From assembly GCF_000443995.1 (NCBI RefSeq), contig NZ_AUMC01000008.1, positions 62,001 through 126,000 of the forward strand: a DNA stretch of 64,000 nucleotides, written 5' to 3'. The notes under the pieces are model-generated. The model searched no databases. It was not told the DNA's origin and worked only from the letters and a program-made list of their open reading frames with translations. Shown here piece after piece: positions 1-64,000 of this stretch. This DNA is from Bacteriovorax sp. BAL6_X. Its GTDB lineage: Bacteria; Bdellovibrionota; Bacteriovoracia; Bacteriovoracales; Bacteriovoracaceae. Numbering within the stretch: position 1 is the first letter of the stretch; every line of letters begins with the position of its first letter. The translations under genes were made by a program, and so were the position numbers.

Positions 1-125
1 TAAAATCTTATCATAATTTTAGTATGTTAGACAGATTCACAGTAAAAAAATCATCACATCCACAATGCATCACAGCATCAAGAAACCAACAAAATCTTAC
101 ATTGAGGCCTAAATCAAAAAAAGAC

Positions 126-142
126 TTTTACATAGTGTAAAA
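126..142. promoter_or_regulatory. Inverted repeat upstream of the metalloprotease gene
   Basis: TTTTACA-TAG-TGTAAAA is a perfect 7-bp inverted repeat with a 3-nt spacer, about 75 bp upstream of the TTG start at 219. Its size and symmetry suit a dimeric regulator, but I cannot name one and no clear -35/-10 pair is visible beside it. The rest of 1-218 is AT-rich and holds no gene I can support. Confidence 0.3.
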
Positions 143-218
143 AATTCAGAAAAATCATATCTACGCTAAACGAGAAAATAATTGGCAAATCAATAATATA
201 CTTTCAGGGAGGACTGAT

Positions 219-1109
219 TTGAAAAAAGGAATTTTAGCTCTACTACTTGCATGCACAGCATCATTTACTTTTGCATGTGATGAGCACGGAACAACAGGAA
301 TCGTAGAAGACAACAACCTATGGATTCCTTCAAATGTAAAAAGTATCAACACAATTTCTGAAGGTGAATTCAATGGAATCATCGATAAGATTGAAGCGAT
401 CTACGCACCAATCATTGCAGCTAAAGGTAAAACTTTAGAAATCGAAAGAAAATGGGAAGATGGAACAGTTAACGCATATGCTCAGCAAGTTGGTAACACT
501 TGGCGCGTTTCGATGTTTGGTGGTCTAGCTAGACACGAAACAATTACAAGAGATGGATTTGCATCTGTTGTATGTCACGAACTTGGTCACCACCTAGGTG
601 GAGCACCAAAGAAAGCAAGCTGGTGGGGATCATCTTGGGCATCAAACGAAGGTCAAGCTGATTACTTCGCAACATCTAAGTGTCTAAGAAAGTTCATGGA
701 AAACGACGACAACGCTTCAATTATGAGCGAAGTTGAAGTTCCAGCAATCGCGGTTAAGAACTGTGAAGCTAACTTTGTTAACGAAAATGAATATGCAATG
801 TGTTTAAGAGGTTCAATGGCAGGTATGTCACTAGCTAACCTATTCAGAGCACTAAGAAATATGACGACTGAGCTTAAGTTTGACACTCCAGATCCAGCTG
901 TTGTTTCTAAAACTAATGACAATCACCCAGCACCACAGTGTCGTCTAGATACTTACTTCCAAGGTGCTCTATGTACTGTTGACGCTTACACAGATGTAGA
1001 TCAAAATGATGCTAACATCGGTACATGTAACAGAACTGAAAACTTCACAACTGGACTAAGACCACTATGTTGGTTCAAACCAGGACAAGCTGTAGTTGAA
1101 GCACAATAA
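219..1109 (+). CDS. Secreted zinc metalloprotease (HExxH, NEGxADYF)
   Basis: A 296-residue exported protein. A signal peptide covers about residues 1-20 (KKG followed by a hydrophobic run). The Cys at position 20 lacks a canonical lipobox, so whether it is a lipoprotein is unclear. HELGHHLGG at residues 120-128 is a zinc-binding HExxH, and NEGQADYF at 143-150 offers a downstream glutamate as third ligand, the gluzincin arrangement. Several cysteines in the C-terminal half suggest disulfides. The start is TTG, chosen because a strong AGGGAGGA ribosome site lies 5 nt upstream and the signal peptide begins there. The gene is monocistronic and ends at a strong terminator. Protease activity is inferred from motifs; the substrate is unknown, although degradation of prey or environmental protein would suit a predator. 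The same NEGxADYF motif recurs in the protein at 48208-50556. Confidence 0.8.
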   Translation: MKKGILALLLACTASFTFACDEHGTTGIVEDNNLWIPSNVKSINTISEGEFNGIIDKIEAIYAPIIAAKGKTLEIERKWEDGTVNAYAQQVGNTWRVSMFGGLARHETITRDGFASVVCHELGHHLGGAPKKASWWGSSWASNEGQADYFATSKCLRKFMENDDNASIMSEVEVPAIAVKNCEANFVNENEYAMCLRGSMAGMSLANLFRALRNMTTELKFDTPDPAVVSKTNDNHPAPQCRLDTYFQGALCTVDAYTDVDQNDANIGTCNRTENFTTGLRPLCWFKPGQAVVEAQ

Positions 1110-1134
1110 TTAAAAATAAAATTATTGAAAATAA

Positions 1135-1167
1135 AAAGGCCCGCAAGAAGCGGGCCTTTGTTTTTTT
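1135..1167. terminator. Bidirectional intrinsic terminator
   Basis: A perfect 10-bp stem (AAAGGCCCGC / GCGGGCCTTT) with a 5-nt loop is followed on the plus strand by GTTTTTTT and preceded by an A-rich tract. It lies between two convergent genes and can stop transcription from both sides. Confidence 0.9.
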
Positions 1168-1169
1168 GA

Positions 1170-3587
1170 TTAATCTTTCTTGCGATCTTTCTTTGAACGA
1201 GTTTCAAGATCACCGTTGAATACCTTAAGTTGATTTACATAATCCTTGTATCCAAAAGTATCATCATATAATCCTTCAAGCTCTTGGGCCAAAGTTTTAT
1301 AAGTCTCTCTTGCTTCTTCATTAAGCTTTCCAGCGGCCGCTGAAGCTTTATATTCTTTTTGAAGAGCACCGATCATCGTAGTAGCAACTCTTGAATTACT
1401 ATCCCAATCAATATCAATTTGTCTTTCTGTAGCAGTTAAGATGATTGAAATTAAAGTTTCAACACGATCTTCTTTATAATCATCATCACCAAAGTTAGTT
1501 GTTGAATTAGTTAGGATTGAATTGAAGTAATCTGCAACTGCTGTATCAAAGTCAACACTATCACGAGATGTTACACGTGAGTTCATAACTCTTCCAGCAA
1601 CCTTAGATGTTGCTTTACCAGAAAGCCCTTGGTTAATAATAAATAGTGGATCAAGTCCTGTTACACGAACTGGAACTCTCTTAGACTCACCTGCTTTCAA
1701 AGCAGATGTTGTTGCTGTATAAGTTCTACCATCATTCATTGCCACAGAGATATCAACAGATGATGAAGTCTCTGAGTTTGAAGGGTTTTTTACTGTTACA
1801 AATACTGTCGCATCACCAGCAACAACAGAGTTAATACGTGTATCTGCTTGATAAACTGGAGCAACATCAAGAATCTCGATTCTCTTAGAATCTGTACTCT
1901 TAAGCTCATAAACTTTTTTAATATCACTTCCGTCAATACTAACAACTAGAAACGCTGAATCAAAAACGCTTAGATTGTTTGAAAGCTTACCTTGAGCACT
2001 TGCAGACTTATGAGTAAAGTTAAGTGCCGCCGGAGCTGTTACGTATTCAGAACGTGCTGAGCCCGCTTCAAATGATGAAGAATCAAGAGACACTTTAATT
2101 TTTCCAGACTTAAGACCTAAATTTCTTAACCCAAGAACAGACTTAAGTGACTCACCTCTTGTAAAGATCCCATTTCCATCACCTGATAAATCGAATCCTG
2201 TAATCTCAACCATTGGATTATTTACGAAGTACTCAAAATTCTTATTCCAAGAAGATACAAATAGGTTTTCATATTCTTTTGCAAATGAAGTTGCAGATTG
2301 TGCCTTATAAACTTCATCATACGCCTGTTGTTTTGCAAGATCACGAGCAACAATTAAACCTACGGCCTTACCAGAGTCTTCACCAAGGTTACGTGCCATA
2401 GTATGGGTTGACACAAACGCTTTTCCAAAGTGTTCCTTAGCAAGATTTCTATATGACTCAGAGAATGCATCTGCGTATACATCCTTTAGGTCTTGTGCCG
2501 ATTTCCCTGAAACTGTACGGTAGCGAGTTTCAAAGATTGGACGATTTAAATCATCTACTTCTTCATAAACATATTGTCCGTTGGCGTCCTTCTTAGGTTC
2601 TTTTTCGCCCGTTGGTTGCCCATTGGCATCAAGAACATCAACCTCAACGATAACTCTTTTTTGGTGGTAACCAATTTTATACTGGTAAGCTTCCCTAACG
2701 TCTTGAATATTGCGATAAGCAATTGCTTCTTGCTCATCTGAGGCCTTGAATTTATTCCATGCACGAGAAGTTGACTTCCAACCATAGTCTTTGAAATTAT
2801 ACTCTCCATAAGCAGAGAATAGATCCCACATTGAAACAGTGTGAAGACCTTTGTCGAATAAAATAGGAGTAGAAGAACACTTATCAGCTAGACTTGATCT
2901 AAGACCAAATTGTCTAGCGACTGCACGAGCATGAATTCTCTTTCCGATTGCAGCTGAAGAAGAAACCCATCCAGCATTGATAACATCATTAAAAGATCCA
3001 CCTTTTCCATCTCTTGAGTAACCATCATCAAAACCTTCAAAGCGAGGCACTCTTAATACATCTGAATAGTCTTTTGATGGAGTTGTCACAGTTTGTGAAG
3101 CATCATTTCTAACATTGTCTCTGAAGCGAGAGATGATCTCTGATTCAGTTGAATAACGAGAATCTTGTGCTGCTTTATTTTTTCCCAGAGCTACTGCATT
3201 TTCAATCGTTACACCCTTTAATGCACGCTGCTCTTCTCTAAGAATATCAACAGAAGGATTTGAAGTCATATTGAAACCACGATAAAGGCCTTGTTGATAA
3301 CCATCAACACAACCAAGGTGAGTCCCCTCTCCAGCAGCGTAAACAGCGGCCATACGTTGAGCAGACTGAACTCCACGCTCACACATTTGAGTATGTTCTT
3401 TATCCATATTTGGATCATCATAGACTTTCTTACAAACAGTCTTTGAGATATTACTTAGGTTCTCTGGTGTGTAAATCCCATCCAATGATATACCTTCAAT
3501 TGAAGAATTATAATAGCCAGCGATTACTGCTGGAGCTTGCGACATAAGAAATGCAGCAACTAGAAGTCTTTGTTTTTTGTTGTTCAT
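1170..3587 (-). CDS. Large exported protein with EF-hand-like loop and CARDB-like segment
   Basis: I do not recognise a named family for this 805-residue protein. It begins with a signal peptide (about 1-23, ending AVIAG), so it is exported. The N-terminal half is mostly helical and Cys-poor. Near the middle, DLSGDGNGIFTRGE resembles a calcium-binding DxDxDG loop. What follows looks like beta-rich, CARDB/Ig-like modules with repeated phrases of the kind LKAGESKRVPVRVTGLDP, often found in secreted adhesins or protease-associated domains. The C-terminal about 120 residues are charged and helical. The start is well placed behind GGAGAGAAGAG. The gene lies 36 nt downstream of the 3624-5417 gene on the same strand and shares the terminator at its 3' end with the convergent metalloprotease gene. 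A surface or secreted role is inferred. Confidence 0.6.
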   Translation of the reverse strand: MNNKKQRLLVAAFLMSQAPAVIAGYYNSSIEGISLDGIYTPENLSNISKTVCKKVYDDPNMDKEHTQMCERGVQSAQRMAAVYAAGEGTHLGCVDGYQQGLYRGFNMTSNPSVDILREEQRALKGVTIENAVALGKNKAAQDSRYSTESEIISRFRDNVRNDASQTVTTPSKDYSDVLRVPRFEGFDDGYSRDGKGGSFNDVINAGWVSSSAAIGKRIHARAVARQFGLRSSLADKCSSTPILFDKGLHTVSMWDLFSAYGEYNFKDYGWKSTSRAWNKFKASDEQEAIAYRNIQDVREAYQYKIGYHQKRVIVEVDVLDANGQPTGEKEPKKDANGQYVYEEVDDLNRPIFETRYRTVSGKSAQDLKDVYADAFSESYRNLAKEHFGKAFVSTHTMARNLGEDSGKAVGLIVARDLAKQQAYDEVYKAQSATSFAKEYENLFVSSWNKNFEYFVNNPMVEITGFDLSGDGNGIFTRGESLKSVLGLRNLGLKSGKIKVSLDSSSFEAGSARSEYVTAPAALNFTHKSASAQGKLSNNLSVFDSAFLVVSIDGSDIKKVYELKSTDSKRIEILDVAPVYQADTRINSVVAGDATVFVTVKNPSNSETSSSVDISVAMNDGRTYTATTSALKAGESKRVPVRVTGLDPLFIINQGLSGKATSKVAGRVMNSRVTSRDSVDFDTAVADYFNSILTNSTTNFGDDDYKEDRVETLISIILTATERQIDIDWDSNSRVATTMIGALQKEYKASAAAGKLNEEARETYKTLAQELEGLYDDTFGYKDYVNQLKVFNGDLETRSKKDRKKD

Positions 3588-3623
3588 TCTCTTCTCTCCT
3601 TTTCTCTTTTTTTATTCTTTGTT

Positions 3624-5417
3624 TTACTTTGTATTAAAATTAATAACGTCATAGTTTAAATTAAGTTCCTTATCCATTATATTTTTCTTAATTAATTCAT
3701 TTAATGTCTTCTTCGCATGATTACTAATAGCAACGTTTTGCGAATTTAAATCTCTTAACACCTGCTCTTTTAAGTGATGAGCATTCACATAGTGTGGGAA
3801 CGTAAGTCTTCTTCGCTCCACCTCACAAATGACATCTGTCTTATATGAGTCATAGAGATTATCTGGCGTCTGCAGTCCCTCTGGAGGATAGATAATTTGA
3901 ATAAGATTTCTTATGATTGGTATTTGATTCCAATTAGAAGTAATCACATTCCCAAAGGCCCAATTAACAAAATCTGAACACACACCTAATTTTCCATAGT
4001 CTTCTTTATTTTCGACCTTTTTTAAGGCCTTCTCTTTTCGACGAGTCATCTTTTTTGCACTCTTCTCATTGACCCTTAGCCAAGCAAAATTTGTGCGATA
4101 ATCATCATAAGTATCACAGCCACCTGAGTGACAATTTCGATACCCTTTTTTTATTTCAATAAATGGAGGCATTTTATCTTCTTCATCTTTCCCCCAATTA
4201 AAACTTAGAGGATAGAATCCCATTGTATTAATACGAGTATCTCTTTCTATTTCTGTAATAATCTCAGCGTGTCTAAACTCAAGGCTTCGATCATTAAATT
4301 TTAAAAATTCAATAAGCTTGATCGCTCCAGAAGTACGAGGGCTAAAGTCCTCAAATAGATCAATATCGCTCTCGATTGATCTTCTTAAAAGAATATTCCC
4401 AGGCCCTCCAAGTAGAGAGCAGGCCTGTGTTGCACGATAAAATTTATACTCAGTCTCTTTAAGTCCAAGTGTTGGATCTAGCTTTGTTACAACTAGTTTA
4501 CTATTTAAGTTTCTCGCCTCTAAAGAAAATAAGTTGAACCCCTTGTATACACGAGATAGAAGGATGCGAGCGCTTTTTGTATTGGTTTTTGTAAGATTTA
4601 CTAACTGTCTAGTTTCTGACATAAGCAGTATAAGCCTTATAAACTTGGCCTCATCGTTAATATCAAAGTCTTCAAGCATATCTTCTAATTCTTCAAAGAT
4701 CTTTCTATACTTTAGGTAAGCATAAGATGATCTTGTATAGCGTTCGTGACGACGATCATGATTAGACATATGATTGCGTCTAATGAATTGAGAGAGGTGA
4801 TCAATCATTTTTGTCATTGAAATCTCTAGTTCATCTTGAGCATCATAGAAGTCAGCTAAAAGTTCTTCTCTTTGTGCTATAAAATCCTGCTGCTTCTGAT
4901 AGGTCTTTGCAACATTTTGTAATGATCGTGAAACTTGGATATAGATATCTTCTTCTTTTAAATATTTAACAAGAACAAGTGCACTTGCAGAGATTTGTGA
5001 TACAAGAATCTTACGAGATGAAGGTAATTTCTCATGGCCTTTGGTTTTTACAAAAATAGGAATTAGCTTATCAAGGTACTGAATAAACTCCTGAATTTCT
5101 TTATAAGCAAGCTCGTCCGAGTACTCGCCTTTCTCATTACGGCCTAATTGCCCCTTCTTTAAAACCCTCTTATGGAATCTTCTAATTGCTGAATGGATAT
5201 TTTCAAATTGATAATATGCTGAAGTGTATTCCTCTCGGCGAAACTCTGAGTGATTAACTCTAGACATACTTCTTAAACGTGAAAGTACTTTTGAAGAGGC
5301 CCTTTTCATGGAAAGAATTTCTCGGTGAAACTCTGTTGTAGGTGAGGCCACAATCACCAGATTAAATAAAAGAATCGAGACAAACTTTAATAAAGTCGTT
5401 TTCTTTAAGATTAGCAT
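3624..5417 (-). CDS. Exported protein with C-terminal YiiX-like permuted NlpC/P60 peptidase domain
   Basis: The 597-residue product has an N-terminal hydrophobic segment (about 8-25), then a long helical, charged region to about residue 320. The C-terminal third carries motifs of the YiiX/YebB (permuted NlpC/P60, papain-like) family in the right order: GGPGNILLRR around 337-346, RHAEI with candidate catalytic His383, GVCSDFVNWAF with candidate nucleophile Cys480, then TPDNLYDS near 517. In that family the permuted Cys-His pair acts on amide or ester bonds of cell-wall or lipid substrates. The long helical extension is not part of the usual roughly 200-residue enzymes. No good ribosome site precedes the ATG. 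It is probably co-transcribed with the 805-residue protein downstream. The enzymatic call is an inference from spaced motifs. Confidence 0.55.
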   Translation of the reverse strand: MLILKKTTLLKFVSILLFNLVIVASPTTEFHREILSMKRASSKVLSRLRSMSRVNHSEFRREEYTSAYYQFENIHSAIRRFHKRVLKKGQLGRNEKGEYSDELAYKEIQEFIQYLDKLIPIFVKTKGHEKLPSSRKILVSQISASALVLVKYLKEEDIYIQVSRSLQNVAKTYQKQQDFIAQREELLADFYDAQDELEISMTKMIDHLSQFIRRNHMSNHDRRHERYTRSSYAYLKYRKIFEELEDMLEDFDINDEAKFIRLILLMSETRQLVNLTKTNTKSARILLSRVYKGFNLFSLEARNLNSKLVVTKLDPTLGLKETEYKFYRATQACSLLGGPGNILLRRSIESDIDLFEDFSPRTSGAIKLIEFLKFNDRSLEFRHAEIITEIERDTRINTMGFYPLSFNWGKDEEDKMPPFIEIKKGYRNCHSGGCDTYDDYRTNFAWLRVNEKSAKKMTRRKEKALKKVENKEDYGKLGVCSDFVNWAFGNVITSNWNQIPIIRNLIQIIYPPEGLQTPDNLYDSYKTDVICEVERRRLTFPHYVNAHHLKEQVLRDLNSQNVAISNHAKKTLNELIKKNIMDKELNLNYDVINFNTK

Positions 5418-5520
5418 GGCAATTAATAAGCAAAGAAAGTGCCACTAACCTGATTAAATTATAAGCATTTAGAGTCTAGAAAGTGTTCACTAATTAGACA
5501 CTCAACTAATAAGTGTACAT

Positions 5521-5551
5521 AAAAGAAAAAAGGCCTCGCAATGCGAGGCCT
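5521..5551 (-). terminator. Intrinsic terminator of the oxygenase gene
   Basis: AGGCCTCGC / GCGAGGCCT is a 9-bp stem with a 3-nt loop. Read on the minus strand it is followed by TTTTTTCTTTT. It sits about 55 nt past the stop codon of the oxygenase gene. Confidence 0.88.
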
Positions 5552-5604
5552 CTTCTAAATCGTATTACTCGTAATATTGTTGTTCTGGTTCCCCAACCAT
5601 TTCT

Positions 5605-6561
5605 TTACTTAATTAGACCAATTTCTCTAAGACGTTGGTTTAGAAAGTCACCTGCCGTGATATCTTCCCACTTCTTACCTTCACCTACACAGCTTTCTAG
5701 GCATGCTAGAGACGCTTTTGAGTGTGGATGTACAAAGTATGGCATTGAATATCTTTCTTCGCCAGAGTTATCTGGATTAATTACTCTGTGAGTAGTTGCA
5801 GGAAGTACATTATTTGTAAGTCTTGCCATCATGTCCCCAGAGTCAACAACAAGTTGTCCTGGTTTAGAATCAACATCTAGCCAAGTTCCATCGCGATCTA
5901 GAAGTTGAAGGCCAGATGATGTAGCACCAACAAGCATTGTAATTAAGTTGATATCCTCATGAGCTCCTGCTCTGATTGAATTTGTTGTATCGTGACCAGT
6001 TGTTGGTGGATAATGGATAGTTCTTAAAATTGAATTTCCATCATTAACCATCTCTTCAAAGAAACCAGCAGGAACATCTAATCCCTTACCGATCGCTTCT
6101 AATAGAATATTTGCAGTAGCATCCATAGACTCGTAAAGAGAAAGGAATTTCTCTTTGAAGCCTGGAACTTCTGCAGGCCAGATATTTTCAGGGTAAACAC
6201 CTTTATATTGTGAAGTTGCAGCAAGCTCACGCCCTACGTGCCAGAATTCTTTTAAGTCTGGGTGTTTACTATCTTTTGCATGTTCCATTCCAAACGGAGT
6301 GTAACCACGTTGGCCACCGTTTTGGCCTTGATAATCAAGCTTAGTTTCAACAGGTAGAGAAAAGAATTTTTTAACCATCTCGTAGGCTTCATCAACTTTA
6401 TTCTGATCAACTGTGTGATTATCAAGAATAATAAAACCGTACTCTTTAAGGCCATACATCAATTCATCCACAAATTTAATCTGCTCAGCAGTTGACCCTT
6501 GTGTGTAAGATGTTAGGCTTAATTCTGGAACCTTTCTTTCATTATTATTTGAATTACTCAT
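5605..6561 (-). CDS. Isopenicillin N synthase-like Fe(II)/2-oxoglutarate-type oxygenase
   Basis: A 318-residue cytoplasmic enzyme of the non-haem iron DIOX_N / 2OG-FeII_Oxy family. The N-terminal domain contains YGFIILDNH (about 41-49). The catalytic core shows the iron triad AHEDIN (His201, Asp203) and THRV (His258), plus the RYS motif (Arg270, Ser272) that binds the 2-oxoglutarate carboxylate in most members. Length matches the family. The start has a GGAGAG ribosome site. It is a single gene with its own terminator, so context does not reveal the substrate. Relatives include gibberellin and flavonoid oxygenases, isopenicillin N synthase and ethylene-forming enzymes, and the sequence alone does not pick among them. 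Confidence 0.88.
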   Translation of the reverse strand: MSNSNNNERKVPELSLTSYTQGSTAEQIKFVDELMYGLKEYGFIILDNHTVDQNKVDEAYEMVKKFFSLPVETKLDYQGQNGGQRGYTPFGMEHAKDSKHPDLKEFWHVGRELAATSQYKGVYPENIWPAEVPGFKEKFLSLYESMDATANILLEAIGKGLDVPAGFFEEMVNDGNSILRTIHYPPTTGHDTTNSIRAGAHEDINLITMLVGATSSGLQLLDRDGTWLDVDSKPGQLVVDSGDMMARLTNNVLPATTHRVINPDNSGEERYSMPYFVHPHSKASLACLESCVGEGKKWEDITAGDFLNQRLREIGLIK

Positions 6562-6727
6562 AATGACTCTCCATTGTTCAAGTCGGTTTAATTAAGTTGA
6601 TAAAAATTAATTACAGCTCACATAAATTAAAGTCAATAATGTTATCTATAAGCCTTAACTAATACAGATTGTAATTACAGATAGATAGAGTGTGAATTTT
6701 AGAAATTAGATAGTAAGGATACAATAA

Positions 6728-7360
6728 TTATCCCCTAAAAATAGCACTACCAACACGAATACAATCACTGCCAAGCTTAAGAGCATCGGCCATATCGCCA
6801 CTCATTCCCATTGATAATTTCAAGTCTTTATCAATAGCATCGCGAATATCAACTAATTTTTGAAAGCTTAGACGAGGAGCTAGGCCATCTGCTGCGGCCA
6901 TGGTCATAAGGCCAACGATTCGAATATTACTTAGGTCTTTGGCCTCGTTAATAAAGTCTCTAACAGATTCAAACTCCCAGAGTCCACCCTTTTGCTCTTC
7001 ACCACTTGTATTAACTTGAACATAGAAGTCACAAGGAGATTTTAACTTTTCATTAAAAAGACGCATATGTTTTAAATTATCTAGGGATTGCACACTTTTA
7101 AGATTTGGAACTTGGCAAATCTTTGCAATTTTATTTGATTGAATATGTCCAATAAAATGCCATCTAATATCATCTAGACCTAGTTCTAGGGCCTTTTGTG
7201 CCTTAGGCATAAGAGAGTCAACACGATTCTCACCAAAATCTCGATGGCCTAGGTCATAGACTGTTTTTATATCTTCAAATTCACTATACTTGGTTACGGC
7301 CAAGAGCTTATTCTTGTCTCCTACTTGCGTGAGAATTTTTTGATAATTTTCAGAGATCAT
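6728..7360 (-). CDS. yggS: YggS-family pyridoxal phosphate homeostasis protein
   Basis: The 210-residue product matches the single-domain TIM-barrel PLP-binding family of alanine racemase fold. AVTKYS near residues 21-26 holds the PLP lysine (Lys24), followed by FGENRV and WHFIGHIQSNK, which are hallmark motifs, and a phosphate-binding C-terminal segment with LGSDCIRVGSAIFG-like residues. It has no catalytic racemase partner tyrosine, as usual for this family, and regulates cytoplasmic PLP and amino-acid balance. The start overlaps the stop of the upstream small gene by 4 nt (ATGA), indicating translational coupling. It is slightly shorter than typical members (about 230). Confidence 0.93.
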   Translation of the reverse strand: MISENYQKILTQVGDKNKLLAVTKYSEFEDIKTVYDLGHRDFGENRVDSLMPKAQKALELGLDDIRWHFIGHIQSNKIAKICQVPNLKSVQSLDNLKHMRLFNEKLKSPCDFYVQVNTSGEEQKGGLWEFESVRDFINEAKDLSNIRIVGLMTMAAADGLAPRLSFQKLVDIRDAIDKDLKLSMGMSGDMADALKLGSDCIRVGSAIFRG

Positions 7361-7680
7361 TCTTCAGATTTATTTTCTTTTTTCTTAAAACTTACAGTCA
7401 CTTCATAGTCTTCAAGAATTGATTCAACAATGGTTTTTGGATCGACGTTCTTTAAGTAACTACGAAGTTCTTCACGAACAGAAACAACAAAGTCTTCTTT
7501 GGTTTTTTTGGCATTAGTCACGAGCCCAGAAACAATATCTTTAGGAAGTGGTAGATCTTCTAAGACTTTCTTAACTGATTCCTCAGTCATAAAAGCTGCC
7601 CCAATACCAATTGAGACAACTTTCTTTATCGTATCGCCTAATATACCATCTGATTTATCTGTTTTCTTAGATTCGCTCAT
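7357..7680 (-). CDS. Small phasin-like helical protein, function unknown
   Basis: This 107-residue protein has a lysine/aspartate-rich N-terminus, a short glycine- and alanine-rich stretch (SIGIGAAFMTEE), and a predicted helical body ending in a charged tail. The pattern GIGAAFMTEESVKKVLEDL recalls the weakly conserved phasin / polyhydroxyalkanoate granule-associated proteins, but similarity is marginal. It lies between the RatA/COQ10-like gene (7 nt upstream) and yggS (4-nt overlap), so the three are almost certainly co-transcribed and probably translationally coupled. No polyhydroxyalkanoate genes are nearby, which weakens the phasin idea. Confidence 0.6.
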   Translation of the reverse strand: MSESKKTDKSDGILGDTIKKVVSIGIGAAFMTEESVKKVLEDLPLPKDIVSGLVTNAKKTKEDFVVSVREELRSYLKNVDPKTIVESILEDYEVTVSFKKKENKSEE

Positions 7681-7687
7681 GATTGAC

Positions 7688-8119
7688 TCACAGACCTTTT
7701 GCGCGCTCGTAGAAGCTTTTCATCATGGATGGTAGAGAAGTCTCTGTTAACTTATTTACAATCATTTTTGATCCTGGAATAAATCCTTTCACTTCAATTT
7801 CGAGGCTATAAGTTACTTCTGTCTTTCCATCTCCAAGATCCTTAAGATCCCAACCACCATCATTCACCTTAAAAAGATCACCTTTCTTAAATTTCCAAGC
7901 AACCTTACTAGGTCTGCTCATTTCCATATCAAGGTGATAATTTAATTTCTTTATCATATCAATTGAATATTCAACAATACCACTTTCATCAGTCATGTCA
8001 TGAACCTTGATATCATTAACACCTAAAACAAATTCAGGGTACGATTCAAAGTCAACAATAACGTCATATAGTTTATTAATATCAATATCAAAAACTTCAG
8101 TGCGGCTTGCCTTTGCCAT
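7688..8119 (-). CDS. SRPBCC/START-domain protein, RatA/COQ10-like
   Basis: A 143-residue single-domain protein of the START/polyketide-cyclase superfamily. The beginning (KASRTEVFDIDINKLYDVIV followed by DFESYPEF) matches COQ10 and RatA proteins, which hold a hydrophobic ligand: COQ10 binds ubiquinone, and E. coli RatA was reported to interfere with ribosome subunit association. I choose the ATG at 8119 rather than an in-frame TTG two codons upstream, because GGAAG is 6 nt from the ATG but abuts the TTG. It is 29 nt downstream of glpX and leads the small-gene/yggS pair, so it probably belongs to one minus-strand operon. Which of the two known roles applies cannot be decided from sequence. Confidence 0.8.
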   Translation of the reverse strand: MAKASRTEVFDIDINKLYDVIVDFESYPEFVLGVNDIKVHDMTDESGIVEYSIDMIKKLNYHLDMEMSRPSKVAWKFKKGDLFKVNDGGWDLKDLGDGKTEVTYSLEIEVKGFIPGSKMIVNKLTETSLPSMMKSFYERAKGL

Positions 8120-8148
8120 AATCAACTTCCTTGTATGTAATCAAATAA

Positions 8149-9102
8149 TTAGTAGCGTGGTTTTGTATCAAAACGGTGTTCAGCAGTAATCCTTCTAATT
8201 GTTCCTGACTGACTTCTCATAACAATAGATTCAGTCACAGCGCCCCATGACTTGAACTTAACACCATTTAGGAAACTTCCGTCAGTTACACCTGTGGCAC
8301 AGAACATAACATTTCCAGAAGCTAACTCATCAATTGTGTAGATCTTATTAATATCATCAATTCCCATTGTTTTAGCACGTGCAATTTCTTCATCATTTCT
8401 TGGCTTAAGTCTTCCTTGAAAGTCTCCACCAATACAACGAAGAGCTGCAGCAGCGATAACACCTTCAGGAGCACCACCAGTACCAAAAAGAATATCAATC
8501 CCGCTATCTGGTTCTGAACAAGCAATAGCTGCTGAAACATCACCATCACCAATAAGTTGGATACGTGCACCTGCATCTCTTACCTGTCTAATTAATTCTT
8601 CGTGACGTGGACGATCTAAAATCACGGCCGTTAAATCTTGTATGCGACACTTTTTAACTTCCGCTAATCTTTTCAAGTTTTCAGCAGGTGTATCGTCAAT
8701 ATTAATAAGCCCCTTTCCTTCAGGACCTACTGCGATTTTTTCCATATATGTATCTGGAGCGTTTAGAAAGTTTCCTTTTTCAGCAATGGCCATTACAGCA
8801 ATTGAATTCCAACCACCATTTGCACAAACCGTTGTTCCCTCAAGAGGATCAAGGGCAATATCTAGTTTTGGGCCATTTCCAGAACCTACTTTTTCGCCAA
8901 TATAGAGCATTGGAGCTTCATCTCGCTCCCCCTCGCCAATAACAACCGTAGCGTCGCAATCAACAGAATCAAGCATCGTTCTCATGGCATCGACAGCGGC
9001 CTGATCTGCAGCCTTTTCATCACCACGTCCCATTAGCCTAGCAGAGCTAATAGCGGCCATTTCAGTTACTCTTACAAATTCCAAAGCGAGGTTTCTATTC
9101 AT
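8149..9102 (-). CDS. glpX: Class II fructose-1,6-bisphosphatase GlpX
   Basis: A 317-residue gluconeogenic enzyme that hydrolyses fructose 1,6-bisphosphate to fructose 6-phosphate in the cytoplasm, using divalent metal. Family motifs are plain: NRNLALEFVRVTE at the start, GRGDEKAAD, GEGERDEAPMLYIGE (metal-binding acidic residues), and DPLEGTT. Length fits E. coli GlpX (336) and related enzymes. I prefer the ATG at 9102 over an in-frame TTG two codons upstream, since AAAGGA then lies at proper distance and the protein begins like its relatives. No class I Fbp is visible in this window. It heads a minus-strand operon with the RatA/COQ10-like gene, a small protein and yggS. Confidence 0.95.
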   Translation of the reverse strand: MNRNLALEFVRVTEMAAISSARLMGRGDEKAADQAAVDAMRTMLDSVDCDATVVIGEGERDEAPMLYIGEKVGSGNGPKLDIALDPLEGTTVCANGGWNSIAVMAIAEKGNFLNAPDTYMEKIAVGPEGKGLINIDDTPAENLKRLAEVKKCRIQDLTAVILDRPRHEELIRQVRDAGARIQLIGDGDVSAAIACSEPDSGIDILFGTGGAPEGVIAAAALRCIGGDFQGRLKPRNDEEIARAKTMGIDDINKIYTIDELASGNVMFCATGVTDGSFLNGVKFKSWGAVTESIVMRSQSGTIRRITAEHRFDTKPRY

Positions 9103-9216
9103 TATCAATCCTTTTAATTCAAAATATTTAGCTTTATTTTAAGGAGTTAAACTTCAATTGAAAAGCTTCGTTTTGAAATAAATAATTTAATCCTTTAATA
9201 TTTTATTAAATGGAAA

Positions 9217-9936
9217 TTAACCAATAACTTTTCGCGTTAGAAATTTTAAGTCACCTTCTGAAATAAGATTCTTTGGAACATTCGCTACTAATTCACGAGC
9301 AAAGTCTAAACGGTCTTGATCAATTGGAGTATCAATTAAGAACTCGAATTCTTCTTCATGAGTCAATGGCTTATCAGAGCTTCTTACATTAAGAACTTTC
9401 CCTGTTTGAATCCCTTCACCATCAGTCCATTCAAGAATAGAATCCATCATAAGAATTTGAATCTTAGAAATTTCCCCATCTCTATGATGCCAAATGAAAA
9501 TTTCAAATGGCCCATCACAACGCAGCCATGTCTTTAAACCTACAGGAAGCTCAAGTTGTTCATCATATTCGTGAATCGGTCTAAGGTTTTTCGACACATT
9601 TGCTATTGAAAGAAAATTTAATAAGGTTTTATCGAAGATATCATCTTTAATGAATTCAATTCCAAGATTATCTTTTTCAACTCTTTTTACTTGGCATTTT
9701 ACTTTTACTTTTTGGTCATACCAGTGGATCTCACCAGAGAAATTTTCATCCATTTGAGCACCCATATCACCATCATTTAGTGTCAAACTCATACCACCAT
9801 ATGAAATATCTCGAACTTGATAATTTTTTGAATTATCATCTCTTTTAAAAACTAAGTAACTGAACGGAAAACGTGGAAATACACGCTTTTCAATAGATTG
9901 GTGACCAGTTTTAATAAGATTGAGATGCTTTTTCAT
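9217..9936 (-). CDS. PilZ-domain protein
   Basis: A 239-residue soluble protein. The N-terminal about 110 residues form a PilZ domain: KRVFPRFPF supplies RxxxR (Arg18, Arg22) and VRDISYGGMSL supplies D/NxSxxG (Asp43, Ser45, Gly48), the two motifs that bind cyclic di-GMP. Both are intact, so ligand binding is likely. The C-terminal half (about 115-239) is not recognised. No membrane segment is seen. It is probably a cyclic-di-GMP effector for motility, surface behaviour or predation. It is monocistronic; the divergent neighbour is pgsA. Confidence 0.85.
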   Translation of the reverse strand: MKKHLNLIKTGHQSIEKRVFPRFPFSYLVFKRDDNSKNYQVRDISYGGMSLTLNDGDMGAQMDENFSGEIHWYDQKVKVKCQVKRVEKDNLGIEFIKDDIFDKTLLNFLSIANVSKNLRPIHEYDEQLELPVGLKTWLRCDGPFEIFIWHHRDGEISKIQILMMDSILEWTDGEGIQTGKVLNVRSSDKPLTHEEEFEFLIDTPIDQDRLDFARELVANVPKNLISEGDLKFLTRKVIG

Positions 9937-10047
9937 AACTCGAGTTATCCTTTTATTCGATTTAAGTAATTTATATTAATTATTATAGACGTTTATGGGC
10001 CGAAGGTTTAAAGTTTAATAAATAGGAAAAATCTTCATTGAGTATAT

Positions 10048-10701
10048 ATGTCAGAAAAAAATACGCAAAATACAGTCTCACAAAAAGAAATCCTCAGCGA
10101 ATGGGAAATCGACAATCTACCAAACCGCCTCACAATCTTTCGAGTGGCACTTATTCCAGTAATTTGTCTGACTCTTTACCTCTGTTTATTTGAAGAAAAT
10201 ATTTTTAAGGCCACAGTGAAAACACTTGGCTATATTGCGGCCTGGACTTTTGTGCTGGCCTCGATAACAGATTTCTTTGATGGTTATATTGCCAGAAGGA
10301 GAAATATTGTTACAGTCTTTGGCTCGTTTCTTGATCCAATCGCGGATAAATTCCTAGTTGTTTCTTCTCTAATTCTTTTACAGGCCCTAGATCGCGTCAA
10401 CGTGATTGTTGTCATAGTCCTTGTTTTACGTGAAATGTATATGACAGCACTTCGTCTTCTAGCAATGGAAAAGGGACTAAAAGTAAGTGTTAACCAACTT
10501 GGTAAATGGAAGACAACATTTCAAATGATGGCCATTCCAATGCTTATGGCCTGGGATAAACCATTTGGCTTCTCTTTCCCTCTAGTGGGAACAATACTCA
10601 TTTACCTTTCATTTGTCTTTTCAGTATTCTCGGCCCTAGTCTATACCTTTGGTCTTTTTAAGAAGATCTCAGAGGTCAGAAAAGAACGAAAACAAAAGTA
10701 A
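10048..10701 (+). CDS. pgsA: CDP-diacylglycerol--glycerol-3-phosphate 3-phosphatidyltransferase
   Basis: A 217-residue integral membrane enzyme that makes phosphatidylglycerol-phosphate, the committed step toward phosphatidylglycerol and cardiolipin. The CDP-alcohol phosphotransferase signature D-x2-DG-x2-AR-x8-G-x3-D-x3-D is complete (TDFFDGYIARR ... GSFLDPIADKF). Four to six hydrophobic helices are visible, as is a family-typical LPNRLTIFRV start. The N-terminus carries about 20 extra polar residues. It lies 13 nt upstream of serB and is probably co-transcribed with it. No strong ribosome site is seen directly before the ATG. Confidence 0.93.
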   Translation: MSEKNTQNTVSQKEILSEWEIDNLPNRLTIFRVALIPVICLTLYLCLFEENIFKATVKTLGYIAAWTFVLASITDFFDGYIARRRNIVTVFGSFLDPIADKFLVVSSLILLQALDRVNVIVVIVLVLREMYMTALRLLAMEKGLKVSVNQLGKWKTTFQMMAIPMLMAWDKPFGFSFPLVGTILIYLSFVFSVFSALVYTFGLFKKISEVRKERKQK

Positions 10702-10714
10702 AGGATTAAACATC

Positions 10715-11908
10715 ATGGAAGATAGCTTGAAAGAAATTATTATCACAGTTTCTGGTCAAGACAGACCAGGTATTACCGCAAGTCTTATGAAAGTAATCAG
10801 TGAGAACAAGACTGATATTACAGATATCAACCAGGCCATCACTCATAATTTACTTTCTCTTTCTTTTGTCATCAAAGTGGGAAAAGAGAAGAATGAAAAT
10901 CAAAATGTTTTAAAAGAACTACTTTTTACGGCCCACGAAATGGGACTAAAACTTGAGTATTCAGTTATAGGTAAAGAGACGACTTATAAGACGCCTTATA
11001 ATAGCTTTATTCTTAATTGCGTCGCGCCTAAGAAAATTTCAGCAGACTTCATCTCTGATGTGGCCCAATGCCTGGCCATCAACGGTATAAATATTTATCG
11101 TATTGATAATGTTTCTAAAGAAGGCTTTAACTCACTAGAAGTCCTAACAGATGTTCCAGAGAAGGTCGCTTTAAACAAGGTAAAGTCCGATCTACTTAAT
11201 ATAAGCAATGACCATCATACAGATATTGCCTTTATCCGTGATGACGTCTTTAGAAGATCAAAGAGACTCATCGTCTTTGATATGGACTCAACTCTTATCC
11301 AGGCAGAAGTCATTGACGAGCTTGCCAAAGTTCACGGAATAGGGGCCAAGGTTTCAGAAATCACAGAAAGGGCCATGAATGGTGAAATCGACTTTAATCA
11401 ATCATTAATTGAAAGAGTCTCGCACCTCAAGGGCCTAAGTGAAAAAACTCTTCAAGATATCTCACTCAATCTTCCACTTACTGATGGAGTTGAAGATTTT
11501 ATTCGCACAGTGAAGAAATATGGTTACAAGGTTGCTGTCATCTCAGGTGGCTTTACTTACTTTGCCAACCATCTAAAAGAAAAATTAGATCTAGACTACG
11601 CCTTTGCCAATGAACTAGAAATTGAAGGCGGAGAACTAACTGGTCGAGTAAAGGGTACAATCATCAATGCAGACCAGAAGGCAGTTCTTGTAAATTTAAT
11701 TGCACAGCAAGAAAATATCTCACTTGAACAAGTTGTTGCTATTGGAGATGGGGCCAATGATCTACCAATGCTAGCACAGGCCGGACTAGGAATTGCTTTC
11801 CATGCCAAAGACATTGTGCGTAAAAATGCTCAAAACCATATGAGCCATGGCCCAATGACGTCAATTCTTTATTTCTTAGGCATACCTGGAGTCGATTCAA
11901 AACAATAA
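10715..11908 (+). CDS. serB: Phosphoserine phosphatase SerB with N-terminal ACT domains
   Basis: The 397-residue product catalyses the last step of serine synthesis, phosphoserine to serine. The N-terminus has one clear ACT domain (VSGQDRPGIT at about 13-22) and a second ACT-like domain (about 90-165). The HAD phosphatase core follows: DMDSTLIQAEVIDELA (nucleophile and acid aspartates), SGGFTYFA, and GDGANDLPMLAQAG. I choose the ATG at 10715 because an AAAGGA ribosome site lies just upstream and the ORF extension to 10649 runs inside pgsA. Two ACT modules before the HAD domain are known from some SerB proteins such as mycobacterial SerB2, where serine binds; feedback control is therefore plausible. 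Confidence 0.94.
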   Translation: MEDSLKEIIITVSGQDRPGITASLMKVISENKTDITDINQAITHNLLSLSFVIKVGKEKNENQNVLKELLFTAHEMGLKLEYSVIGKETTYKTPYNSFILNCVAPKKISADFISDVAQCLAINGINIYRIDNVSKEGFNSLEVLTDVPEKVALNKVKSDLLNISNDHHTDIAFIRDDVFRRSKRLIVFDMDSTLIQAEVIDELAKVHGIGAKVSEITERAMNGEIDFNQSLIERVSHLKGLSEKTLQDISLNLPLTDGVEDFIRTVKKYGYKVAVISGGFTYFANHLKEKLDLDYAFANELEIEGGELTGRVKGTIINADQKAVLVNLIAQQENISLEQVVAIGDGANDLPMLAQAGLGIAFHAKDIVRKNAQNHMSHGPMTSILYFLGIPGVDSKQ

Positions 11909-12001
11909 GTATTGTCGTCATTAAGTAAATTTCTGGTGAACGAGTTAACAAAAGCTTAATTTTTCATTGGCGGGCAAAAACTAATTTGATAAAAAGCTCT
12001 T

Positions 12002-12346
12002 ATGCGTGAAATGTTACAATCAAAAATTCACAAGGCCGTTGTTACACAGGCCGACCTAAACTATATTGGCTCTATTACTATTGACGAAGAGCTACTCGAG
12101 TTAGTTGACTTATGGCCAGGCCAAAAGGTACTTATCGTCTCAAATACAAACGGAGCACGCCTTGAAACTTATGTAATCAAAGGAGAGCGTGGTTCCGGAG
12201 AAATTTGCTTAAATGGAGCGGCCGCCCACCTTATCAACGTAGGCCACGAAGTTATCATCATCGGTTTTCAAATGACTGATCAAAAAGATATCAGGCCAAA
12301 GCAGATCTTAGTCGATAAAAATAATAAGTTTATTCAATATCTCTAA
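12002..12346 (+). CDS. panD: Aspartate 1-decarboxylase PanD
   Basis: A 114-residue proenzyme that converts L-aspartate to beta-alanine for pantothenate and coenzyme A synthesis. It self-cleaves at Gly23-Ser24 (YIGSITID) to create the pyruvoyl cofactor. The family features MLQSKIHKAVVT and LNGAAAHLINVGHEVIIIGF are present, and the length is somewhat shorter than E. coli PanD (126). The ATG at 12002 keeps the typical four residues before the first ML. No Shine-Dalgarno sequence is visible. The ORF stands between serB and an LRR gene on the same strand. Confidence 0.95.
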   Translation: MREMLQSKIHKAVVTQADLNYIGSITIDEELLELVDLWPGQKVLIVSNTNGARLETYVIKGERGSGEICLNGAAAHLINVGHEVIIIGFQMTDQKDIRPKQILVDKNNKFIQYL

Positions 12347-12375
12347 ATTTTGTAAGCATATGTTACAATAGTGAC

Positions 12376-12936
12376 ATGTTGATCAAGCTAAGTAAGAAGC
12401 AGACTACTTTTGAGGCCAGCAAGGATATTGCTGAATTTTCAAGATTAGAAACACTTGAAATCTCTGCTAAACATACATGTCATATTATAATCGACTGCGG
12501 TGAACTCTCTGCTTTAAAGAAACTCTATATCTATGCAGATGGAGCACTTGGACAATGCCTTCTAACTCTCAAAAGTGCTCAAAATCTTGAAGTTTTAAAA
12601 CTAAAAGGAATTAGTGGTTCTCATGAATTAAGAGCAGGCCATCTTAAAAACTTAAAAATTCTCCAACTAGCAAATTGCAACCTCAATACAATTCCAAATT
12701 GGTGTTGTGAACAAAGAAAGCTCGAATCTCTTGAATTACAAAATAATCTATTAGAAAGCCTCCCAAATGAATTCGAATGGCTTACGGGACTTAGGCGACT
12801 TAATATCGATAATAATCTATTCCAAGAAGTACCAAGAGTTTTAGCAAACCTAGAAAAGCTTAACCATTTATCGTGTGATCGCAATAGAATCACTGATGAG
12901 AACCTTTTTAATTTTAAGAAATTAAAAAATAGCTAA
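12376..12936 (+). CDS. Leucine-rich-repeat protein
   Basis: A 186-residue soluble protein without signal peptide. From about residue 60 it is built of leucine-rich repeats of the LxxLxLxxNxLxxIP type, for example LKILQLANCNLNTIP, LESLELQNNLLESLP and LRRLNIDNNLFQEVP, about 23 residues each. The N-terminal repeats are more divergent. LRR proteins bind proteins; the partner is unknown. There is no ribosome site, but TACAAT ends 7 nt upstream of the ATG, suggesting a leaderless transcript. The last 4 nt overlap the convergent cyclic-nucleotide-binding gene. Confidence 0.82.
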   Translation: MLIKLSKKQTTFEASKDIAEFSRLETLEISAKHTCHIIIDCGELSALKKLYIYADGALGQCLLTLKSAQNLEVLKLKGISGSHELRAGHLKNLKILQLANCNLNTIPNWCCEQRKLESLELQNNLLESLPNEFEWLTGLRRLNIDNNLFQEVPRVLANLEKLNHLSCDRNRITDENLFNFKKLKNS

Positions 12937-13292
12937 ACTTCTGGCCTAGTACGGCCAGAGGCCTTTCGAATACGATCTATTAAAGTTTCCAATAGATTTC
13001 GAAACCACTTAGGCTGTTTACTGAGATAAACTTCAAATTTAACAGAAGGAATAACAATTAGTTTAGAATTTGTTAGGGCCTTAATCGTAGCACAGCGAGG
13101 GCCACCATCGAAGAAGCTCATCTCCCCGACTAACTCTCCAGGAAAAATCGTTCCAATCTTAACCTCTTGATTATTTCTAACTTTAAAGACACCCAGTGTC
13201 CCCTCTTCAAGGATATACACTTCAGTACTCTCATCCCCTTCTCGAATCAGATATTGATCAGCATTAATGAATAAATTTGACGGACTACTCAT
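12933..13292 (-). CDS. Stand-alone cyclic-nucleotide-binding domain protein (copy 2)
   Basis: The 119-residue protein is a single CAP_ED cyclic-nucleotide-binding domain with no DNA-binding or enzymatic partner domain. The phosphate-binding cassette is preserved (PGELVGEMSFFDGGPRCATIKA with Glu and Arg in place), after REGDESTEVYILEEGTLGVF. It is clearly a paralogue of the next gene upstream, with the same order of motifs and a very similar C-terminal helix (KQPKWFRNLLETLIDRIR versus RPKWLQSMMKTLADRLR). It is 12 nt downstream of that copy. The ligand, cAMP, cGMP or none, is not decided by sequence. Confidence 0.88.
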   Translation of the reverse strand: MSSPSNLFINADQYLIREGDESTEVYILEEGTLGVFKVRNNQEVKIGTIFPGELVGEMSFFDGGPRCATIKALTNSKLIVIPSVKFEVYLSKQPKWFRNLLETLIDRIRKASGRTRPEV

Positions 13293-13304
13293 AACTAGGC
13301 CCTT

Positions 13305-13652
13305 CTACACTTTGATTTTTTCGTTAGTTGATCGAAGTCTATCGGCCAAAGTCTTCATCATACTCTGTAACCACTTAGGTCTTGAGTCTATAAATTCATT
13401 AAATTTTTGAGCATCGAAGATTTCAAGTTCACAATCTGTAATGGCCTTCACAGTTGCGCAACGTTTTCCTTTATCAAGAAAGCTTACTTCACCAACAAAC
13501 TCACCACTATAAATTGTTCCAATTTGCTTTTCTTCACCATCAATTTTTTTAAAAACAGCGAGAGTTCCTTCTTTCAGAAGATACATACAATTACTTTCCT
13601 CGCCTTCATTGATAATGGCCTCCCCAGGAATAATATGAATTGTCTCTCTCAT
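13305..13652 (-). CDS. Stand-alone cyclic-nucleotide-binding domain protein (copy 1)
   Basis: A 115-residue single cyclic-nucleotide-binding domain. EGEESNCMYLLKEGTLAVF and SGEFVGEVSFLDKGKRCATVKA supply the beta-barrel and phosphate-binding cassette, including the conserved Glu and Arg. It lies 15 nt downstream of lplA and 12 nt upstream of its paralogue, so the three form one transcript. A GGAGC ribosome site precedes the ATG. Such lone domains act as sensors that dock on partners or as subunits; none is encoded next door except the paralogue, which suggests a heterodimer. Confidence 0.88.
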   Translation of the reverse strand: MRETIHIIPGEAIINEGEESNCMYLLKEGTLAVFKKIDGEEKQIGTIYSGEFVGEVSFLDKGKRCATVKAITDCELEIFDAQKFNEFIDSRPKWLQSMMKTLADRLRSTNEKIKV

Positions 13653-13667
13653 TTCAGCTCCGAAAAT

Positions 13668-14624
13668 TTAAACAAAGAGAATACGATGACATTGCTCAAC
13701 AAATTCACTCTGCTGTTCAGTTAAATTAAGCTCAAGTCTATTTAAATAATAATCCTTGTCGACAATTAGATCAATCAAAGAAGGATTTTCTGGCTCACAT
13801 GAGATAATTTTCGCATACTTTGCAGTTACTAAGAAGTCATCACACATAAAGGAGAACTTAGGCGTTGCTCCATAAACCCATTCCCAACTCATATTAGTTT
13901 GAATCTTTTCCATAAGTGATTCAATGGAACAGATATCTTGCTCAAATAGCTCAAAGCTGTCACTTTTAGAATCATAACTAACCTCAAAGGATTGCTTAAT
14001 AGAGTCAACGATTGAAGATTCTGTAATAGCAGCATTAACTTCTTTTAAATTTATCACTTTTGAAGGAACAGACTTAACACCCATTGCCGATTCAGCAGTC
14101 AACTTAGAGCGCAGCAGCTCATTTAACTGGTTTAGATTAGCATCAATTAAAAGTGTGCCATGATGAAGAGCACTATGCTTCGTTTCTTTAAAAGCACAAC
14201 CAGATATCTTATAATCAACATTTTCATGGTGGAGCCTAAGATCATGGCGTTCATTTTCAAAAGCATTAATCCCTAGTGACCTAAGTCCACTAACTACGAT
14301 GGATGCATTCTTGGATTTATCATAAGATGTCTTTGGACTAATGAATGAGTAATTAATATTTCCCAGATCGTGGTAAACACATCCACCACCACTTTGTCTT
14401 CTTACCAAATTGATACCAAGCTCTCTGATTTTTTTCACCTGACACTCTAACCATGGGTTTTGAAACTTCCCCATAACAATGCTTGGAGCACTCTTCCATA
14501 TAATAAGAATTTGCTCCAGGCTACTTTCAGATTGATGCTTGCGAAATAGATAATCTTCAAACGCCAAGTTAACATAAGGGTTTGTTGAGTGAATATAGTA
14601 GAACTTAATAGAAGGAGTGATCAT
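13668..14624 (-). CDS. lplA: Lipoate-protein ligase A family protein
   Basis: A 318-residue cytoplasmic ligase/transferase that attaches lipoate or octanoate to lysine of 2-oxoacid dehydrogenase E2 and GcvH proteins. Recognised motifs are RRQSGGGCVYHDLGNINYSF (about 74-94) and the lysine-containing KISGCAFKE, followed by HHGTLLIDANLNQL. A C-terminal extension of about 70 residues suits bacterial LplA, in which a C-terminal domain is needed for the adenylation step. The gene overlaps none of its neighbours; the next upstream gene ends 11 nt away. LipM-type octanoyltransferases are similar and cannot be wholly excluded. Confidence 0.88.
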   Translation of the reverse strand: MITPSIKFYYIHSTNPYVNLAFEDYLFRKHQSESSLEQILIIWKSAPSIVMGKFQNPWLECQVKKIRELGINLVRRQSGGGCVYHDLGNINYSFISPKTSYDKSKNASIVVSGLRSLGINAFENERHDLRLHHENVDYKISGCAFKETKHSALHHGTLLIDANLNQLNELLRSKLTAESAMGVKSVPSKVINLKEVNAAITESSIVDSIKQSFEVSYDSKSDSFELFEQDICSIESLMEKIQTNMSWEWVYGATPKFSFMCDDFLVTAKYAKIISCEPENPSLIDLIVDKDYYLNRLELNLTEQQSEFVEQCHRILFV

Positions 14625-14635
14625 GCGCTAATGTA

Positions 14636-15052
14636 TCATTCCTCACTTAATCTTTGAGTAATGCTAGTATCAAGTTCACTTACATCAAATTCCTTAAGCG
14701 CACGTGTTGATTTTCGACAAAGCTTAAGCTTTTCTTGTAGTCCTTTACTTTGATCCGGAAAAGAATCATCTTGAAGCTCAATCTCTTCGATCGTTTGCTC
14801 TAGTGGTGCACAACCATTCTTTAAGATAACAAAAGAGAGATATTTTGATATAGGAAGCTCTTTCACATTAGTTCGAGAGCTTATATTAGAGATATATTCT
14901 TTACTTTGCTCTCTGAGGGAATCGAGCTGTCTTGACAACTCTAGCTCAGAACTCATAAGTGGACGAGCAAAGGTACTAGAATTAAAAAATGTAAAAATAA
15001 GGGCAAAACTTGTAGTTAATCTCACTAGGCCCAACGAGTCTATTGCTTTCAT
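14636..15052 (-). CDS. Small exported protein, unknown function
   Basis: Not recognised. The 138-residue product starts with a hydrophobic signal-type segment (about 10-29, ending TFARP), then a helical, charged body with two cysteines (NGCAPLEQ and LCRKS), which could form a disulfide. A good AAGGAA ribosome site precedes the ATG. It is 11 nt upstream of lplA and 33 nt downstream of the HAD phosphatase gene on the same strand. Confidence 0.6.
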   Translation of the reverse strand: MKAIDSLGLVRLTTSFALIFTFFNSSTFARPLMSSELELSRQLDSLREQSKEYISNISSRTNVKELPISKYLSFVILKNGCAPLEQTIEEIELQDDSFPDQSKGLQEKLKLCRKSTRALKEFDVSELDTSITQRLSEE

Positions 15053-15085
15053 ATGTAATTCCTTTTACATAGCTGCTATTTTGAC

Positions 15086-16039
15086 TCAATTTGTCTTATT
15101 TGGCAATGACTTAGCAAATTTTAACACCTCAGAAAAACTAGAAGCTAAATACTTCACACCATCAAGTGGATAGCGATTCTTAAGGTGGATTGTTTCGAGA
15201 AGAGGAAAATTAAGTTGATCACTAACCTTATCCCCTACCATATATGAGTTTTTAAGATCGATAGCGAAGTCAAAACATGCCTCAAGAAGCATGCCTGGAT
15301 GTGGTTTCCTTAAAAGAGAATGGTATTTATATTGCCCAACACCTTTAGTGAACTCAAATGGAGCAATATAGAAAGCATCAATTAAATGATGAAGTGATTC
15401 ATTTAAAGCATCATTGAATTTTTCAACATCAGTGTACTCAAACATTCCCTTTGAGACACCTGACTGATTAGTAAGAACCAGTTTAAGTCTTTTCTTATTA
15501 TAATCATCTAAGAGGAATTCGTAAGCGCCAGTAACGAGCTCCAACTCCGAAGTCTTATGTACATATGAATGATCGACATTTAAAATACCATCACGATCCA
15601 AGAATAAGGCCTCTTTATAATCACCAATATTGAAGTATCGATTTAGAATAGGCATGACTTCTCTTGAGAAATCAGGCATCCCAACAGGATCAATTCGGTC
15701 TATAAAGAAAACACCTCCTGCACTATAGTAATCGGCACATACAGAAATATCTCTTACATCTGGAAAGTACTTCTCACATGCTTCGAGTTCATCTCCATTT
15801 AGATTTAATTTTGATAAGTAGTAGTACTCACAATTACCAGTTTTTGGCATATAATAGAGATTAAATATATCTGGCTTCACACTACTTTTAGTCGTAATTA
15901 AAAGAACTTTTTTTCCATCATTTAAAAATCTTCTTAATTGAGAGTCTCCCTCAAACTCATGAATTTCAAACTTAACACAATGACCAAAGCATTTATTTAT
16001 TTCGTCAAAATCTCTTTGGCATAAAACGATATCAAACAT
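15086..16039 (-). CDS. HAD-family phosphatase (GmhB/HisB-like) with unknown N-terminal domain
   Basis: The C-terminal half (from about residue 140) has all HAD motifs of the D,D-heptose-1,7-bisphosphatase / histidinol-phosphatase branch: FLDRDGILNVD with Asp148 and Asp150, LTNQSGVSKG, RKPHPGML and VGDKVSDQ. The cysteine cluster that binds zinc in GmhB and HisB is absent. The N-terminal about 140 residues match nothing I know. I choose the ATG at 16039 because AAAGGA lies 5-6 nt upstream; an ORF extension of seven codons overlaps the preceding gene. It starts 1 nt after that gene's stop codon, so the two are tightly coupled. The substrate may be a sugar phosphate or a 3'-phosphate of nucleic acid (the PNKP phosphatase is a related HAD subfamily); context favours neither strongly. 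Confidence 0.72.
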   Translation of the reverse strand: MFDIVLCQRDFDEINKCFGHCVKFEIHEFEGDSQLRRFLNDGKKVLLITTKSSVKPDIFNLYYMPKTGNCEYYYLSKLNLNGDELEACEKYFPDVRDISVCADYYSAGGVFFIDRIDPVGMPDFSREVMPILNRYFNIGDYKEALFLDRDGILNVDHSYVHKTSELELVTGAYEFLLDDYNKKRLKLVLTNQSGVSKGMFEYTDVEKFNDALNESLHHLIDAFYIAPFEFTKGVGQYKYHSLLRKPHPGMLLEACFDFAIDLKNSYMVGDKVSDQLNFPLLETIHLKNRYPLDGVKYLASSFSEVLKFAKSLPNKTN

Positions 16040-16040
16040 C

Positions 16041-17078
16041 TTAATCCTTTTTGTAATCAAATTTCATCGAACAATTAATCTTATACGATGGGGCCGTGAA
16101 TTTATTCATAGGCTTGACACGAATCTGTAATTTATCCTTTTCAATCTCAATATTAAAAGATGAAATCTCCGGGTTAAGATCACAAATTGAAACCATAGCG
16201 GCCTGGGCATAATTAACAACATGACAAAAGTCTAATTTATAAGTGTTGTGCTTATAAAAACAAATACCTTGTACAACATCTTTATTCCCAAGGCCCATAA
16301 GAGGTAATAATGATGCAATAAACTTATCCTTATCTTTTTCAAGAAGCCCTGAAAATATATTATGATAATGCTTAATGAGGCTTCGATAAAGCTCAAATAA
16401 GTCCTCACGGTCTGCACCTTGCAATTCACCTGGAAGTTGAGTCATTTCCCACTGTGAATCAAATCGGCCACAATACTCTAAATCATAACGCTCATAGAGC
16501 TTCTTATTAAAATGAGAAAATTCTTGATCAATATATTCATTTAAAGTGTGTTGGGTGAAATCAATATCAGAATAAGACTTAAAATACTTTTGAAAAATAC
16601 TCTTGGCACCGGCCGACTTCGTTGTGATATTGGCACCACTCTTTACGAGTTTTAAACTGATAGGAATAATACGAGTTTCATCACGATAGATCACCTGTGC
16701 CACAATATCCGCTTCATGTAATTGAGACTTAATAAGATGGTCACTTAATTTTCCGATGACTGTAATATTCGTGATACTCCCCTTGATATTTTCATTAATC
16801 GAAAGGGCCATCTCTTTAGCAAGTCTTGGTAATTCCTCCAACAGAGTACGAGCATGAAGCCTCAACCAACTTTCATATTCACGCATCATTTTCAATAGTT
16901 CATGATCAATATTCTTAAGAAAATTAGCTTCAATATTATTTAAGGTAGATATCTCTTTAGCGACGAGAAATTCAAATAGATTGCCCTTGATCTCATTTTT
17001 TAAAGCTTCAAGTTGAGTGCGGTTATGAACTTCTTTGAAATTATTAATGAATTGGTTCTTGCCAGAGCTTTTAGACAC
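16041..17078 (-). CDS. Uncharacterised protein with possible PD-(D/E)XK nuclease-like core
   Basis: No named family recognised. The 345-residue soluble protein has a helical N-terminus and then a pattern like restriction-endonuclease folds: GNLFEFLVAKEI with Glu36, HEADIVAQV with Asp124, and PISLKLVKSGANI with Ser141-x-Lys143 16 residues later, followed by a conserved-looking TTKSAG segment. This is the E...D...xLK order of PD-(D/E)XK enzymes with Ser in place of the usual acidic residue. The start is GTG at 17078 behind AAGGAAAA. It is coupled to the HAD phosphatase gene, and no methyltransferase is next to it. The nuclease idea is an inference from one pattern and is weak. Confidence 0.5.
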   Translation of the reverse strand: MSKSSGKNQFINNFKEVHNRTQLEALKNEIKGNLFEFLVAKEISTLNNIEANFLKNIDHELLKMMREYESWLRLHARTLLEELPRLAKEMALSINENIKGSITNITVIGKLSDHLIKSQLHEADIVAQVIYRDETRIIPISLKLVKSGANITTKSAGAKSIFQKYFKSYSDIDFTQHTLNEYIDQEFSHFNKKLYERYDLEYCGRFDSQWEMTQLPGELQGADREDLFELYRSLIKHYHNIFSGLLEKDKDKFIASLLPLMGLGNKDVVQGICFYKHNTYKLDFCHVVNYAQAAMVSICDLNPEISSFNIEIEKDKLQIRVKPMNKFTAPSYKINCSMKFDYKKD

Positions 17079-17122
17079 TTATTTTCCTTAACTCGATAGC
17101 ACATAAAAAAATTTGATCTTTT

Positions 17123-17151
17123 TTGTGGCCAAGTGAGTCTCTCTTTATTAT
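17123..17151 (+). promoter_or_regulatory. Predicted promoter of the pyrB-carAB-pyrF operon
   Basis: TTGTGG (17123-17128), a 17-bp spacer and TATTAT (17146-17151) give a sigma70-type promoter with a start near 17158, about 35 nt upstream of the chosen pyrB ATG. Its position argues against an earlier pyrB start at 17123. Confidence 0.5.
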
Positions 17152-17191
17152 TCTTTCTTCAATAAATGTATCTCAACACTACTGGAATGTC

Positions 17192-18181
17192 ATGATTGGA
17201 TTTCCATCTATTCTAGAAGGAATAGAAGATTTAAACCGCGAGCAAGTTGAGCAACTCCTCCACCGCGCCCAGGAACTTAAATTAGGTTCCCCGGCCAGAC
17301 TTCCCCTTAAAAGAAAAATTTCAGTCGCAACATCTTTTCTTGAGAATTCTACTAGAACAAAATTATCATTTGAAATGGCCATCAAAAAGCTTGAAGGAAT
17401 TCATATCAATTTTGACGCTGAGAAATCATCACTAAAAAAAGGTGAATCTCTGGAGCAGACACTACTAACTCTCTTCTATCAAGGAATTGATATTTGTATT
17501 GTACGTACGACAGAAACAAGACTACTTGAACAGTTTAAGGATTACCCACCGATTAAAATCATTAATGGTGGAGATGGAACAAACCAACACCCGACACAGG
17601 CACTCTTAGACCTATTTACTCTCAAAGAATACTTCAAAGGTGAGCTGGCCGCAAAGAAGATCTGTATTATTGGTGACTGCACACACTCAAGAGTAACTCA
17701 CTCCCTGATGGATTTGTTACCATTATTTGGAATGCAGATAACACTTTGCGGGCCTAAAGAATTTATGCCATCACACTTACCTTCAAATGACCTTATCAAA
17801 GTAAGTGATGATCTCGAAGAAACCTTAAAAAACTCAGATGCAATTTATCTGCTTAGAATTCAAAATGAACGACATGAAGAAAGTTTTGATATGTCGACAT
17901 ATAACCAGCGATGGGGAATAAATGTAGAACGTCTCCTTAGCATAGGAAAGGTTGTACCTATCTTCCATCCAGGACCTGCTAATATTGGGATTGAAGTAGA
18001 TAGCGAGATTGTTAATTCAGATCTATGGATGGCCCATAAACAAGTAGAAAATTCCATTTATATTCGCATGGCAATAATCGAGGCCATGATAACTAATGGC
18101 GACACTAAAATCGGTGCTCGCTATAATAAAATCTCTGCACTAAAAGGACTGACGGAAAATGACGAAAGCAAATTTAGATAG
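17192..18181 (+). CDS. pyrB: Aspartate carbamoyltransferase PyrB
   Basis: The 329-residue enzyme condenses carbamoyl phosphate and aspartate to carbamoyl-aspartate, the committed step of pyrimidine synthesis. Motifs: SFLENSTRTKLSFE with the carbamoyl-phosphate loop STRT (53-56), HPTQALLDLF, and FHPGPANIG near the C-terminus. Length matches the class without a PyrI subunit. I choose the ATG at 17192, giving MIGFPSILEG, since the longer ORF extends into a good promoter; the ribosome site (GGAA) is modest. Its last 23 nt overlap the start of carAB, so product and supplier enzyme are co-translated. No pyrI is seen. Confidence 0.92.
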   Translation: MIGFPSILEGIEDLNREQVEQLLHRAQELKLGSPARLPLKRKISVATSFLENSTRTKLSFEMAIKKLEGIHINFDAEKSSLKKGESLEQTLLTLFYQGIDICIVRTTETRLLEQFKDYPPIKIINGGDGTNQHPTQALLDLFTLKEYFKGELAAKKICIIGDCTHSRVTHSLMDLLPLFGMQITLCGPKEFMPSHLPSNDLIKVSDDLEETLKNSDAIYLLRIQNERHEESFDMSTYNQRWGINVERLLSIGKVVPIFHPGPANIGIEVDSEIVNSDLWMAHKQVENSIYIRMAIIEAMITNGDTKIGARYNKISALKGLTENDESKFR

Positions 18182-21100
18182 GTATTCATTCCTATCTCAA
18201 TCTCAAGAATTACTCTTTCAAAAATCTCTTAAAACGACTCCTATTTTCCTTCATTTTCCAGATCAAACAATTTTTAAAGCCTATATAAACCTCGACAAAA
18301 ATGATCCACGACTACAAAGTGGTATTTTTGGAGAAGCGGCCTTTACGACAGGAATGACAGGCTATCAAGAAACGGCCACAGACCCTTCATTTCTTGGCCA
18401 ACACATTATCTACACAACGGCCCATGTTGGAAATTATGAGTTTAACGAAGTTGTATCTCAAGGCCTAAACTCAAACAGGCCTTACGCCGCAAGCCTAATC
18501 GCAAGAAATTTCTCTTATAATAAATTTCTAGAAAATTGTGATTTACCTCTTATAAGTGATGTGGATACAAGGGCGCTTACGAAATACTTATCTTGTCAAT
18601 CTAACGATCACCGCTGCCTCATTACCACATCTAAACGGCCACCTAACTTTTCTAATTATGAACTTGAATGTAACGATCTTTCAAAAGTTTCATTAAAAGA
18701 AAAGAAGATAGTCACAAGTGGAGAAAATCCAATAGTCGTCATCGACTATGGAATAAAAAAGGCCATTGTTAATTATTTAAAGGAATTAGGACACCCTCTT
18801 GTGGTTGTCCCACATCATACGCCAGCACATGAAGTTCAGGACTATAGACCAAGGATGGTCTTTTTATCTAATGGGCCAGGTGATCCAAAGCTCCACAAGC
18901 AAGAAATCGAAACAGTAAAGGAGTTACTAAGAACTAATATTCCAATTCGTGGAATTTGTCTTGGACACCAATTAATTGGCCTGGCCTGCGAAATGGAAAC
19001 AATCAAACTTCCCTTTGGACAACGAGGTGCCAACCATCCTGTATATTCTCACTATAACCAAGACCTACTTATCACAAGTCAAAACCATGGCTACGCTATA
19101 GATAAGGAATCATTCAATAGAAAGAGATTAGAAAACCAATTTGGATTAAAACTATTCTGTGAATATACTTCGCTATTTGATCGTTCTCTAGAAGGACTAA
19201 GAAGTTATGACTCACGTGTTAGAAGCGTACAATTTCACCCAGAATCAAACCCTGGGCCTAAAGATGCTGCTGTCTTCTTTAGCGAAATCAAAGACTTTCT
19301 AGAAAATGGTGCAAAAATAATTTCTGCTGAAGAAATAAAAGAGCTTCCTAAGTACCATGAAGGAAAATTAAACTCTCCGTATAAGAAGATTCTTCTAATA
19401 GGCTCAGGCCCGATTAAAATTGGCCAAGCATCTGAATTCGACTACAGTGGAACTCAGGCCCTAAAGTCCCTTAGAGAATTAGGTTTTGAGGTTGTTCTTT
19501 TAAACTCAAACCCTGCAACTATCATGACAGATAAGAATATGAGTCACCGTACTTATATTGAACCAATCACAAAAGAGACGATCAAAAAGATCATAGCAAA
19601 AGAAAATGTTGACGCTGTTCTTTCTACGATGGGAGGACAAACTGCACTTAATATGTGCATTGACTTAGAAAAGGAAAATTTTCTAAAAGACAATGGTGTT
19701 GCTCTTTTAGGTGCAAATATTGACACAATCGAGAAAACAGAAGATCGTGAACTCTTTGCAAAAGAACTCGATAAGCTCGGCTATAAATCAGGAAAGAGAT
19801 TTAGTGCTAAAAGCTTTGATCACGCACTAGAATTAGCTGATGACCAAGTTAAATTCCCTCTTATTATCAGACGAGATTTTGCACTTGGAGGAAAAGGCGC
19901 CGCCCTTGTTCACAACACTGAAGAGCTTGCCCAAACCTTATCTTCTAGTGATATTAAGTTTCCAATTACAATGGAGAAGTCCCTGCTAGGTTGGAAAGAG
20001 CTAGAACTCGAAGTTATGGTTGATAAAAACCACTGTGGAGTTGTTATCTGTTCAATCGAGAATGTCGACCCATGTGGGATCCACACAGGAGACTCTATTA
20101 CAGTTGCACCAGCACAAACAATCTCAGACCATTGCTACCAACAACTAAGAACAATGTCCCTTAATATTGCCAAGCATATGAATGTTGTGGCCGGAGGGGC
20201 CAACGTTCAATTTGCCGTTAACCCAAAAGATGAAAATGATATTGTTGTCATTGAGATGAACCCTCGTGTGTCTCGCTCTTCGGCCCTTGCCTCGAAGGCC
20301 ACAGGCTACCCTATTGCTAAAATCTCAGCAGGACTTGCTGTAGGCTTAACTCTTTTTGAGATCCTAAATGATATCACACGTATCTCGCCGGTGGCATTTG
20401 AGCCGACACTCGATTATGTGGCAATTAAGATTCCAATCTTTCCATTTAATAAATTTCCTTCAAGCTCTCAAATCTTAGGCCCACAAATGCGCTCTGTCGG
20501 TGAAGTTCTGGCCCTTGGAGGAAGCTTTAACGAATCATTCATGAAAGCACTAAGAGCAACTGAGCAAGGGCTTGAGATTCCAAGCCTAGAACAACTCAAG
20601 ACTACTCCTTATCCAATGACAGAAGATTATCTTCTTGAAAGACTAAAGAACCAAAGAGAGTTATCTCTTCTAACTGTTTTAGAAGCATTAAGATTTGGTA
20701 TTACACCAGAAAAAATTCACGAAGTAAGTGCCATTACGCCTTGGTTCATCGACCAAATGGTTTGTTTTCTCGACAAGGAATTAAAACTAAAACAAGATAC
20801 CCAAATCTTGGAAAACAACGACGAACTCTATGAATTAAAAAAGCAAGGCTTCTCAGACAAGTACCTTGCTCTTCTATCAGGTCAAAGCCAAGAACAAATT
20901 TTAGATAAGAGAGTCTCTGCCGGTATTAGGCCAGTTTTTAAAGCAGTAGACACATGCTCTGGTGAGTTTAATGCCCTAACACCATACTTCTACTCAACTT
21001 ATACACAATTTAATGATGTCCAAAGAATCGAAGAAGAAAGTTGTGCAATCTTTGGCTCAGGCCCTAACCGCATTGGTCAAGGGATAGAGTTTGATTACTC

Positions 21101-22607
21101 TTGTGTAAAAAGTGCAATGGAATTAAAAGAGCAAGGGATTAAATCGATACTTCTTAACTCTAACCCAGAAACAGTTTCAACAGATTATGACAGCTCCGAC
21201 AGACTGTACTTAACACCACTTTTCTCAGAAGACCTTTACGAGATTCTAGCTTTTGAGAATCCAAATCACGTCATCACATCTTTTAGTGGCCAAACCGGAA
21301 TTAATATCCGCGCCCACTTAGAGGCCACTTTTAGAACAAAGCACCAAGAGTTTAACTTCTTAGGGCCAAGCCTTGAACTATTAGACACTGTTGAAGATCG
21401 TAAAAGATTTGATCTTTTAACCAAAGAAATTGATCTTGCCCACACAACTTCAAAAGAAATAAGAGGCTACAAGAATCTAGTCAATACTATTACTGAGATT
21501 GGTTATCCTGTTATTATAAGGCCTAGTTATGTTATCGGTGGCGAGAGTATGTTTATCTTTGAAGGGCCTACAGATATTGAAAACCTTCCCGAAGAAACTT
21601 TAAAATCTCTTCATGAAAACACAATCGCATTTCAAGTCGAAAACTATATCTCAAATGCACTTGAATATGACGTTGATCTTATTCGTGACAAAGAAGGAAA
21701 TACAGTCTTTACAATTTGTGAGCATATTGAATATGCAGGTGTTCACTCAGGTGACTCAGGTATGATTTCACCACCAGTAAAGGCCCGTCCGCAGATCATT
21801 GATAAAATGAGAAAACTTGCAACAGATATGGCCAATACAATGGAAATCACTGGCCCTATTAACTTTCAATTTGCTCTTAAAAATGATGAAATCTACTGTA
21901 TCGAAGCAAATCCTAGAGGTTCAAGAACAATACCATTCCTATCAAAGGCCTATGATGTCAATCTTGCAGCAATTGCAACGAAGGCCTTACTTGGTAAAGA
22001 GATAGAAAATCACCACAATTTTAAATGTGGATATAAAATCATTAAACAATCAACATTTCCATTTGATCGTTTTGTTCAAGACTCAATTATTCTTGGCCCA
22101 AAAATGAGATCAACTGGAGAAACACTTGGTATTGATAAGAATCAGGACCTTGCTATGATTAAATCATATCTTGGAAACTACCCAGATCTTCTTACAAAGA
22201 AGTCTGTTCTAATTTCATTAGCAAGAAAAGATGATGAGCAACTCATTCAAAATATTAAAGAGCTAGACTCTTTAGGCTTTAAATTCTATGCCACTAAAGG
22301 TACCTACAACTTCTTAAATAAGGAATGTGCAGTTAAGGCCATTCTCGTAGACAAATTGGCAGATAATGCATCTAATATTGGAATGCTTGAGGCCATAAAA
22401 AATGACGACCTGGCCATAGTACTAAATACACCACTAAACCAAGGACGATCTCAATCAGATGGTGAATTTATCAGAAATACGGCAATTCAATATGCGGTGC
22501 CTTGTTTTACAAGAATTGAAAATATCAATGCTGTCTGTAAGGCGATCATTGCGGCCAACTCAACGGATTCAACACCAGTAAGCCTACAGGAGATGACAAA
22601 TGGATAA
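18159..22607 (+). CDS. carAB: Fused carbamoyl-phosphate synthase (CarA-CarB in one polypeptide)
   Basis: A single 1,482-residue chain. Residues about 28-385 are CarA: the small-subunit N-domain (FGEAAFTTGMTGYQET) and a class I glutamine amidotransferase with triad Cys267 (GICLGHQ), His360 and Glu362 (FHPES). After a short linker (about 386-407) CarB begins: LLIGSGPIKIGQASEFDYSG, two ATP-grasp halves, and a second FGSGPNRIGQGIEFDYS, ending in an MGS-like allosteric domain (about 1340-1475). The whole makes carbamoyl phosphate from glutamine, bicarbonate and two ATP. Bacteria nearly always encode CarA and CarB separately; fusion is the eukaryotic CPS/CAD arrangement. No internal stop or ribosome site suggesting two products is apparent. 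The ATG lies in the pyrB tail and the stop overlaps pyrF by 8 nt. Confidence 0.95.
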   Translation: MTKANLDRYSFLSQSQELLFQKSLKTTPIFLHFPDQTIFKAYINLDKNDPRLQSGIFGEAAFTTGMTGYQETATDPSFLGQHIIYTTAHVGNYEFNEVVSQGLNSNRPYAASLIARNFSYNKFLENCDLPLISDVDTRALTKYLSCQSNDHRCLITTSKRPPNFSNYELECNDLSKVSLKEKKIVTSGENPIVVIDYGIKKAIVNYLKELGHPLVVVPHHTPAHEVQDYRPRMVFLSNGPGDPKLHKQEIETVKELLRTNIPIRGICLGHQLIGLACEMETIKLPFGQRGANHPVYSHYNQDLLITSQNHGYAIDKESFNRKRLENQFGLKLFCEYTSLFDRSLEGLRSYDSRVRSVQFHPESNPGPKDAAVFFSEIKDFLENGAKIISAEEIKELPKYHEGKLNSPYKKILLIGSGPIKIGQASEFDYSGTQALKSLRELGFEVVLLNSNPATIMTDKNMSHRTYIEPITKETIKKIIAKENVDAVLSTMGGQTALNMCIDLEKENFLKDNGVALLGANIDTIEKTEDRELFAKELDKLGYKSGKRFSAKSFDHALELADDQVKFPLIIRRDFALGGKGAALVHNTEELAQTLSSSDIKFPITMEKSLLGWKELELEVMVDKNHCGVVICSIENVDPCGIHTGDSITVAPAQTISDHCYQQLRTMSLNIAKHMNVVAGGANVQFAVNPKDENDIVVIEMNPRVSRSSALASKATGYPIAKISAGLAVGLTLFEILNDITRISPVAFEPTLDYVAIKIPIFPFNKFPSSSQILGPQMRSVGEVLALGGSFNESFMKALRATEQGLEIPSLEQLKTTPYPMTEDYLLERLKNQRELSLLTVLEALRFGITPEKIHEVSAITPWFIDQMVCFLDKELKLKQDTQILENNDELYELKKQGFSDKYLALLSGQSQEQILDKRVSAGIRPVFKAVDTCSGEFNALTPYFYSTYTQFNDVQRIEEESCAIFGSGPNRIGQGIEFDYSCVKSAMELKEQGIKSILLNSNPETVSTDYDSSDRLYLTPLFSEDLYEILAFENPNHVITSFSGQTGINIRAHLEATFRTKHQEFNFLGPSLELLDTVEDRKRFDLLTKEIDLAHTTSKEIRGYKNLVNTITEIGYPVIIRPSYVIGGESMFIFEGPTDIENLPEETLKSLHENTIAFQVENYISNALEYDVDLIRDKEGNTVFTICEHIEYAGVHSGDSGMISPPVKARPQIIDKMRKLATDMANTMEITGPINFQFALKNDEIYCIEANPRGSRTIPFLSKAYDVNLAAIATKALLGKEIENHHNFKCGYKIIKQSTFPFDRFVQDSIILGPKMRSTGETLGIDKNQDLAMIKSYLGNYPDLLTKKSVLISLARKDDEQLIQNIKELDSLGFKFYATKGTYNFLNKECAVKAILVDKLADNASNIGMLEAIKNDDLAIVLNTPLNQGRSQSDGEFIRNTAIQYAVPCFTRIENINAVCKAIIAANSTDSTPVSLQEMTNG

Positions 22608-23274
22608 AACATTTGTAGCCCTTGACGGTATGAATAGACAGGAGGTTTTTGACCTTTTGTCGGCCTACCCACAAATTAAGAATGTAAAAGTCGGACTAGA
22701 ATTATTTCTTCGATACGGTAGAGAGTTTGTCAAAGAGTTATCGCAAAAGTATCAAGTCCAAATTTTTCTAGATCTAAAATTACACGATATTCCAACAACC
22801 GTCGCTAAGGCATGCAAAACACTAGATGGCCTAAACATACGATTTCTTACAGTACATGCAACAGGTGGAGCTAAGATGCTCGAACTTGCTAAAGAGAGTA
22901 TTTCAAAGACTGTTGCTAATTGTGAAATTTTAGCAGTGACAATTCTAACATCCCACAATAACAGTGACATAAAAGGTATTTGGGGACGTACTCACAAAGA
23001 AGCTCTAATAAATTTACTAAATGAAGTTGCAGCATCTGGTGTAAGGGGTATCGTGTGCTCAGGGGCGGACCTAGATATTGTTAAGAGTTTTGAAGAAAAA
23101 GCTTCTCTAAGTTTTACAAAAGTATGCCCTGGCATCAGGCCAGGTAGCGATCATGATGACCAAGTGAGAGTTATGACACCTCAGGCGGCGATGGATGCTG
23201 GTGCAGACTTCCTTGTCGTAGGAAGGCCAATCACTAGGAATCCAGAGGTTTTACGACAAAACCTCTTTCCTTAA
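22600..23274 (+). CDS. pyrF: Orotidine 5'-phosphate decarboxylase PyrF
   Basis: A 224-residue TIM-barrel enzyme making UMP from OMP. FLDLKLHDIPTTV carries the catalytic DxKxxD motif, and the phosphate-binding loop is formed by PGIRPG and VVGRPIT near the C-terminus. Length is typical of the bacterial group I enzymes. The start overlaps the carAB stop by 8 nt, completing an operon pyrB-carAB-pyrF. No terminator is visible between it and the convergent gsk gene, 12 nt away. Confidence 0.95.
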   Translation: MDKTFVALDGMNRQEVFDLLSAYPQIKNVKVGLELFLRYGREFVKELSQKYQVQIFLDLKLHDIPTTVAKACKTLDGLNIRFLTVHATGGAKMLELAKESISKTVANCEILAVTILTSHNNSDIKGIWGRTHKEALINLLNEVAASGVRGIVCSGADLDIVKSFEEKASLSFTKVCPGIRPGSDHDDQVRVMTPQAAMDAGADFLVVGRPITRNPEVLRQNLFP

Positions 23275-23286
23275 AACGAAAAATAG

Positions 23287-24585
23287 TTACATTTCCCAAT
23301 AGCTTTCTTCTAGACTTTGCTCTTTAACCGGTAGGTTACGAGAGAGTCTAGGAGACTTCTGTTTTAGAACTTCATAACTTGTGCGATTTGCGTATTTACA
23401 TAGCTGGTGAATCGAGGAGTACGTTAAATACTTACCATCATGCTTGATTGAATGAGGTAGTAGTTTTTGGTGATAAACATTTGCCGCTATATCATGCAAG
23501 ATTGCAGACAGCGCTGCATCTCCAGCACCATTTGTATTCTCAATGTTTTCAGGCCCTCCCATAAATGGATTAATATGAGAATAAATCTTAATGGGTCCAC
23601 TACAATCAGCTCTTAGCTGAGAGCGAGAATATTCATATTTATTATAATTTTCAATCGACTTAGAATGTAGCTTATCTTTTGTTTCACGGGCCTTAGTTTC
23701 ACATGCCCAAGAAGCAATATAGAGACCTCTTTCCCCATCTGTAATAAGTGCTAAATCGGTATAGTCTAAAATCTTCTCTCCAATAAGTAATGGGTCATCG
23801 ATACCAAGTAATGCCTGGGCCTCATCACGATTCATTGCTAAGACATTTACATTTTCTCTAATGAAGTTTCTGAAGAACTCTGTATCACTTTCTATAAGAG
23901 AGCTTGTCCCAAGAGCAAAAACAACTGGTATATCATTTTCTTTAGCAATTCTTACTGCCTTCAGTGTTGCTTTATAAAGTGGAGCATTACGATCCCTTAA
24001 AAGAAAGGCCGTCACTAATAAGGCGCTTGAGTTACTAATGAGATCATCAGGAATAAACTCTTCAGTAAGTTGATTCATAATCCCCTTTCCAATAGCAAAG
24101 GTTCTCTCTTTATCTGGCGTAATCAAACACATTGCTCTGGCCATCTTGCCTGCACATGGTTGAAGGTAGCTAAAATCTACTTTAGAAGAAGTGCTACAGA
24201 TATATTTAAAGGCATAGTCTCCAACCTTTATCGTTTCACAAATCGTTCCAAGAGCAAAAGACTGGTCATCTGACAATACCGAGTAGTTATGTAGAGTATT
24301 TCCGACCGCTCCACCAGCATATTGGCCTAGAATACGGCCCTCTTCATATGAGCGTTGATAAAGATCTTCTACATCCTTATCAGATAACACATAAGACTCA
24401 CCGGCCTTAAGTTTAAACTCTTCTAATAGTTCAAATGAAGCATCAACTTCGATATCAACAAGAAGCTGATCGATGCCAACAATATAAACATTCTCTTTGC
24501 GGTTAAAATCTGTCTCAAAAGAAAGTCGACCCTTGGCACTTACTGGAAAGTAATGTTTTGATCTTCTCTTACCTGGAAATCTCAT
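23287..24585 (-). CDS. gsk: Inosine-guanosine kinase
   Basis: The 432-residue protein resembles E. coli Gsk (434 residues) along its whole length: MRFPGKRRSKHYFPV at the start, VGIDQLLVDIE, GGAVGNTLHNYSVL, the PfkB anion-hole motif NTNGAGDAALSA, and a C-terminus SPRLSRNLPVKEQSLEESYW. It phosphorylates guanosine and inosine to GMP and IMP for purine salvage. A nucleoside-scavenging enzyme suits an organism that may feed on the contents of other cells, although that link is inference. An AGGAT ribosome site precedes the ATG. It is divergent from the barrel protein gene at 24639. Confidence 0.95.
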   Translation of the reverse strand: MRFPGKRRSKHYFPVSAKGRLSFETDFNRKENVYIVGIDQLLVDIEVDASFELLEEFKLKAGESYVLSDKDVEDLYQRSYEEGRILGQYAGGAVGNTLHNYSVLSDDQSFALGTICETIKVGDYAFKYICSTSSKVDFSYLQPCAGKMARAMCLITPDKERTFAIGKGIMNQLTEEFIPDDLISNSSALLVTAFLLRDRNAPLYKATLKAVRIAKENDIPVVFALGTSSLIESDTEFFRNFIRENVNVLAMNRDEAQALLGIDDPLLIGEKILDYTDLALITDGERGLYIASWACETKARETKDKLHSKSIENYNKYEYSRSQLRADCSGPIKIYSHINPFMGGPENIENTNGAGDAALSAILHDIAANVYHQKLLPHSIKHDGKYLTYSSIHQLCKYANRTSYEVLKQKSPRLSRNLPVKEQSLEESYWEM

Positions 24586-24604
24586 AAATAATCCTAAACT
24601 AATG

Positions 24605-24632
24605 TAGTCAAAAATTCTATTTTGATTATAAT
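24605..24632 (+). promoter_or_regulatory. Predicted promoter giving a leaderless transcript
   Basis: A perfect TATAAT (24627-24632) lies six bases before the ATG at 24639, with TAGTCA (24605-24610, 4/6 to TTGACA) 16 bp further up. The expected start coincides with the A of the ATG, and no ribosome site exists between them. Confidence 0.55.
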
Positions 24633-24638
24633 AGATAT

Positions 24639-25484
24639 ATGAAAAAACTTTTAGTGTTAATTTTTTCTCTTACTCAATTAAGTACTCTCGCCTATCGTTA
24701 TGCCGTGACAAAGTCACGACAAACAATTGTCTACGCTGACGTTAATCTTTCGGCCCCAATTGGCTACATTCGTAGTGGGAGAAAAATCAAAGTTGGAGAC
24801 AATGACCTAAAACAAGGAACGATTGTACCACTAGTAGTATCAGGAAAGATTGCATATGTTAGAACTAATGATATAAGTTACTCGATTTCTGGAACAAAAC
24901 TTGAGCATGTTCCTGAAGTCACAGATCACGATGTAAAAACAATATTCACAAATGATGCCCAAAGACTAAAAGAAAATAGTTTTATCTCTCTGGATTACTC
25001 AAGATTTGAGGCCGGCACGCAATGGGACGACTTTCAGGCACAATATGCCAATGAAACTTCTCCTGCCTTTAATCGTTTTAATCTAGCGATCGAATATCGT
25101 GACCCTAAACATCGTCATGGCTTCAAGCTAACTCTTGGTTACATAAATGCTTCAGCTACATACAGTAGTATCAATAGTGTTCTTGGAGAGCTCCAATATC
25201 AATTTCGTTTCATTAATCGTAACAGCTTTGTTACCGAAGGATTTGCAGGTCTTATTCTAACAGGTGATTTTGAACAAGAAAATTTTGGCGAAAAGGCAAC
25301 GGGAATGGCCTATGGATATAATATTGGTGGCCGTATTCGTTTTGCACCTTATTCAAAGATTGGCTTTTATGGCCAAGCAGGACTTACCGGTCTTTATACA
25401 AGCTCAATGGATAAATTGGTTACAGAAACAGTTTCTTCAATTGGTGGTGTAACAATTGGAGCAGGAATAAGCTTTCGCCTCTAG
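24639..25484 (+). CDS. Exported protein with SH3-like N-terminus and outer-membrane barrel-like C-terminus
   Basis: A 281-residue protein with signal peptide about 1-18 (ending TLAYR). Residues about 20-75 resemble a bacterial SH3-type domain (IVYADVNLSAPIGYIRSG, then the basic stretch GRKIKVGD). From about 100 the sequence alternates hydrophobic and polar residues with many aromatic residues and ends in SFRL, as outer-membrane beta-barrels of the OmpA/OmpW size class do. The combination suggests a small porin or surface protein, but I do not recognise the family. The transcript is probably leaderless. Confidence 0.6.
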   Translation: MKKLLVLIFSLTQLSTLAYRYAVTKSRQTIVYADVNLSAPIGYIRSGRKIKVGDNDLKQGTIVPLVVSGKIAYVRTNDISYSISGTKLEHVPEVTDHDVKTIFTNDAQRLKENSFISLDYSRFEAGTQWDDFQAQYANETSPAFNRFNLAIEYRDPKHRHGFKLTLGYINASATYSSINSVLGELQYQFRFINRNSFVTEGFAGLILTGDFEQENFGEKATGMAYGYNIGGRIRFAPYSKIGFYGQAGLTGLYTSSMDKLVTETVSSIGGVTIGAGISFRL

Positions 25485-25493
25485 CTCAATGAA

Positions 25494-25955
25494 CTAGAAG
25501 CATTTAATAGAGTTATTTGCACCATCTTCGTTTTTATAGCTGACAAAAATCTGGTCAAGGTTTTCATCGTATTCTACTTTTACGAAATAATTATCAAATA
25601 CTCCTGAAAACATGAATCGACTTTTCATCGATACGAATACAGATAAGTAAATTGTATTTTCATCGGGACTCTCTAGCTCAGCTTGACTAAGAGAATAGAT
25701 ATTAAATTTCAAATCATCGGCCTCAATTGATAAAGAAGCTTTTTGTCCATCTAAACAAACTTTCTTATAGTCTCTTTTGATGGTATCCATAACGATCTCT
25801 TCAATCTGCTCAGCTCCCCAGCCAGTTTTTGCACCCCAGCCAGTCTTAAAATCAATATCAATCTGATTATCCATATATGAGAATGTCTTCTCAGTAGAAA
25901 TTAGTGCAAAAGCATTAAATGAGATAATAATAGATAGTAAAATTGATTTTAGCAT
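25494..25955 (-). CDS. Small exported protein with duplicated KTGWGA motif
   Basis: The 153-residue product has a signal peptide (about 1-17, ending FNAFA) behind a strong GAGGGAAAG ribosome site. It is not a recognised family. Residues about 38-49 are an exact KTGWGA duplication, coded by an 18-bp tandem repeat that differs at a few synonymous positions. The C-terminal part is beta-rich with two cysteines (VCLDGQ and the penultimate Cys). It is convergent with the barrel protein gene, 9 nt apart. Confidence 0.55.
   Translation of the reverse strand: MLKSILLSIIISFNAFALISTEKTFSYMDNQIDIDFKTGWGAKTGWGAEQIEEIVMDTIKRDYKKVCLDGQKASLSIEADDLKFNIYSLSQAELESPDENTIYLSVFVSMKSRFMFSGVFDNYFVKVEYDENLDQIFVSYKNEDGANNSIKCF
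25812..25847 (-). repeat. Two tandem 18-bp in-frame units (KTGWGA)2
   Basis: Two adjacent 18-nt units encode the same hexapeptide. The copies differ only at synonymous third positions (AAG/AAA, GGT/GGA and GCA/GCT), so the duplication is old or was kept at the protein level. Confidence 0.8.
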
Positions 25956-26073
25956 TTCTTTCCCTCATGTATGATGGGTTATTTATCCTATACCAAGGCA
26001 TTTTCATCAAGTAAGTATGTAATATATTTAGGTAGTTGCTAAATAATTTAATCAATCTGTCGATATGTAAACT

Positions 26074-26880
26074 ATGGAAATTAGGGGTATAGACCTATTT
26101 AGCTATATTGATTATCGTCAGTACTTGGAAGATATCTATCTAGGACGTAAATCTGTCGATAAGAAATATACATTTGGCCGTTGGGCCAAAGAGCTTGGGA
26201 TATCAAGTGTCTCAGGGCTGACCATGATTATCAAAGGACAAAGACATCCTGGGCCTCAAATCACGGCCATGTTAATTAAGAACCTCGAGTTAAGCAAGAA
26301 AGAAGCAGAGTTCTTCCAGACCTTAATTGATGCCAAGAAAAACTCTAAGGGCGATGATGAAACTTTTAAGGCAATTGTTGAAAAGCGTACTTCAGATGTA
26401 ACAAGGGCCGATCGCCAAGTTGAATTTAAATGGGAAATGGCACTATTAAGAGAAATGTTAAAATGGAGCGACTTCAAGACTGCTAAAGACATTAACACAA
26501 AGAAAATGATCTACAAGGGGCAAGAAGACTACTCGCACATTTTAAAGCAAATGAAGAGTGCAAAGATCATTAATGTTGAAAATTCGAGACTATACTTAAA
26601 TAAAGAGTACGTTCCACAATACAAACTTGATATGTCACAATTTCTACCTCTTCATAAAGAGATTTGTGATCTATCTGCAGATAGCTATTACCTTCCCAAA
26701 GAGCAAAGAGTCTTAGAACATTTTCTTATAAATGTAAAAAAATCCGATCTTCCTGAAGCAAAGAAAAAGATTATGAAATTCATTGATGAGTTCACAGAGG
26801 AATTTGACTGTGAAAGCGGAAATAGTGAAGAGCATCAGATATTTACCTTGTCGACACTCTTCTTTCCATTTACTTCTTAG
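26074..26880 (+). CDS. TIGR02147-family regulator
   Basis: A 268-residue cytoplasmic protein of the TIGR02147 (DUF4423-containing) family, expanded in Bdellovibrionota and Fibrobacterota. The N-terminus IDLFSYIDYRQYLEDIY and a helix-turn-helix segment (FGRWAKELGISSVSGLTMII) match that family. The C-terminal domain of about 180 residues includes the typical FFQTLIDAKK and acidic end. These proteins are thought to be transcription factors; targets are usually unknown. The last 11 nt overlap the convergent subtilisin gene. The divergent-or-convergent context here does not identify a target. Confidence 0.85.
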   Translation: MEIRGIDLFSYIDYRQYLEDIYLGRKSVDKKYTFGRWAKELGISSVSGLTMIIKGQRHPGPQITAMLIKNLELSKKEAEFFQTLIDAKKNSKGDDETFKAIVEKRTSDVTRADRQVEFKWEMALLREMLKWSDFKTAKDINTKKMIYKGQEDYSHILKQMKSAKIINVENSRLYLNKEYVPQYKLDMSQFLPLHKEICDLSADSYYLPKEQRVLEHFLINVKKSDLPEAKKKIMKFIDEFTEEFDCESGNSEEHQIFTLSTLFFPFTS

Positions 26881-29710
26881 TCATAATATTAGAAATCATG
26901 ATACTTGAAAACTTTCCAGGCCCCAGACAATGTAGCCTTACTTGCATCTGCTTTTCAATCTGAGTGTGACCAATTAGTGCACACTGAGAAGGAATGGCAT
27001 AGTTATATTTAAGCTTTTTACTAAGCTTATTATCGTGACTTGTAATTAAGCGAATATTGTCTCCAAAGAGCCTCTGCATATCAGTATAAATTGCCCCTTT
27101 AGAAGAACTCAGTTGCCCCATCTGAAAGATCTGAGAGAAGTTTCCACCAGGAAAGCTTGATTCTCTATTGATGGCAGTCTTTGAAGAGCTAATAATGTTC
27201 TTCCCATCAGTTACCACGAGATGGATATGATATCGTCCTTCGATATAAATCGAATAATATTGTTCTTCTTTGTACACGGCCAATATTGATGCTAGTGGAT
27301 CATTCCAATCACTCTCAAATTTTAATGTACGTCTACCACTAGAAAGTTTAAATGAAAGCTTATTTAACTCTTGTTGGCGTGTAATCAAATACTCACTAAT
27401 AAAATCACCATCTATTGTCGAACGAACAGTCGCTATATTTGATTGGTGAATTTGAAGAGATCTCCCCTTTTTTACAATTTCAAAATGATGAGTATCATTA
27501 AAGATAATCTCATAATATTCATTGAAACTAACTTCACCAAGAGCGTAGATAATTCTGACTTGACCACTATTTTGAGATTCTTTATCTTGTTCAAGAAATG
27601 AAACAAATTGTAATTTTTTAAAAAAAGGAAGATCAAGTATATCTCTAATTTTTGAATCAAACTGATAAGACTCTAACGTTCTAATTTCTAACTTCACCTC
27701 ATCATCTTGAAGTGATGGCAATAAATAGTAAGGCCTCTTTTTTTGTATATTATTTAAAAAGTCGACTGGATCTGTATTATTATCAACTTGCGGTAATTCA
27801 AAAATCTTACTTACAAGTGGGACCAAGATAGTACCAAGCTTAGTTGTTTGTGTTTTTATAAAATTAAAATAAGGACGACCTCGATTAAAATCCAATCCTC
27901 CAAATTGTGTAGCATTTAAGCTCCATCTAGAGTATTCACCAAATAGAGGCCTTCCTTGAGAATCAAAAGATTCAAGAATATACTCACGATTATTAGATGA
28001 TGTACCGTAGACAAGAATATCTAGTTGTCCATCGAGATTCATATCTACTTTCATGACACTAATTACTTTTATATCTTTAGAGAAATTAACCTGAAATGGC
28101 CTAAAATTATTTGCCTCTTCAGACAAGTAGAAAATACTCTTTAATGAGCGATTATTTAAAACAAAGTAGTCTTGTGTACTTTTGTTAGCATCAAACTCAA
28201 TAACCTTTTGTAACTGAGAACTTTTTATATTTGGCGCGATTCTTAACAGGGCCCCAGCTGCAATCTTGGAGACCTGTTTTTTAGAAGAAATAGGAAGTGG
28301 AACAAAGAATTGAGCATCAAATGACTTTTCAGAAATAAGATTTTCATCTTTTTGTAAACTTAACTTAAGCCCCTGCCAAGTATCAATATCAAGGTTTGGT
28401 ATTACTGAACTTAATTGAACTCGGTTTAATCCTTCTTTTAATGAAATTTGGCGACAAGTTCTTCCACTATTAATGACAATTGAACTTAGACAAATATTTG
28501 CATCTTCAAGTTCATACTCCGAATAAATATCAAATCCTAGAGTAGCACCAAAGCTCTTAGCAGCTAACTTATCAATTGTAATACTATCTATTTCTTTTGT
28601 TAAAAAGACTGGAGGCAATGACTTATTAGAACTGTCGTCAAATGAGTTAATAAATTTTTGATAGTCAGCAACGAGGAGACCAGATTCGGATAAAGTTCTT
28701 GAATATGACTTTAATCTTGCTAAAAAATTATAGCTATTAATACCAAGGTCTTTTACCTTGGCCGCTGCCGCAAGAGCAGTAATATGAGCAATTGAAAATG
28801 ATGTTCCCGTTTTAACATCATAATTCCCAACACGTAGAACTGTTGATTCCATATTTGAAGGGATTGTACCAACAAGCTTTTCACCAGGTGCATAGATGTC
28901 AACAGTTTGGCCATAATTAGATGAAGACACTTTTTGACCTTGAATATCAATTCCACCAACACAGACAACACCGTTATAATTACAAGGAAAGATATTTCTT
29001 CTTTTGTTATTATTTCCCGCCGAAGCAACGACAATGACATTTTTCTTTAAAGCGTAATCAATTGCACTAACAACCTGAGGTGTCTCAATAACCTTTGGGA
29101 TCCCTAGAGACAAATTCAATACCTGTGCACCATTATTTACAGCAAAAGCAATGGCCTTGGCCAAATAGCTAGAAACAACTTTTCCATCATGAGTAAAGCC
29201 TCTGAAATTTGTAATTGCCTTAATAGGCATAATTTCGATACTCTCAGGCAGTAGTCCATCAATACCAACGTTATCTTTTTTTCCCGCCAAAAGACCCGCA
29301 ACAAAGGTACCGTGACCAATTTCATCAGAGACATTTCCATTTCCATCAAGAACATTATAGCCTTGACAAGGCAGTGCCTTTTTCTCTTCTTCACTTTTAC
29401 CGATACAACCTGGGTAATACCAAATATTCTCCTTAATTTCAGGATGGTTTACATCAACACCGGTATCAATCACTGCAACAACAACCTTGTTACTGCTAAA
29501 TTGATCAAGCTGATTCTTATTAAAATAGTTAATATCGATTCCTTTAATACCATCGATATTTTCAAATCCTAGCTCTGAGGTCTTTCTGATATATGATTGA
29601 CCTGTATTTTTAATATTCCACTGTCTTTGCGATAAATCGATACCAAAGCTACTTTGAGCAATTATAGAGAATAAAAGGAGAGAAAGAGCTACGACTTTAT
29701 TATAAATCAT
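26870..29710 (-). CDS. Subtilisin-like serine protease (S8) with long C-terminal region
   Basis: The 946-residue exported protein has a signal peptide (about 1-23) and an S8 catalytic domain at about 70-350. The triad is complete: Asp82 (VVAVIDTGVD), His133 (GHGTFVAGLLAG) and Ser304 (GTSFSIAHITA), with oxyanion Asn in SAGNNN. No clear inhibitory propeptide separates signal and catalytic domain. The 590 residues beyond are beta-rich and include a VMKVDMNLDGQLDILVYG segment like the FG-GAP/VCBS calcium-binding repeats. The ATG overlaps the stop of the upstream 1,042-residue gene (ATGA), so the two are translated together. A secreted or surface protease for prey or biopolymer digestion is likely; the natural target is unknown. 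Confidence 0.92.
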   Translation of the reverse strand: MIYNKVVALSLLLFSIIAQSSFGIDLSQRQWNIKNTGQSYIRKTSELGFENIDGIKGIDINYFNKNQLDQFSSNKVVVAVIDTGVDVNHPEIKENIWYYPGCIGKSEEEKKALPCQGYNVLDGNGNVSDEIGHGTFVAGLLAGKKDNVGIDGLLPESIEIMPIKAITNFRGFTHDGKVVSSYLAKAIAFAVNNGAQVLNLSLGIPKVIETPQVVSAIDYALKKNVIVVASAGNNNKRRNIFPCNYNGVVCVGGIDIQGQKVSSSNYGQTVDIYAPGEKLVGTIPSNMESTVLRVGNYDVKTGTSFSIAHITALAAAAKVKDLGINSYNFLARLKSYSRTLSESGLLVADYQKFINSFDDSSNKSLPPVFLTKEIDSITIDKLAAKSFGATLGFDIYSEYELEDANICLSSIVINSGRTCRQISLKEGLNRVQLSSVIPNLDIDTWQGLKLSLQKDENLISEKSFDAQFFVPLPISSKKQVSKIAAGALLRIAPNIKSSQLQKVIEFDANKSTQDYFVLNNRSLKSIFYLSEEANNFRPFQVNFSKDIKVISVMKVDMNLDGQLDILVYGTSSNNREYILESFDSQGRPLFGEYSRWSLNATQFGGLDFNRGRPYFNFIKTQTTKLGTILVPLVSKIFELPQVDNNTDPVDFLNNIQKKRPYYLLPSLQDDEVKLEIRTLESYQFDSKIRDILDLPFFKKLQFVSFLEQDKESQNSGQVRIIYALGEVSFNEYYEIIFNDTHHFEIVKKGRSLQIHQSNIATVRSTIDGDFISEYLITRQQELNKLSFKLSSGRRTLKFESDWNDPLASILAVYKEEQYYSIYIEGRYHIHLVVTDGKNIISSSKTAINRESSFPGGNFSQIFQMGQLSSSKGAIYTDMQRLFGDNIRLITSHDNKLSKKLKYNYAIPSQCALIGHTQIEKQMQVRLHCLGPGKFSSIMISNIMTKK

Positions 29711-32700
29711 TTCAGAGTCTCCCTATACCAAAGGCCAAGAACTTCGGCCTTGATCATTCCAAGTACCTTAACTAGCTTATTAATTGGTCCGCCAAAATTT
29801 CTCGAGTTTATTTTCCCGTATGAATTTCCCACAATAGGCTTCATCATCAACTCACTTCCAACACGATATCCAGATAATTGGGATTCAATATAAATATTAT
29901 CTTCACCAAAAAAATCAAGAAGTGTCTTTGCATCAACATACTTAGCAAAATAATGTCCTACGTGGGCCAGGCACCTAAGTCCTTTTTGCGTTTTATTCTT
30001 ATTTAAATATTTATTACACCAATAAAGCTTACTTCTAATTGGATCAAGATCTCCACAGCGTAGCTTTTCAGAATTTGTATTAGCATTATTATCGTTATCT
30101 CTACCACCACGTCTAAAACATCTTCTAATCTTCATTTTACGAGAAATCATATCGAGATCTTTAGAAGTAATTGAAAGAATTCTCTTTACTGATTTATCGA
30201 AAAAATGAACCTTACTTTCTAATCGTACAAAGTGCATATCTCCAGCGTCATTTGCATCTGACGGAGTGTAGAAGTCAAGATTGAAGGCCTCATTCTCTTT
30301 TCTAAGATACTTCTTAATTGTCTTTTGTTTCATGATGGCCTTCTCATGAGTCTTACGATAATACATATATAACTCGTTCATATTATCGAGAGTGACCTTG
30401 GCGTCAATATCGCTTAACTTTGATTCAAATCTTGTTTCATATGTCGTCGCAGCACCAAAAAGTTCCTTTCCAGGGTTTTTGTAATAGTGTTTTGCTTCTT
30501 CAATCATAGGTATGTAGCTCTTATCAAAGCTCACTTCTAAGTTATTAATAAATTTCTTTAAATTATAAGCTGCAACATTCTTTAAAAATTTACCAACAGC
30601 AAACCCGTCCATCTCTCCAAATGTTGATGAGATCAATTTAATATTAACTTGGTCCTTAATCTTCACAAAGAGTTCTGTGATAGATTTAAAGGTACGAGAA
30701 ACGAAAAATAACAAATTTAGATTAAAAGTCTTATCTTTCGATTTATTATAAACTTGAATATCTTCTGGCCCCATTGCCTCATTAGAGCGATCTCTTAGTA
30801 TCGATAAAAACTTTGCAGCATTTTTTGAAAACACTAAATCATCTTGTTCTGGGTCCATATTTATTTCATAGAACTTTAAGTCAAGATTCGATTTAATTGT
30901 TGCTGCTTCACCCATTATAATTGGAATTAAATATGAAATCCCTCCACGAGCTCTAACTTCCTTTACATTGGCCTCATCATAGTAAATTTGAAATTTATAC
31001 TTTGATTTTCTCGTAATATGTATTCGCGATAATTCTTTATACTTAGTACTAATCGAACCATATCCATTGGCAACACCAAAGAGAGGAGCATTTAACGATA
31101 GGGTTATATCAGGAACAACTGATGTAGATATAATAATCGACTCTCCAATTCCGAAGTTTTGAGAGATATCATTATAAATTGCGTGTAGTTCCTCTCTTCT
31201 TGTTTCATTATCGAGATCTGAAATATTGATCGATTCTTTCAATCTTTTTTCGATATTACGTAGAGTCTTACCTACAAGCATATTCTTATAAGGAGTTTTT
31301 ATCGCCTCCCTAAGATCTTGAAGTGGCCTTACATGAGTGTAGCTTGTATTGATTCCAATATTTGGAAATACAGAACCACCAGTCGTTTGCGAAATAAATC
31401 TTTCAAGCCCAATAAAAAGACCTAAATTTGTTGTAAATCCAATTGTATCTGCAAGTTGAACGAAGTTATCCGTTCCTAGGCTTTGTCCTACAACTACGTC
31501 ACGGCCAAAGATAATATTACCTCTAACAACAGGCGACTTCCATGAAGAAAAAGGAAGTGGTGGAAACTGTCCATGCTCTGCGAAGTAATCAAGAGCAAAG
31601 TCCTTATTGGCAAGAAAGTCTTCTTGTAACCACTTCACTTTTGCCTTTGAAAGATCAAAAGCACTTAAACCTTCACTAATCTTTCCAGTAATCCATTTAA
31701 AAGTACTACTTTGTGCCTCTGAAAATAGAAAAGCTGGTATATCGTCCATTGGAGACTTACTGGCCCCAAAACTAAATTGCCCAGCATAACCCGCAAAGTT
31801 GTGTGGAATGAGAAAGCCATCTTCAACAAGAGGATCTTCGATATCTTTACTATACTCTATAAGAGGAGCATCTATTTTTAATGTTGAAATAAGGTTATTT
31901 CGACGTCCGATAATTTTTTCGATTAAAAGCTTTTCAACAACTTTTGGATAATGAGACTTCTTAACAATTTGTGTGACCTCATGACGTCCTAGCCTCCCAA
32001 TCAACCTTGCAATCCACTTAACATCATCATAGGTAGCACTAAAATCAGTTGAACTTGGATATTCAAATAATAAATGATCATTTTTTATCTTTAAAAAGTT
32101 AAAAGAAAATTTATTAATCGATTCCTCTAAATTTAGAAGAGAATAAACAACAATTAAACTTCTAAGAGTTCGAAGATCTTTAGTGTCATTAATTGAAGTT
32201 AGGGCAACATCATAGAAGTCGTCTTCTTTAGGGTGTCTAACAAAGATGTCTTTTAAGACGAGGTAGTCGCTTCCCTCTTCAACTAGCCAATTCTTGTAAG
32301 AAGCTCCCAACTTAATAACAAGCTCTACATCTTTAAAATAATCTTTTTGTTTTTCGTCCTTAAAGTTAATTCTTACGTTCTTAAGATATTTAGAAGTAGG
32401 AACAACATAACCTAAACTTCTAAGTAAATTCTTTCGAAGAAGAATTGTATGAAGTGTTTTCGAAAGGTGAACTTGAAAATTACCTTCATTATTTTGAGCA
32501 TTAAATCTAAGAACTCCTGCTGGTGAGCTGATAATACCAGAGAAGTTTAATGAATCAGAATCATCGATTGGTAAAAGCGCATCGTCTTTGAATCGAGAAA
32601 AATTATTGGCCCCATTCCATAGATTTGATAGGACAGGAGAAAGTGTTGAGAGATCAACTCCCTCAGCTTGTAATTCATAGGCCTGCTCAGAATCAATTGC

Positions 32701-32835
32701 CCCATATTCTATGCTATAGAGATCAGATGCCGGCAAAGACTCACCGTTTATTGCAACAAGGCCATCAGCGCCGTAAACCTTGGCCGCTAAGATAAATATT
32801 ACTAATATTAATATACTTAAATTTTTAATTTTCAT
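29707..32835 (-). CDS. 1,042-residue exported protein coupled to the subtilisin-like protease
   Basis: Not recognised. A signal peptide (about 1-22, ending KVYGAD) marks export. The body is long, mixed alpha/beta and rich in Lys, Asp and Asn, without clear repeats or membrane segments. A Cys cluster near the C-terminus (RRCFRRGG, LRCGDLD, YWCNKY, LRCLAH) might form disulfides or bind metal. A four-base overlap (stop TGA and ATG of the next gene) couples it to the serine protease. This pairing suggests that it is a partner, substrate or chaperone of the protease. There is no strong ribosome site at the ATG. Confidence 0.6.
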   Translation of the reverse strand: MKIKNLSILILVIFILAAKVYGADGLVAINGESLPASDLYSIEYGAIDSEQAYELQAEGVDLSTLSPVLSNLWNGANNFSRFKDDALLPIDDSDSLNFSGIISSPAGVLRFNAQNNEGNFQVHLSKTLHTILLRKNLLRSLGYVVPTSKYLKNVRINFKDEKQKDYFKDVELVIKLGASYKNWLVEEGSDYLVLKDIFVRHPKEDDFYDVALTSINDTKDLRTLRSLIVVYSLLNLEESINKFSFNFLKIKNDHLLFEYPSSTDFSATYDDVKWIARLIGRLGRHEVTQIVKKSHYPKVVEKLLIEKIIGRRNNLISTLKIDAPLIEYSKDIEDPLVEDGFLIPHNFAGYAGQFSFGASKSPMDDIPAFLFSEAQSSTFKWITGKISEGLSAFDLSKAKVKWLQEDFLANKDFALDYFAEHGQFPPLPFSSWKSPVVRGNIIFGRDVVVGQSLGTDNFVQLADTIGFTTNLGLFIGLERFISQTTGGSVFPNIGINTSYTHVRPLQDLREAIKTPYKNMLVGKTLRNIEKRLKESINISDLDNETRREELHAIYNDISQNFGIGESIIISTSVVPDITLSLNAPLFGVANGYGSISTKYKELSRIHITRKSKYKFQIYYDEANVKEVRARGGISYLIPIIMGEAATIKSNLDLKFYEINMDPEQDDLVFSKNAAKFLSILRDRSNEAMGPEDIQVYNKSKDKTFNLNLLFFVSRTFKSITELFVKIKDQVNIKLISSTFGEMDGFAVGKFLKNVAAYNLKKFINNLEVSFDKSYIPMIEEAKHYYKNPGKELFGAATTYETRFESKLSDIDAKVTLDNMNELYMYYRKTHEKAIMKQKTIKKYLRKENEAFNLDFYTPSDANDAGDMHFVRLESKVHFFDKSVKRILSITSKDLDMISRKMKIRRCFRRGGRDNDNNANTNSEKLRCGDLDPIRSKLYWCNKYLNKNKTQKGLRCLAHVGHYFAKYVDAKTLLDFFGEDNIYIESQLSGYRVGSELMMKPIVGNSYGKINSRNFGGPINKLVKVLGMIKAEVLGLWYRETLK

Positions 32836-32923
32836 TACGCTCTAAAGTAACAATATTTGGTGTTAGAGTGCGATCTTATGAAAGAACTACAAGTACTGTA
32901 TAAACGCTGTACATGTTCAAAAT

Positions 32924-32947
32924 AAAAGGGCCTATTCAGGCCCTTTT
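32924..32947 (-). terminator. Intrinsic terminator of the lipoprotein gene
   Basis: AAAAGGGCCT / AGGCCCTTTT is a 10-bp stem with an ATTC loop. It lies 34 nt past the stop of the minus-strand lipoprotein gene, and the A/T-rich arms provide the uridine tract. Confidence 0.82.
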
Positions 32948-32980
32948 AAATGTGTGGTATTTTGATATATTTTCGATACT

Positions 32981-33826
32981 TTATAATTCAATTGAAAGTA
33001 GCTCTGGAAGGATAACATCCTCGATATTTTGAGTTGTTGTTCCAAGGTGTCCAGCAACATCATCAATGACTTGCTCACGTGCACCTAGATCATTTTTAGC
33101 GGCCATAAACTCTTCAATCGATTTTCCCGTGAAGTGCTTGATATTATTTGCAATAGCCTGCTGATCTTGCTCAAGAAGTTCTCCATCTTTTGCATTTTCA
33201 AGCATTTTCTTAATTTCCTTTTCCATTGTTACAAGAGAGAGTGCTTTGTCTGCAGGAAGTTTGAATGCCTGTGAGTAAAGAGATGCTTTGTTAAACATTT
33301 GAAGCTCATCATCATTTGCGGCCATTAAACCTGTATCCATAGTCTCTTCTTCGTCTTCATAGTAGTAACCAGTGTCAAAACCTTCGAATACTGGGTCACC
33401 AAAAACATCTGATCCTACGTAGTCAACAATTTCATAATCGTCTCCCCAACCGTCACCGATAATTCCGAAGTCCCACGCATCATCAGATTGAACATCACGG
33501 AATTCGTCTGCAAGGCCCTGATTATTTGAGTAGTAGTCCCAATAAGCAAGAGTTCTTAGATATGTAATATCGACTGCTACGAATTCATTATATTTAGCAT
33601 CGAAGTAAACAAAGAAGTCTTCTCTTAGGGAATCATACTGATCCTTTTCGAGAGTGTTTAGGTCATAGTAGTAAGGATCAACACTATTTAGTGCCGATAC
33701 AAATCCTTGAGCTGTCACGTATGGAGAAGTGTATTTACCATAAGTAGACGATGAACCAGAGCCTCCACTTCCACCGCAAGAAACAAGTAACGTACCAAGT
33801 GCTGCAACCGCTAATAATTTTTTCAT
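32981..33826 (-). CDS. Lipoprotein, unknown function
   Basis: A 281-residue protein with a canonical lipobox LVSC (Cys17) followed by a Gly/Ser linker (GGSGGSGSSS), so it is probably lipid-anchored in the outer membrane. The mature part is acidic, very rich in Asp, Glu and Tyr (for example DTGYYYEDEEE), and the C-terminal 100 residues are helical. No family is recognised. GGGAGAG precedes the ATG. It is monocistronic with its own terminator and divergent from the olefin operon. Confidence 0.7.
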   Translation of the reverse strand: MKKLLAVAALGTLLVSCGGSGGSGSSSTYGKYTSPYVTAQGFVSALNSVDPYYYDLNTLEKDQYDSLREDFFVYFDAKYNEFVAVDITYLRTLAYWDYYSNNQGLADEFRDVQSDDAWDFGIIGDGWGDDYEIVDYVGSDVFGDPVFEGFDTGYYYEDEEETMDTGLMAANDDELQMFNKASLYSQAFKLPADKALSLVTMEKEIKKMLENAKDGELLEQDQQAIANNIKHFTGKSIEEFMAAKNDLGAREQVIDDVAGHLGTTTQNIEDVILPELLSIEL

Positions 33827-34101
33827 TTATACTCTCCCTCAATAAAATTACACCTCTACTATTCAGCAAGGCCAGTCATTTATAAAATCTTCTTGATTTT
33901 AAAATTAGAATAATGAAACTAGTTCAAGATTCGTGCCAATTTTTATCTCACAAACTTGATGTATTTAGTAGCATATTGGCCCTAAATTGGATTTTTTACA
34001 GGTGCTTTTAGAGACTGTTATAGAATCTGGTTTCAAGACGCACCTTGCATGGCATCATCCAACACACTGCCTCCTAAATATGTATTAGGATCCTTTTAAG
34101 A
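33827..34101. other. Intergenic region upstream of the olefin operon
   Basis: I see no supported gene here; only short AT-rich reading frames. TCCTAA-N7-TTAGGA (34072-34090) is a 6-bp inverted repeat just upstream of the operon's -35 box and could be a second regulator site. The region also carries the promoter of the divergent lipoprotein gene, which I could not place. Confidence 0.4.
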
Positions 34102-34130
34102 TTGACCACTTAGATAATATTACTTATATT
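34102..34130 (+). promoter_or_regulatory. Promoter of the olefin operon
   Basis: TTGACC (34102-34107), an exact 17-bp spacer and TATATT (34125-34130) match sigma70 at 5/6 and 5/6. Transcription should begin near 34137, leaving a leader of about 20 nt with AAGG as ribosome site. Confidence 0.7.
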
Positions 34131-34148
34131 TTATTTTTAAAATATAAG
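34123..34148. promoter_or_regulatory. Perfect 11-bp inverted repeat (probable operator)
   Basis: CTTATATTTTA-N4-TAAAATATAAG is a perfect palindrome of 11-bp arms. It covers the -10 box and the predicted transcription start, and its right arm includes most of the AAGG ribosome site for the regulator gene. Since transcription should start inside the repeat, a DNA operator for the dimeric winged-helix protein encoded next is more likely than an RNA hairpin. Confidence 0.65.
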
Positions 34149-34157
34149 GTCGTTAAT

Positions 34158-34805
34158 ATGGAAATTGATCGCAATATAATTGAAGAAGGTCTACTTGAGT
34201 ATCTACCTCACTATGAAGCCTTTTTTTCAAAAGTAGGATTCAAAAGAATTGAAGGTGCAATCTTTGGTGTCTTGGTCTACTCTCCAAGGCCTCTTGCTTC
34301 TGATGAGATCGAAAAAATTCTAGGTCTATCACAACCTGCCGTATCTAGTGCCCTTAAAACCTTATCGACATATAAGATGGTATTAACTACTGACCATCCA
34401 GATATTAAGCGCATGAAAATCCATGAGGCCAATGATGATGCTATCAATATCGTCTCTAATATTGTCAAAAAACGCGAACTTGAGATTATTGAAGAGTTTG
34501 AAAATATAACTGCGGAATCTCTAAAGCTTGTTCATGATGAAAAAAGGAAGAAGCGCTTAGTAAATATCCTAACAACCACTCGCTTTGCTAAGTCACTTAG
34601 CGAATTTATCATCTCAATCAGCAAAGAGCTCGACAATCCTTATATCGCCATTGAGAAATTTCCAATGGTAACAAAAGTCTTAAAAAATTCTTTTACAGAT
34701 ATCAATCAGATCAAAGCAGGAATTACTTCAGGACTAAAGAATTCTTTCTTAAATATCGTATCGAAAATAGAAAATGAAAAACATAATAATGGAGTCAATA
34801 AATGA
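34158..34805 (+). CDS. GbsR/MarR-like winged-helix transcription regulator
   Basis: The 215-residue cytoplasmic protein has a winged helix-turn-helix near residues 30-95 (RIEGAIFGVLVYSPRPLASD, then LGLSQPAVSSALKTLSTYKMV), the layout of GbsR-type MarR relatives, followed by a helical dimerisation region. It is the first gene of the olefin operon; its stop overlaps the ketosynthase ATG by 4 nt. A perfect inverted repeat sits on its own promoter, so autorepression is likely. The signal sensed is unknown; fatty-acyl derivatives or membrane state are possible but speculative. Confidence 0.82.
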   Translation: MEIDRNIIEEGLLEYLPHYEAFFSKVGFKRIEGAIFGVLVYSPRPLASDEIEKILGLSQPAVSSALKTLSTYKMVLTTDHPDIKRMKIHEANDDAINIVSNIVKKRELEIIEEFENITAESLKLVHDEKRKKRLVNILTTTRFAKSLSEFIISISKELDNPYIAIEKFPMVTKVLKNSFTDINQIKAGITSGLKNSFLNIVSKIENEKHNNGVNK

Positions 34806-36046
34806 ACCTATCAAGAGTCGTTATCACAGGTGTGGGCCTAACTGCACCAAATGGAAATAGCTTAAAAGAATTCCGTTCAGCACTTTTAGAGCAGAAGTCA
34901 GGAATCACTTACGAAGATGTACGCTTTATGGGACAGATCCCTGTTGGTAAATGTGACTTTGACGAAAGAAAACATCAAAAAGGTAAAATGAGAAAACGTG
35001 GAACACGTGTTGGTGGAATCTCTGTTTACTGCTCAAAAGAAGCATTAGACGATGCTGGATTAGATATCAATTCTATGGATAAATCTCGTATTGGGATTTA
35101 TCTGGGAATTACAGAACATGGCCCAGTTGAGACAGAGGAAGAATTATTCCAATTCTATAAGAATAACGATGAGAAGCCAGAGCTATGGACTCATCACCAT
35201 AACCCAAGAACAGTTGCCAATGCTCCAGCAGGAGAGGTTTCGTTAAACCTTGGGATCACAGGCCCACATTATACAATTGGCGCGGCATGTGCCGCTGGAA
35301 ATATGGGGGTTATCCAAGCAGTTCAAATGCTTCAACTTGGTGAAGTTGACCTTGCCCTTGCTGGTGGTGTATCAGAATCATCTAATTCATTTGGAAATCA
35401 CGTATCTTTTAAAGCTCAAGGCGCACTAGCAGATTACCCAGAAGATCAAACTCGTGCTTCTCGCCCATTAGATAATAATAGAAATGGAATTGTTATCTCA
35501 GAAGGTGGATGTGTTTATACACTAGAGCGACTTGAGGACGCTCTTGCTCGAGGTGCAAAGATTTATGGTGAAATTGCTGGCTACCATACAAATAGTGATG
35601 CAACGGACTTTGTACTTCCAAATCCTGAGCGTCAAATGGAATGTGTCCATAAGGCCATCGCCAAAGCGGGAATTACGATTAACGATATTGATCTTGTAAA
35701 TCTACACGCTACAGGGACAAAGATGGGAGATATTCAAGAAGTTGCAGGTATCAAAGAGGCATTCAAAGACTCACCAGAAGTCGCTGTTAATTGTACGAAA
35801 GGCCTAATCGGTCATGCGATGGGAGCAGCTGGAGCACTAGAGTTGGCCGGTAACCTTCCAAGTTTTGAAGACGGGCTTGTTCACCCATGTCACAAGATCG
35901 ATGAAATTGATCCAGAGTGTGCCATGGATCAACTCGTTCTTGAAGCACCACTAAAAAAAGACGTTAAATATATCCTTAATAACTCATTTGGTATGTTAGG
36001 GATCAATTCAACTTTAATTATAAAGAAATACGAAGCAAAAGCTTAA
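34802..36046 (+). CDS. FabF-like beta-ketoacyl-ACP synthase
   Basis: A 414-residue thiolase-fold condensing enzyme of the FabF type. Active-site residues align with FabF in position: Cys163 (GAACAAGNMG), His302 (LHATGTKMGD), Lys333 and His338 (TKGLIGHAMGAAG), and a gating NSFGMLGINS near the C-terminus. The flanking sequences differ from housekeeping FabF (for example NAPAGEVS and RNGIVISEGG), as in ketosynthases of specialised pathways. It is followed by a dedicated ACP, so it probably elongates or starts a chain on that ACP. No ketoreductase, dehydratase or enoylreductase gene is next to it, so these would be borrowed from general fatty-acid synthesis. Confidence 0.92.
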   Translation: MNLSRVVITGVGLTAPNGNSLKEFRSALLEQKSGITYEDVRFMGQIPVGKCDFDERKHQKGKMRKRGTRVGGISVYCSKEALDDAGLDINSMDKSRIGIYLGITEHGPVETEEELFQFYKNNDEKPELWTHHHNPRTVANAPAGEVSLNLGITGPHYTIGAACAAGNMGVIQAVQMLQLGEVDLALAGGVSESSNSFGNHVSFKAQGALADYPEDQTRASRPLDNNRNGIVISEGGCVYTLERLEDALARGAKIYGEIAGYHTNSDATDFVLPNPERQMECVHKAIAKAGITINDIDLVNLHATGTKMGDIQEVAGIKEAFKDSPEVAVNCTKGLIGHAMGAAGALELAGNLPSFEDGLVHPCHKIDEIDPECAMDQLVLEAPLKKDVKYILNNSFGMLGINSTLIIKKYEAKA

Positions 36047-36079
36047 TTTTAAAAATCATTGAAAAGACAGGAGATTAAA

Positions 36080-36325
36080 ATGACACCAGAACAAGTAAGA
36101 GAAATCGTAGTTAATATTATCGCAGACATTGCAGTTGATGATGATGTAACAACAATTGATGATGCAACTCCACTAAGAGATCAACTAGACCTAGATTCTA
36201 TGGACTTCCTTGATATCGTTATGGAACTTAAGAAACAACACTCGATTGAAGTACCTCAAGAAGATTACCCAGAGCTAGCTTCTATGAATTCTTGTGTTGC
36301 TTACCTTACACCAAAATTTCAATAA
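36080..36325 (+). CDS. Acyl carrier protein
   Basis: An 81-residue acidic four-helix carrier. LDLDSMDFLDIVMEL has the phosphopantetheine serine (Ser40) in a DSM context instead of the common DSL. I choose the ATG at 36080 with AGGAG 6-7 nt upstream. The 33-nt gap from the ketosynthase suggests one transcript, and a hairpin follows the stop. It is probably dedicated to the operon rather than the general AcpP. It should be activated by the cell's phosphopantetheinyl transferase, none of which is encoded here. Confidence 0.9.
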   Translation: MTPEQVREIVVNIIADIAVDDDVTTIDDATPLRDQLDLDSMDFLDIVMELKKQHSIEVPQEDYPELASMNSCVAYLTPKFQ

Positions 36326-36330
36326 GCTTG

Positions 36331-36359
36331 ATAAGGGCCACTTAGGTGGCCTTATTTTT
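36331..36359 (+). terminator. Intra-operon hairpin with T-rich tail (attenuator-like)
   Basis: ATAAGGGCCAC-TTAG-GTGGCCTTAT forms a 10-bp stem with one bulged G, followed by TTTTTA. It lies between the ACP and FAD enzyme genes and could reduce expression of downstream genes relative to the ketosynthase and ACP or stabilise the upstream message. Confidence 0.65.
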
Positions 36360-36372
36360 AAAAGAAATAATT

Positions 36373-37764
36373 ATGACTCAAAAATATGATGTAATAGTAA
36401 TTGGCGCTGGAATGAGCGGCCTTGCAGCAAGTATAAGGCTTGCAATGTTTGGTAAAAAAGTCGTCTGCCTTGAAAAGCATTCAATCTCTGGAGGGCTCAA
36501 CTCATACTACAGACGTGGTAAGAGAAATTTTGATGTTGGCCTTCACGCCCTTACAAATTTCGCCCAAAGAGGAGAAAGAGGAAGGCCTCTTACAAAACTT
36601 CTTAAGCAACTTAGAATCCCTTGGGCAGAGCTTGCTCTTATTGAACAAAAGCAATCAAAGATCATCTTCCCAGAAACGAGTCTTACATTTACAAACGATT
36701 TTGCGCAACTAACGCAAGACATAGCAGAGAAGTTTCCTGCATCCATTGATGAATTCAACCAATTTGTCGCCTATATTAGAGACTTCAATGAAGTCGCCCT
36801 AAATAATGAAACATTCATGGCAAAAGATGTTGCCAGAAAATATATAAAGAACGAAAAGCTTATTTCCATGATCTTTGCACCACTTCTGATTTACGGATCA
36901 GCATGGGAAGATGATATGGATTTTTCTCAATTCGTAATCATGTTTAAGAGTATCTATCTAGAGGGTTTTGCAAGACCAGATGGTGGTGTTAGGAAGATCA
37001 TTAATCTCCTACTTGATAAGTATGAAGGACTTGGGGGTGAACTTCGTTTTCGCGCAGGTGTTGCATCAATTAACACAAGTGACAGTGGTAAAGTTTGCAG
37101 CGTCACTCTTGAAAATGGTGAAGTACTTGAGTGTGATAAGGTCATCTCAAGCATGGGCCATCCAGAAACAATGGCCATCACACAAGGGCAAACTGTACAG
37201 AAAATTGCAGTTGGGCCAATGACATTTTGTGAAACGATTCTCTGTCTAGATGAGCGTCCAAAAGACTTTGATATGAATGATACAATTCTCTTTTACAACG
37301 AAAGAGAAGATTATCAGTATCGTGGGCCAAGTGATTTCATCGATAATAAGAGTGCCGTTATTTGCTTCCCAAATAACTTTGCTAGTGATGATAGTGACGA
37401 AGGAGTTATTCGTCTGACTTATATGGCTAATTATGAAAAGTGGAAGGAATTAGTAAACACAGATCGCAAGGCCTATCTTGCCATGAAGAATGAAGTCTAC
37501 GAACAATCACTTCAAACATTGAAGAATATCTATCCAAATGCATCACTGGATGTGAAATTTAAAGACGTCTTCACTCCTCATACAATTGAGCGCTACACTG
37601 GCCATCTTCGTGGTTGTGTTTACGGTTCAACAGATAAGTTAAGAGATGGAAGAACTCCAGTAGACGGCCTATATCTTTGCGGAACAGACCAAGGCTTTCT
37701 TGGCATCATTGGTTCCATGTTAAGTGGTATTTCCATGGCAAACCTTCACGGACTAATGGAATAA
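36373..37764 (+). CDS. FAD-dependent phytoene desaturase/retinol saturase-like oxidoreductase
   Basis: The 463-residue flavoprotein has the N-terminal dinucleotide motif VIVIGAGMSGLAASIRLA with the following LEKHSISGGLNS, typical of the CrtI / carotenoid isomerase / retinol saturase family. The C-terminus has the second FAD motif VDGLYLCGTDQGFLG. I choose the ATG at 36373 over the ORF start at 36346, which would run through the hairpin; the ribosome site is weak. Relatives desaturate, isomerise or saturate conjugated double bonds in isoprenoids or long chains. In this operon it might act on the acyl chain bound to the ACP or the final olefin. Substrate and direction are unknown. Confidence 0.85.
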   Translation: MTQKYDVIVIGAGMSGLAASIRLAMFGKKVVCLEKHSISGGLNSYYRRGKRNFDVGLHALTNFAQRGERGRPLTKLLKQLRIPWAELALIEQKQSKIIFPETSLTFTNDFAQLTQDIAEKFPASIDEFNQFVAYIRDFNEVALNNETFMAKDVARKYIKNEKLISMIFAPLLIYGSAWEDDMDFSQFVIMFKSIYLEGFARPDGGVRKIINLLLDKYEGLGGELRFRAGVASINTSDSGKVCSVTLENGEVLECDKVISSMGHPETMAITQGQTVQKIAVGPMTFCETILCLDERPKDFDMNDTILFYNEREDYQYRGPSDFIDNKSAVICFPNNFASDDSDEGVIRLTYMANYEKWKELVNTDRKAYLAMKNEVYEQSLQTLKNIYPNASLDVKFKDVFTPHTIERYTGHLRGCVYGSTDKLRDGRTPVDGLYLCGTDQGFLGIIGSMLSGISMANLHGLME

Positions 37765-37779
37765 AAAGGAAAAGATTAA

Positions 37780-38808
37780 ATGAAATATAATAATGTCGTT
37801 ATAGAAGACTATGCCTATATTGAACCGCCAGAGATTCTAACAAGTGATAAGTTAGAAGAATTACTTGGGCCAATTTATACAAGGCTTAAGCTTCCTCATG
37901 GAAGGCTTGAGCTAATGACAGGAATCAAGTCTCGCGGCTTTTGGCCAAACTCAACAAGGCCAAGTTCTATTGCAACAGAGGCAGGAAATAAGCTCTTAGA
38001 TAAGCTTTCAAAAAAAGGCATCAAAAAGGGCGACATTAACCTTCTTATTAATTCAAGTGTCTGTCGTGATTTCTTAGAGCCTTCCACGGCCTCAGTTATT
38101 CACGCAAACCTTGAAATGCCTAGTGAATGTATGCTCTTTGATATCTCAAACGCCTGCCTTGGAATGGTAAGTGCATGGGAGATTGTGGCCAATATGATTG
38201 AAACCGGTGCCATCAAGCGTGCTATTATTCTTTCTGGTGAAAATAGTGCTCCATTATTGGATAATACAATAAAGACACTTAATGAAGATCAAAGCATTAC
38301 AAGAAAGTCTGTAAAGAAGTACTTTGCGAACCTGACTATTGGTTCAGCAGGAGTCGCCTATTGTCTTTCTCACAAAGATGAAGCACCAAACGCTCCTCGT
38401 ATCACTTCAATCACAAATCGCAGTGACTCTAAGGCCAATAAGCTATGCCAAGGGGATGGAAATCCTGAATCACTTGTTATGGAAACAGACTCAGAAGAAT
38501 TATTAAAATATGGAAAGGCCTTAGCAAAGAAAACATTCGATGATTCAGGCCTTAACCCAAAAGAAATCGATATTGTAATTGGCCACCAAGTAGGAAAGGC
38601 CCATAAAGAAGTTGTCCTAGGAAAGTTAGGACTTAATAAGCATGATACCTTTGATACATTTGATACACTTGGAAACACTGGATCAGCTGCCCTACCAATT
38701 ACCCTTGCCAAGATGAATGACGTTAAGGGAATTGAAAAAGGCAAGAAAATTGCCCTTGTTGGCATTGGATCAGGACTATCTTGTTCTGTATTGGGAGTAA
38801 CTTGGTAA
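37780..38808 (+). CDS. oleA: OleA, acyl-CoA head-to-head condensing enzyme
   Basis: A 342-residue thiolase-superfamily protein that joins two acyl chains by Claisen condensation to a 2-alkyl-3-ketoacid. Key OleA residues are in place with the same spacing as in Xanthomonas OleA: Cys126 (NACLGM), Glu100 (FLEPSTA), His269 (GHQVG) and Asn299 (LGNTGSAALP). The 26-residue Glu-to-Cys distance separates it from FabH. AAGGAAAAG is a good ribosome site. The stop overlaps the next ATG (TAATG). It supplies the OleD-OleC-OleB sequence of reactions. Confidence 0.94.
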   Translation: MKYNNVVIEDYAYIEPPEILTSDKLEELLGPIYTRLKLPHGRLELMTGIKSRGFWPNSTRPSSIATEAGNKLLDKLSKKGIKKGDINLLINSSVCRDFLEPSTASVIHANLEMPSECMLFDISNACLGMVSAWEIVANMIETGAIKRAIILSGENSAPLLDNTIKTLNEDQSITRKSVKKYFANLTIGSAGVAYCLSHKDEAPNAPRITSITNRSDSKANKLCQGDGNPESLVMETDSEELLKYGKALAKKTFDDSGLNPKEIDIVIGHQVGKAHKEVVLGKLGLNKHDTFDTFDTLGNTGSAALPITLAKMNDVKGIEKGKKIALVGIGSGLSCSVLGVTW

Positions 38809-39689
38809 TGAATATGACAGTAAATACATGGCAGCATGAATACCCATTTAGAAATAACTTCTTTGAAATTGATGGAAAGAAATACCACTACCTAGATGAA
38901 GGAAACCCAGAAGGTGAAGTAATAATTATGCTTCATGGAAATCCAACATGGTCTTTCTATTACAGGAATATTGTCAAAGAGCTACAAGAAGACTATCGCT
39001 GTATCGTACCAGACCACTTTGGTTGCGGACTTTCAGACAAACCACAAGATTATGATTACACATTAGAAAATCATATTGATAATGTTTTAAAATTAATCGA
39101 CCAACTAGAGATAAAAATATTCAAGCTCTTAGTTCATGATTGGGGTGGCGCAATTGGAATGGGTGTTGCGACTTCAAGGCCACAAGCAGTGACAGGTGTC
39201 ATCCTACTTAATACTGCGGCTTTTAAGTCTCTTGATATTCCAAAACGTATCGCACTTTGTAAGCTTCCAGTCATTGGAGAGCCAATGGTTAGGACTTTTA
39301 ATGCCTTTGCATGGCCTGCTACATTTATGACAACGACAAAGCCATTAGCAAAGCATATTAAAGAAGGTTATCTTCACCCATATAATAATTATGCTAACCG
39401 AATTGCAACAGCTCGATTTGTTAAAGATATACCTTTATCAAGTAGTCATCCAACATATGCAAGACTTTCACAAATTGAAGATAATCTTAAAAATGTAACA
39501 TGCCCCAAGATGTTTCTTTGGGGTGCACAAGATTTTTGTTTCAACATGAAATTTCTTAAACGTTGGAAAGATTTCTACCCAAATAGTAAGTATGTCGTTT
39601 ATGAGAATGCTGGCCACTACGTAATTGAAGATGAAAGAGAGAATTGTCTTAAAGAAATAAAAGGTTTCTTAAATGAATATCGCGCATAG
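38808..39689 (+). CDS. oleB: OleB, beta-lactone decarboxylase (alpha/beta hydrolase)
   Basis: The 293-residue hydrolase-fold protein belongs to the haloalkane-dehalogenase-like OleB group, which converts the beta-lactone to the cis-olefin and CO2. LHGNPTWSF provides the oxyanion region, Asp111 (VHDWGGAIG) is the nucleophile, and NAGHYVIED holds the catalytic His. I take the ATG at 38808, one base into the oleA stop, rather than the longer ORF inside oleA. The 3' end overlaps oleC by 17 nt, recalling the OleBC fusions of Actinobacteria. Confidence 0.92.
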   Translation: MNMTVNTWQHEYPFRNNFFEIDGKKYHYLDEGNPEGEVIIMLHGNPTWSFYYRNIVKELQEDYRCIVPDHFGCGLSDKPQDYDYTLENHIDNVLKLIDQLEIKIFKLLVHDWGGAIGMGVATSRPQAVTGVILLNTAAFKSLDIPKRIALCKLPVIGEPMVRTFNAFAWPATFMTTTKPLAKHIKEGYLHPYNNYANRIATARFVKDIPLSSSHPTYARLSQIEDNLKNVTCPKMFLWGAQDFCFNMKFLKRWKDFYPNSKYVVYENAGHYVIEDERENCLKEIKGFLNEYRA

Positions 39690-41304
39690 GATTGAAGACT
39701 GGGCACAGAAAACACCTGATAAGGTTTGCATCAAGTTCCCAAGAAAAACTGGAAGCGGTTACCACTATGATGAACTCTCATTTAAAGAATTTAATGATCT
39801 AAGCTCTCATTACAGTGCAGCTTTAAGTCTAGAAGGTATCCAAAAAGGAGATAAGGTTCTTCTCTTTGTTAGGCCATCATTTGATTTCCCGGCCCTTACA
39901 TTTGCTCTATTTAAAATTGGTGCAATTCCTATCTTAATAGATCCGGGAATGGGATTAAAAAATCTTTTCAAAGCAATTAAAGACGCAAGACCAGACTATT
40001 TAATTGCTGTTAATATTGTTCATATTCTAAGAATGTTTAAAAAGGACAGCTTTAAGACTATTAAGAAGTTCTTCACGACAGAAGCTAAAATCCTTCCACA
40101 CTTAACAACAATAAGATCGTTAAAAGAAAAGGATCAACTTGAGTATGAAACACAAAAAGTAGAAGGTAGTGACCTTGCTGCCATTCTCTTTACTTCAGGA
40201 GGAACAGGAAGACCAAAGGGTGTTGAGTACACACATGAAATCTTTAATCGTCAAACAGATGTATTACAAGAGTTATTTGACTTAACACCTGAAGACGTCG
40301 ATGTTCCGGGCTTCCCACTCTTTTCATTCTTTACAATGTCCATGGGTATGACAAGTGTGATTCCTGATATGAATCCAAGTAAACCTGCAAAGTGTAACCC
40401 AGAAGCACTTGTTAAAAATATCAATGATAATGGTGCCACTTTTATTGCTGGGTCTCCAGCGATCTGGGAGCGTGTTGGAGACTATCTAGAAAAAACAAAT
40501 CAGACTCTTAAAAGCGTAAAGCATATTGTCATGTTTGGTGCTCCTGTTAGAAATGAAGTACATGAGAAACTAATAGCGCGCCTAGAAAGAGAAGATGCAG
40601 ATACGTACACACCATATGGAGCAACAGAGTGTTTACCTGTTAGTTGCTTTAATGGACGAGAAGTCTTAACCAACACACAGTTTGAAACGGCACAAGGTGG
40701 TGGTACTTGTATTGGACGAGCTTGCCCAGGAGTAGAAGTTAGAATCATCAAAGATGTCGATGGCGCAATTCAAGACATTAAAGATACAAAGCAACTTGCT
40801 ACGGGAATGGTCGGAGAAATCATCGTACGAAGTAAAACAGCTACTGCTGCCTACCATGAACTTCCTGACAAAACGAAAGAAGCTAAAATTTATGACGGTT
40901 ATACTTTTTGGCACCGAATGGGTGATCTTGGAAAGCTAGATACTCAAGGACGTGTTTGGTTCTTTGGTAGAAAGGCCCATCAGGTAAAGGCCCATGCAAC
41001 GACATATTATCCTATTTCAACAGAGGCCATTTTTAATAAGCATCCACAAGTTAATAAATCTGCACTAATTTGGATTCTTAGAAATAATCGAGTGCGTCCA
41101 GCACTAACAATAGAGCCAATAGGTAGAGTTCTCAATAAGTCTAGACTTAAACAAGAGCTTAAAGTGATGGCCAATAAGTATAGTCACACAAAAGATATCG
41201 ATGAGATTTTTATTTGTTCTAAATTCCCAGTCGATATTAGACATAATATTAAAATTGATCGCAAGGCTTTAGCTCAAATGGCCCAGCAAGGAAAACTGAG
41301 GTAA
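39673..41304 (+). CDS. oleC: OleC, beta-lactone synthetase (AMP-forming ligase superfamily)
   Basis: A 543-residue member of the acyl-adenylate ligase superfamily. LFTSGGTGRPKGVEYTH is the P-loop-like ATP site; PYGATECLPVS and GDLGKLDTQGRVWFFGRKA are the later core motifs. OleC closes the beta-hydroxy acid made by OleD into a beta-lactone. AAGG precedes the ATG. The N-terminal sequence begins like other OleC proteins. It overlaps oleB upstream and is 4 nt before oleD. Confidence 0.93.
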   Translation: MNIAHRIEDWAQKTPDKVCIKFPRKTGSGYHYDELSFKEFNDLSSHYSAALSLEGIQKGDKVLLFVRPSFDFPALTFALFKIGAIPILIDPGMGLKNLFKAIKDARPDYLIAVNIVHILRMFKKDSFKTIKKFFTTEAKILPHLTTIRSLKEKDQLEYETQKVEGSDLAAILFTSGGTGRPKGVEYTHEIFNRQTDVLQELFDLTPEDVDVPGFPLFSFFTMSMGMTSVIPDMNPSKPAKCNPEALVKNINDNGATFIAGSPAIWERVGDYLEKTNQTLKSVKHIVMFGAPVRNEVHEKLIARLEREDADTYTPYGATECLPVSCFNGREVLTNTQFETAQGGGTCIGRACPGVEVRIIKDVDGAIQDIKDTKQLATGMVGEIIVRSKTATAAYHELPDKTKEAKIYDGYTFWHRMGDLGKLDTQGRVWFFGRKAHQVKAHATTYYPISTEAIFNKHPQVNKSALIWILRNNRVRPALTIEPIGRVLNKSRLKQELKVMANKYSHTKDIDEIFICSKFPVDIRHNIKIDRKALAQMAQQGKLR

Positions 41305-41308
41305 TAAA

Positions 41309-42286
41309 ATGAAAATTCTTGTCACTGGTGCTACAGGCTTTCTTGGCCATCATATTGCGAAAGACCTTCTCAGAGAGGGCCATGAGATCATTAATTTCTC
41401 AAGACGTCACACAAGTGAAATCCAAGAGCTTGGCATAAGAACACATCAAGGTGATTTAACAAATTTTCAAGATATCAAAGAGGCCCTTAGAGATATTGAC
41501 GCTGTTTTTCACGTTGCCGGAAAAGTAGGTATGTGGGGAAGGAAGCAAGACTTTGAAAAGATCAATATCGACGGAACAAGAAATCTTCTAAAAGCAATGA
41601 AGGAAGTTGGTGTTAAATACCTGGTTTATACAAGTACACCTAGTGTTGTCTTTGGAAAAGAAGAAATTAAAAATGGTGATGAGTCACTTGCCTATCCTGA
41701 AATCTACCTTAATGAATATGCAAGAACAAAATCAGTTGCAGAAAGACTTGTCTTAGAATCAAATTCTGCACAGCTATTAACAACTGCAATTAGGCCACAC
41801 CTCATATACGGTGAAAGAGATAAGAATATCATCCCTACTTTAGTAGAAAGAGCAAAGAGTGGACGTTTAAAGATTATAGGACAAGGCAATAACTTAGTGG
41901 ATATCAACTATGTTGAAAATGCTTCACTAGCACATGTTATGGCACTAAAAGAACTTATAGCTGAAGCAAAGAATCAAGGAAAAGCTTACTTTATTGGCCA
42001 AGAGCGTCCAGTAAATCTATGGCACTTTATCAATGAGATTTTAATGGCAAAAGGTGTTGCACCATTAACAAAGAAAGTTTCGTTAAAGCTAGTTTATTTT
42101 ATTGGAGCAATTTGTGAGTTCATTTACAAGGTAATTGGCAAATATGAGGGACAGCCGGCAATGACAAGATTTGTGGCCTTACAAATGGGAACTTCACATT
42201 ACTTTAAACATGACAACGCTCTAAAGGACTTTGGCTACTCCCCTAAAATTTCAATTAAAGAATCAATTGAGAAGATAAAAAACTAA
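41309..42286 (+). CDS. oleD: OleD, NADPH-dependent 2-alkyl-3-ketoacid reductase
   Basis: The 325-residue extended short-chain dehydrogenase has the nucleotide motif GATGFLGHH and the catalytic YARTK (Tyr-x3-Lys). It reduces the OleA product to the 2-alkyl-3-hydroxyacid used by OleC. GAGGT precedes the ATG. The last 24 nt overlap the convergent uppP gene, and no terminator is seen between. With oleA, oleB and oleC the set is complete, although the gene order A-B-C-D does not follow the reaction order A-D-C-B. Confidence 0.93.
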   Translation: MKILVTGATGFLGHHIAKDLLREGHEIINFSRRHTSEIQELGIRTHQGDLTNFQDIKEALRDIDAVFHVAGKVGMWGRKQDFEKINIDGTRNLLKAMKEVGVKYLVYTSTPSVVFGKEEIKNGDESLAYPEIYLNEYARTKSVAERLVLESNSAQLLTTAIRPHLIYGERDKNIIPTLVERAKSGRLKIIGQGNNLVDINYVENASLAHVMALKELIAEAKNQGKAYFIGQERPVNLWHFINEILMAKGVAPLTKKVSLKLVYFIGAICEFIYKVIGKYEGQPAMTRFVALQMGTSHYFKHDNALKDFGYSPKISIKESIEKIKN

Positions 42287-43060
42287 AGCACTTAAAACTA
42301 GCCTGTATATTAAAAAGTATCCAAACTGGATTCTCTTAATTAGCTTCATAAAAAAGTGAATTGTGGCAAGTCCTACGGCAAATGAAACGACAACACCTAC
42401 AACACAACTTAGTACATCAAATTGCGCTCCCTGAGGATTGCCCATAAGGTTATATGTCTTCAACAAGAAGGCCGCAAAGATTAATGGCAGTGAAAGTAAA
42501 AATGAAAAAGAAGATGCATCTTCCTTTGATAGCCCCAAAAATCTCGCTGCAGTAATCGTAATTCCCGAACGAGAAACCCCCGGAAAAATAGCAAGCACTT
42601 GAGAGAGTCCTATCACAATTGAAGAGGAGGCCCTAAAGCCTTCCATATTCTTATTTGTTTTTCCAATTCGATCTGAAATGAAAAGAAGAATTCCAAAAAA
42701 GGCCAAGTTAAAAGCAATAAAGACTTCATTACGGCCATAGCTTTCGGCCGTTGATTTTAAAATAAGTGCAAAGAATCCTGTAAAGAAAGTTGCGATTAGA
42801 TAGTTTTTAGTGAAGTTGTCACAATATTTCCCGGGTATAAGAAATAACACGGCATTTTTTACGATTCTTTTCACATCATTAAAGAAGTAAATCCCTACGG
42901 CCAATGCCGTACCAACGTGCATGGCAAGGTCAAAGAAAATACCAGGGTCTTTAAAATCATAGATAAAAGGTAAAAGTGCGAGATGCCCTGAGCTAGAAAC
43001 TGGTAAAAACTCTGTTAGCCCTTGAATTATTCCATAGACGACTGCCATCCATAATGTCAT
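42263..43060 (-). CDS. uppP: Undecaprenyl-diphosphatase (UppP/BacA)
   Basis: A 265-residue polytopic membrane enzyme that recycles undecaprenyl diphosphate for cell-wall synthesis and gives bacitracin resistance. Motifs: QGLTEFLPVSSSGHLAL near the start and FPGVSRSGITITAARF in the middle, both containing the catalytic residues; about seven to eight hydrophobic helices. GGAAG precedes the ATG by 7 nt. It overlaps the oleD tail. Confidence 0.95.
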   Translation of the reverse strand: MTLWMAVVYGIIQGLTEFLPVSSSGHLALLPFIYDFKDPGIFFDLAMHVGTALAVGIYFFNDVKRIVKNAVLFLIPGKYCDNFTKNYLIATFFTGFFALILKSTAESYGRNEVFIAFNLAFFGILLFISDRIGKTNKNMEGFRASSSIVIGLSQVLAIFPGVSRSGITITAARFLGLSKEDASSFSFLLSLPLIFAAFLLKTYNLMGNPQGAQFDVLSCVVGVVVSFAVGLATIHFFMKLIKRIQFGYFLIYRLVLSALVFYLLN

Positions 43061-43081
43061 CCCTCAACTTCCTTTGTTATT

Positions 43082-44740
43082 TTAACGCTTGCGTTGGCGC
43101 TTATTCTTTTTAGAGCGTGTCCCCTTTTGTGGAGATTTCTCAAATGTCTTCTTCGTGTTGTCTTGTGAAAGCAATTTAATATCTTTTAATTTTAGAGCAA
43201 GAAGGATGTCATTAAAACCTTTAATTGTGGCCTTCGAATAAGAATTCTTATTTTTTTCCATGGCCAATTGAAAAACAAGACTAAAACGTTGTAAGGCCGA
43301 ACGAACACTAGAAATATAATCATCATTTTGTGACTCGAGGGCCCTTTTTGCATCTATTCTAAAGTAATCCACAAGATAGTTTTCTAGACCTCTTGTATAG
43401 TCGTTTGTTAGCTCAACCTCTGTATTATTTGAAATTAAATCAAAACCAACAAGCGGATTATAGATTTTATCTTTTACCCAAGTATGTAGCCGTTGATTTA
43501 CTTTTTCTCCCCATCTCGCTTTAAAGAAGAGTGTATTTGAGAAAGCTGTTTGTGCCTTGTCATTATCAAGATTTCGATCCCAAATACTTTTGTAGACAAT
43601 TGGCTTCAATAAAGAAAGACTAAAGAAAGTTTCACGATATATTATATTCTCACCTGAGTAATCCTTTTTCCTAATGAGAATATTCTCACCGCTTTTGATA
43701 AAGTCGATATAGTTATCATTGGTAATCTCAAGTAACTTCTCTAATTCAATCTTAAGCTGAAGATAAGGAAGAAATTGAAAATGTCCCTTTAAAATGAGTC
43801 TTGGGATACTCTTATAATTTACGAGGAAGGCGTTTGAAATAAGTTCAAAGAGCTCAAGACTCGCCCTACTACTCAGGTAGTAAAGATCATCATCTCCCCT
43901 TTTTGACAGTTCTAGCACTTTACTCAACTCTGGATAATACAAATCAAAAAGAAATAAATTATCACGCGCAATCTTTACAAGAGAATAGAGATCGAAGCGT
44001 GATGAAATTTTAAAGATACCCTTATTTTTAAGCTCTGTATCCCAAATCGATATCAATGGACGGTAAATCGTTTTTGAATCAACTTTTCTAATTTCAAAGC
44101 TAGGTCTTATGGTAAATCTTGAATTATCTAAATTGGTAAAACTTGAAAACCCGAGTGTTGTGGAGCCAATTTCAGCGAAAGATTCAAAGTCAGTTATCTC
44201 TCCTTCAACAAAAGTTTTTAGGCCAAAATCAACAAACTGATTACTAAATAATTGCTGCTTATACATTAGTGCACTAAATGGTGTAAGGCCAATTGAGACA
44301 ACACAGATTATTGTAGCGACTAAGTAAGATAAAACTTTTGACCTGTAAGTTATTCTTGAGGCCGTCAGTCTTACACTTATTGGTGACTCCACCCCTCTTG
44401 CAAAGATATCCAAAAAGAGACGTACAGGTAATAAGATTAATCGCATGATTGCACCTAATCTTTTTTGTATGGCCGAGCCCGCAGCAAGTCTAACACCACA
44501 AACATATTGACCGAGTGTAATACTAAAGAATAATGAGCAATAGAATACGTAGAGAAAATATGTAATCAAGTAGACATAAAGATGTTGGATTGAAGTACCA
44601 AGATTTTTAATATTAAAAATTGCATTTGTAATAGATAAAATAAACTCACTACCCAAGAGCCCGTAGCTTATAAATAAGCAAAGACATAAATCAATAATGG
44701 TTGCAGTAATTCTTAGGTAGCGATTTGTATAAAATGTCAT
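43082..44740 (-). CDS. RDD-like membrane protein with large soluble domain
   Basis: The 552-residue protein starts with an RDD-type four-helix membrane module (about 5-170): RITATIIDLCLCLFISYGLL, then LGQYVCGVRLAAG and LPVRLFLDIFAR. About 380 residues of soluble, possibly periplasmic, sequence follow, ending in a very basic tail (KGTRSKKNKRQRKR). I favour the ATG at 44740; a TTG five codons upstream is possible; neither has a strong ribosome site. The soluble domain is not recognised. It lies 21 nt upstream of uppP, so both may be co-transcribed. Confidence 0.55.
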   Translation of the reverse strand: MTFYTNRYLRITATIIDLCLCLFISYGLLGSEFILSITNAIFNIKNLGTSIQHLYVYLITYFLYVFYCSLFFSITLGQYVCGVRLAAGSAIQKRLGAIMRLILLPVRLFLDIFARGVESPISVRLTASRITYRSKVLSYLVATIICVVSIGLTPFSALMYKQQLFSNQFVDFGLKTFVEGEITDFESFAEIGSTTLGFSSFTNLDNSRFTIRPSFEIRKVDSKTIYRPLISIWDTELKNKGIFKISSRFDLYSLVKIARDNLFLFDLYYPELSKVLELSKRGDDDLYYLSSRASLELFELISNAFLVNYKSIPRLILKGHFQFLPYLQLKIELEKLLEITNDNYIDFIKSGENILIRKKDYSGENIIYRETFFSLSLLKPIVYKSIWDRNLDNDKAQTAFSNTLFFKARWGEKVNQRLHTWVKDKIYNPLVGFDLISNNTEVELTNDYTRGLENYLVDYFRIDAKRALESQNDDYISSVRSALQRFSLVFQLAMEKNKNSYSKATIKGFNDILLALKLKDIKLLSQDNTKKTFEKSPQKGTRSKKNKRQRKR

Positions 44741-44976
44741 AGATAATTCAACCAACGGCCACTATTTTTGGCACTCAAATTTTAAATATTCTCAATTATA
44801 GAAGTATTTTAACACCATGAAATCTCATGTTCCATCACATAAAATCAGCGACTTATTTGCACCCTTTAGGATTTATTTAACCAATTTATTAGGTCAAGCA
44901 TCAATTCATTAATAAAATAAAGAAAATTACTAAAATGTCGATAAGTATAAAGCATTGAATTGACAGGGGAAGTAAA

Positions 44977-47900
44977 GTGAAAAGATTAACGAAGGCCAAA
45001 GAGCAAAATAACTTAAGAAAGAATGGAACAAGTTCCTCTTTCAAAAAAGTTAAAGTCAGCGTAATGGCGTTAACACTTATTCACTCATCTATTCCGATGA
45101 GCGCATTCGCTTTTAAGAAAAATGGTGAGTCTTGGGCAGAGTTCACAGCCGGCTCGGGAATGAAAACAGTTATTGGTGGCCTGAACATGATTGGGGATAT
45201 CTCTCAACAAATGCACAACCAAGGCCGTCTATCAAATACTGAGATCCAAGCTCTTCAGGCATTTAATAAGTCAAAGTCCGATGCTCAACAAAAGCTTCAG
45301 TCAAGAAGAATGCACCCTGCATTTAACTGTCCTCTTGCCCCAGAGCCAATTCTTGCACCAAACGGAGCCTGTAATATTGGTGGGAACCTTAAGATTCCTG
45401 AGCAAGCACTAGAATTTGGACAAAATATTTTAAATGAATACACAAGCTTTCTAAAACCAAGAAATACTCCTCCATACGTTGGTTCTCAATGTATTGAAGA
45501 TGGGATGAAGAGTATTCAAGATAACTTTGCATCAATGACTTCTCAGTACGATCGTATGATTGAACAATTCGAAGCAGAACTTAAAAAAGTAGCAGAGATT
45601 CAAAAGAAAAATAGAATTAAAATCAAAGAAATACACGCCCTACTTAATGGTGGTGGAAATAATGTAAGCCAGGACTTCATTAATACAGACTTTAATAAAA
45701 TTATGCCAGCATCATGTGTGGAAGCATATGATGTAAACAAAATTATCAAGAAACAAGGTGGACTTGTTGGCCTAAAAGATAGAATGAGTAGTGATGATCG
45801 TAAGGCAAAACGTTTTAGAGGAAGCTCTCTTATTACAATGAGAAATCAAATTGAATCTGATAAGAAAAAAGTTGCTCTAAGGCTTGAAGCTGGTGGGTAT
45901 GATGAAGCACTAAGAGAAGACCTTTTTAAAGGGACACAATTTGCGAACCTATTTTCATCAGCAAGAACTTTTGCAGCTCAAAACACAACAGCGAAACTTA
46001 AGAAAGTCCAAACGATGCTCTCAAGCCTAGGTGTTAGTGATGCTGACCTACCAAAGTTTGATGATCCAAGCTTTTTAATTAAAGTTGATCGCCTCGCTTC
46101 AAAATCAGAAGATTCGTACAAAGAAAAGTTTATTATTGACTGTATGACTGGAAAGAATGCTGCTGCATACTCGACTCCAATAAATCAAGCAGTAAACTCA
46201 TTTGATAATGTAAAACTTGGAAACCAAGGTGACACTCTTTCATCATTTAAAAGAGCTGCATCTAATGCATTCTCTGATCCAACATCTCTATCTTCTCTAG
46301 ATAGCGTTGCAAACTCATTTAACAACAATGATATTAGAATCACGGTCTCTAACAGCAGTGGAAATAGCGTGACAAAATCAGCTAAGGAATACTACAGCGA
46401 TATCAAGAATGAATGTGTGGCCATCTACAATGGTGATCTAAAACCAGCTGGAGATGTAGCAAATCTTGAAACATACCGAGCAGAAGCAAAAGCTCTAAAA
46501 GAAGAAGCTAAAAAACTTCAGTCTTTAACAAAGAGAACACTTGCTTCAGAAGGTAATGGAAGCATCATGGCGGAAATTGATGAGCTAATTTACAATTGTA
46601 ATGGAAATGCTGTTGAACTTAGCAAGTGTGGGCCAGATGTATATGAAACATCTAGTAAATCATTTTGTGTAACTCAGGCAGCAGCTTGTTCAGACAACGT
46701 AAATACATGTGCTACTTTCACAGAAACTCTTGTGAATGCAAAGACAGCAGAACTTAAGCAAAAAGCAGATACTTACAATGCACAAATGCAACAATATGAA
46801 GACAAAGCAAAGGCCTTAATGGCACAAATGCAATCTCATATGCAAAAAGTTTCTGATCATGCATACAAGAATATGTTCCCTAACCTAACACCAGAAATGG
46901 CAAGAGCATATGGAATCCCTGCTTCATCTGGTCTTACATTTGGAAAACTTCAAGACCTTGATCAACCAATGGATGAAGCTGAAACAAAAGGTATCCTATT
47001 AGAAAAAGATCCTGAAGCTTTCATGCGTGACCTACTAGCAGGAATGAACGGCAATAGTGCAAGCATGAGAAATGATCTTAACAAGTGGTTCGAGAACCAG
47101 AACACTCACTTAGCTTCACAAGTAGAAAAGATCAACCAAAGCCTTCAAGAAGAAAGAGGAAAGTGGCAAGAGTTCGTTTCAAATTGTGCAACTGCCATAA
47201 ATGATCGAAACCAAGCAGCACAAAAAGCAGCGAAAGAAGCTGGTGAAAAAGCTGCAGAAGCATCACAACAACAGGTTGAGTTCTGCTATAAATTAAAAGG
47301 ACTACAGGATTCAAGCCCTGGCCCTGGTTGTACAGGTGACAATAATGCAAGTGATCTATACTCAGATGCAACAGAAATTGCTTCCATCCTTCAAGCACAA
47401 TCAGGAGCACAGTCGCCTCTTCAAATGGCAATGAACGGAGGCTCTTCAAGCACTCTAATCTTTGAACAAATTTCAGAGTATAAGAAACTATGTGCAAGCG
47501 CATCTGCTGAAGGAAGTATTCCATCAGATGGAGAATCAAAGGATTCAACAAATAGTGGTAAATCTCTTGCTCAGCTACAAAGCGCTTGTTCCAATAGCGG
47601 GCAAAATGATGATCAACTGATCACTTCCCTAACAACGAAACTTACGGATAACCTTTCAGAAGAGGAAAGTAAGTATAAAGATGATATTGAAAACTTTATT
47701 AACGATGGCACACAGATTGGAGATGATGCACTTAAAGTGATCTCAGATAAGAACCTAATTATCGCTCAACAAATTCAGTCTCTAAAAAATAGGGCCGCTG
47801 AGATTAGTGAAGACTATGACGGAAAAGGTCTTTGTAAAATGCTTTCATCAGGGCGTGACCAATATGTTGGAAAACTATGTGACTCAAAGGCCGATACAGC

Positions 47901-48159
47901 AAAAGAAGAATGTATTACTAGAGAAAGAAGAGACTTTGAAAAAGATAAGCTAGTTGCTTTAGGTGTTGCATACGAGGCAAAAATTATTACTCAAATTAGC
48001 TCTCCAGGACTTCAAAGTGAATGGAACCGTATTGGTGAGAAATATAGTGGAACAGCTTGTGCGGCCATTAATGGATCTCAATATGGACAAAAAGGGTTTA
48101 TTCCAGGGCTTATTGAAAAAATCGATCGTGACTTAGCGTCAGATGGAATGATTCAGTAG
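44977..48159 (+). CDS. Very large exported helical protein, unknown function
   Basis: A 1,060-residue protein. The signal sequence is unusual: about 25 polar/basic residues precede a hydrophobic stretch (about 28-46, ending MSAFA). The mature part has 20 or so cysteines and long charged coiled-coil-like helices (for example around 205-235, 500-530 and 600-625, 735-770). No family recognised. The GTG start is supported by an AGGGGA ribosome site 6-7 nt upstream. It is followed by a lipoprotein metalloprotease gene 48 nt downstream on the same strand; the two may be co-transcribed. A surface or secreted structural role is a guess. Confidence 0.6.
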   Translation: MKRLTKAKEQNNLRKNGTSSSFKKVKVSVMALTLIHSSIPMSAFAFKKNGESWAEFTAGSGMKTVIGGLNMIGDISQQMHNQGRLSNTEIQALQAFNKSKSDAQQKLQSRRMHPAFNCPLAPEPILAPNGACNIGGNLKIPEQALEFGQNILNEYTSFLKPRNTPPYVGSQCIEDGMKSIQDNFASMTSQYDRMIEQFEAELKKVAEIQKKNRIKIKEIHALLNGGGNNVSQDFINTDFNKIMPASCVEAYDVNKIIKKQGGLVGLKDRMSSDDRKAKRFRGSSLITMRNQIESDKKKVALRLEAGGYDEALREDLFKGTQFANLFSSARTFAAQNTTAKLKKVQTMLSSLGVSDADLPKFDDPSFLIKVDRLASKSEDSYKEKFIIDCMTGKNAAAYSTPINQAVNSFDNVKLGNQGDTLSSFKRAASNAFSDPTSLSSLDSVANSFNNNDIRITVSNSSGNSVTKSAKEYYSDIKNECVAIYNGDLKPAGDVANLETYRAEAKALKEEAKKLQSLTKRTLASEGNGSIMAEIDELIYNCNGNAVELSKCGPDVYETSSKSFCVTQAAACSDNVNTCATFTETLVNAKTAELKQKADTYNAQMQQYEDKAKALMAQMQSHMQKVSDHAYKNMFPNLTPEMARAYGIPASSGLTFGKLQDLDQPMDEAETKGILLEKDPEAFMRDLLAGMNGNSASMRNDLNKWFENQNTHLASQVEKINQSLQEERGKWQEFVSNCATAINDRNQAAQKAAKEAGEKAAEASQQQVEFCYKLKGLQDSSPGPGCTGDNNASDLYSDATEIASILQAQSGAQSPLQMAMNGGSSSTLIFEQISEYKKLCASASAEGSIPSDGESKDSTNSGKSLAQLQSACSNSGQNDDQLITSLTTKLTDNLSEEESKYKDDIENFINDGTQIGDDALKVISDKNLIIAQQIQSLKNRAAEISEDYDGKGLCKMLSSGRDQYVGKLCDSKADTAKEECITRERRDFEKDKLVALGVAYEAKIITQISSPGLQSEWNRIGEKYSGTACAAINGSQYGQKGFIPGLIEKIDRDLASDGMIQ

Positions 48160-48207
48160 CTCTATAGATTAGAAGAATATATTGATTCAAGGGCATGGGA
48201 GGCCTAA

Positions 48208-50556
48208 TTGAAATTTGTGGTACGTATAGTTAAAAATAAAAAAGAACTACTTCATACACTAGGGATTATAGGGTGTATCAGTATCCTTACAAGCTCATGT
48301 GTGGTCGATCAGGCTTCTTCATCACGAGAAGGCTCAGGCGGTTCTGCGCTAAGTAATACTCAAGATACTGTATCAGCAAATTATGGACGTGTTTTAACGG
48401 CCAATCCCCTAGTCCTTAGTGATTACACTGCAGATGAGAATACAGACCTTTCAACTCTAATCACTCGCTCACCTATTTATATTACCAGTAATGAGTATTT
48501 AACAAAATCTTGCTCACTGATTGGAGACTGTCTAGAAGTAACAGAGGATGCCGGAGTTTCGGCATTTCAAAATGAATCAAGAAAATGGGCATTTCCTGTT
48601 ACTACTACTGAATTCTTACAAATCAACGCTTTTTATCATACGGCAAAAGTCATCGATACCTACCTGGGTGATATTACAACATATGTCTTTGACCGCCTTA
48701 ACCAAGTCTCTTACGACTCATCAGTTCCAACAAATACTGATTTACATAAGGCCTATTGGAATGCTTCAAATAAAGCAAAACTTGTCGTTCATGCCGATGC
48801 AAGTCTAAGAAAGAACGCCAGCTTTGATCCAAGTAATTTCCTTATTAAACTAGGTTATATTCCTGGTTATCAAAATATCAAGATGGCCCAGGACCCATCT
48901 GTTATTTATCACGAATTTGGTCACGCTATAGTTGATCGTCTAATGAACCATAGAAACAGGGCCTTCAATGCAGCATTTTGTTTAAATACACAAAACCCAG
49001 TTTGCCTAGAAGAGTCAGCTCTTGGTTATTTTGGACACGATGAGGCCTACTCGATTAATGAAGGTATTGCCGATTACTTCTCTTACTTCACTAACAACAG
49101 AGAACATATGGGAGAATGGGGCCTAGGAAAGTTCGCAAATGCTTCACGCCCTATCTCAGAAGACGATTCAATGCATATTGCAGGGATCTCAACCGATGAA
49201 GACTCAAGACTTAGTTATCCAGAATATCTCGGATACGATGTATATAATACGGAAGCACGTGTTGACGATATCCACGTTGATGGCCAAATTATCAGTCACC
49301 TACTTGTTGCTTTAACAAAAGAACTTAGTAATCGTTGTACAGGAAATATTGGTGATGCCAAAAAGCTAGTTTTCTACGCTCTTGTGGAGTCATTAGGTGA
49401 GCTTGGAGACCTTTCAGCGCAAGCAAAAGATGGACTATCTGGGCAAATCAACCTAGATCAAGACTATGCAAAAGAATGGCTTAAGTCGGTAAACCCGATT
49501 AACTTCAGACGCTTTTCTCAATCACTTGCTCGAAATGTCTACAATATCACAAATAGTCAGTACAACCTTTGTACGTACCAGAACTTCTCTAAGGACAACT
49601 TAGAGCAGTTATTCGATTCATACGGATTACTACTTTTTAGAACTTATAATAATAACTTCAATTCAGTTTCAACAACAAATATCACTGTTAACCCACTAAA
49701 TCGTAAGAAGACGGAACTTATTAACAAAAATCTTCTTGTTAAAGATACACGCTCTTCATACTCATCATTGAGTGTATTTGATATTCGTTCGTCAGTATAT
49801 CAAACAATTCAAAATCAAATGGATGTTGGAGAAGTAACGACGGTCGATGCAAGATATAACAATGGAAATGGCAAGGTTTCACCAGGAGAGATCGTAGGAC
49901 TATTTGTTAGCGTCTATAATAACTCAAGCTCTATTATGGCCGGAACCAGAGTACTGGCGTCAGATTGGGCCCATATGCAAGATGGTGTACCTTGTTCAAA
50001 CTTAAGTGATGGCTACCCTTCTATTTCTCAAGGCGGAAGGGTTTGTGATCCATTAAGTGAGACAAACTATAACGATACTGGAAGAATCATGCCTGTATGT
50101 ATGCTTACATATAATGACGGCACAAGTACAAAACTCCTAAATCAACATGAGTTCTTAAAGAAAATGAAATCAGATATTGGACTACTTGAAAAAGACTGCT
50201 TAGGACAAGGTGAAGATCGCACGCAAGATGATTTAAATAATTGCTTTGTAAAGGCCATCCCAAGTACAAATGTACAAAACATTCCTTTCATGGCACCAAA
50301 ATCGAACTGGCAAGAGACAATGCAAGCAGAGCAAGGAACCCCTCTATTTACAGACTCAAATATTATGTTCTTTGAGATCAATAAGAATATCCCTCTAGGG
50401 ACAGAAGTTTCATGTCGCCTACGTATGACATTTGCAAACTGTGAAGATTGTTACCACGATCTGACAAGTACTAATTATGATGACTTCAAAGATTTTGAAT
50501 TTGCAGGAGAAGAACCTTTTAGCATTTTAAATATTAACTTTACGGTTGAGCAATAG
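48208..50556 (+). CDS. Probable lipoprotein metalloprotease (HExxH, NEGxADYF)
   Basis: A 782-residue exported protein. The N-terminus has a hydrophobic segment ending ILTSSC (Cys31), lipobox-like but not perfect. The zinc motif YHEFGHAIVDRL gives His235, Glu236 and His239, and SINEGIADYF gives Glu285 as likely third ligand 46-50 residues later, as in gluzincins. The C-terminal about 300 residues contain Ig-like or CARDB-like beta segments (VDARYNNGNGKVSPGEIVG resembles a calcium-binding loop). The TTG start follows GGGAGG. It belongs with the 1,060-residue protein upstream and a small His-rich protein downstream. Protease activity is inferred. Confidence 0.75.
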   Translation: MKFVVRIVKNKKELLHTLGIIGCISILTSSCVVDQASSSREGSGGSALSNTQDTVSANYGRVLTANPLVLSDYTADENTDLSTLITRSPIYITSNEYLTKSCSLIGDCLEVTEDAGVSAFQNESRKWAFPVTTTEFLQINAFYHTAKVIDTYLGDITTYVFDRLNQVSYDSSVPTNTDLHKAYWNASNKAKLVVHADASLRKNASFDPSNFLIKLGYIPGYQNIKMAQDPSVIYHEFGHAIVDRLMNHRNRAFNAAFCLNTQNPVCLEESALGYFGHDEAYSINEGIADYFSYFTNNREHMGEWGLGKFANASRPISEDDSMHIAGISTDEDSRLSYPEYLGYDVYNTEARVDDIHVDGQIISHLLVALTKELSNRCTGNIGDAKKLVFYALVESLGELGDLSAQAKDGLSGQINLDQDYAKEWLKSVNPINFRRFSQSLARNVYNITNSQYNLCTYQNFSKDNLEQLFDSYGLLLFRTYNNNFNSVSTTNITVNPLNRKKTELINKNLLVKDTRSSYSSLSVFDIRSSVYQTIQNQMDVGEVTTVDARYNNGNGKVSPGEIVGLFVSVYNNSSSIMAGTRVLASDWAHMQDGVPCSNLSDGYPSISQGGRVCDPLSETNYNDTGRIMPVCMLTYNDGTSTKLLNQHEFLKKMKSDIGLLEKDCLGQGEDRTQDDLNNCFVKAIPSTNVQNIPFMAPKSNWQETMQAEQGTPLFTDSNIMFFEINKNIPLGTEVSCRLRMTFANCEDCYHDLTSTNYDDFKDFEFAGEEPFSILNINFTVEQ

Positions 50557-50578
50557 AATCAATCAAAAGAAGGTCTAG

Positions 50579-51088
50579 ATGAAAAAGTTTTTACTATTTT
50601 GTAGTATCTCTTTAGCAGCACTTTTTATTATCTCTTCATATCAAAATGAAGGAAAGTCTAATTCTAAAGAATACTCTTCCACTGGTGGTAAAAACGAGCA
50701 CCGTTATCAAGCACGAAAGCATCATCACGGACACAAACATCACTCTCGAAAGATTGCCTCTGTACCAACACCAGATTTTCCAAAAGACGATTCAAACGCA
50801 AATGAATCCTTAACAGACGTTGCCAAAGAATTGACGAAAGAAGATATCGCTGTAATCAAGAAAGTAAAAGAAAACCTCCCTATATTAGCAGACAGTGAGT
50901 TTGAAATCGTCAAGAGACTAAAGATTACTAAAAAGAGTATTTACATCGTCAATCGAGATGTAAATGGTATGCCACAATCATTTACAGCAATCATTGATAA
51001 TACAACTGGGAGAATTGAAAAGAGTTGGGGAAAAACTCGCTATGAGTCTCCCCTAAGCACCAGACACTATCCAGCAACTACTTACTGA
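50579..51088 (+). CDS. Small exported His-rich protein
   Basis: The 169-residue product has an N-terminal hydrophobic segment (about 4-20) and then a His/Lys-rich stretch (KHHHGHKHHSRK, about 47-58) that could bind metal ions or polyanions. The C-terminal half is a small alpha/beta region without recognised family. GAAGG precedes the ATG. It lies 22 nt after the metalloprotease gene and is probably in the same operon. The 3' end overlaps the convergent acetyltransferase gene by 11 nt. Confidence 0.6.
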   Translation: MKKFLLFCSISLAALFIISSYQNEGKSNSKEYSSTGGKNEHRYQARKHHHGHKHHSRKIASVPTPDFPKDDSNANESLTDVAKELTKEDIAVIKKVKENLPILADSEFEIVKRLKITKKSIYIVNRDVNGMPQSFTAIIDNTTGRIEKSWGKTRYESPLSTRHYPATTY

Positions 51089-51545
51089 CTTGTTTGATCC
51101 ACTCTGTCGTGTGACCGTTATTTCCAAGACGACGTGCTGTCTTTTCGTAACCATGACTTTCATTTAGAGAATATTGTCTGAAATTATCAATTGAACAAAA
51201 GTGAACAATCTCTTTTACATCAAACTCTTTGGCAGCCTGTTCAAAGAAGTCCATAATTCTGTGAGAAAAACCACTTCCACTGTGCTGCATCTTGATTGAT
51301 GTGTTCTTACAAAGAAGCTTATCATCTTCCTTCTTCACAAAGGCCGCAGCAATAATTTCTTCCGATAGATTTACTGAATAAAGCTGCCATCCGTCAGATA
51401 ATTCTTTCTTAATATCATCTAATGTCCATTTAAAATCTGGACTATCAGAGAATGCCTCGACGTTATAATCGTAAACGTCTTTTACTTTCTTTTGAGATGT
51501 AACTGACTCAAAGCTTAATTCGCCTAATTGAATGGCCTTTACCAT
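51078..51545 (-). CDS. GNAT-type acetyltransferase
   Basis: The 155-residue protein fits the GNAT fold: a central strand EEIIAAAFVKKEDDKLL, then an acetyl-CoA loop HSGSGFSHRIMDFFEQAA in place of the usual QxxGxG/A, followed by the characteristic beta-strand VKEIVHFCSIDN and a C-terminal NESHGYEKTARRLG. The substrate is unknown. A strong AGGAAGGA ribosome site precedes the ATG. Confidence 0.72.
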   Translation of the reverse strand: MVKAIQLGELSFESVTSQKKVKDVYDYNVEAFSDSPDFKWTLDDIKKELSDGWQLYSVNLSEEIIAAAFVKKEDDKLLCKNTSIKMQHSGSGFSHRIMDFFEQAAKEFDVKEIVHFCSIDNFRQYSLNESHGYEKTARRLGNNGHTTEWIKQVSK

Positions 51546-51594
51546 GATTCCTTCCTAGTAAATAATATTGAAAAAAACTGAGATCTTTCTACTA

Positions 51595-51897
51595 TTATAG
51601 CGTAGAGATATAAGCAGCAAGATCTTTAAAGTCTGAGTCGTTCAGACCTTTAATAAATGGTAACATATCTGGGTTCTTTCTTTCACCAGTTTTAAACTGA
51701 ACAAGTGATGAGTAAATATACCAGTCGTACTGTCCCGCAATACGAGGAGCGTTCATCGACTTCTTTCCTTCTCCATTATCACCATGACATGAAATACAGC
51801 GTGAGTATAGAGTCTTACCTTTGGCCGCGCTTTGAGCGTGAGCAGTATTCATCGAAAAAATACCTAGTGTGATAAGTGCAAGGGCCGTTAACTTCAT
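51595..51897 (-). CDS. Class I cytochrome c
   Basis: A 100-residue periplasmic cytochrome. Signal peptide about 1-21 (ending AHAQ), haem motif CISCH (Cys34, Cys37, His38) and likely distal ligand Met78 (NPDMLPF). It resembles small cytochrome c553 or c4-half-like proteins that shuttle electrons to terminal oxidases. GAGGAAC precedes the ATG. The System II assembly genes resB-ccsA lie about 1.6 kb away and could mature it. Confidence 0.92.
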   Translation of the reverse strand: MKLTALALITLGIFSMNTAHAQSAAKGKTLYSRCISCHGDNGEGKKSMNAPRIAGQYDWYIYSSLVQFKTGERKNPDMLPFIKGLNDSDFKDLAAYISTL

Positions 51898-51975
51898 TCT
51901 AGTTCCTCTTTTATAAAATCTATTTTTTGTTAATTTTCTTTACCGTATAGCTATCTAATATTAACTGCTTATACA

Positions 51976-52590
51976 TCACTGCGCAACTAATTTTATACGC
52001 TGAGATTGAAAGCTAAAGTTCATATACTTAGCAATACAATCATAAATCATCTCTCTTAAACTATCGGCCTGTAACTGACGCAGACCACCAAAAGCTAGGC
52101 CATTGTCTACACAAACCTCATTTTCTTCTATGCTAAATAATTGAATTTGACCTAAGTTATAACTCTCCAGAGTCGCATTCACATTTTCAATAAGTGAGGA
52201 CATTTTCAATAGACGCTGCTTTAGGTCTAATTTTTCCCAATTAAGAACTTCTATTTTATTATTCATGAGGGCGTTTTCAAAAAACTCTTTCTGAATTTCT
52301 TGCAAAATCGTTTCAAACCACTTTTTCAAGTCTAAAACTCCTGGCCAACTATGTTGGGCAGCACTATCTCTTAAATAACTTTCCGCTTCTCTAAACGTCA
52401 TAACAAATAAGGCGCTTGGCCCGACTTTTCCCACAATCGTCAAGGCACTATAAATCAAGGCCTTCTTTCTTAGTGCATCTTCTTCATTGGCCATAAATCT
52501 AGCATCAAAGAAGTTTGCTGAAATATATTGAGAATACTGTGCAGTATCGAGATCACGAAGAAGCTCTTGTGCTTTATTTGATATTGTCAT
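51976..52590 (-). CDS. Soluble helical protein, unknown function
   Basis: About 204 residues, mostly helical, no signal peptide or membrane segment and no recognised family. Two in-frame ATG codons are adjacent (52593 and 52590); AAGGTGG directly upstream favours the second. A TTG at 52614 would give seven more residues without support. It lies between the cytochrome c gene and the divergent DUF1624-type gene. Confidence 0.6.
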   Translation of the reverse strand: MTISNKAQELLRDLDTAQYSQYISANFFDARFMANEEDALRKKALIYSALTIVGKVGPSALFVMTFREAESYLRDSAAQHSWPGVLDLKKWFETILQEIQKEFFENALMNNKIEVLNWEKLDLKQRLLKMSSLIENVNATLESYNLGQIQLFSIEENEVCVDNGLAFGGLRQLQADSLREMIYDCIAKYMNFSFQSQRIKLVAQ

Positions 52591-52634
52591 CATCCACCTT
52601 TTTATAGGAATCAAATTAACAGCTTTGAATACTT

Positions 52635-52665
52635 TTGACCATAAATTAAGAGATTATGCTATCAT
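52635..52665 (+). promoter_or_regulatory. Possible promoter of the DUF1624-type gene
   Basis: TTGACC (52635-52640) and TATCAT (52660-52665) are separated by 19 bp, rather long. The -10 box ends six bases before the ATG at 52672, and there is no ribosome site, so the message may be leaderless. Confidence 0.35.
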
Positions 52666-52671
52666 TTAGAC

Positions 52672-53376
52672 ATGACACAAGATTCGCAGACAATAAAAAA
52701 GAGATATCATCTAATCGACCTCACAAGAGGTATAGCAGTCATCTTAATGATTATCTTTCACTTTACGTATGATCTTGATGTCTTCGGATTTGTCGATATT
52801 GAATTTTTTAGACCAGGTTTTTGGTACTACCTCCCACGCCTTATTGTTACTCTTTTCATGTTCTCAGTAGGAGTATCAATATGTATGGCCCATCCTGGAA
52901 AGATTCATCCGCGTCCTTATCTAATTCGCCAAGCTAAAATTGGTATTGCGGCCATTATCATCAGTATCTCAACATATTTTATGTTTCCGAAAAACTGGAT
53001 CTACTTTGGAACACTACATTGTATCTTTTTCACGACACTACTAATTACTCCTCTTAGAAAGAAACCATGGATCAGTGCAGCATTGGCCATACTCATTCTA
53101 GCACTTGAAGCAACCCCTTACGCTATCCCATTTCCAGAAATGGACCACGCATCTCTAGACTTTATCGCAGTCTTCCCATGGGCCGCTATTTCATTGCTAG
53201 GAATCACCTTCTTTCACCTTGGCTGGCATAAAATTGAATACCGCCAATGGCGTCTAATTCGCTCTATACAGTTCTTAGGAAAGCATTCGTTTCTTATCTA
53301 CGTCACTCATCAAATCTTTCTCTACTCAATTGTTTATATTGCGTACAAGATCATAAAATCTGCGCCGCTTTTGTAA
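52672..53376 (+). CDS. DUF1624 / heparan-alpha-glucosaminide acetyltransferase-like membrane protein
   Basis: The 234-residue protein has about seven hydrophobic helices. The start YHLIDLTRGIAVILMIIFH carries the conserved RGhAhxxMxxxH signature of this acyltransferase-related family, and later GTLHCIF and FPWAAISLLGITF motifs match DUF1624 proteins. In lysosomal HGSNAT the homologous domain acetylates glucosamine ends using cytosolic acetyl-CoA; the bacterial role is largely unknown. It lies 84 bp upstream of resB on the same strand. Confidence 0.82.
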   Translation: MTQDSQTIKKRYHLIDLTRGIAVILMIIFHFTYDLDVFGFVDIEFFRPGFWYYLPRLIVTLFMFSVGVSICMAHPGKIHPRPYLIRQAKIGIAAIIISISTYFMFPKNWIYFGTLHCIFFTTLLITPLRKKPWISAALAILILALEATPYAIPFPEMDHASLDFIAVFPWAAISLLGITFFHLGWHKIEYRQWRLIRSIQFLGKHSFLIYVTHQIFLYSIVYIAYKIIKSAPLL

Positions 53377-53460
53377 GGTTTTTGAAAACTTTTTGAAATC
53401 CATAGCCTCTCTTTACCAACTATGCTATTTAATTTAGCAAAGGAAAAAGGCTAAAAAGCA

Positions 53461-55128
53461 ATGGTAAGTAACAAGTTCAATTACAAGTACTTTGAGCGTT
53501 CAATTGGCTCAATGAAATTCGCAGTTTTTATTATTTCACTATTCTCACTTGCAATGATTGTAGGAACATTTGTAGAAAGTTATTACGGAACAGACTTCGT
53601 AGGTAGGCTTATCTATAAGACTTGGTGGTTTATGGCCATTCAATTCTTTATGGGACTCAGTATTCTATTTGCAGCACTTATTAGGCTCCCATTAAAGAAA
53701 AGACTGTATGGCTTCTACACGATACACACAGGCCTAATTATAATTGGAATTGGCTCCTTTGTTACCTATATTGCCGGAATAGATGGAACGATCCACCTAC
53801 GGCCAATGAGTCCAACAAGACAAGTTGTACTTAACGAAGATGTTATCGAGATCACGCGTCCAGATGAGAATACAAGAGCAGTTCTTCCGCTTCCTTATAG
53901 TGCATTTGATAGTAATATTGACGTTACTTACAAAGAAATAGAAATTAAAGAATATATTCCATTTGCTGACAAGGTAATGCAGTGGCTCCCTGCCAAAGAT
54001 AGTGTTAATGACTCAGATAATATGCACTCATCAAGTTATATTATTTCAAATGATAATGTGGCCCAGGACTTCACATTAAGTCTTCACCCTGAAGCATTTG
54101 ATTTTCAAGCTTCACTTAGCATGGGACTTTTAAGTATTACCTACCTACCAAAAACTCTTGCCCCATGCTTTTCAACACCGAGTGATAGTGGCCTAATCCT
54201 TTGGGATTCAAGAACGTCACAGTGCTATACTGCAGAGGAAAAGAATATCAAGGTTGAAGAGACTGCAACCAATAAGCGTTTCTTCGTCATTAAAGATGGA
54301 GAAAATGTATACTCATTTCTTCCGGACCTAAGTCCTTGGGCCCTTGACCAAAATCTAAAGCCAGCAATGAATGCTCCAATCAGAGTATTCTCTAAGAATC
54401 TTTTTAAAGAAAAACCAAACCTGTTTCTCTTTGGAGACTCAGCTTCTTTCTATGATAAAGATGCCGATAAGTGGCTTAGCCAGAACTTTGATAACCAAGG
54501 TCTAATGTCACTTCCTTGGATGGGTTTCACACTTAAATTAGTTCGCAATGAAAAGAACCTTGTTCCAACAATGGTCCCGGAGTCGACTCTACCAATTCAA
54601 CAAAATGGTGGACTCGTTAGAGGTATAACAAGAGCAGCAAAAATTCACGTAAGAGATAAGGAATATTGGCTAACAGATGATAAGCCAGTCTCAGTACTGA
54701 TTGATGGCGTAAAGACAAATGTCTATTTAACGAAAAGGTCATTTCTTCTACCATTTGAGTTCACACTAACTCGTTTTAAAATGGATAAAGACCCTGGAAC
54801 GAATCGCCCGGCCAGTTACGAGAGTTTTGTGAATCTATTCACAGATGGTGACACAACTCCATATCATGTCTATATGAACAACCCTTTAAAGTATGATGGC
54901 TTCACATTCTATCAGGCCTCATACTCACAAGACCCTGAAACGGGACAATATAGCTCAACCCTATCAGTAAACCTAGATCAAGGACGCTGGATTAAATACC
55001 TAGGCTCACTCCTACTCGTATTTGGTTCTTTATGGCACTATTATTTAAACTACCGCCCAAAGAGAAAAACGAAGGACCTTTTAGGCCTTGAAGTAGCAGA
55101 TGGTGACCAATTAGGAGACAAGAAATGA
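53461..55128 (+). CDS. resB: ResB/Ccs1 cytochrome c assembly protein
   Basis: A 555-residue membrane protein of System II cytochrome c biogenesis. Three N-terminal helices (about 17-40, 59-78, 88-110), a large extracytoplasmic domain of about 380 residues, and a C-terminal helix (about 505-530) match ResB/Ccs1. It helps deliver haem and reduced apocytochrome together with CcsA. AAAGG precedes the ATG. The stop overlaps ccsA by 4 nt (ATGA), a fixed pairing; in some bacteria the two are fused. Confidence 0.92.
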   Translation: MVSNKFNYKYFERSIGSMKFAVFIISLFSLAMIVGTFVESYYGTDFVGRLIYKTWWFMAIQFFMGLSILFAALIRLPLKKRLYGFYTIHTGLIIIGIGSFVTYIAGIDGTIHLRPMSPTRQVVLNEDVIEITRPDENTRAVLPLPYSAFDSNIDVTYKEIEIKEYIPFADKVMQWLPAKDSVNDSDNMHSSSYIISNDNVAQDFTLSLHPEAFDFQASLSMGLLSITYLPKTLAPCFSTPSDSGLILWDSRTSQCYTAEEKNIKVEETATNKRFFVIKDGENVYSFLPDLSPWALDQNLKPAMNAPIRVFSKNLFKEKPNLFLFGDSASFYDKDADKWLSQNFDNQGLMSLPWMGFTLKLVRNEKNLVPTMVPESTLPIQQNGGLVRGITRAAKIHVRDKEYWLTDDKPVSVLIDGVKTNVYLTKRSFLLPFEFTLTRFKMDKDPGTNRPASYESFVNLFTDGDTTPYHVYMNNPLKYDGFTFYQASYSQDPETGQYSSTLSVNLDQGRWIKYLGSLLLVFGSLWHYYLNYRPKRKTKDLLGLEVADGDQLGDKK

Positions 55129-56636
55129 TTAAGATTCTACTAAGTCTACTTATCGCAACAAGTACACTTGCTAACGTTAACTTTTGTAATGATGAGTTAG
55201 GAAAACTTCCTATTCTTCAAGATGGACGTATTAAACCACTTACAGTTCATTCAAAAGAAGTTATTCATCACCTGACAGGAAAGTACAAGGCCAAAGGTCA
55301 CTCATCAGTAGCGACTTTCTGTCTTCTAAGTTCAAAGGCATTTGGCCTAGAAGCACCTTTTAAATTAGAAACTAAAATTGAGCACAAGAATACGAAAGCT
55401 CTTCTTGGTGGAAAAAGCTCAATGGCACTTGATGACTTAATTGATGAGAACGTCACAATTAGAATGGCCTATCAGAAAGAAAAGGTTGAATCAGGTTATA
55501 AGAAAGAGCTTAATAAGCTTCTTAATAAAATTGCTCTTTATCAAGACATCATCAATGGAAACAACTGGCAGCTACCTGTAAGAATGGGAAATGAAATCTC
55601 GTGGGGGCCGGTAACAAGCTTTTTAACAAAAGAAAAAGTCGATGCTCTTGCCCAAGTTTCACAAACACCATTTAAGGATGTCTTTGCAAAGGCCAAGAAA
55701 GACTATATCGAAGTAAGTGGTGATAAATACCTAACAGAGTTCTTATTCGATAAATTACAGCTGCCAAAGATTGCCTTTGCCCTAACTCTTATTGGCCTAG
55801 CAGCTCTAGTTCTTTTTAAGAAATTTGGAATCGCACTTGGTCTTTCAGCGCTAACGATTATTGTTCAAACAGTATATATCACTTTAAGAGTCTATATCTC
55901 AGGTCGTGCACCAATTACAAATATGTATGAGACTGTAATCTTCTCTGGCTACGGTGCTCTACTTCTTTCAATGATTATTGGACATTTTAAGAAGGAAAAA
56001 ACATATCTCTACATGGGGCTTGCATACAACCTATGTACGCTTATGATGATTACATTTGCGACTAATATGGTTTCACCATCAATTAGTCCACTTGTTCCAG
56101 TACTAAGAGATAATTTCTGGCTAAGTACTCACGTAACAACAATCATTATGTCTTACGGTGCTCTGGCCCTAAGTTGGATTCTAGCAAATACAATTCTTTT
56201 TAAAAGAGCATTTACAGACTTTAAAGTAGAAGATGAGACATATTATAATGACCTAATCTACACGACTCTAAAATACGGAATCATCATGCTTGCGGCAGGG
56301 ATTATCCTTGGTGGTGTCTGGGCAGATTACTCTTGGGGAAGATTTTGGGGCTGGGACCCGAAAGAGACATGGTCACTAATTGTTCTATGTATCTATATGG
56401 CGATCCTTCACGGAAAGTATACAAATTGGATCACAAATAAAAGCTTCTCTGTCCTTGTTGCAGGGGCCTTTATGAGTGTTATGATGGCATGGTTTGGAGT
56501 TAACTACATCCTTGCAACAGGACTTCACTCATACGGATTCTCTCAAGGTGGAGCATATTTCTTAGGAACGTTCTTTGCGGTTCAAACAATCTTTCTAATC
56601 TTAACAGTTATAAAATCAAATCATAAAGCAGCATAA
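55125..56636 (+). CDS. ccsA: CcsA-type haem-handling cytochrome c assembly protein
   Basis: The 503-residue protein has the WWD-type haem motif WGWDPKETWSL in its C-terminal half, flanked by helices with conserved His (WLSTHVTTIIMSYG and ILHGKY). It forms the System II synthetase with ResB and attaches haem to CxxCH motifs. The N-terminal about 195 residues (signal-like segment 1-16, then a soluble region) are an extension beyond usual CcsA (about 320 residues), as found in fused or longer CcsA/CcsB proteins. Translation is coupled to resB. Confidence 0.92.
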   Translation: MIKILLSLLIATSTLANVNFCNDELGKLPILQDGRIKPLTVHSKEVIHHLTGKYKAKGHSSVATFCLLSSKAFGLEAPFKLETKIEHKNTKALLGGKSSMALDDLIDENVTIRMAYQKEKVESGYKKELNKLLNKIALYQDIINGNNWQLPVRMGNEISWGPVTSFLTKEKVDALAQVSQTPFKDVFAKAKKDYIEVSGDKYLTEFLFDKLQLPKIAFALTLIGLAALVLFKKFGIALGLSALTIIVQTVYITLRVYISGRAPITNMYETVIFSGYGALLLSMIIGHFKKEKTYLYMGLAYNLCTLMMITFATNMVSPSISPLVPVLRDNFWLSTHVTTIIMSYGALALSWILANTILFKRAFTDFKVEDETYYNDLIYTTLKYGIIMLAAGIILGGVWADYSWGRFWGWDPKETWSLIVLCIYMAILHGKYTNWITNKSFSVLVAGAFMSVMMAWFGVNYILATGLHSYGFSQGGAYFLGTFFAVQTIFLILTVIKSNHKAA

Positions 56637-56666
56637 AAAAAGGGCCTTTAAAAGGCCCTTTTTTTT
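56635..56666. terminator. Bidirectional terminator after ccsA
   Basis: AAAAAAAGGGCC-TTTAAAA-GGCCCTTTTTTTT forms a stem with A/T-rich extension and serves both ccsA and the convergent exported-protein gene, whose stop codon borders the T-run. Confidence 0.9.
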
Positions 56667-57885
56667 ACATAAATGGATTGATATATTGAGATCTAATTTC
56701 TCTAAGCATATAATCATCATCATTCATTTCAAAGTAACCAATTAAAGCACCCTCAGTAATTTGCTGTTGTTTGTAGTAAGACTTAATAAAGCCATCAACA
56801 TTGTCCTTTATAATTGAAGGAAGAGGGACAAAACTTAAACCAAGGCCAGCTAAAGTAAGAACACTTCTAAGTCTCTTTACACGATTTGGACGGTCATAAG
56901 AATAAGCAATTGCAGGTGACTTATCAAAAGTGTGGTTCCCATCAAATAAATTAACAATCACTCTTTCACCATCAAGTGTTACCTCTTGAAAACTATAGTT
57001 AATTCTTTCTCCAATCTCTGAATACTTTGATCTATAAGATCTAAAACGATTTGTGGCCGTTCTAAATTTAGAGTAGAAGTTCGCTGTACCGTATCTTGGC
57101 CAATTTAATTTTGCACTATTTGATTCCCAAAATGCAATCCAATCAATTCTTGACTCATATATTGAAGAATATACTAGATCCACTTCCTCTTTAGTTAGCC
57201 CAAGATCTGTAGGAGCTGAAAATTCAAGATAGTGCAATAGTAGGTTTTGGTGATAATAACGTCTTGTTCTAAAAAGTTTCTCAGTCTCTGTAATGATATA
57301 GAAAGCTGTATTTAAAGCAGGAACTGTTGATAGACGTTTACGGGCCTGATTCAATGCCCAGTTAACAACCTTATAAGTTACATTCTTGCGATAGAAGAAA
57401 GTTGCATTATCTGGCTTTGCAATAATTGTAGGATCAATATAATAAAAAGCTTCCTTAACCTTAGAGCCGAATTCTTCAATTAAGTTATTAAATTCTTTAT
57501 CAGCAAAAATAGCATTAAAATCAATTCCTTCAAATGCACGCATTGAACTAACAACTCTTTTTACATTTTTTTGAGTTTGAAAATCATTTCCAAGAAAATT
57601 ATGACCTGTTTCAAAAAGTCCTTCGACTTCAGCTTCATAATTACCAGTAAGTCCACTTTGTGACATCAAGGCCTGCTCATTTAAGATTGAGTTTTTTATA
57701 TACTCAACATAGTCCTTGAATTTGAATTTTGTACGGATTGTACGGTCTCTTACAGCAATAAGTTTTCCAGAATCATCTCTTTCAAAAGAAAATCTGTTAT
57801 TAAATTTCTCATTTATACTATTTGGGTTTGTAGCAAGAATATTGCTCGATACTAGTAGCATCAATGCTAACATTAGATTTCTCAT
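56665..57885 (-). CDS. Exported protein, unknown function
   Basis: A 406-residue protein with signal peptide about 1-18 (ending NILA) behind GGAGGAAG. The mature part is helical, with many Arg, Tyr and Phe residues and no cysteine motif. It resembles no family I know. The C-terminal region has a short hydrophobic stretch (LTLAGLGLSFVPLPSII) that could associate with membrane. It ends at the terminator shared with ccsA. Confidence 0.6.
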   Translation of the reverse strand: MRNLMLALMLLVSSNILATNPNSINEKFNNRFSFERDDSGKLIAVRDRTIRTKFKFKDYVEYIKNSILNEQALMSQSGLTGNYEAEVEGLFETGHNFLGNDFQTQKNVKRVVSSMRAFEGIDFNAIFADKEFNNLIEEFGSKVKEAFYYIDPTIIAKPDNATFFYRKNVTYKVVNWALNQARKRLSTVPALNTAFYIITETEKLFRTRRYYHQNLLLHYLEFSAPTDLGLTKEEVDLVYSSIYESRIDWIAFWESNSAKLNWPRYGTANFYSKFRTATNRFRSYRSKYSEIGERINYSFQEVTLDGERVIVNLFDGNHTFDKSPAIAYSYDRPNRVKRLRSVLTLAGLGLSFVPLPSIIKDNVDGFIKSYYKQQQITEGALIGYFEMNDDDYMLREIRSQYINPFM

Positions 57886-57996
57886 TATCTTCCTCCATGA
57901 AAATATCCTTATATTTTAATGGCAGATGGAAAATAAATCATAAGATGTAAGAAAAGAAGAGAATGTTTAGTATCTTAGTGTACTAAAACACTCAGC

Positions 57997-59862
57997 TTAC
58001 TGACCAGATTTTTTAGTAATAGCAGCATCTAGATCATTTAAAAGATCCATATTTTCAGGAGCTGTATTCTTTAATTTTTCTTCTTTTGCCGCCTGCTCTT
58101 GCGCCTCTTCTTCTGCAGCAGCTTCCTCTTCTGATAAAGTAGCAATTCGCTGCTCTTCTAAAAATCTCTCATTGGCCTCTTTCATAACGAGGGCCTCTTT
58201 TTCACGGATCTCTTTCTTATGTTGAGTATATATATCATTCACAAATTGGCGAAGACGCATTTTTTCTTTTTCACCAATAGCGTGAATTAATCCTTGATAT
58301 TTATAAGTATTGCCTTCTTTTTTATATATATTCCCTTCTTGTGGGACTATTTTTACCGCAAAATTAAAAGGATGAGTTAAGTAGTAATTCCCTACGACAA
58401 GCTCTTCATTTAAGGTAAAGAAACAAGTCGATTCAGATATCTCAACTAACTTAGCATCCCTAATAATTAAAGCATGACTAAGAGGAGATTTCTTACTTAC
58501 AAAATACTTTGGAGGATTAAAATAGGATTTGTTAAGCTTAGCATACTTAATAGGGTCCTTCTTTCTTAAAGCAGCAATCTTCGTATTCAATTCCTGCTCT
58601 TCTTTCGTTAAGCGCTTTTCTTCTAATTGATGCACCATTTGAGAAAGTACATTCATTCCTATCATTGTCGGATTTACAAGAGCAAATTGATAATTAAACT
58701 TCTCTTGGAATTCTTTAGATGAGTATCTGTCACAATTTATAACAATGAAGTATGGACTATTATCTCCTAGCTTTTTGATATTACTTACGGCATTTTTTAA
58801 TATTTCATCTTGTCTCTGATGAAAATCTTCAATGTTCTTTGTGATATTGGCCATCTGATCAACATCTTGGCCCTCTTTTGCATCTTCAAACTCACCATCC
58901 TCACTTAAGAGCTCAGGGTAAGAGTAGACTATAATATCCGGATTTAAGCGTGCAATATTAATGTAGTCTTCATCAAAACTCTCATTAATTCTAAATACAA
59001 AATCGTATGTATCGATAAGTTTGTCATTTGATTTAAAATAATTCATTTGCGGATCAATCATGAAAAGCTTTGTTAATTTTTTAGAACCGTAAGACGAGTT
59101 ATCATTAACCCATTTTTTTAAAGTCTTTCCAATTTTTAACTTTCTACTTAACTCATTCTCATTTAGATCTTCAACGTTTAAACTAAGGCTACCATCCTCT
59201 CGCTTAACAGGGTCAACAAATAGGTATTCTAGCTCTGACCAACCATTTGAACCATAGTAGATATTATCTTCACCATGTTTACGAGCGACAAAGTAGTTCG
59301 TATCCATTTGCTTATTTTCAAGAGCGTGTTCTACTTCAACTATGCTACCTTCTTCTAGCTTATTATTACATTCAATATGCATAGAGCTTAAACCATAGTA
59401 GCCAACACGTGCAATTTCTTTGAGCTTAATTTCGGCCTGTAGCTTTGCAAGCGCAAACTCCGCAGAAATAGCCTCAGCGGGAAATCGTAATTTATAAGGG
59501 TGATACACAACATCATGTATCTCAATTCCTTTTACAAATACAAAGTCAAAGTTTATCGAGATTAATTTCTTTACATCTTCAACGTTACTAACAATTGCAA
59601 CAACAGGTGTATGTCTAAAGAAGTGAATTCTTTTTAAAATTAGGCCTAAATTATGCCCATCTACTTCACCGTCTTTTATGTCGATATAAATAATCGAAGG
59701 GGCCAACTCGAAGAGTTCAAAAATACAATCATTAATATTATTGGCATGATAAGAAAACTGATGAAAGCTCTTTTCTTCAGTTGGGTATGTTTTGGCATAA
59801 ACTTTTTGTAAGTCATCCCAATAACCAAGATCCTTTCCTAGATAAGCAATTTTCTTTGACAC
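57997..59862 (-). CDS. Multi-domain protein with two degenerate receiver-like domains
   Basis: The 621-residue cytoplasmic protein starts with a receiver-like domain (SIIYIDIKDGEVDGHN, then TPVVAIVSN, about 50-95) and has a second similar pattern around 285-420 (PDIIVYSYPE ... YFIVINCDRYSS). Between and after lie beta segments reminiscent of PilZ domains (SSMHIECNNKLEEGSIVEVE and ESTCFFTLNEELVVGNYYL), but without RxxxR. The C-terminus is an acidic Glu/Ala coiled coil. The GTG start has GGAGAC upstream. It may be a signalling scaffold; phospho-acceptor ability and cyclic-di-GMP binding are doubtful because the usual residues are only partly present. Confidence 0.55.
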   Translation of the reverse strand: MSKKIAYLGKDLGYWDDLQKVYAKTYPTEEKSFHQFSYHANNINDCIFELFELAPSIIYIDIKDGEVDGHNLGLILKRIHFFRHTPVVAIVSNVEDVKKLISINFDFVFVKGIEIHDVVYHPYKLRFPAEAISAEFALAKLQAEIKLKEIARVGYYGLSSMHIECNNKLEEGSIVEVEHALENKQMDTNYFVARKHGEDNIYYGSNGWSELEYLFVDPVKREDGSLSLNVEDLNENELSRKLKIGKTLKKWVNDNSSYGSKKLTKLFMIDPQMNYFKSNDKLIDTYDFVFRINESFDEDYINIARLNPDIIVYSYPELLSEDGEFEDAKEGQDVDQMANITKNIEDFHQRQDEILKNAVSNIKKLGDNSPYFIVINCDRYSSKEFQEKFNYQFALVNPTMIGMNVLSQMVHQLEEKRLTKEEQELNTKIAALRKKDPIKYAKLNKSYFNPPKYFVSKKSPLSHALIIRDAKLVEISESTCFFTLNEELVVGNYYLTHPFNFAVKIVPQEGNIYKKEGNTYKYQGLIHAIGEKEKMRLRQFVNDIYTQHKKEIREKEALVMKEANERFLEEQRIATLSEEEAAAEEEAQEQAAKEEKLKNTAPENMDLLNDLDAAITKKSGQ

Positions 59863-59965
59863 AAATTGTCTCCATGCAATTATTCTTATCTATATGATAT
59901 CATGGTTTAAAAAAGGAATACACAACATACTGGATTTATTAGCTTTTTAAGCTTTGGTGAAAAAT

Positions 59966-60385
59966 CTAAAAATCAAAGTCATTATAATACTGACCATGAT
60001 ATTCGTCATTTTCCTTGGTAAAGAAGCGTCTGACAAAATACTGGCCAACTCTGATTGTTGAGATGAATCCAAAATTTTCAAGTTTAAGGATTGATTGATG
60101 AATTTCTTCAAGAGAAATCTGAAGTTTTTCTACAATTTCAGACATAGACATTAGTTGAGATATACCATGCTCACGATATGGGTTGGCCTTCGACCAAACA
60201 CGACGATAAAGATACATAAGAATAACAATTTCAACTCTTGTTAAGCGATAATTAACTAGAATCTCATCAAAGAAAATATCAGGTATATCTGAGAACGTAG
60301 GTGTAGGACAAGATCTTGAATCGACCTTCGCTGAATCAACTTCTCTATTTTTATGAGTTGCAATTATTGAATGTATGTCAACCAT
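59966..60385 (-). CDS. Small winged-helix protein
   Basis: A 139-residue soluble protein. Residues about 45-115 look like a winged helix: LTRVEIVILMYLYRRVW, then MSEIVEKLQISLEEIHQSILKLENFGFI, ending in an acidic tail. The pattern resembles MarR- or DnaD-like DNA-binding domains, and no other domain exists. GGGGGAA is a very strong ribosome site. The target is unknown. It lies 65 nt downstream of the tRNA nucleotidyltransferase-like gene on the same strand. Confidence 0.6.
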   Translation of the reverse strand: MVDIHSIIATHKNREVDSAKVDSRSCPTPTFSDIPDIFFDEILVNYRLTRVEIVILMYLYRRVWSKANPYREHGISQLMSMSEIVEKLQISLEEIHQSILKLENFGFISTIRVGQYFVRRFFTKENDEYHGQYYNDFDF

Positions 60386-60450
60386 AATTCCCCCAAGAAG
60401 GATTTTCCTTCTTTCATTATGGCATAATATTTGGATATAAATCTAGTGCG

Positions 60451-61548
60451 TTATTTATTTAGGAGTTTTTTGCCTAGCTCACTCTCTGCGATGGCCTTTA
60501 TCGCCTTATTTCTAGAGTCTTTTGAACGGTGCATACTTAATTTGTCTTTCAATTTTATAAATAAGTCATAGTGTTTAAGTCGACTATCGTTGCCTAGTCC
60601 GGCCATTGCATTAATGAAATTAATTCGCAATTCAATAAGATCTTTTTTTAGAAGAGCATTTCTAGCATTAATAAAATTTAATACTTTCTTGTATTGGTTT
60701 TTTTTAATTGCAAAAAATGCATAGAGCTCCTCACTGAAGCCAGCATTATTATACATAACGACTTCTTCAATTGAGTTCATATCGTTTATAAAGTAATTCT
60801 CATCTAAATGAACGATCTCGCTTAAAGCCTGAGGTAACTTGATATGATGGCGCTTAACAAGGGAGACAAAGGTTTCTACAAATTGCTGACAGTCATTACA
60901 CTTTGAAGATTCATATTTTAAGTAATGAGAAGAAATTTTTCGCAAATCAAACTTAGAGAAGTTTTCATCTTCATTTATTACAAAGCCTGTATTAATACTA
61001 AAACGAATAGTTCTAAGAAGTCTTACTGGATCGTTAAAGAAGTCCGCATTGATATAATTAATTTTCTTATTTTCAATATCAGCAAGGCCACCAAAAGGAT
61101 CAATGATATCAATTTCGATTCTATCATCGACTACACTAAACTGTGCACCAATAGCATTAATTCTTATATCTCTTCGCTTAAATGACTGCTCGTAAGACAG
61201 GATGCTTGAAAACTTAGGAGTAAAGTTCTTATGGCCAATTTCATCATTAAATTCTTCAAGACGTGGAGAAGAAAATTCAATTTCGGCCTCTCCAAGTTTG
61301 ATTCGAAAAACCCCCATGCCAATATAGTTGGCTTCAGGAAAGTTTTCAGTAAGATAGTCAATCCATGCCTCACCTTCAATTTTTTGAAGATGTCTAATCT
61401 CGAAATCAAAATCTGTCGATTGTTTACCTAGATACCAATCTCTAACATTGCCTCCAACAAGGCAAAGCCTAAAACCTTTTTCCCAACTCTTTCTAATAAA
61501 TAGCTGTATGGAGTTTGGAATATTTGCAAGGTCATACTTCTTTATCAT
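60451..61548 (-). CDS. tRNA nucleotidyltransferase / poly(A) polymerase family protein
   Basis: The 365-residue protein has the class II nucleotidyltransferase head: LCLVGGNVRDWYLGK, catalytic Asp46 and Asp48 (STDFDFE), and the RRDIRINAIGAQ motif, followed by DPFGGLADI and the ERxxxR-like PVRLLRTIRFS. These match CCA-adding enzymes and bacterial poly(A) polymerases, which add CCA or A tails to RNA. The C-terminal region is not HD-type. A CCA-adding role is plausible, but sequence alone does not discriminate. The ATG lies 5 nt beyond the LysR stop, so it is co-transcribed with the regulator. Confidence 0.86.
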   Translation of the reverse strand: MIKKYDLANIPNSIQLFIRKSWEKGFRLCLVGGNVRDWYLGKQSTDFDFEIRHLQKIEGEAWIDYLTENFPEANYIGMGVFRIKLGEAEIEFSSPRLEEFNDEIGHKNFTPKFSSILSYEQSFKRRDIRINAIGAQFSVVDDRIEIDIIDPFGGLADIENKKINYINADFFNDPVRLLRTIRFSINTGFVINEDENFSKFDLRKISSHYLKYESSKCNDCQQFVETFVSLVKRHHIKLPQALSEIVHLDENYFINDMNSIEEVVMYNNAGFSEELYAFFAIKKNQYKKVLNFINARNALLKKDLIELRINFINAMAGLGNDSRLKHYDLFIKLKDKLSMHRSKDSRNKAIKAIAESELGKKLLNK

Positions 61549-61553
61549 GAGAA

Positions 61554-62453
61554 TTAAAGAAATGGGTTGGCCTCTTTAGTCAGCATTTCAATTGTTTTTC
61601 TAATACGTACAAGTTCTGTCGATTCCTTATGGTAGACAATATAGAAGCGGTCATTAGAAACCTCAAATGCTTTACCTAGAGTTTCAATCTCATCACTATA
61701 GTACCAACGCTTTAGAACGTGATTTGGAACCACAGCGATCCCAAGACCACTCTTTACTGCCTGTAACATATTTCCGTGAGAGTTTATAGAGTAGCGGACA
61801 TTTACCTTCTTAGGCTTCTTCCCATACTTTGCCACACACCAGTTGTAATAAAGACGATCACCTTGCTCAAAAAGCACAGTAGGCATCTTAGTTAATTCAT
61901 CTAATGAAGTTTGTTCTGTAATATTAAAAGGGTTTCCCTTAGGGTAAACAAGCGTAACGGCCTCTTCACTTAGTAGTAGCTTTTCACCAGACTTAGGTAG
62001 TGCCCCTTCAGGAAGTACAAGAAAGTCGATTTTATTCTCTTCAAAACTCTTAATTAAATCTTCTTGAAAGCCTAGAGAGATATGAATTGAAAGGTCTTTT
62101 TCATTCTCAGCAAAAGTTAAAAGCTCATTAGCAAGCCAAGATTTCCCAACACCAGTAAGAGTACCGATGCGTATCTTTCCTTTCATTTCATCTTTATTAT
62201 CTTTAATTTGGACAAGGGTTTCATCCATATCATTAAGAAAGTTTGTTGCAAGCTCATAGAGCTTCTCACCTTCTTGAGTTAGAACAACCTTCTTACCAGT
62301 TCTCTTAAAGGCCTTAACGCCTATTTTAGTCTCTAAATTCTTAACAGATTGAGAGATGGCAGATTGAGTTACATTTAGGTCCTCGGCTGCACGAGAAAAG
62401 CTTTCTGCACGGGCCACGGCCACGAGTGTTTGTAATTGGCTTGTTTCTAGCAT
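61554..62453 (-). CDS. LysR-family transcription regulator
   Basis: A 299-residue regulator. N-terminal winged helix-turn-helix (LVAVARAESFSRAAEDLNVT, then QSAISQSVKNLE) at about 9-50, and a periplasmic-binding-type effector domain at about 90-295 (KIRIGTLTGVGKSWLA at its start; AVKSGLGIAVVPNHVL later). LysR proteins usually control a divergent neighbour; here the gene upstream is on the same strand and the downstream one is the nucleotidyltransferase family gene. AAGG lies 8 nt before the ATG. Ligand unknown. Confidence 0.93.
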   Translation of the reverse strand: MLETSQLQTLVAVARAESFSRAAEDLNVTQSAISQSVKNLETKIGVKAFKRTGKKVVLTQEGEKLYELATNFLNDMDETLVQIKDNKDEMKGKIRIGTLTGVGKSWLANELLTFAENEKDLSIHISLGFQEDLIKSFEENKIDFLVLPEGALPKSGEKLLLSEEAVTLVYPKGNPFNITEQTSLDELTKMPTVLFEQGDRLYYNWCVAKYGKKPKKVNVRYSINSHGNMLQAVKSGLGIAVVPNHVLKRWYYSDEIETLGKAFEVSNDRFYIVYHKESTELVRIRKTIEMLTKEANPFL

Positions 62454-62538
62454 AATTTTAACCTTATCTTAAGTATAAGTTATAACTTATACCAAAAATG
62501 AACATTTGTAAATAACAACTCTGTCAAATAATTGTAAA

Positions 62539-63054
62539 TTAGAAGAAAAACGTTACTCCAAAGGAATGGTTTGTAATAACAGGAGTAAGCAGATTCATGA
62601 AAGATATTTGAAAGTCCTTACCTTTGTAAAGACTAAAGTTCACTTCCGCACCGATGATTGGAACAAAGTAGAAGTCACCAATATTGGCAAAGTACGCCCC
62701 TTCACTGAAGTCAAAACCATTCTCATCAAAATGATAGAAGCCTGCTGTACCATTAATCTCAACATACTTATTACGATAAAAATTATAACTTTGGGTAACA
62801 CCCCAAATTGGCTCACAGTACGAATTCTCCCCTACAAGTAGTCCAGTGGACCAGTCGTAAGCATAGTTGAATCGTACTGAGTGCAATTCATTATAAATAA
62901 CTCCGCTTCCCTCTGATAGCTCATTACAAAGTGGCCTTGCATTCGGGCCGGATGGCCTTTGAATATGCGGCGTAATCCCTCCATAAATATATGTAAGGTT
63001 CATTGCCTGCGTGCTTGTGGCCATCAAGAATAGTGCGATTATTAGTTTCTTCAC
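62539..63054 (-). CDS. Small outer-membrane-like protein
   Basis: A 171-residue exported protein with signal peptide about 1-17 (ending TQAM). The mature protein has alternating hydrophobic and aromatic residues and ends in FGVTFFF, a C-terminal phenylalanine typical of outer-membrane beta-barrels; its size suits an 8-stranded barrel such as PagL- or OmpX-type, but I cannot pick one. The GTG start is preceded by no clear ribosome site. It lies 85 nt upstream of the LysR gene on the same strand. Confidence 0.6.
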   Translation of the reverse strand: MKKLIIALFLMATSTQAMNLTYIYGGITPHIQRPSGPNARPLCNELSEGSGVIYNELHSVRFNYAYDWSTGLLVGENSYCEPIWGVTQSYNFYRNKYVEINGTAGFYHFDENGFDFSEGAYFANIGDFYFVPIIGAEVNFSLYKGKDFQISFMNLLTPVITNHSFGVTFFF

Positions 63055-63276
63055 ATGAATATATGAAGCAATGATAGTGCCAATCTTTTAAAGAGGAATC
63101 AAAGACTTAGGCCGACTAAAAATTGAACATATATAGCTGATTAGTTTAAAAAATAGTCATTTAATGTCGGCCACTATTAAAATTTAAAATAAGCTAAACG
63201 TGTATTGAATATAAACACTAAAGGAATTTCTACATCAAATGAAATAACCATACACTATCCATTGTATATTTATTAA

Positions 63277-64000
63277 ATGTTCAAATCTCAAAAATTATTC
63301 ATCACAATTCTAATACTACTATCCACATCAATTTTTGCGAACGACTGCCAAGATATTCGACTCGACCAGGGTGAGAATGCGCCTTTTAAGAACTTGCCAA
63401 TTCATGATCAAATGTATGGAAAGCAGAAAGATTCTCAAATGTGCTATGCATTTGCAGGTTCTCAATTTATCGATGCAGTTATACAAAATGACTTAAAAGC
63501 AAAGGGACATATTACATCACCAATAACATCAGCACTACAAACGAAACTATCACCGACAAGAGCAAATGGGAGCAGAGTCAACCTACTCTCCAACATATCA
63601 AGAGGAGCTGGCCGCTCCGGACTAGGAGTCGGCCAGATTAATATCCTCTTTAATCAGCTAAGACAGGGTTACAGCTGTGATCAAAATTTTCTGACTTCAA
63701 TTGGAATTAAGGATCCAAATACTTTCTGGGAACCATTCGTATACGAGTTCTACTCGAATAAGACAGTAGAAGAAAAAATAAATTCTGTAAAAGAAGAGCT
63801 ACGACTTCGTGGTGTAAAAGAAGGTTTTTTCGATATTGTGAATGATGAAACTTTGGCGATTGCAGTTACAAAAAAAGGCTTCTACTTAAGAGAGCAAGCT
63901 ATCTTTGATAAGATATGTGAAAATAATAAAATCGAACTCAGTCTGCCAGAACTTGAGTACCATGACTACTCTCCTAGCGATGTTGGTTATAATGAAACAG
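63277..64000 (+). CDS. Papain-like cysteine peptidase, partial (cut by window edge)
   Basis: An open frame of 241 codons that runs off the right edge without a stop. The signal peptide is about 1-21 (ending SIFAND). KDSQMCYAFAGSQFIDA (about 51-67) looks like the catalytic Cys region of papain-type (C1) peptidases, in which Gln and a C[WY]AF motif are conserved; candidate nucleophile is Cys56. Later residues are mostly helical and rich in charged amino acids. The catalytic His and Asn would lie beyond the window. TATATT (63265-63270) ends 6 nt upstream of the ATG and no ribosome site is visible, which suggests leaderless initiation. Confidence 0.65.
   Translation, partial: MFKSQKLFITILILLSTSIFANDCQDIRLDQGENAPFKNLPIHDQMYGKQKDSQMCYAFAGSQFIDAVIQNDLKAKGHITSPITSALQTKLSPTRANGSRVNLLSNISRGAGRSGLGVGQINILFNQLRQGYSCDQNFLTSIGIKDPNTFWEPFVYEFYSNKTVEEKINSVKEELRLRGVKEGFFDIVNDETLAIAVTKKGFYLREQAIFDKICENNKIELSLPELEYHDYSPSDVGYNET

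Follow-up and report, generated by a model that had tools for sequence, protein, structure and literature searches.

The fused gene and its domains

Pyrimidine synthesis begins with carbamoyl-phosphate synthase (CPS), which most bacteria carry as two genes. A single long frame in the DNA of Bacteriovorax sp. BAL6_X seems to hold both, raising the question of whether it encodes a genuine one-chain enzyme and where the fusion came from. We analysed the whole stretch of 64,000 nucleotides around it, called here the window.

The frame runs on the forward strand from an ATG at 18159 to a TAA at 22607 (4,449 nt) with zero internal stops, and the uninterrupted 1,482-residue frame described in the sequence-only reading was thus recovered. 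Pfam and NCBIfam matches together cover a complete small subunit and, after it, a complete large one. Along the + strand, the following parts were delimited: a CarA N-terminal domain (CPSase_sm_chain, residues 56-145; 18324-18593), divergent and lacking 11 residues that correspond to E. coli 86-96; a class I glutamine amidotransferase domain (GATase, residues 193-377; 18735-19289); an inter-subunit linker placed by alignment and AF2 model (approximately residues 383-408; 19305-19382); the bicarbonate-phosphorylating first half of CarB, with preATP-grasp and ATP-grasp domain 1 (residues 409-733; 19383-20357); the CarB oligomerisation domain (CPSase_L_D3, residues 827-906; 20637-20876); the core of ATP-grasp domain 2, in the carbamate-phosphorylating half (residues 1089-1253; 21423-21917); and an MGS-like allosteric domain (residues 1362-1451; 22242-22511). 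The CPSase_L_D1 and CPSase_L_D2 models each match in two stretches. The protein passes the large-subunit model TIGR01369 (1176.6 bits for a cut-off of 1027); with the small-subunit models it scores 295.1 bits for TIGR01368, below the cut-off of 307.35, and 280.7 bits for NF009475, above the cut-off of 221. Judged from these sequence profiles, the small-subunit half is divergent.

Functional residues were compared across 37 fused proteins, at positions chosen from the E. coli structure and verified against the K-12 sequence. The glutaminase triad Cys267/His360/Glu362, equivalent to E. coli C269/H353/E355, is kept in 37/37 proteins, and the glutaminase positions checked (8/8) and the CarB ATP-site positions (16/16) are invariant, leaving ATP and metal ligands intact. 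The full amidotransferase triad, both ATP-grasp halves and the MGS-like end, all noticed from the letters alone, are therefore present. The presence of Cys267 separates the protein from the ammonia-only CPS I, which is defined by the loss of this cysteine. Most residues of the UMP site are retained: of the six positions compared, two (T974 and N1015) never vary, three (K954, T977 and K993) hardly vary, and proline always takes the place of T1017. UMP would probably inhibit the fusion protein. At the six ornithine-site positions, E892 is changed to Q and D1041 to F in all fused proteins, and Y1040 mostly to C; these substitutions do not demonstrate a loss of regulation, because the same positions vary in other bacteria too.

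Distribution of the fusion

Across the 125 family genomes searched, 49 full-length fused frames were recovered, that of the window included, distributed over 18 genus groups. Seven further fused frames cross the junction and are clipped by contig ends. The fused frames span about 1,460-1,510 residues, and the relatives are 56-69% identical to the window protein. Full-length carriers include near-complete genomes in few contigs. A scan of named genomes brought in Halobacteriovorax marinus, Bacteriovorax sp. BSW11_IV and DB6_IX as well as many MAGs. Some carriers are labelled Epsilonproteobacteria, Deltaproteobacteria or Bdellovibrio; their proteins are 60-62% identical to that of the window, like those of other carriers. 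In the named-genome scan, the first 45 loci hold 40 full-length fused frames and the remaining 35 hold none, showing separate genes or single subunits. The genome collection was scanned once, with two peptide patterns drawn from the fused clade, so that other bacterial fusions are possible.

In other members of the family (g36, g43, g27, g5 and others), carA and carB are two genes whose products share about 42% identity with the fused protein. No fusion was detected in 57 genomes from the other 28 families of the phylum, where CarB matches lie apart from CarA. The survey of Bdellovibrionota proposed beforehand thus confines the fusion to part of one family.

Several candidates were rejected. 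One long match in Poseidoniales archaea (58-1477) corresponds to separate adjacent carA and carB genes, and the extended open frames surrounding CarA in two genomes, G358 and G319, lie in high-GC, non-coding-looking sequence. Among plasmid records, the best matches listed prove, where annotated, to be conventional carA-carB pairs, and none of these matches reaches 60% identity. Two observations concern unfused pairs. In G070 (L063:865-5030), too poorly assembled and long-branched for a call, the end of carA and the start of carB share about 150 nt in different frames; its CarA falls beside the fused clade (support 88), yet RpoB places the genome among the split members. Separate carA-carB pairs in G053 (L056), G120 (L057) and G366 (L197) have a CarB grouping with eukaryotic CPS1 (support 100), with a NeuB-like gene on one side of the G053 copy and a gene for a sugar epimerase/dehydratase on the other.

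Origin of the fusion

Separate phylogenies of the CarA and CarB parts, suggested in the sequence-only reading, each gathered the fused proteins into one clade (support 99 and 100, respectively) apart from eukaryotic CPS1. Sampled fused genomes also fall into one clade of the RpoB tree (support 100), which otherwise holds only two CPS-less genomes, and 17 of 18 PyrB proteins from fused loci form one clade (support 99), adjoined by the divergent PyrB of G020. In these trees the fusion arose a single time, among the Bacteriovorax/Halobacteriovorax members of the family. From the earlier proposal of an independent fusion or a transferred gene, the former is retained, with one clade in the CarA, CarB and RpoB trees and a distribution limited to part of the family, and transfer from a eukaryote is dropped (see below).

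The source was further analyzed with AU tests, whose p values are somewhat optimistic because the groups were named after the first tree had been seen. A clade uniting the fused proteins with Bdellovibrio-type CPS is compatible with the data (p 0.38), and one uniting them with E. coli/Tistrella is rejected (p 0.007). The stem of the fused clade is very long, with about 1-1.9 changes per column; the placement is consequently weak and leaves the nearest unfused relative between candidates. The simplest reading is that a CPS of the type found in the phylum would have been fused once and then diverged fast.

Alternatively, the family's own carA and carB, as found in its unfused members, may have been joined, which we consider unlikely. 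Many split members do keep the gene order pyrB-carA-carB. However, the CPS of the split members groups with Paenibacillus/Fusobacterium-type enzymes, and its union with the fused clade is rejected under the model used (AU p 5.6e-5), early-branching members such as G020 and G070 being thinly sampled.

Structure model and predicted mechanism

An AF2 model was built for residues 1-940 of 1482, i.e. without the second synthetase half (pLDDT 79.4, pTM 0.81). With human CPS1, a natural single chain, 847 of its residues superpose at 3.7 A, a span taking in the glutaminase, the linker and the first synthetase half together, and the linker is thus compatible with an ammonia-passing arrangement. The fusion protein would probably catalyse and channel in the manner of E. 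coli CPS. Cys267 would release ammonia from glutamine, and the ammonia would be handed on to the synthetase part of the single chain. There, ATP-grasp 1 would form carboxyphosphate and ATP-grasp 2 would phosphorylate carbamate. The resulting carbamoyl phosphate would pass to PyrB, encoded directly upstream in the overlapping pyrB-carAB-pyrF array.

The chain of about 165 kDa presumably stays unprocessed. The linker, of about 25 residues, contains no ATG, GTG or TTG start codon. That the chain is translated whole but cut at the linker, the working enzyme still consisting of two subunits, is improbable: the variable linker sequence across the fused clade would fit such cleavage, but the alignment shows a similar linker length throughout and the linker is modelled with a pLDDT of about 80.

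A very improbable origin is the transfer of a fused, CAD/CPSII-like gene from a eukaryote into the bacterium. The domain order in one chain is identical and no structure matches the full length better than human CPS1, but the trees separate the fused clade from CPS1, and a tree uniting it with eukaryote-type enzymes is rejected with an AU p of 0.0035, for a thin eukaryotic sampling whose sole row is a partial human CPS1. Moreover, E. coli CarB alone scores 833.6 bits, versus 747.2 for both CPS1 halves together. Since this test rejects a eukaryotic source, the likeness to eukaryotic CPS is taken as convergent. Finally, an erroneous joining of two genes in sequencing or assembly, which the two-gene arrangement of most bacteria might suggest and which had been named beforehand as a possible refutation, has a negligible probability and is excluded by the same frame being open in the 49 full-length and 7 contig-cut cases, some of them in near-complete genomes.

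It is very likely that the product of this gene is a functional CPS dependent on glutamine, with a CarA glutaminase and a CarB synthetase joined by the short linker, and that the gene was fused once, in an ancestor common to the Bacteriovorax/Halobacteriovorax clade, its source being bacterial and not eukaryotic.

The pyr locus and the use of carbamoyl phosphate

The fusion gene is overlapped by 23 nt by pyrB, encoding aspartate carbamoyltransferase (17123-18181, +), and by 8 nt by pyrF, encoding orotidine-5'-phosphate decarboxylase (22600-23274, +). On the other strand, the frame at 16041-17078 (-) encodes a 345-residue protein with no Pfam match, which adjoins the pyr locus in the relative G127 too (39% identity). 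An Rfam scan of 13000-26000 detected no element at the gathering threshold, and promoter-like sites are present in about the number expected by chance.

The host is a predator isolated from Apalachicola Bay, with a genome of 3,233,679 bases (PMC4511183). This genome encodes one CarA and no second, and PyrB is its only carbamoyltransferase of the ATC/OTC family. ArgF is absent, ArgG (argininosuccinate synthase) has no match over the cut-off, and no PF02543-type carbamoyltransferase was found. The dihydroorotase PyrC is encoded on another contig. The single transferase PyrB, the lack of ArgG and PF02543 proteins and the separate PyrC point to carbamoyl phosphate being made for pyrimidines only; service to pyrimidines alone is the most likely role of the fused CPS, from a gene search that covered the ATC/OTC family, ArgG and PF02543 proteins, HypF aside. 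Only one ATC/OTC-family transferase is found in 19 of the 20 fused genomes checked, G113 having a second. ArgG exceeds the cut-off among fused genomes only in G073 and G113, a point against this reading.

Relatives without CPS

No CPS was detected in 13 genomes of the family, eight of which are 94-97% complete. Each of these eight carries three transcarbamoylase genes, versus one in most CPS-bearing relatives. YgeW exceeds the cut-off in exactly 12 of the 125 genomes, 11 lacking CPS and one, G040, having both; CPS is thus missing from 11/12 genomes with YgeW versus 2/113 others (Fisher p 5e-13, uncorrected for kinship). The remaining two genomes that lack CPS have no YgeW over the cut-off and are 62-68% complete. 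In the YgeW-YgeY clusters (L280, L281 and L285-L298, from G023, G055, G058-G061, G063, G109, G126-G128 and G040), YgeY adjoins YgeW in 12/12 cases, followed by a xanthine-dehydrogenase-type protein and SsnA in 10/12. YgeW is a transcarbamoylase of purine catabolism; the E. coli enzyme uses phosphate to split a ureido acid, which yields carbamoyl phosphate (PMC12507026). The near mutual exclusion of YgeW and CPS suggests purine breakdown as a source of carbamoyl phosphate for pyrimidines, which may replace CPS in these relatives.

The pyr locus of the CPS-less G127 (L282:3519-8205) keeps the two upstream genes found in the window, pyrB and pyrF, with a dihydroorotase-like ORF occupying the carAB position between the latter two. 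The RpoB tree includes four of the CPS-less genomes, which require three changes. G040 (L288, G040:C26), with both fused CPS and YgeW, may represent a transitional state between CPS-bearing and CPS-less relatives.

As a whole, these results leave room, at slightly less than even chances, for the reading that a pyrimidine-only single-chain bacterial CPS evolved independently, convergent with the eukaryotic enzyme, and became fixed in predators that had lost arginine synthesis; nested relatives would later have discarded it for carbamoyl phosphate drawn from prey purines via YgeW. With CPS present as two genes, fused or absent within one family, the carbamoyl-phosphate source of these predators can be tested directly. 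The fusion clade also opens the question of whether fusion comes after the arginine branch is lost and CPS serves pyrimidines alone.

Comparison with known systems

We found no description of the fusion in this clade, an absence that weighs little as subscription papers mostly lay outside the search; genome papers on these predators, including PMC4511183, mention neither CPS nor pyrimidine genes. A passage of a 2018 review states that bacterial CPS can be one fused peptide and names no organism (PMC6022934), and PMC4009401 examines the E. coli enzyme as a 'prefusion' complex. Concerning the earlier caveat that the fusion might be widespread and long documented, it is indeed widespread in close relatives and mentioned by the review in general terms, but no paper was found on these organisms.

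E. coli CarA-CarB (CPSase II, PDB 1BXR) resembles the fusion protein in domain content and order, in the catalytic residues checked and in most UMP-site residues. It differs in forming two subunits rather than one chain, and the fused clade has, besides the CarA deletion of 11 residues, 36 clade-specific substitutions. Human CPS1 (PDB 5DOU) and eukaryotic CPS II/III share the single GATase-synthetase chain and a matching relative domain placement, but form a separate clade; human CPS1 uses ammonia only, whereas the Bacteriovorax protein, with its intact glutaminase cysteine, is predicted to be glutamine-dependent. CAD and fungal Ura2 likewise have CPS fused to a glutaminase and are devoted to pyrimidines, as is probably the case in Bacteriovorax. 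However, they unite CPS, aspartate carbamoyltransferase and dihydroorotase in one chain, whereas in Bacteriovorax the latter two are separate genes. With the fused bacterial CPS of the review, the architecture is common; the present analysis adds the clade that carries it, its one origin and its setting in the host. The fusion is a tidy example of convergent evolution and not a new kind of system: a natural case, in cultivable predators, where bacteria and eukaryotes came independently by the same subunit fusion. Fused bacterial CPS was already known in general; the present work delimits one clade of it, with a single origin.

Follow-up and report, generated by a model that had tools for sequence, protein, structure and literature searches.

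A long-chain olefin gene set and the palindrome before it

The window examined here, a stretch of 64,000 nucleotides from Bacteriovorax sp. BAL6_X, carries on its forward strand eight genes in the order regulator, FabF, ACP, FAD oxidoreductase, OleA, OleB, OleC and OleD, which overlap or are separated by gaps of at most 21 nt. The features of the locus are as follows:

34102..34107, forward strand: -35-like hexamer TTGACC of a sigma-70-like promoter match
34117..34123, forward strand: outer left half-site ATATTAC of the putative operator, which repeats the inner left half-site in direct orientation at a distance of 9 bp upstream
34123..34148, no strand: perfect palindrome CTTATATTTTA-TTTT-TAAAATATAAG, the inner dyad of the putative operator with its flanks
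34125..34130, forward strand: -10-like hexamer TATATT of a sigma-70-like promoter match, within the left arm of the palindrome
34126..34145, no strand: 20-bp conserved core of the putative operator, family consensus ATATTTTATTTTTGTAATAT, with AAAATAT as its right half here
34137, forward strand: transcription start expected from the promoter, about 7 nt past the -10
34146..34149, forward strand: AAGG, the likely ribosome-binding site, which partly overlaps the right arm and lies 8 nt before the ATG at 34158
34158..34805, forward strand: regulator of 215 amino acids, winged-helix protein resembling the GbsR/Mj223 type, with the invariant pattern LSQ-A-S---K-L
34802..36046, forward strand: FabF-like beta-ketoacyl-ACP synthase
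36059..36325, forward strand: acyl carrier protein
36346..37764, forward strand: FAD-dependent oxidoreductase, carotenoid isomerase/CrtI-like
37780..38808, forward strand: OleA-like thiolase (NF006720 above its cut-off, 373.5 bits of 285)
38781..39689, forward strand: OleB-like alpha/beta hydrolase, start codon uncertain (best match haloalkane dehalogenase-like, 172.8 of 241)
39673..41304, forward strand: OleC-like beta-lactone synthetase (NF006754, 591 of 478; named OleC equivalogs, 467.2 of 850)
41309..42286, forward strand: OleD-like 2-alkyl-3-oxoalkanoate reductase (OleD, 354.5 of 580)

With oleA, oleB, oleC and oleD side by side, the locus holds an OleABCD cluster. The gene set is that of the OleABCD olefin pathway, known here from the genes alone, and it differs in being preceded by a regulator and by a FabF, an ACP and a carotenoid-isomerase-like FAD oxidoreductase of its own (34802-42286). 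In Halobacteriovorax marinus, OleA is reported to be active (PMC7064751). Downstream gene order was checked in the window and in 15 of the 55 regulator loci, namely those orthologue loci fetched with downstream sequence, and the same eight-gene order was found in all 15, OleD following after a gap of about 1 kb in G010. Within the same family, the seven-gene order also occurs without the regulator, and the company of FabF, ACP and FAD oxidoreductase, kept by the ole genes even there, suggests that a dedicated acyl chain feeds OleA.

In a sample of the order (129 genomes), OleC was detected in 112 genomes and the regulator in 55, of which 54 also carried OleC at the threshold used (G066 did not). 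Across a sample of the phylum, the regulator occurred in 56 of 368 genomes, 55 of them from the family of the window and a single one, located at a contig end, from another. The regulator-bearing records with names (32 loci) are mostly labelled Bacteriovorax, Halobacteriovorax, Bacteriovoracaceae or Bdellovibrionales, together with one Epsilonproteobacteria and one Oligoflexia. A single genome holds two OleC copies of similar score (G089:C173 and G089:C180), attributable to strain mixture or duplication.

The original prediction placed a perfect 11-bp palindrome before a winged-helix gene, overlapping its promoter and ribosome site. The two arms (34123-34133 and 34138-34148) are indeed 11 nt each, 100% complementary without a mismatch and 4 nt apart, and the overlap with the TATATT of a TTGACC-N17-TATATT promoter holds, the hexamer lying in the left arm. 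This promoter matches the sigma-70 pattern at 10 of 12 positions and is the best promoter-like site of the operon; a second forward site with 10/12 matches extends over the gene start (34153-34180). G34148, the last base of the right arm, lies inside AAGG. The claimed overlap with the ribosome site, comprising AAG of AAGG, is real in the window; it is not general among orthologues, since the core lies anywhere from 39 to 201 bp before the protein's first aligned residue.

When the 330-bp intergenic region was randomised 3000 times (Markov-1), arm pairs of 11 bp with a loop of 0-10 nt appeared in 0.17% of cases, and the expectation for a 64-kb window is 0.6 such pairs (mean of 10 randomisations). 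The palindrome is unusual for its intergenic region and, taken alone, not astonishing for the whole window. Its conservation, rather than its rarity, constitutes the strong evidence. Other inverted repeats were also noted in the window: a perfect 20-bp AT palindrome, GTATAAGTTATAACTTATAC (62473-62492), precedes the start of a LysR-like regulator gene (61554-62453, reverse strand) by about 20 bp, while GC-rich, terminator-like inverted repeats occur at 1135-1159, 32923-32948 and 56635-56665, two of them with flanking A/T runs.

Conservation and anatomy of the site

Sites resembling ATATTTTATTTTTGTAATAT were already present at the first 18 orthologues. The 55 regulator-bearing genomes comprise 53 tested loci, G109, whose contig begins inside the regulator gene and offers no upstream sequence, and G141, in which a contig end interrupts the gene; there the site is found on another contig end, the one with the 5' end of the gene, directly before the gene start. 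A one-strand consensus scan returned at least 15/20 matches in 47 of the 53 loci (21 genera), against 2.9% of randomised regions. The six loci below 15/20 (G012, G031, G089, G088, G108 and G090) were omitted from the counts of anatomy, promoter geometry and distance, which therefore refer to 47 of 53 loci. A 38-bp matrix, built from the sites of the same 47 loci, was then applied to both strands with leave-one-genus-out training, a design meant to lessen circularity. Compared with 3180 randomised regions, all 53 loci scored above the 99% level and 51 above every single randomised region, and the window reached 25.3 with a matrix blind to its genus. Conservation upstream of orthologues had been named at the outset as the check that could overturn the prediction; with a matching site at 53/53 loci in 21/21 genera, the prediction withstood it.

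The conserved element is larger than the palindrome. Its inner half-sites, which read ATATTwy and GwAATAT, are centred 13 bp from each other, and 47/47 loci share TATT at core positions 1-4 and ATA at positions 16-18. Exactly 9 bp upstream, the left-type sequence ATATTwy returns as a third half-site, matching at six or more of seven positions in 39 of the 47 loci (mean match 5.91, against 2.79 at distal offsets). A weaker, right-type half-site lies 9 bp downstream in 9/47 loci (mean 4.26 against 2.50). Flanking half-sites played no part in choosing the sites. All four half-sites are present and nearly perfect in G020; the window has three and lacks the outer right one.

In the whole 3.23-Mb genome of the window, the 20-bp core occurs exactly once, 19 other places carry it with 3 mismatches, and no other copy with 1 or 2 mismatches was found, so that a wider regulon in this genome was rejected. 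When the family sequence model was run on the same genome, the window's own site ranked first (E 0.0123), its modest score being explained by the missing outer right half-site and by the inner right half AAAATAT. The next match (E 0.0175, G000:C10:869594-869626) lies in a gap between other genes and has no dyad, and was taken as chance.

A natural control is provided by the 58 genomes in which OleC is present and the regulator is not. From these, 20 loci were fetched, hand-chosen for contig size and genus spread; 12 of them had FabF with 300 bp before it, and eight (L120, L121, L127, L128, L130, L131, L133 and L135) were unusable. The site was absent from the 300 bp before FabF in 12/12 loci, with matrix scores of -13.4 to -0.7 against 5.8 at the 99% level. 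Two counter-instances were recorded, one place elsewhere in L124 scoring 8.7 over 13 kb, and the simpler consensus matching 15/20 before FabF in L129. When the sequence model was scanned over 125 family genomes, 48 had a match at E <= 1e-3 and 47 of these carry the regulator, a count that reflects genome uniqueness rather than independent discovery because most of the loci were in the model. In those 47 genomes, all matches at this level adjoin the regulator. The sole exception, G076, lacks the regulator and has an operator-like match at L184 (G076:C70:5000-6600, E 5.4e-4). Matches at weaker E-values are scattered across genomes with and without the regulator.

These data bear on two readings in which the regulator would have no part at the site. 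At this base composition, the expectation of 0.6 arm pairs per 64 kb would allow a chance palindrome in AT-rich DNA; against this, the site is conserved across 21 genera even though the proteins are only about 33-49% identical to the window's regulator, and we rejected chance, whose probability is negligible given a site at 53/53 loci. The site might instead be the operator of another DNA-binding protein, the regulator controlling something else. The genome must hold other regulators, and binding of this one here is a prediction; yet the site accompanies the regulator gene, being absent from every usable copy of the operon without it, and 47 of the 48 genomes with a strong site possess the gene, which makes this reading very unlikely. 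Conservation of the site and its co-occurrence with the gene argue strongly that it is very probably the operator of the downstream regulator at its own operon.

The regulator and its described relatives

Matches of the regulator to Pfam MarR_2 and TrmB and to NCBIfam MreA and CudC all stay under the curated cut-offs (CudC 23.6 of 218 bits, MreA 28 of 100, MarR_2 20.4 of 27). Across a family alignment of 17 members, MreA and CudC match 17/17, TrmB 17/17 and MarR_2 16/17. The sequence comparison thus places the protein as a distant relative of CudC/GbsR and not as an orthologue. A profile of 17 orthologues, searched against solved structures, retrieved Mj223 (1ku9) first (E 3.3e-11). The predicted structure has a mean pLDDT of 81, with blocks of at least 83 over residues 11-150 and about 50 over the last 35 residues, and is best matched by 5jbr (Z 14.5), 1ku9 (Z 14.4) and 4nb5 (Z 13.7), the next row standing at 11.3. 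The alignment to 1ku9 covers 147 residues at an rmsd of 4.0 (Foldseek E 8.6e-8), and the Foldseek E-values of the three best fold matches range from 8.6e-8 to 2.4e-6. By profile, Foldseek and Z score alike, the fold is an Mj223-like winged helix with helical dimerisation. The profile and the matches of the predicted structure to 1ku9, 5jbr and 4nb5 make the protein look like a distant member of the Mj223/GbsR-type branch within the MarR-like regulators, extended at its C terminus.

The closest described parallel is GbsR of Bacillus subtilis (gbsAB/opuB), a MarR-type dimer modelled on Mj223, whose operator is an A/T-rich inverted repeat of half-sites separated by 4 bp and which represses neighbouring biosynthetic genes, as is predicted here (PMC7396694). 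The window's A/T-rich inverted repeat, with its short spacer and its position near the gene presumably controlled, agrees with the GbsR-type operator as that source describes it. Unlike the arrangement here, B. subtilis GbsR binds downstream of the transcription start, as a roadblock, and senses choline (PMC7396694). The window's regulator gene also differs from GbsR in being the first gene of its presumed target operon, in encoding about 55 C-terminal residues beyond the fold-matched part, and in the recurrent extra half-site 9 bp upstream. OpcR of B. subtilis is likewise a GbsR-type repressor and sterically hinders access of the polymerase, whereas its operator overlaps the -35 rather than the -10 and its targets are others (PMC7396694). 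CydE of Alishewanella, also a GbsR-type regulator of a local operon, differs in controlling cytochrome bd (PMC6096048) and in having sulfate as inducer (PMC6096048 and PMC6207618 for its general description; PMC6207618 for the inducer). Mj223 (PDB 1ku9), which heads the solved structures in the profile search and is one of the two best fold matches, is archaeal and has 152 residues, and its operator is given as unknown in PMC7396694. In the osmostress group of GbsR-type regulators, an aromatic cage for choline/betaine is described (PMC6207618).

Promoter geometry and the proposed switch

Upstream of the core, T[TAG]GAC occurs at 12-62 bp in 32/47 loci, against 11% of randomised regions and 10% of 322 more distal windows; this excess near the core makes a real -35 element likely. 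The idea that every locus has its -35 at N16-18 from TATATT was rejected, at least 4/6 positions being found in 23% of the 47 loci and in 14% of the control. With sigma-70 weights, the mean best promoter score was 7.16 over the 47 loci against 5.60 in randomised regions. The window (11.0) stood level with its congener G005 at the top of the 47, and G005 shares its geometry, its -10 TATATT likewise falling within the left arm. For other genera, the top-scoring -10 candidate is mostly found 10-26 bp upstream of the core, exemplified by TTGACG-N17-TAATCT at -25 in G094 and -16 in G092, and the operator would therefore cover the start and the early transcribed region. By the same weights, some loci had no convincing promoter (e.g. 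G001 at 3.6).

Two further readings concern what the site does. A hairpin in the leader RNA could hide the ribosome site of the regulator, as a thermometer or attenuator: the 46-nt RNA at 34120-34165 folds at -9 kcal/mol (z -3.37), the right arm contains AAG of the ribosome site, and covariation of the core pairs exceeds that of most shuffles (16/500 reach it), which a DNA dyad equally predicts. The covariation alignment comprised 38 of 46 distinct operator segments, with the window's own site excluded and eight segments, mostly close copies within one genus, dropped by hand; the aligner shifted one row (G097) by 9 bp, the 9-bp repeat making its placement ambiguous. Within these 38 sequences, three pairs never vary in base, and two of the eight fail to pair, one in 12 sequences and the other in 18. 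A transcript from the TTGACC/TATATT promoter would start at about 34137, inside the palindrome and without the left arm, and that RNA folds poorly (z -0.69). Together with the variable distance between the site and the first aligned residue, the likely start and the often broken pairs leave the hairpin a highly improbable explanation. More weight belongs to the possibility, still an unlikely one, that the regulator binds here and acts as a post-initiation roadblock or as an activator instead of blocking the -10. Bacillus GbsR is such a roadblock downstream of the start (PMC7396694), and the likely -10 stands upstream of the core in several genera, as described above; the -10-like hexamer of the window, lying inside the palindrome, favours exclusion of the polymerase. 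A site over the -10 or the start rarely activates, and from the position of the site we infer repression rather than activation. By analogy with the GbsR group, in which OpcR hinders the polymerase and GbsR acts as a roadblock, both promoter arrangements would fit repression (PMC7396694).

The reading that we prefer, and regard as highly probable, is that the regulator binds the palindrome-centred operator and represses its own eight-gene operon. Of the self-repression by -10 blockage originally proposed, the operator at the regulator's own operon has strong support, both from conservation and from the joint presence of site and gene, and the -10 overlap holds in the window and some congeners; in other genera, the likely -10 mostly lies upstream of the core, and this variation leaves the exact point of blockage tentative. 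The switch that we infer adds binding, repression, a dimer arrangement and a ligand to the computed site, its conservation and co-occurrence with the gene, the gene order and the fold. A regulator dimer would bind the inverted half-sites ATATTwy...GwAATAT, with centres 13 bp apart, and the extra half-site 9 bp upstream, joined in some relatives by one 9 bp downstream, would probably take a second dimer or lengthen the contact. In the window, occupation of the site would cover the -10 (TATATT) together with the expected start, so that RNA polymerase could not use the promoter; in relatives whose -10 is placed further upstream, this operator would cause the block at or just past the start. The regulator, FabF, ACP, FAD oxidoreductase and OleABCD would be switched off together, the regulator limiting its own amount, until release by a ligand, perhaps an acyl thioester or a lipid signal.

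The kind of switch is ordinary; it is the pathway, long-chain olefin synthesis, for which no described regulator of an ole operon was found among the open-access papers searched. More speculatively, the regulator may be dedicated to the repression of head-to-head olefin synthesis and almost exclusive to predators of the Bacteriovoracaceae type; three or four half-sites at 9-13-9 bp spacing would then bind two cooperative dimers, and an acyl-chain or membrane-lipid signal would switch synthesis sharply in the predatory cycle. The proposal gives long-chain olefin synthesis in bacteria a concrete switch that can be tested, and the 38-bp matrix, together with the natural control set of operons with and without the regulator, provides a means to study how an AT-rich operator is read. 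The inducer, once found, would hint at the role of olefins in predatory bacteria.
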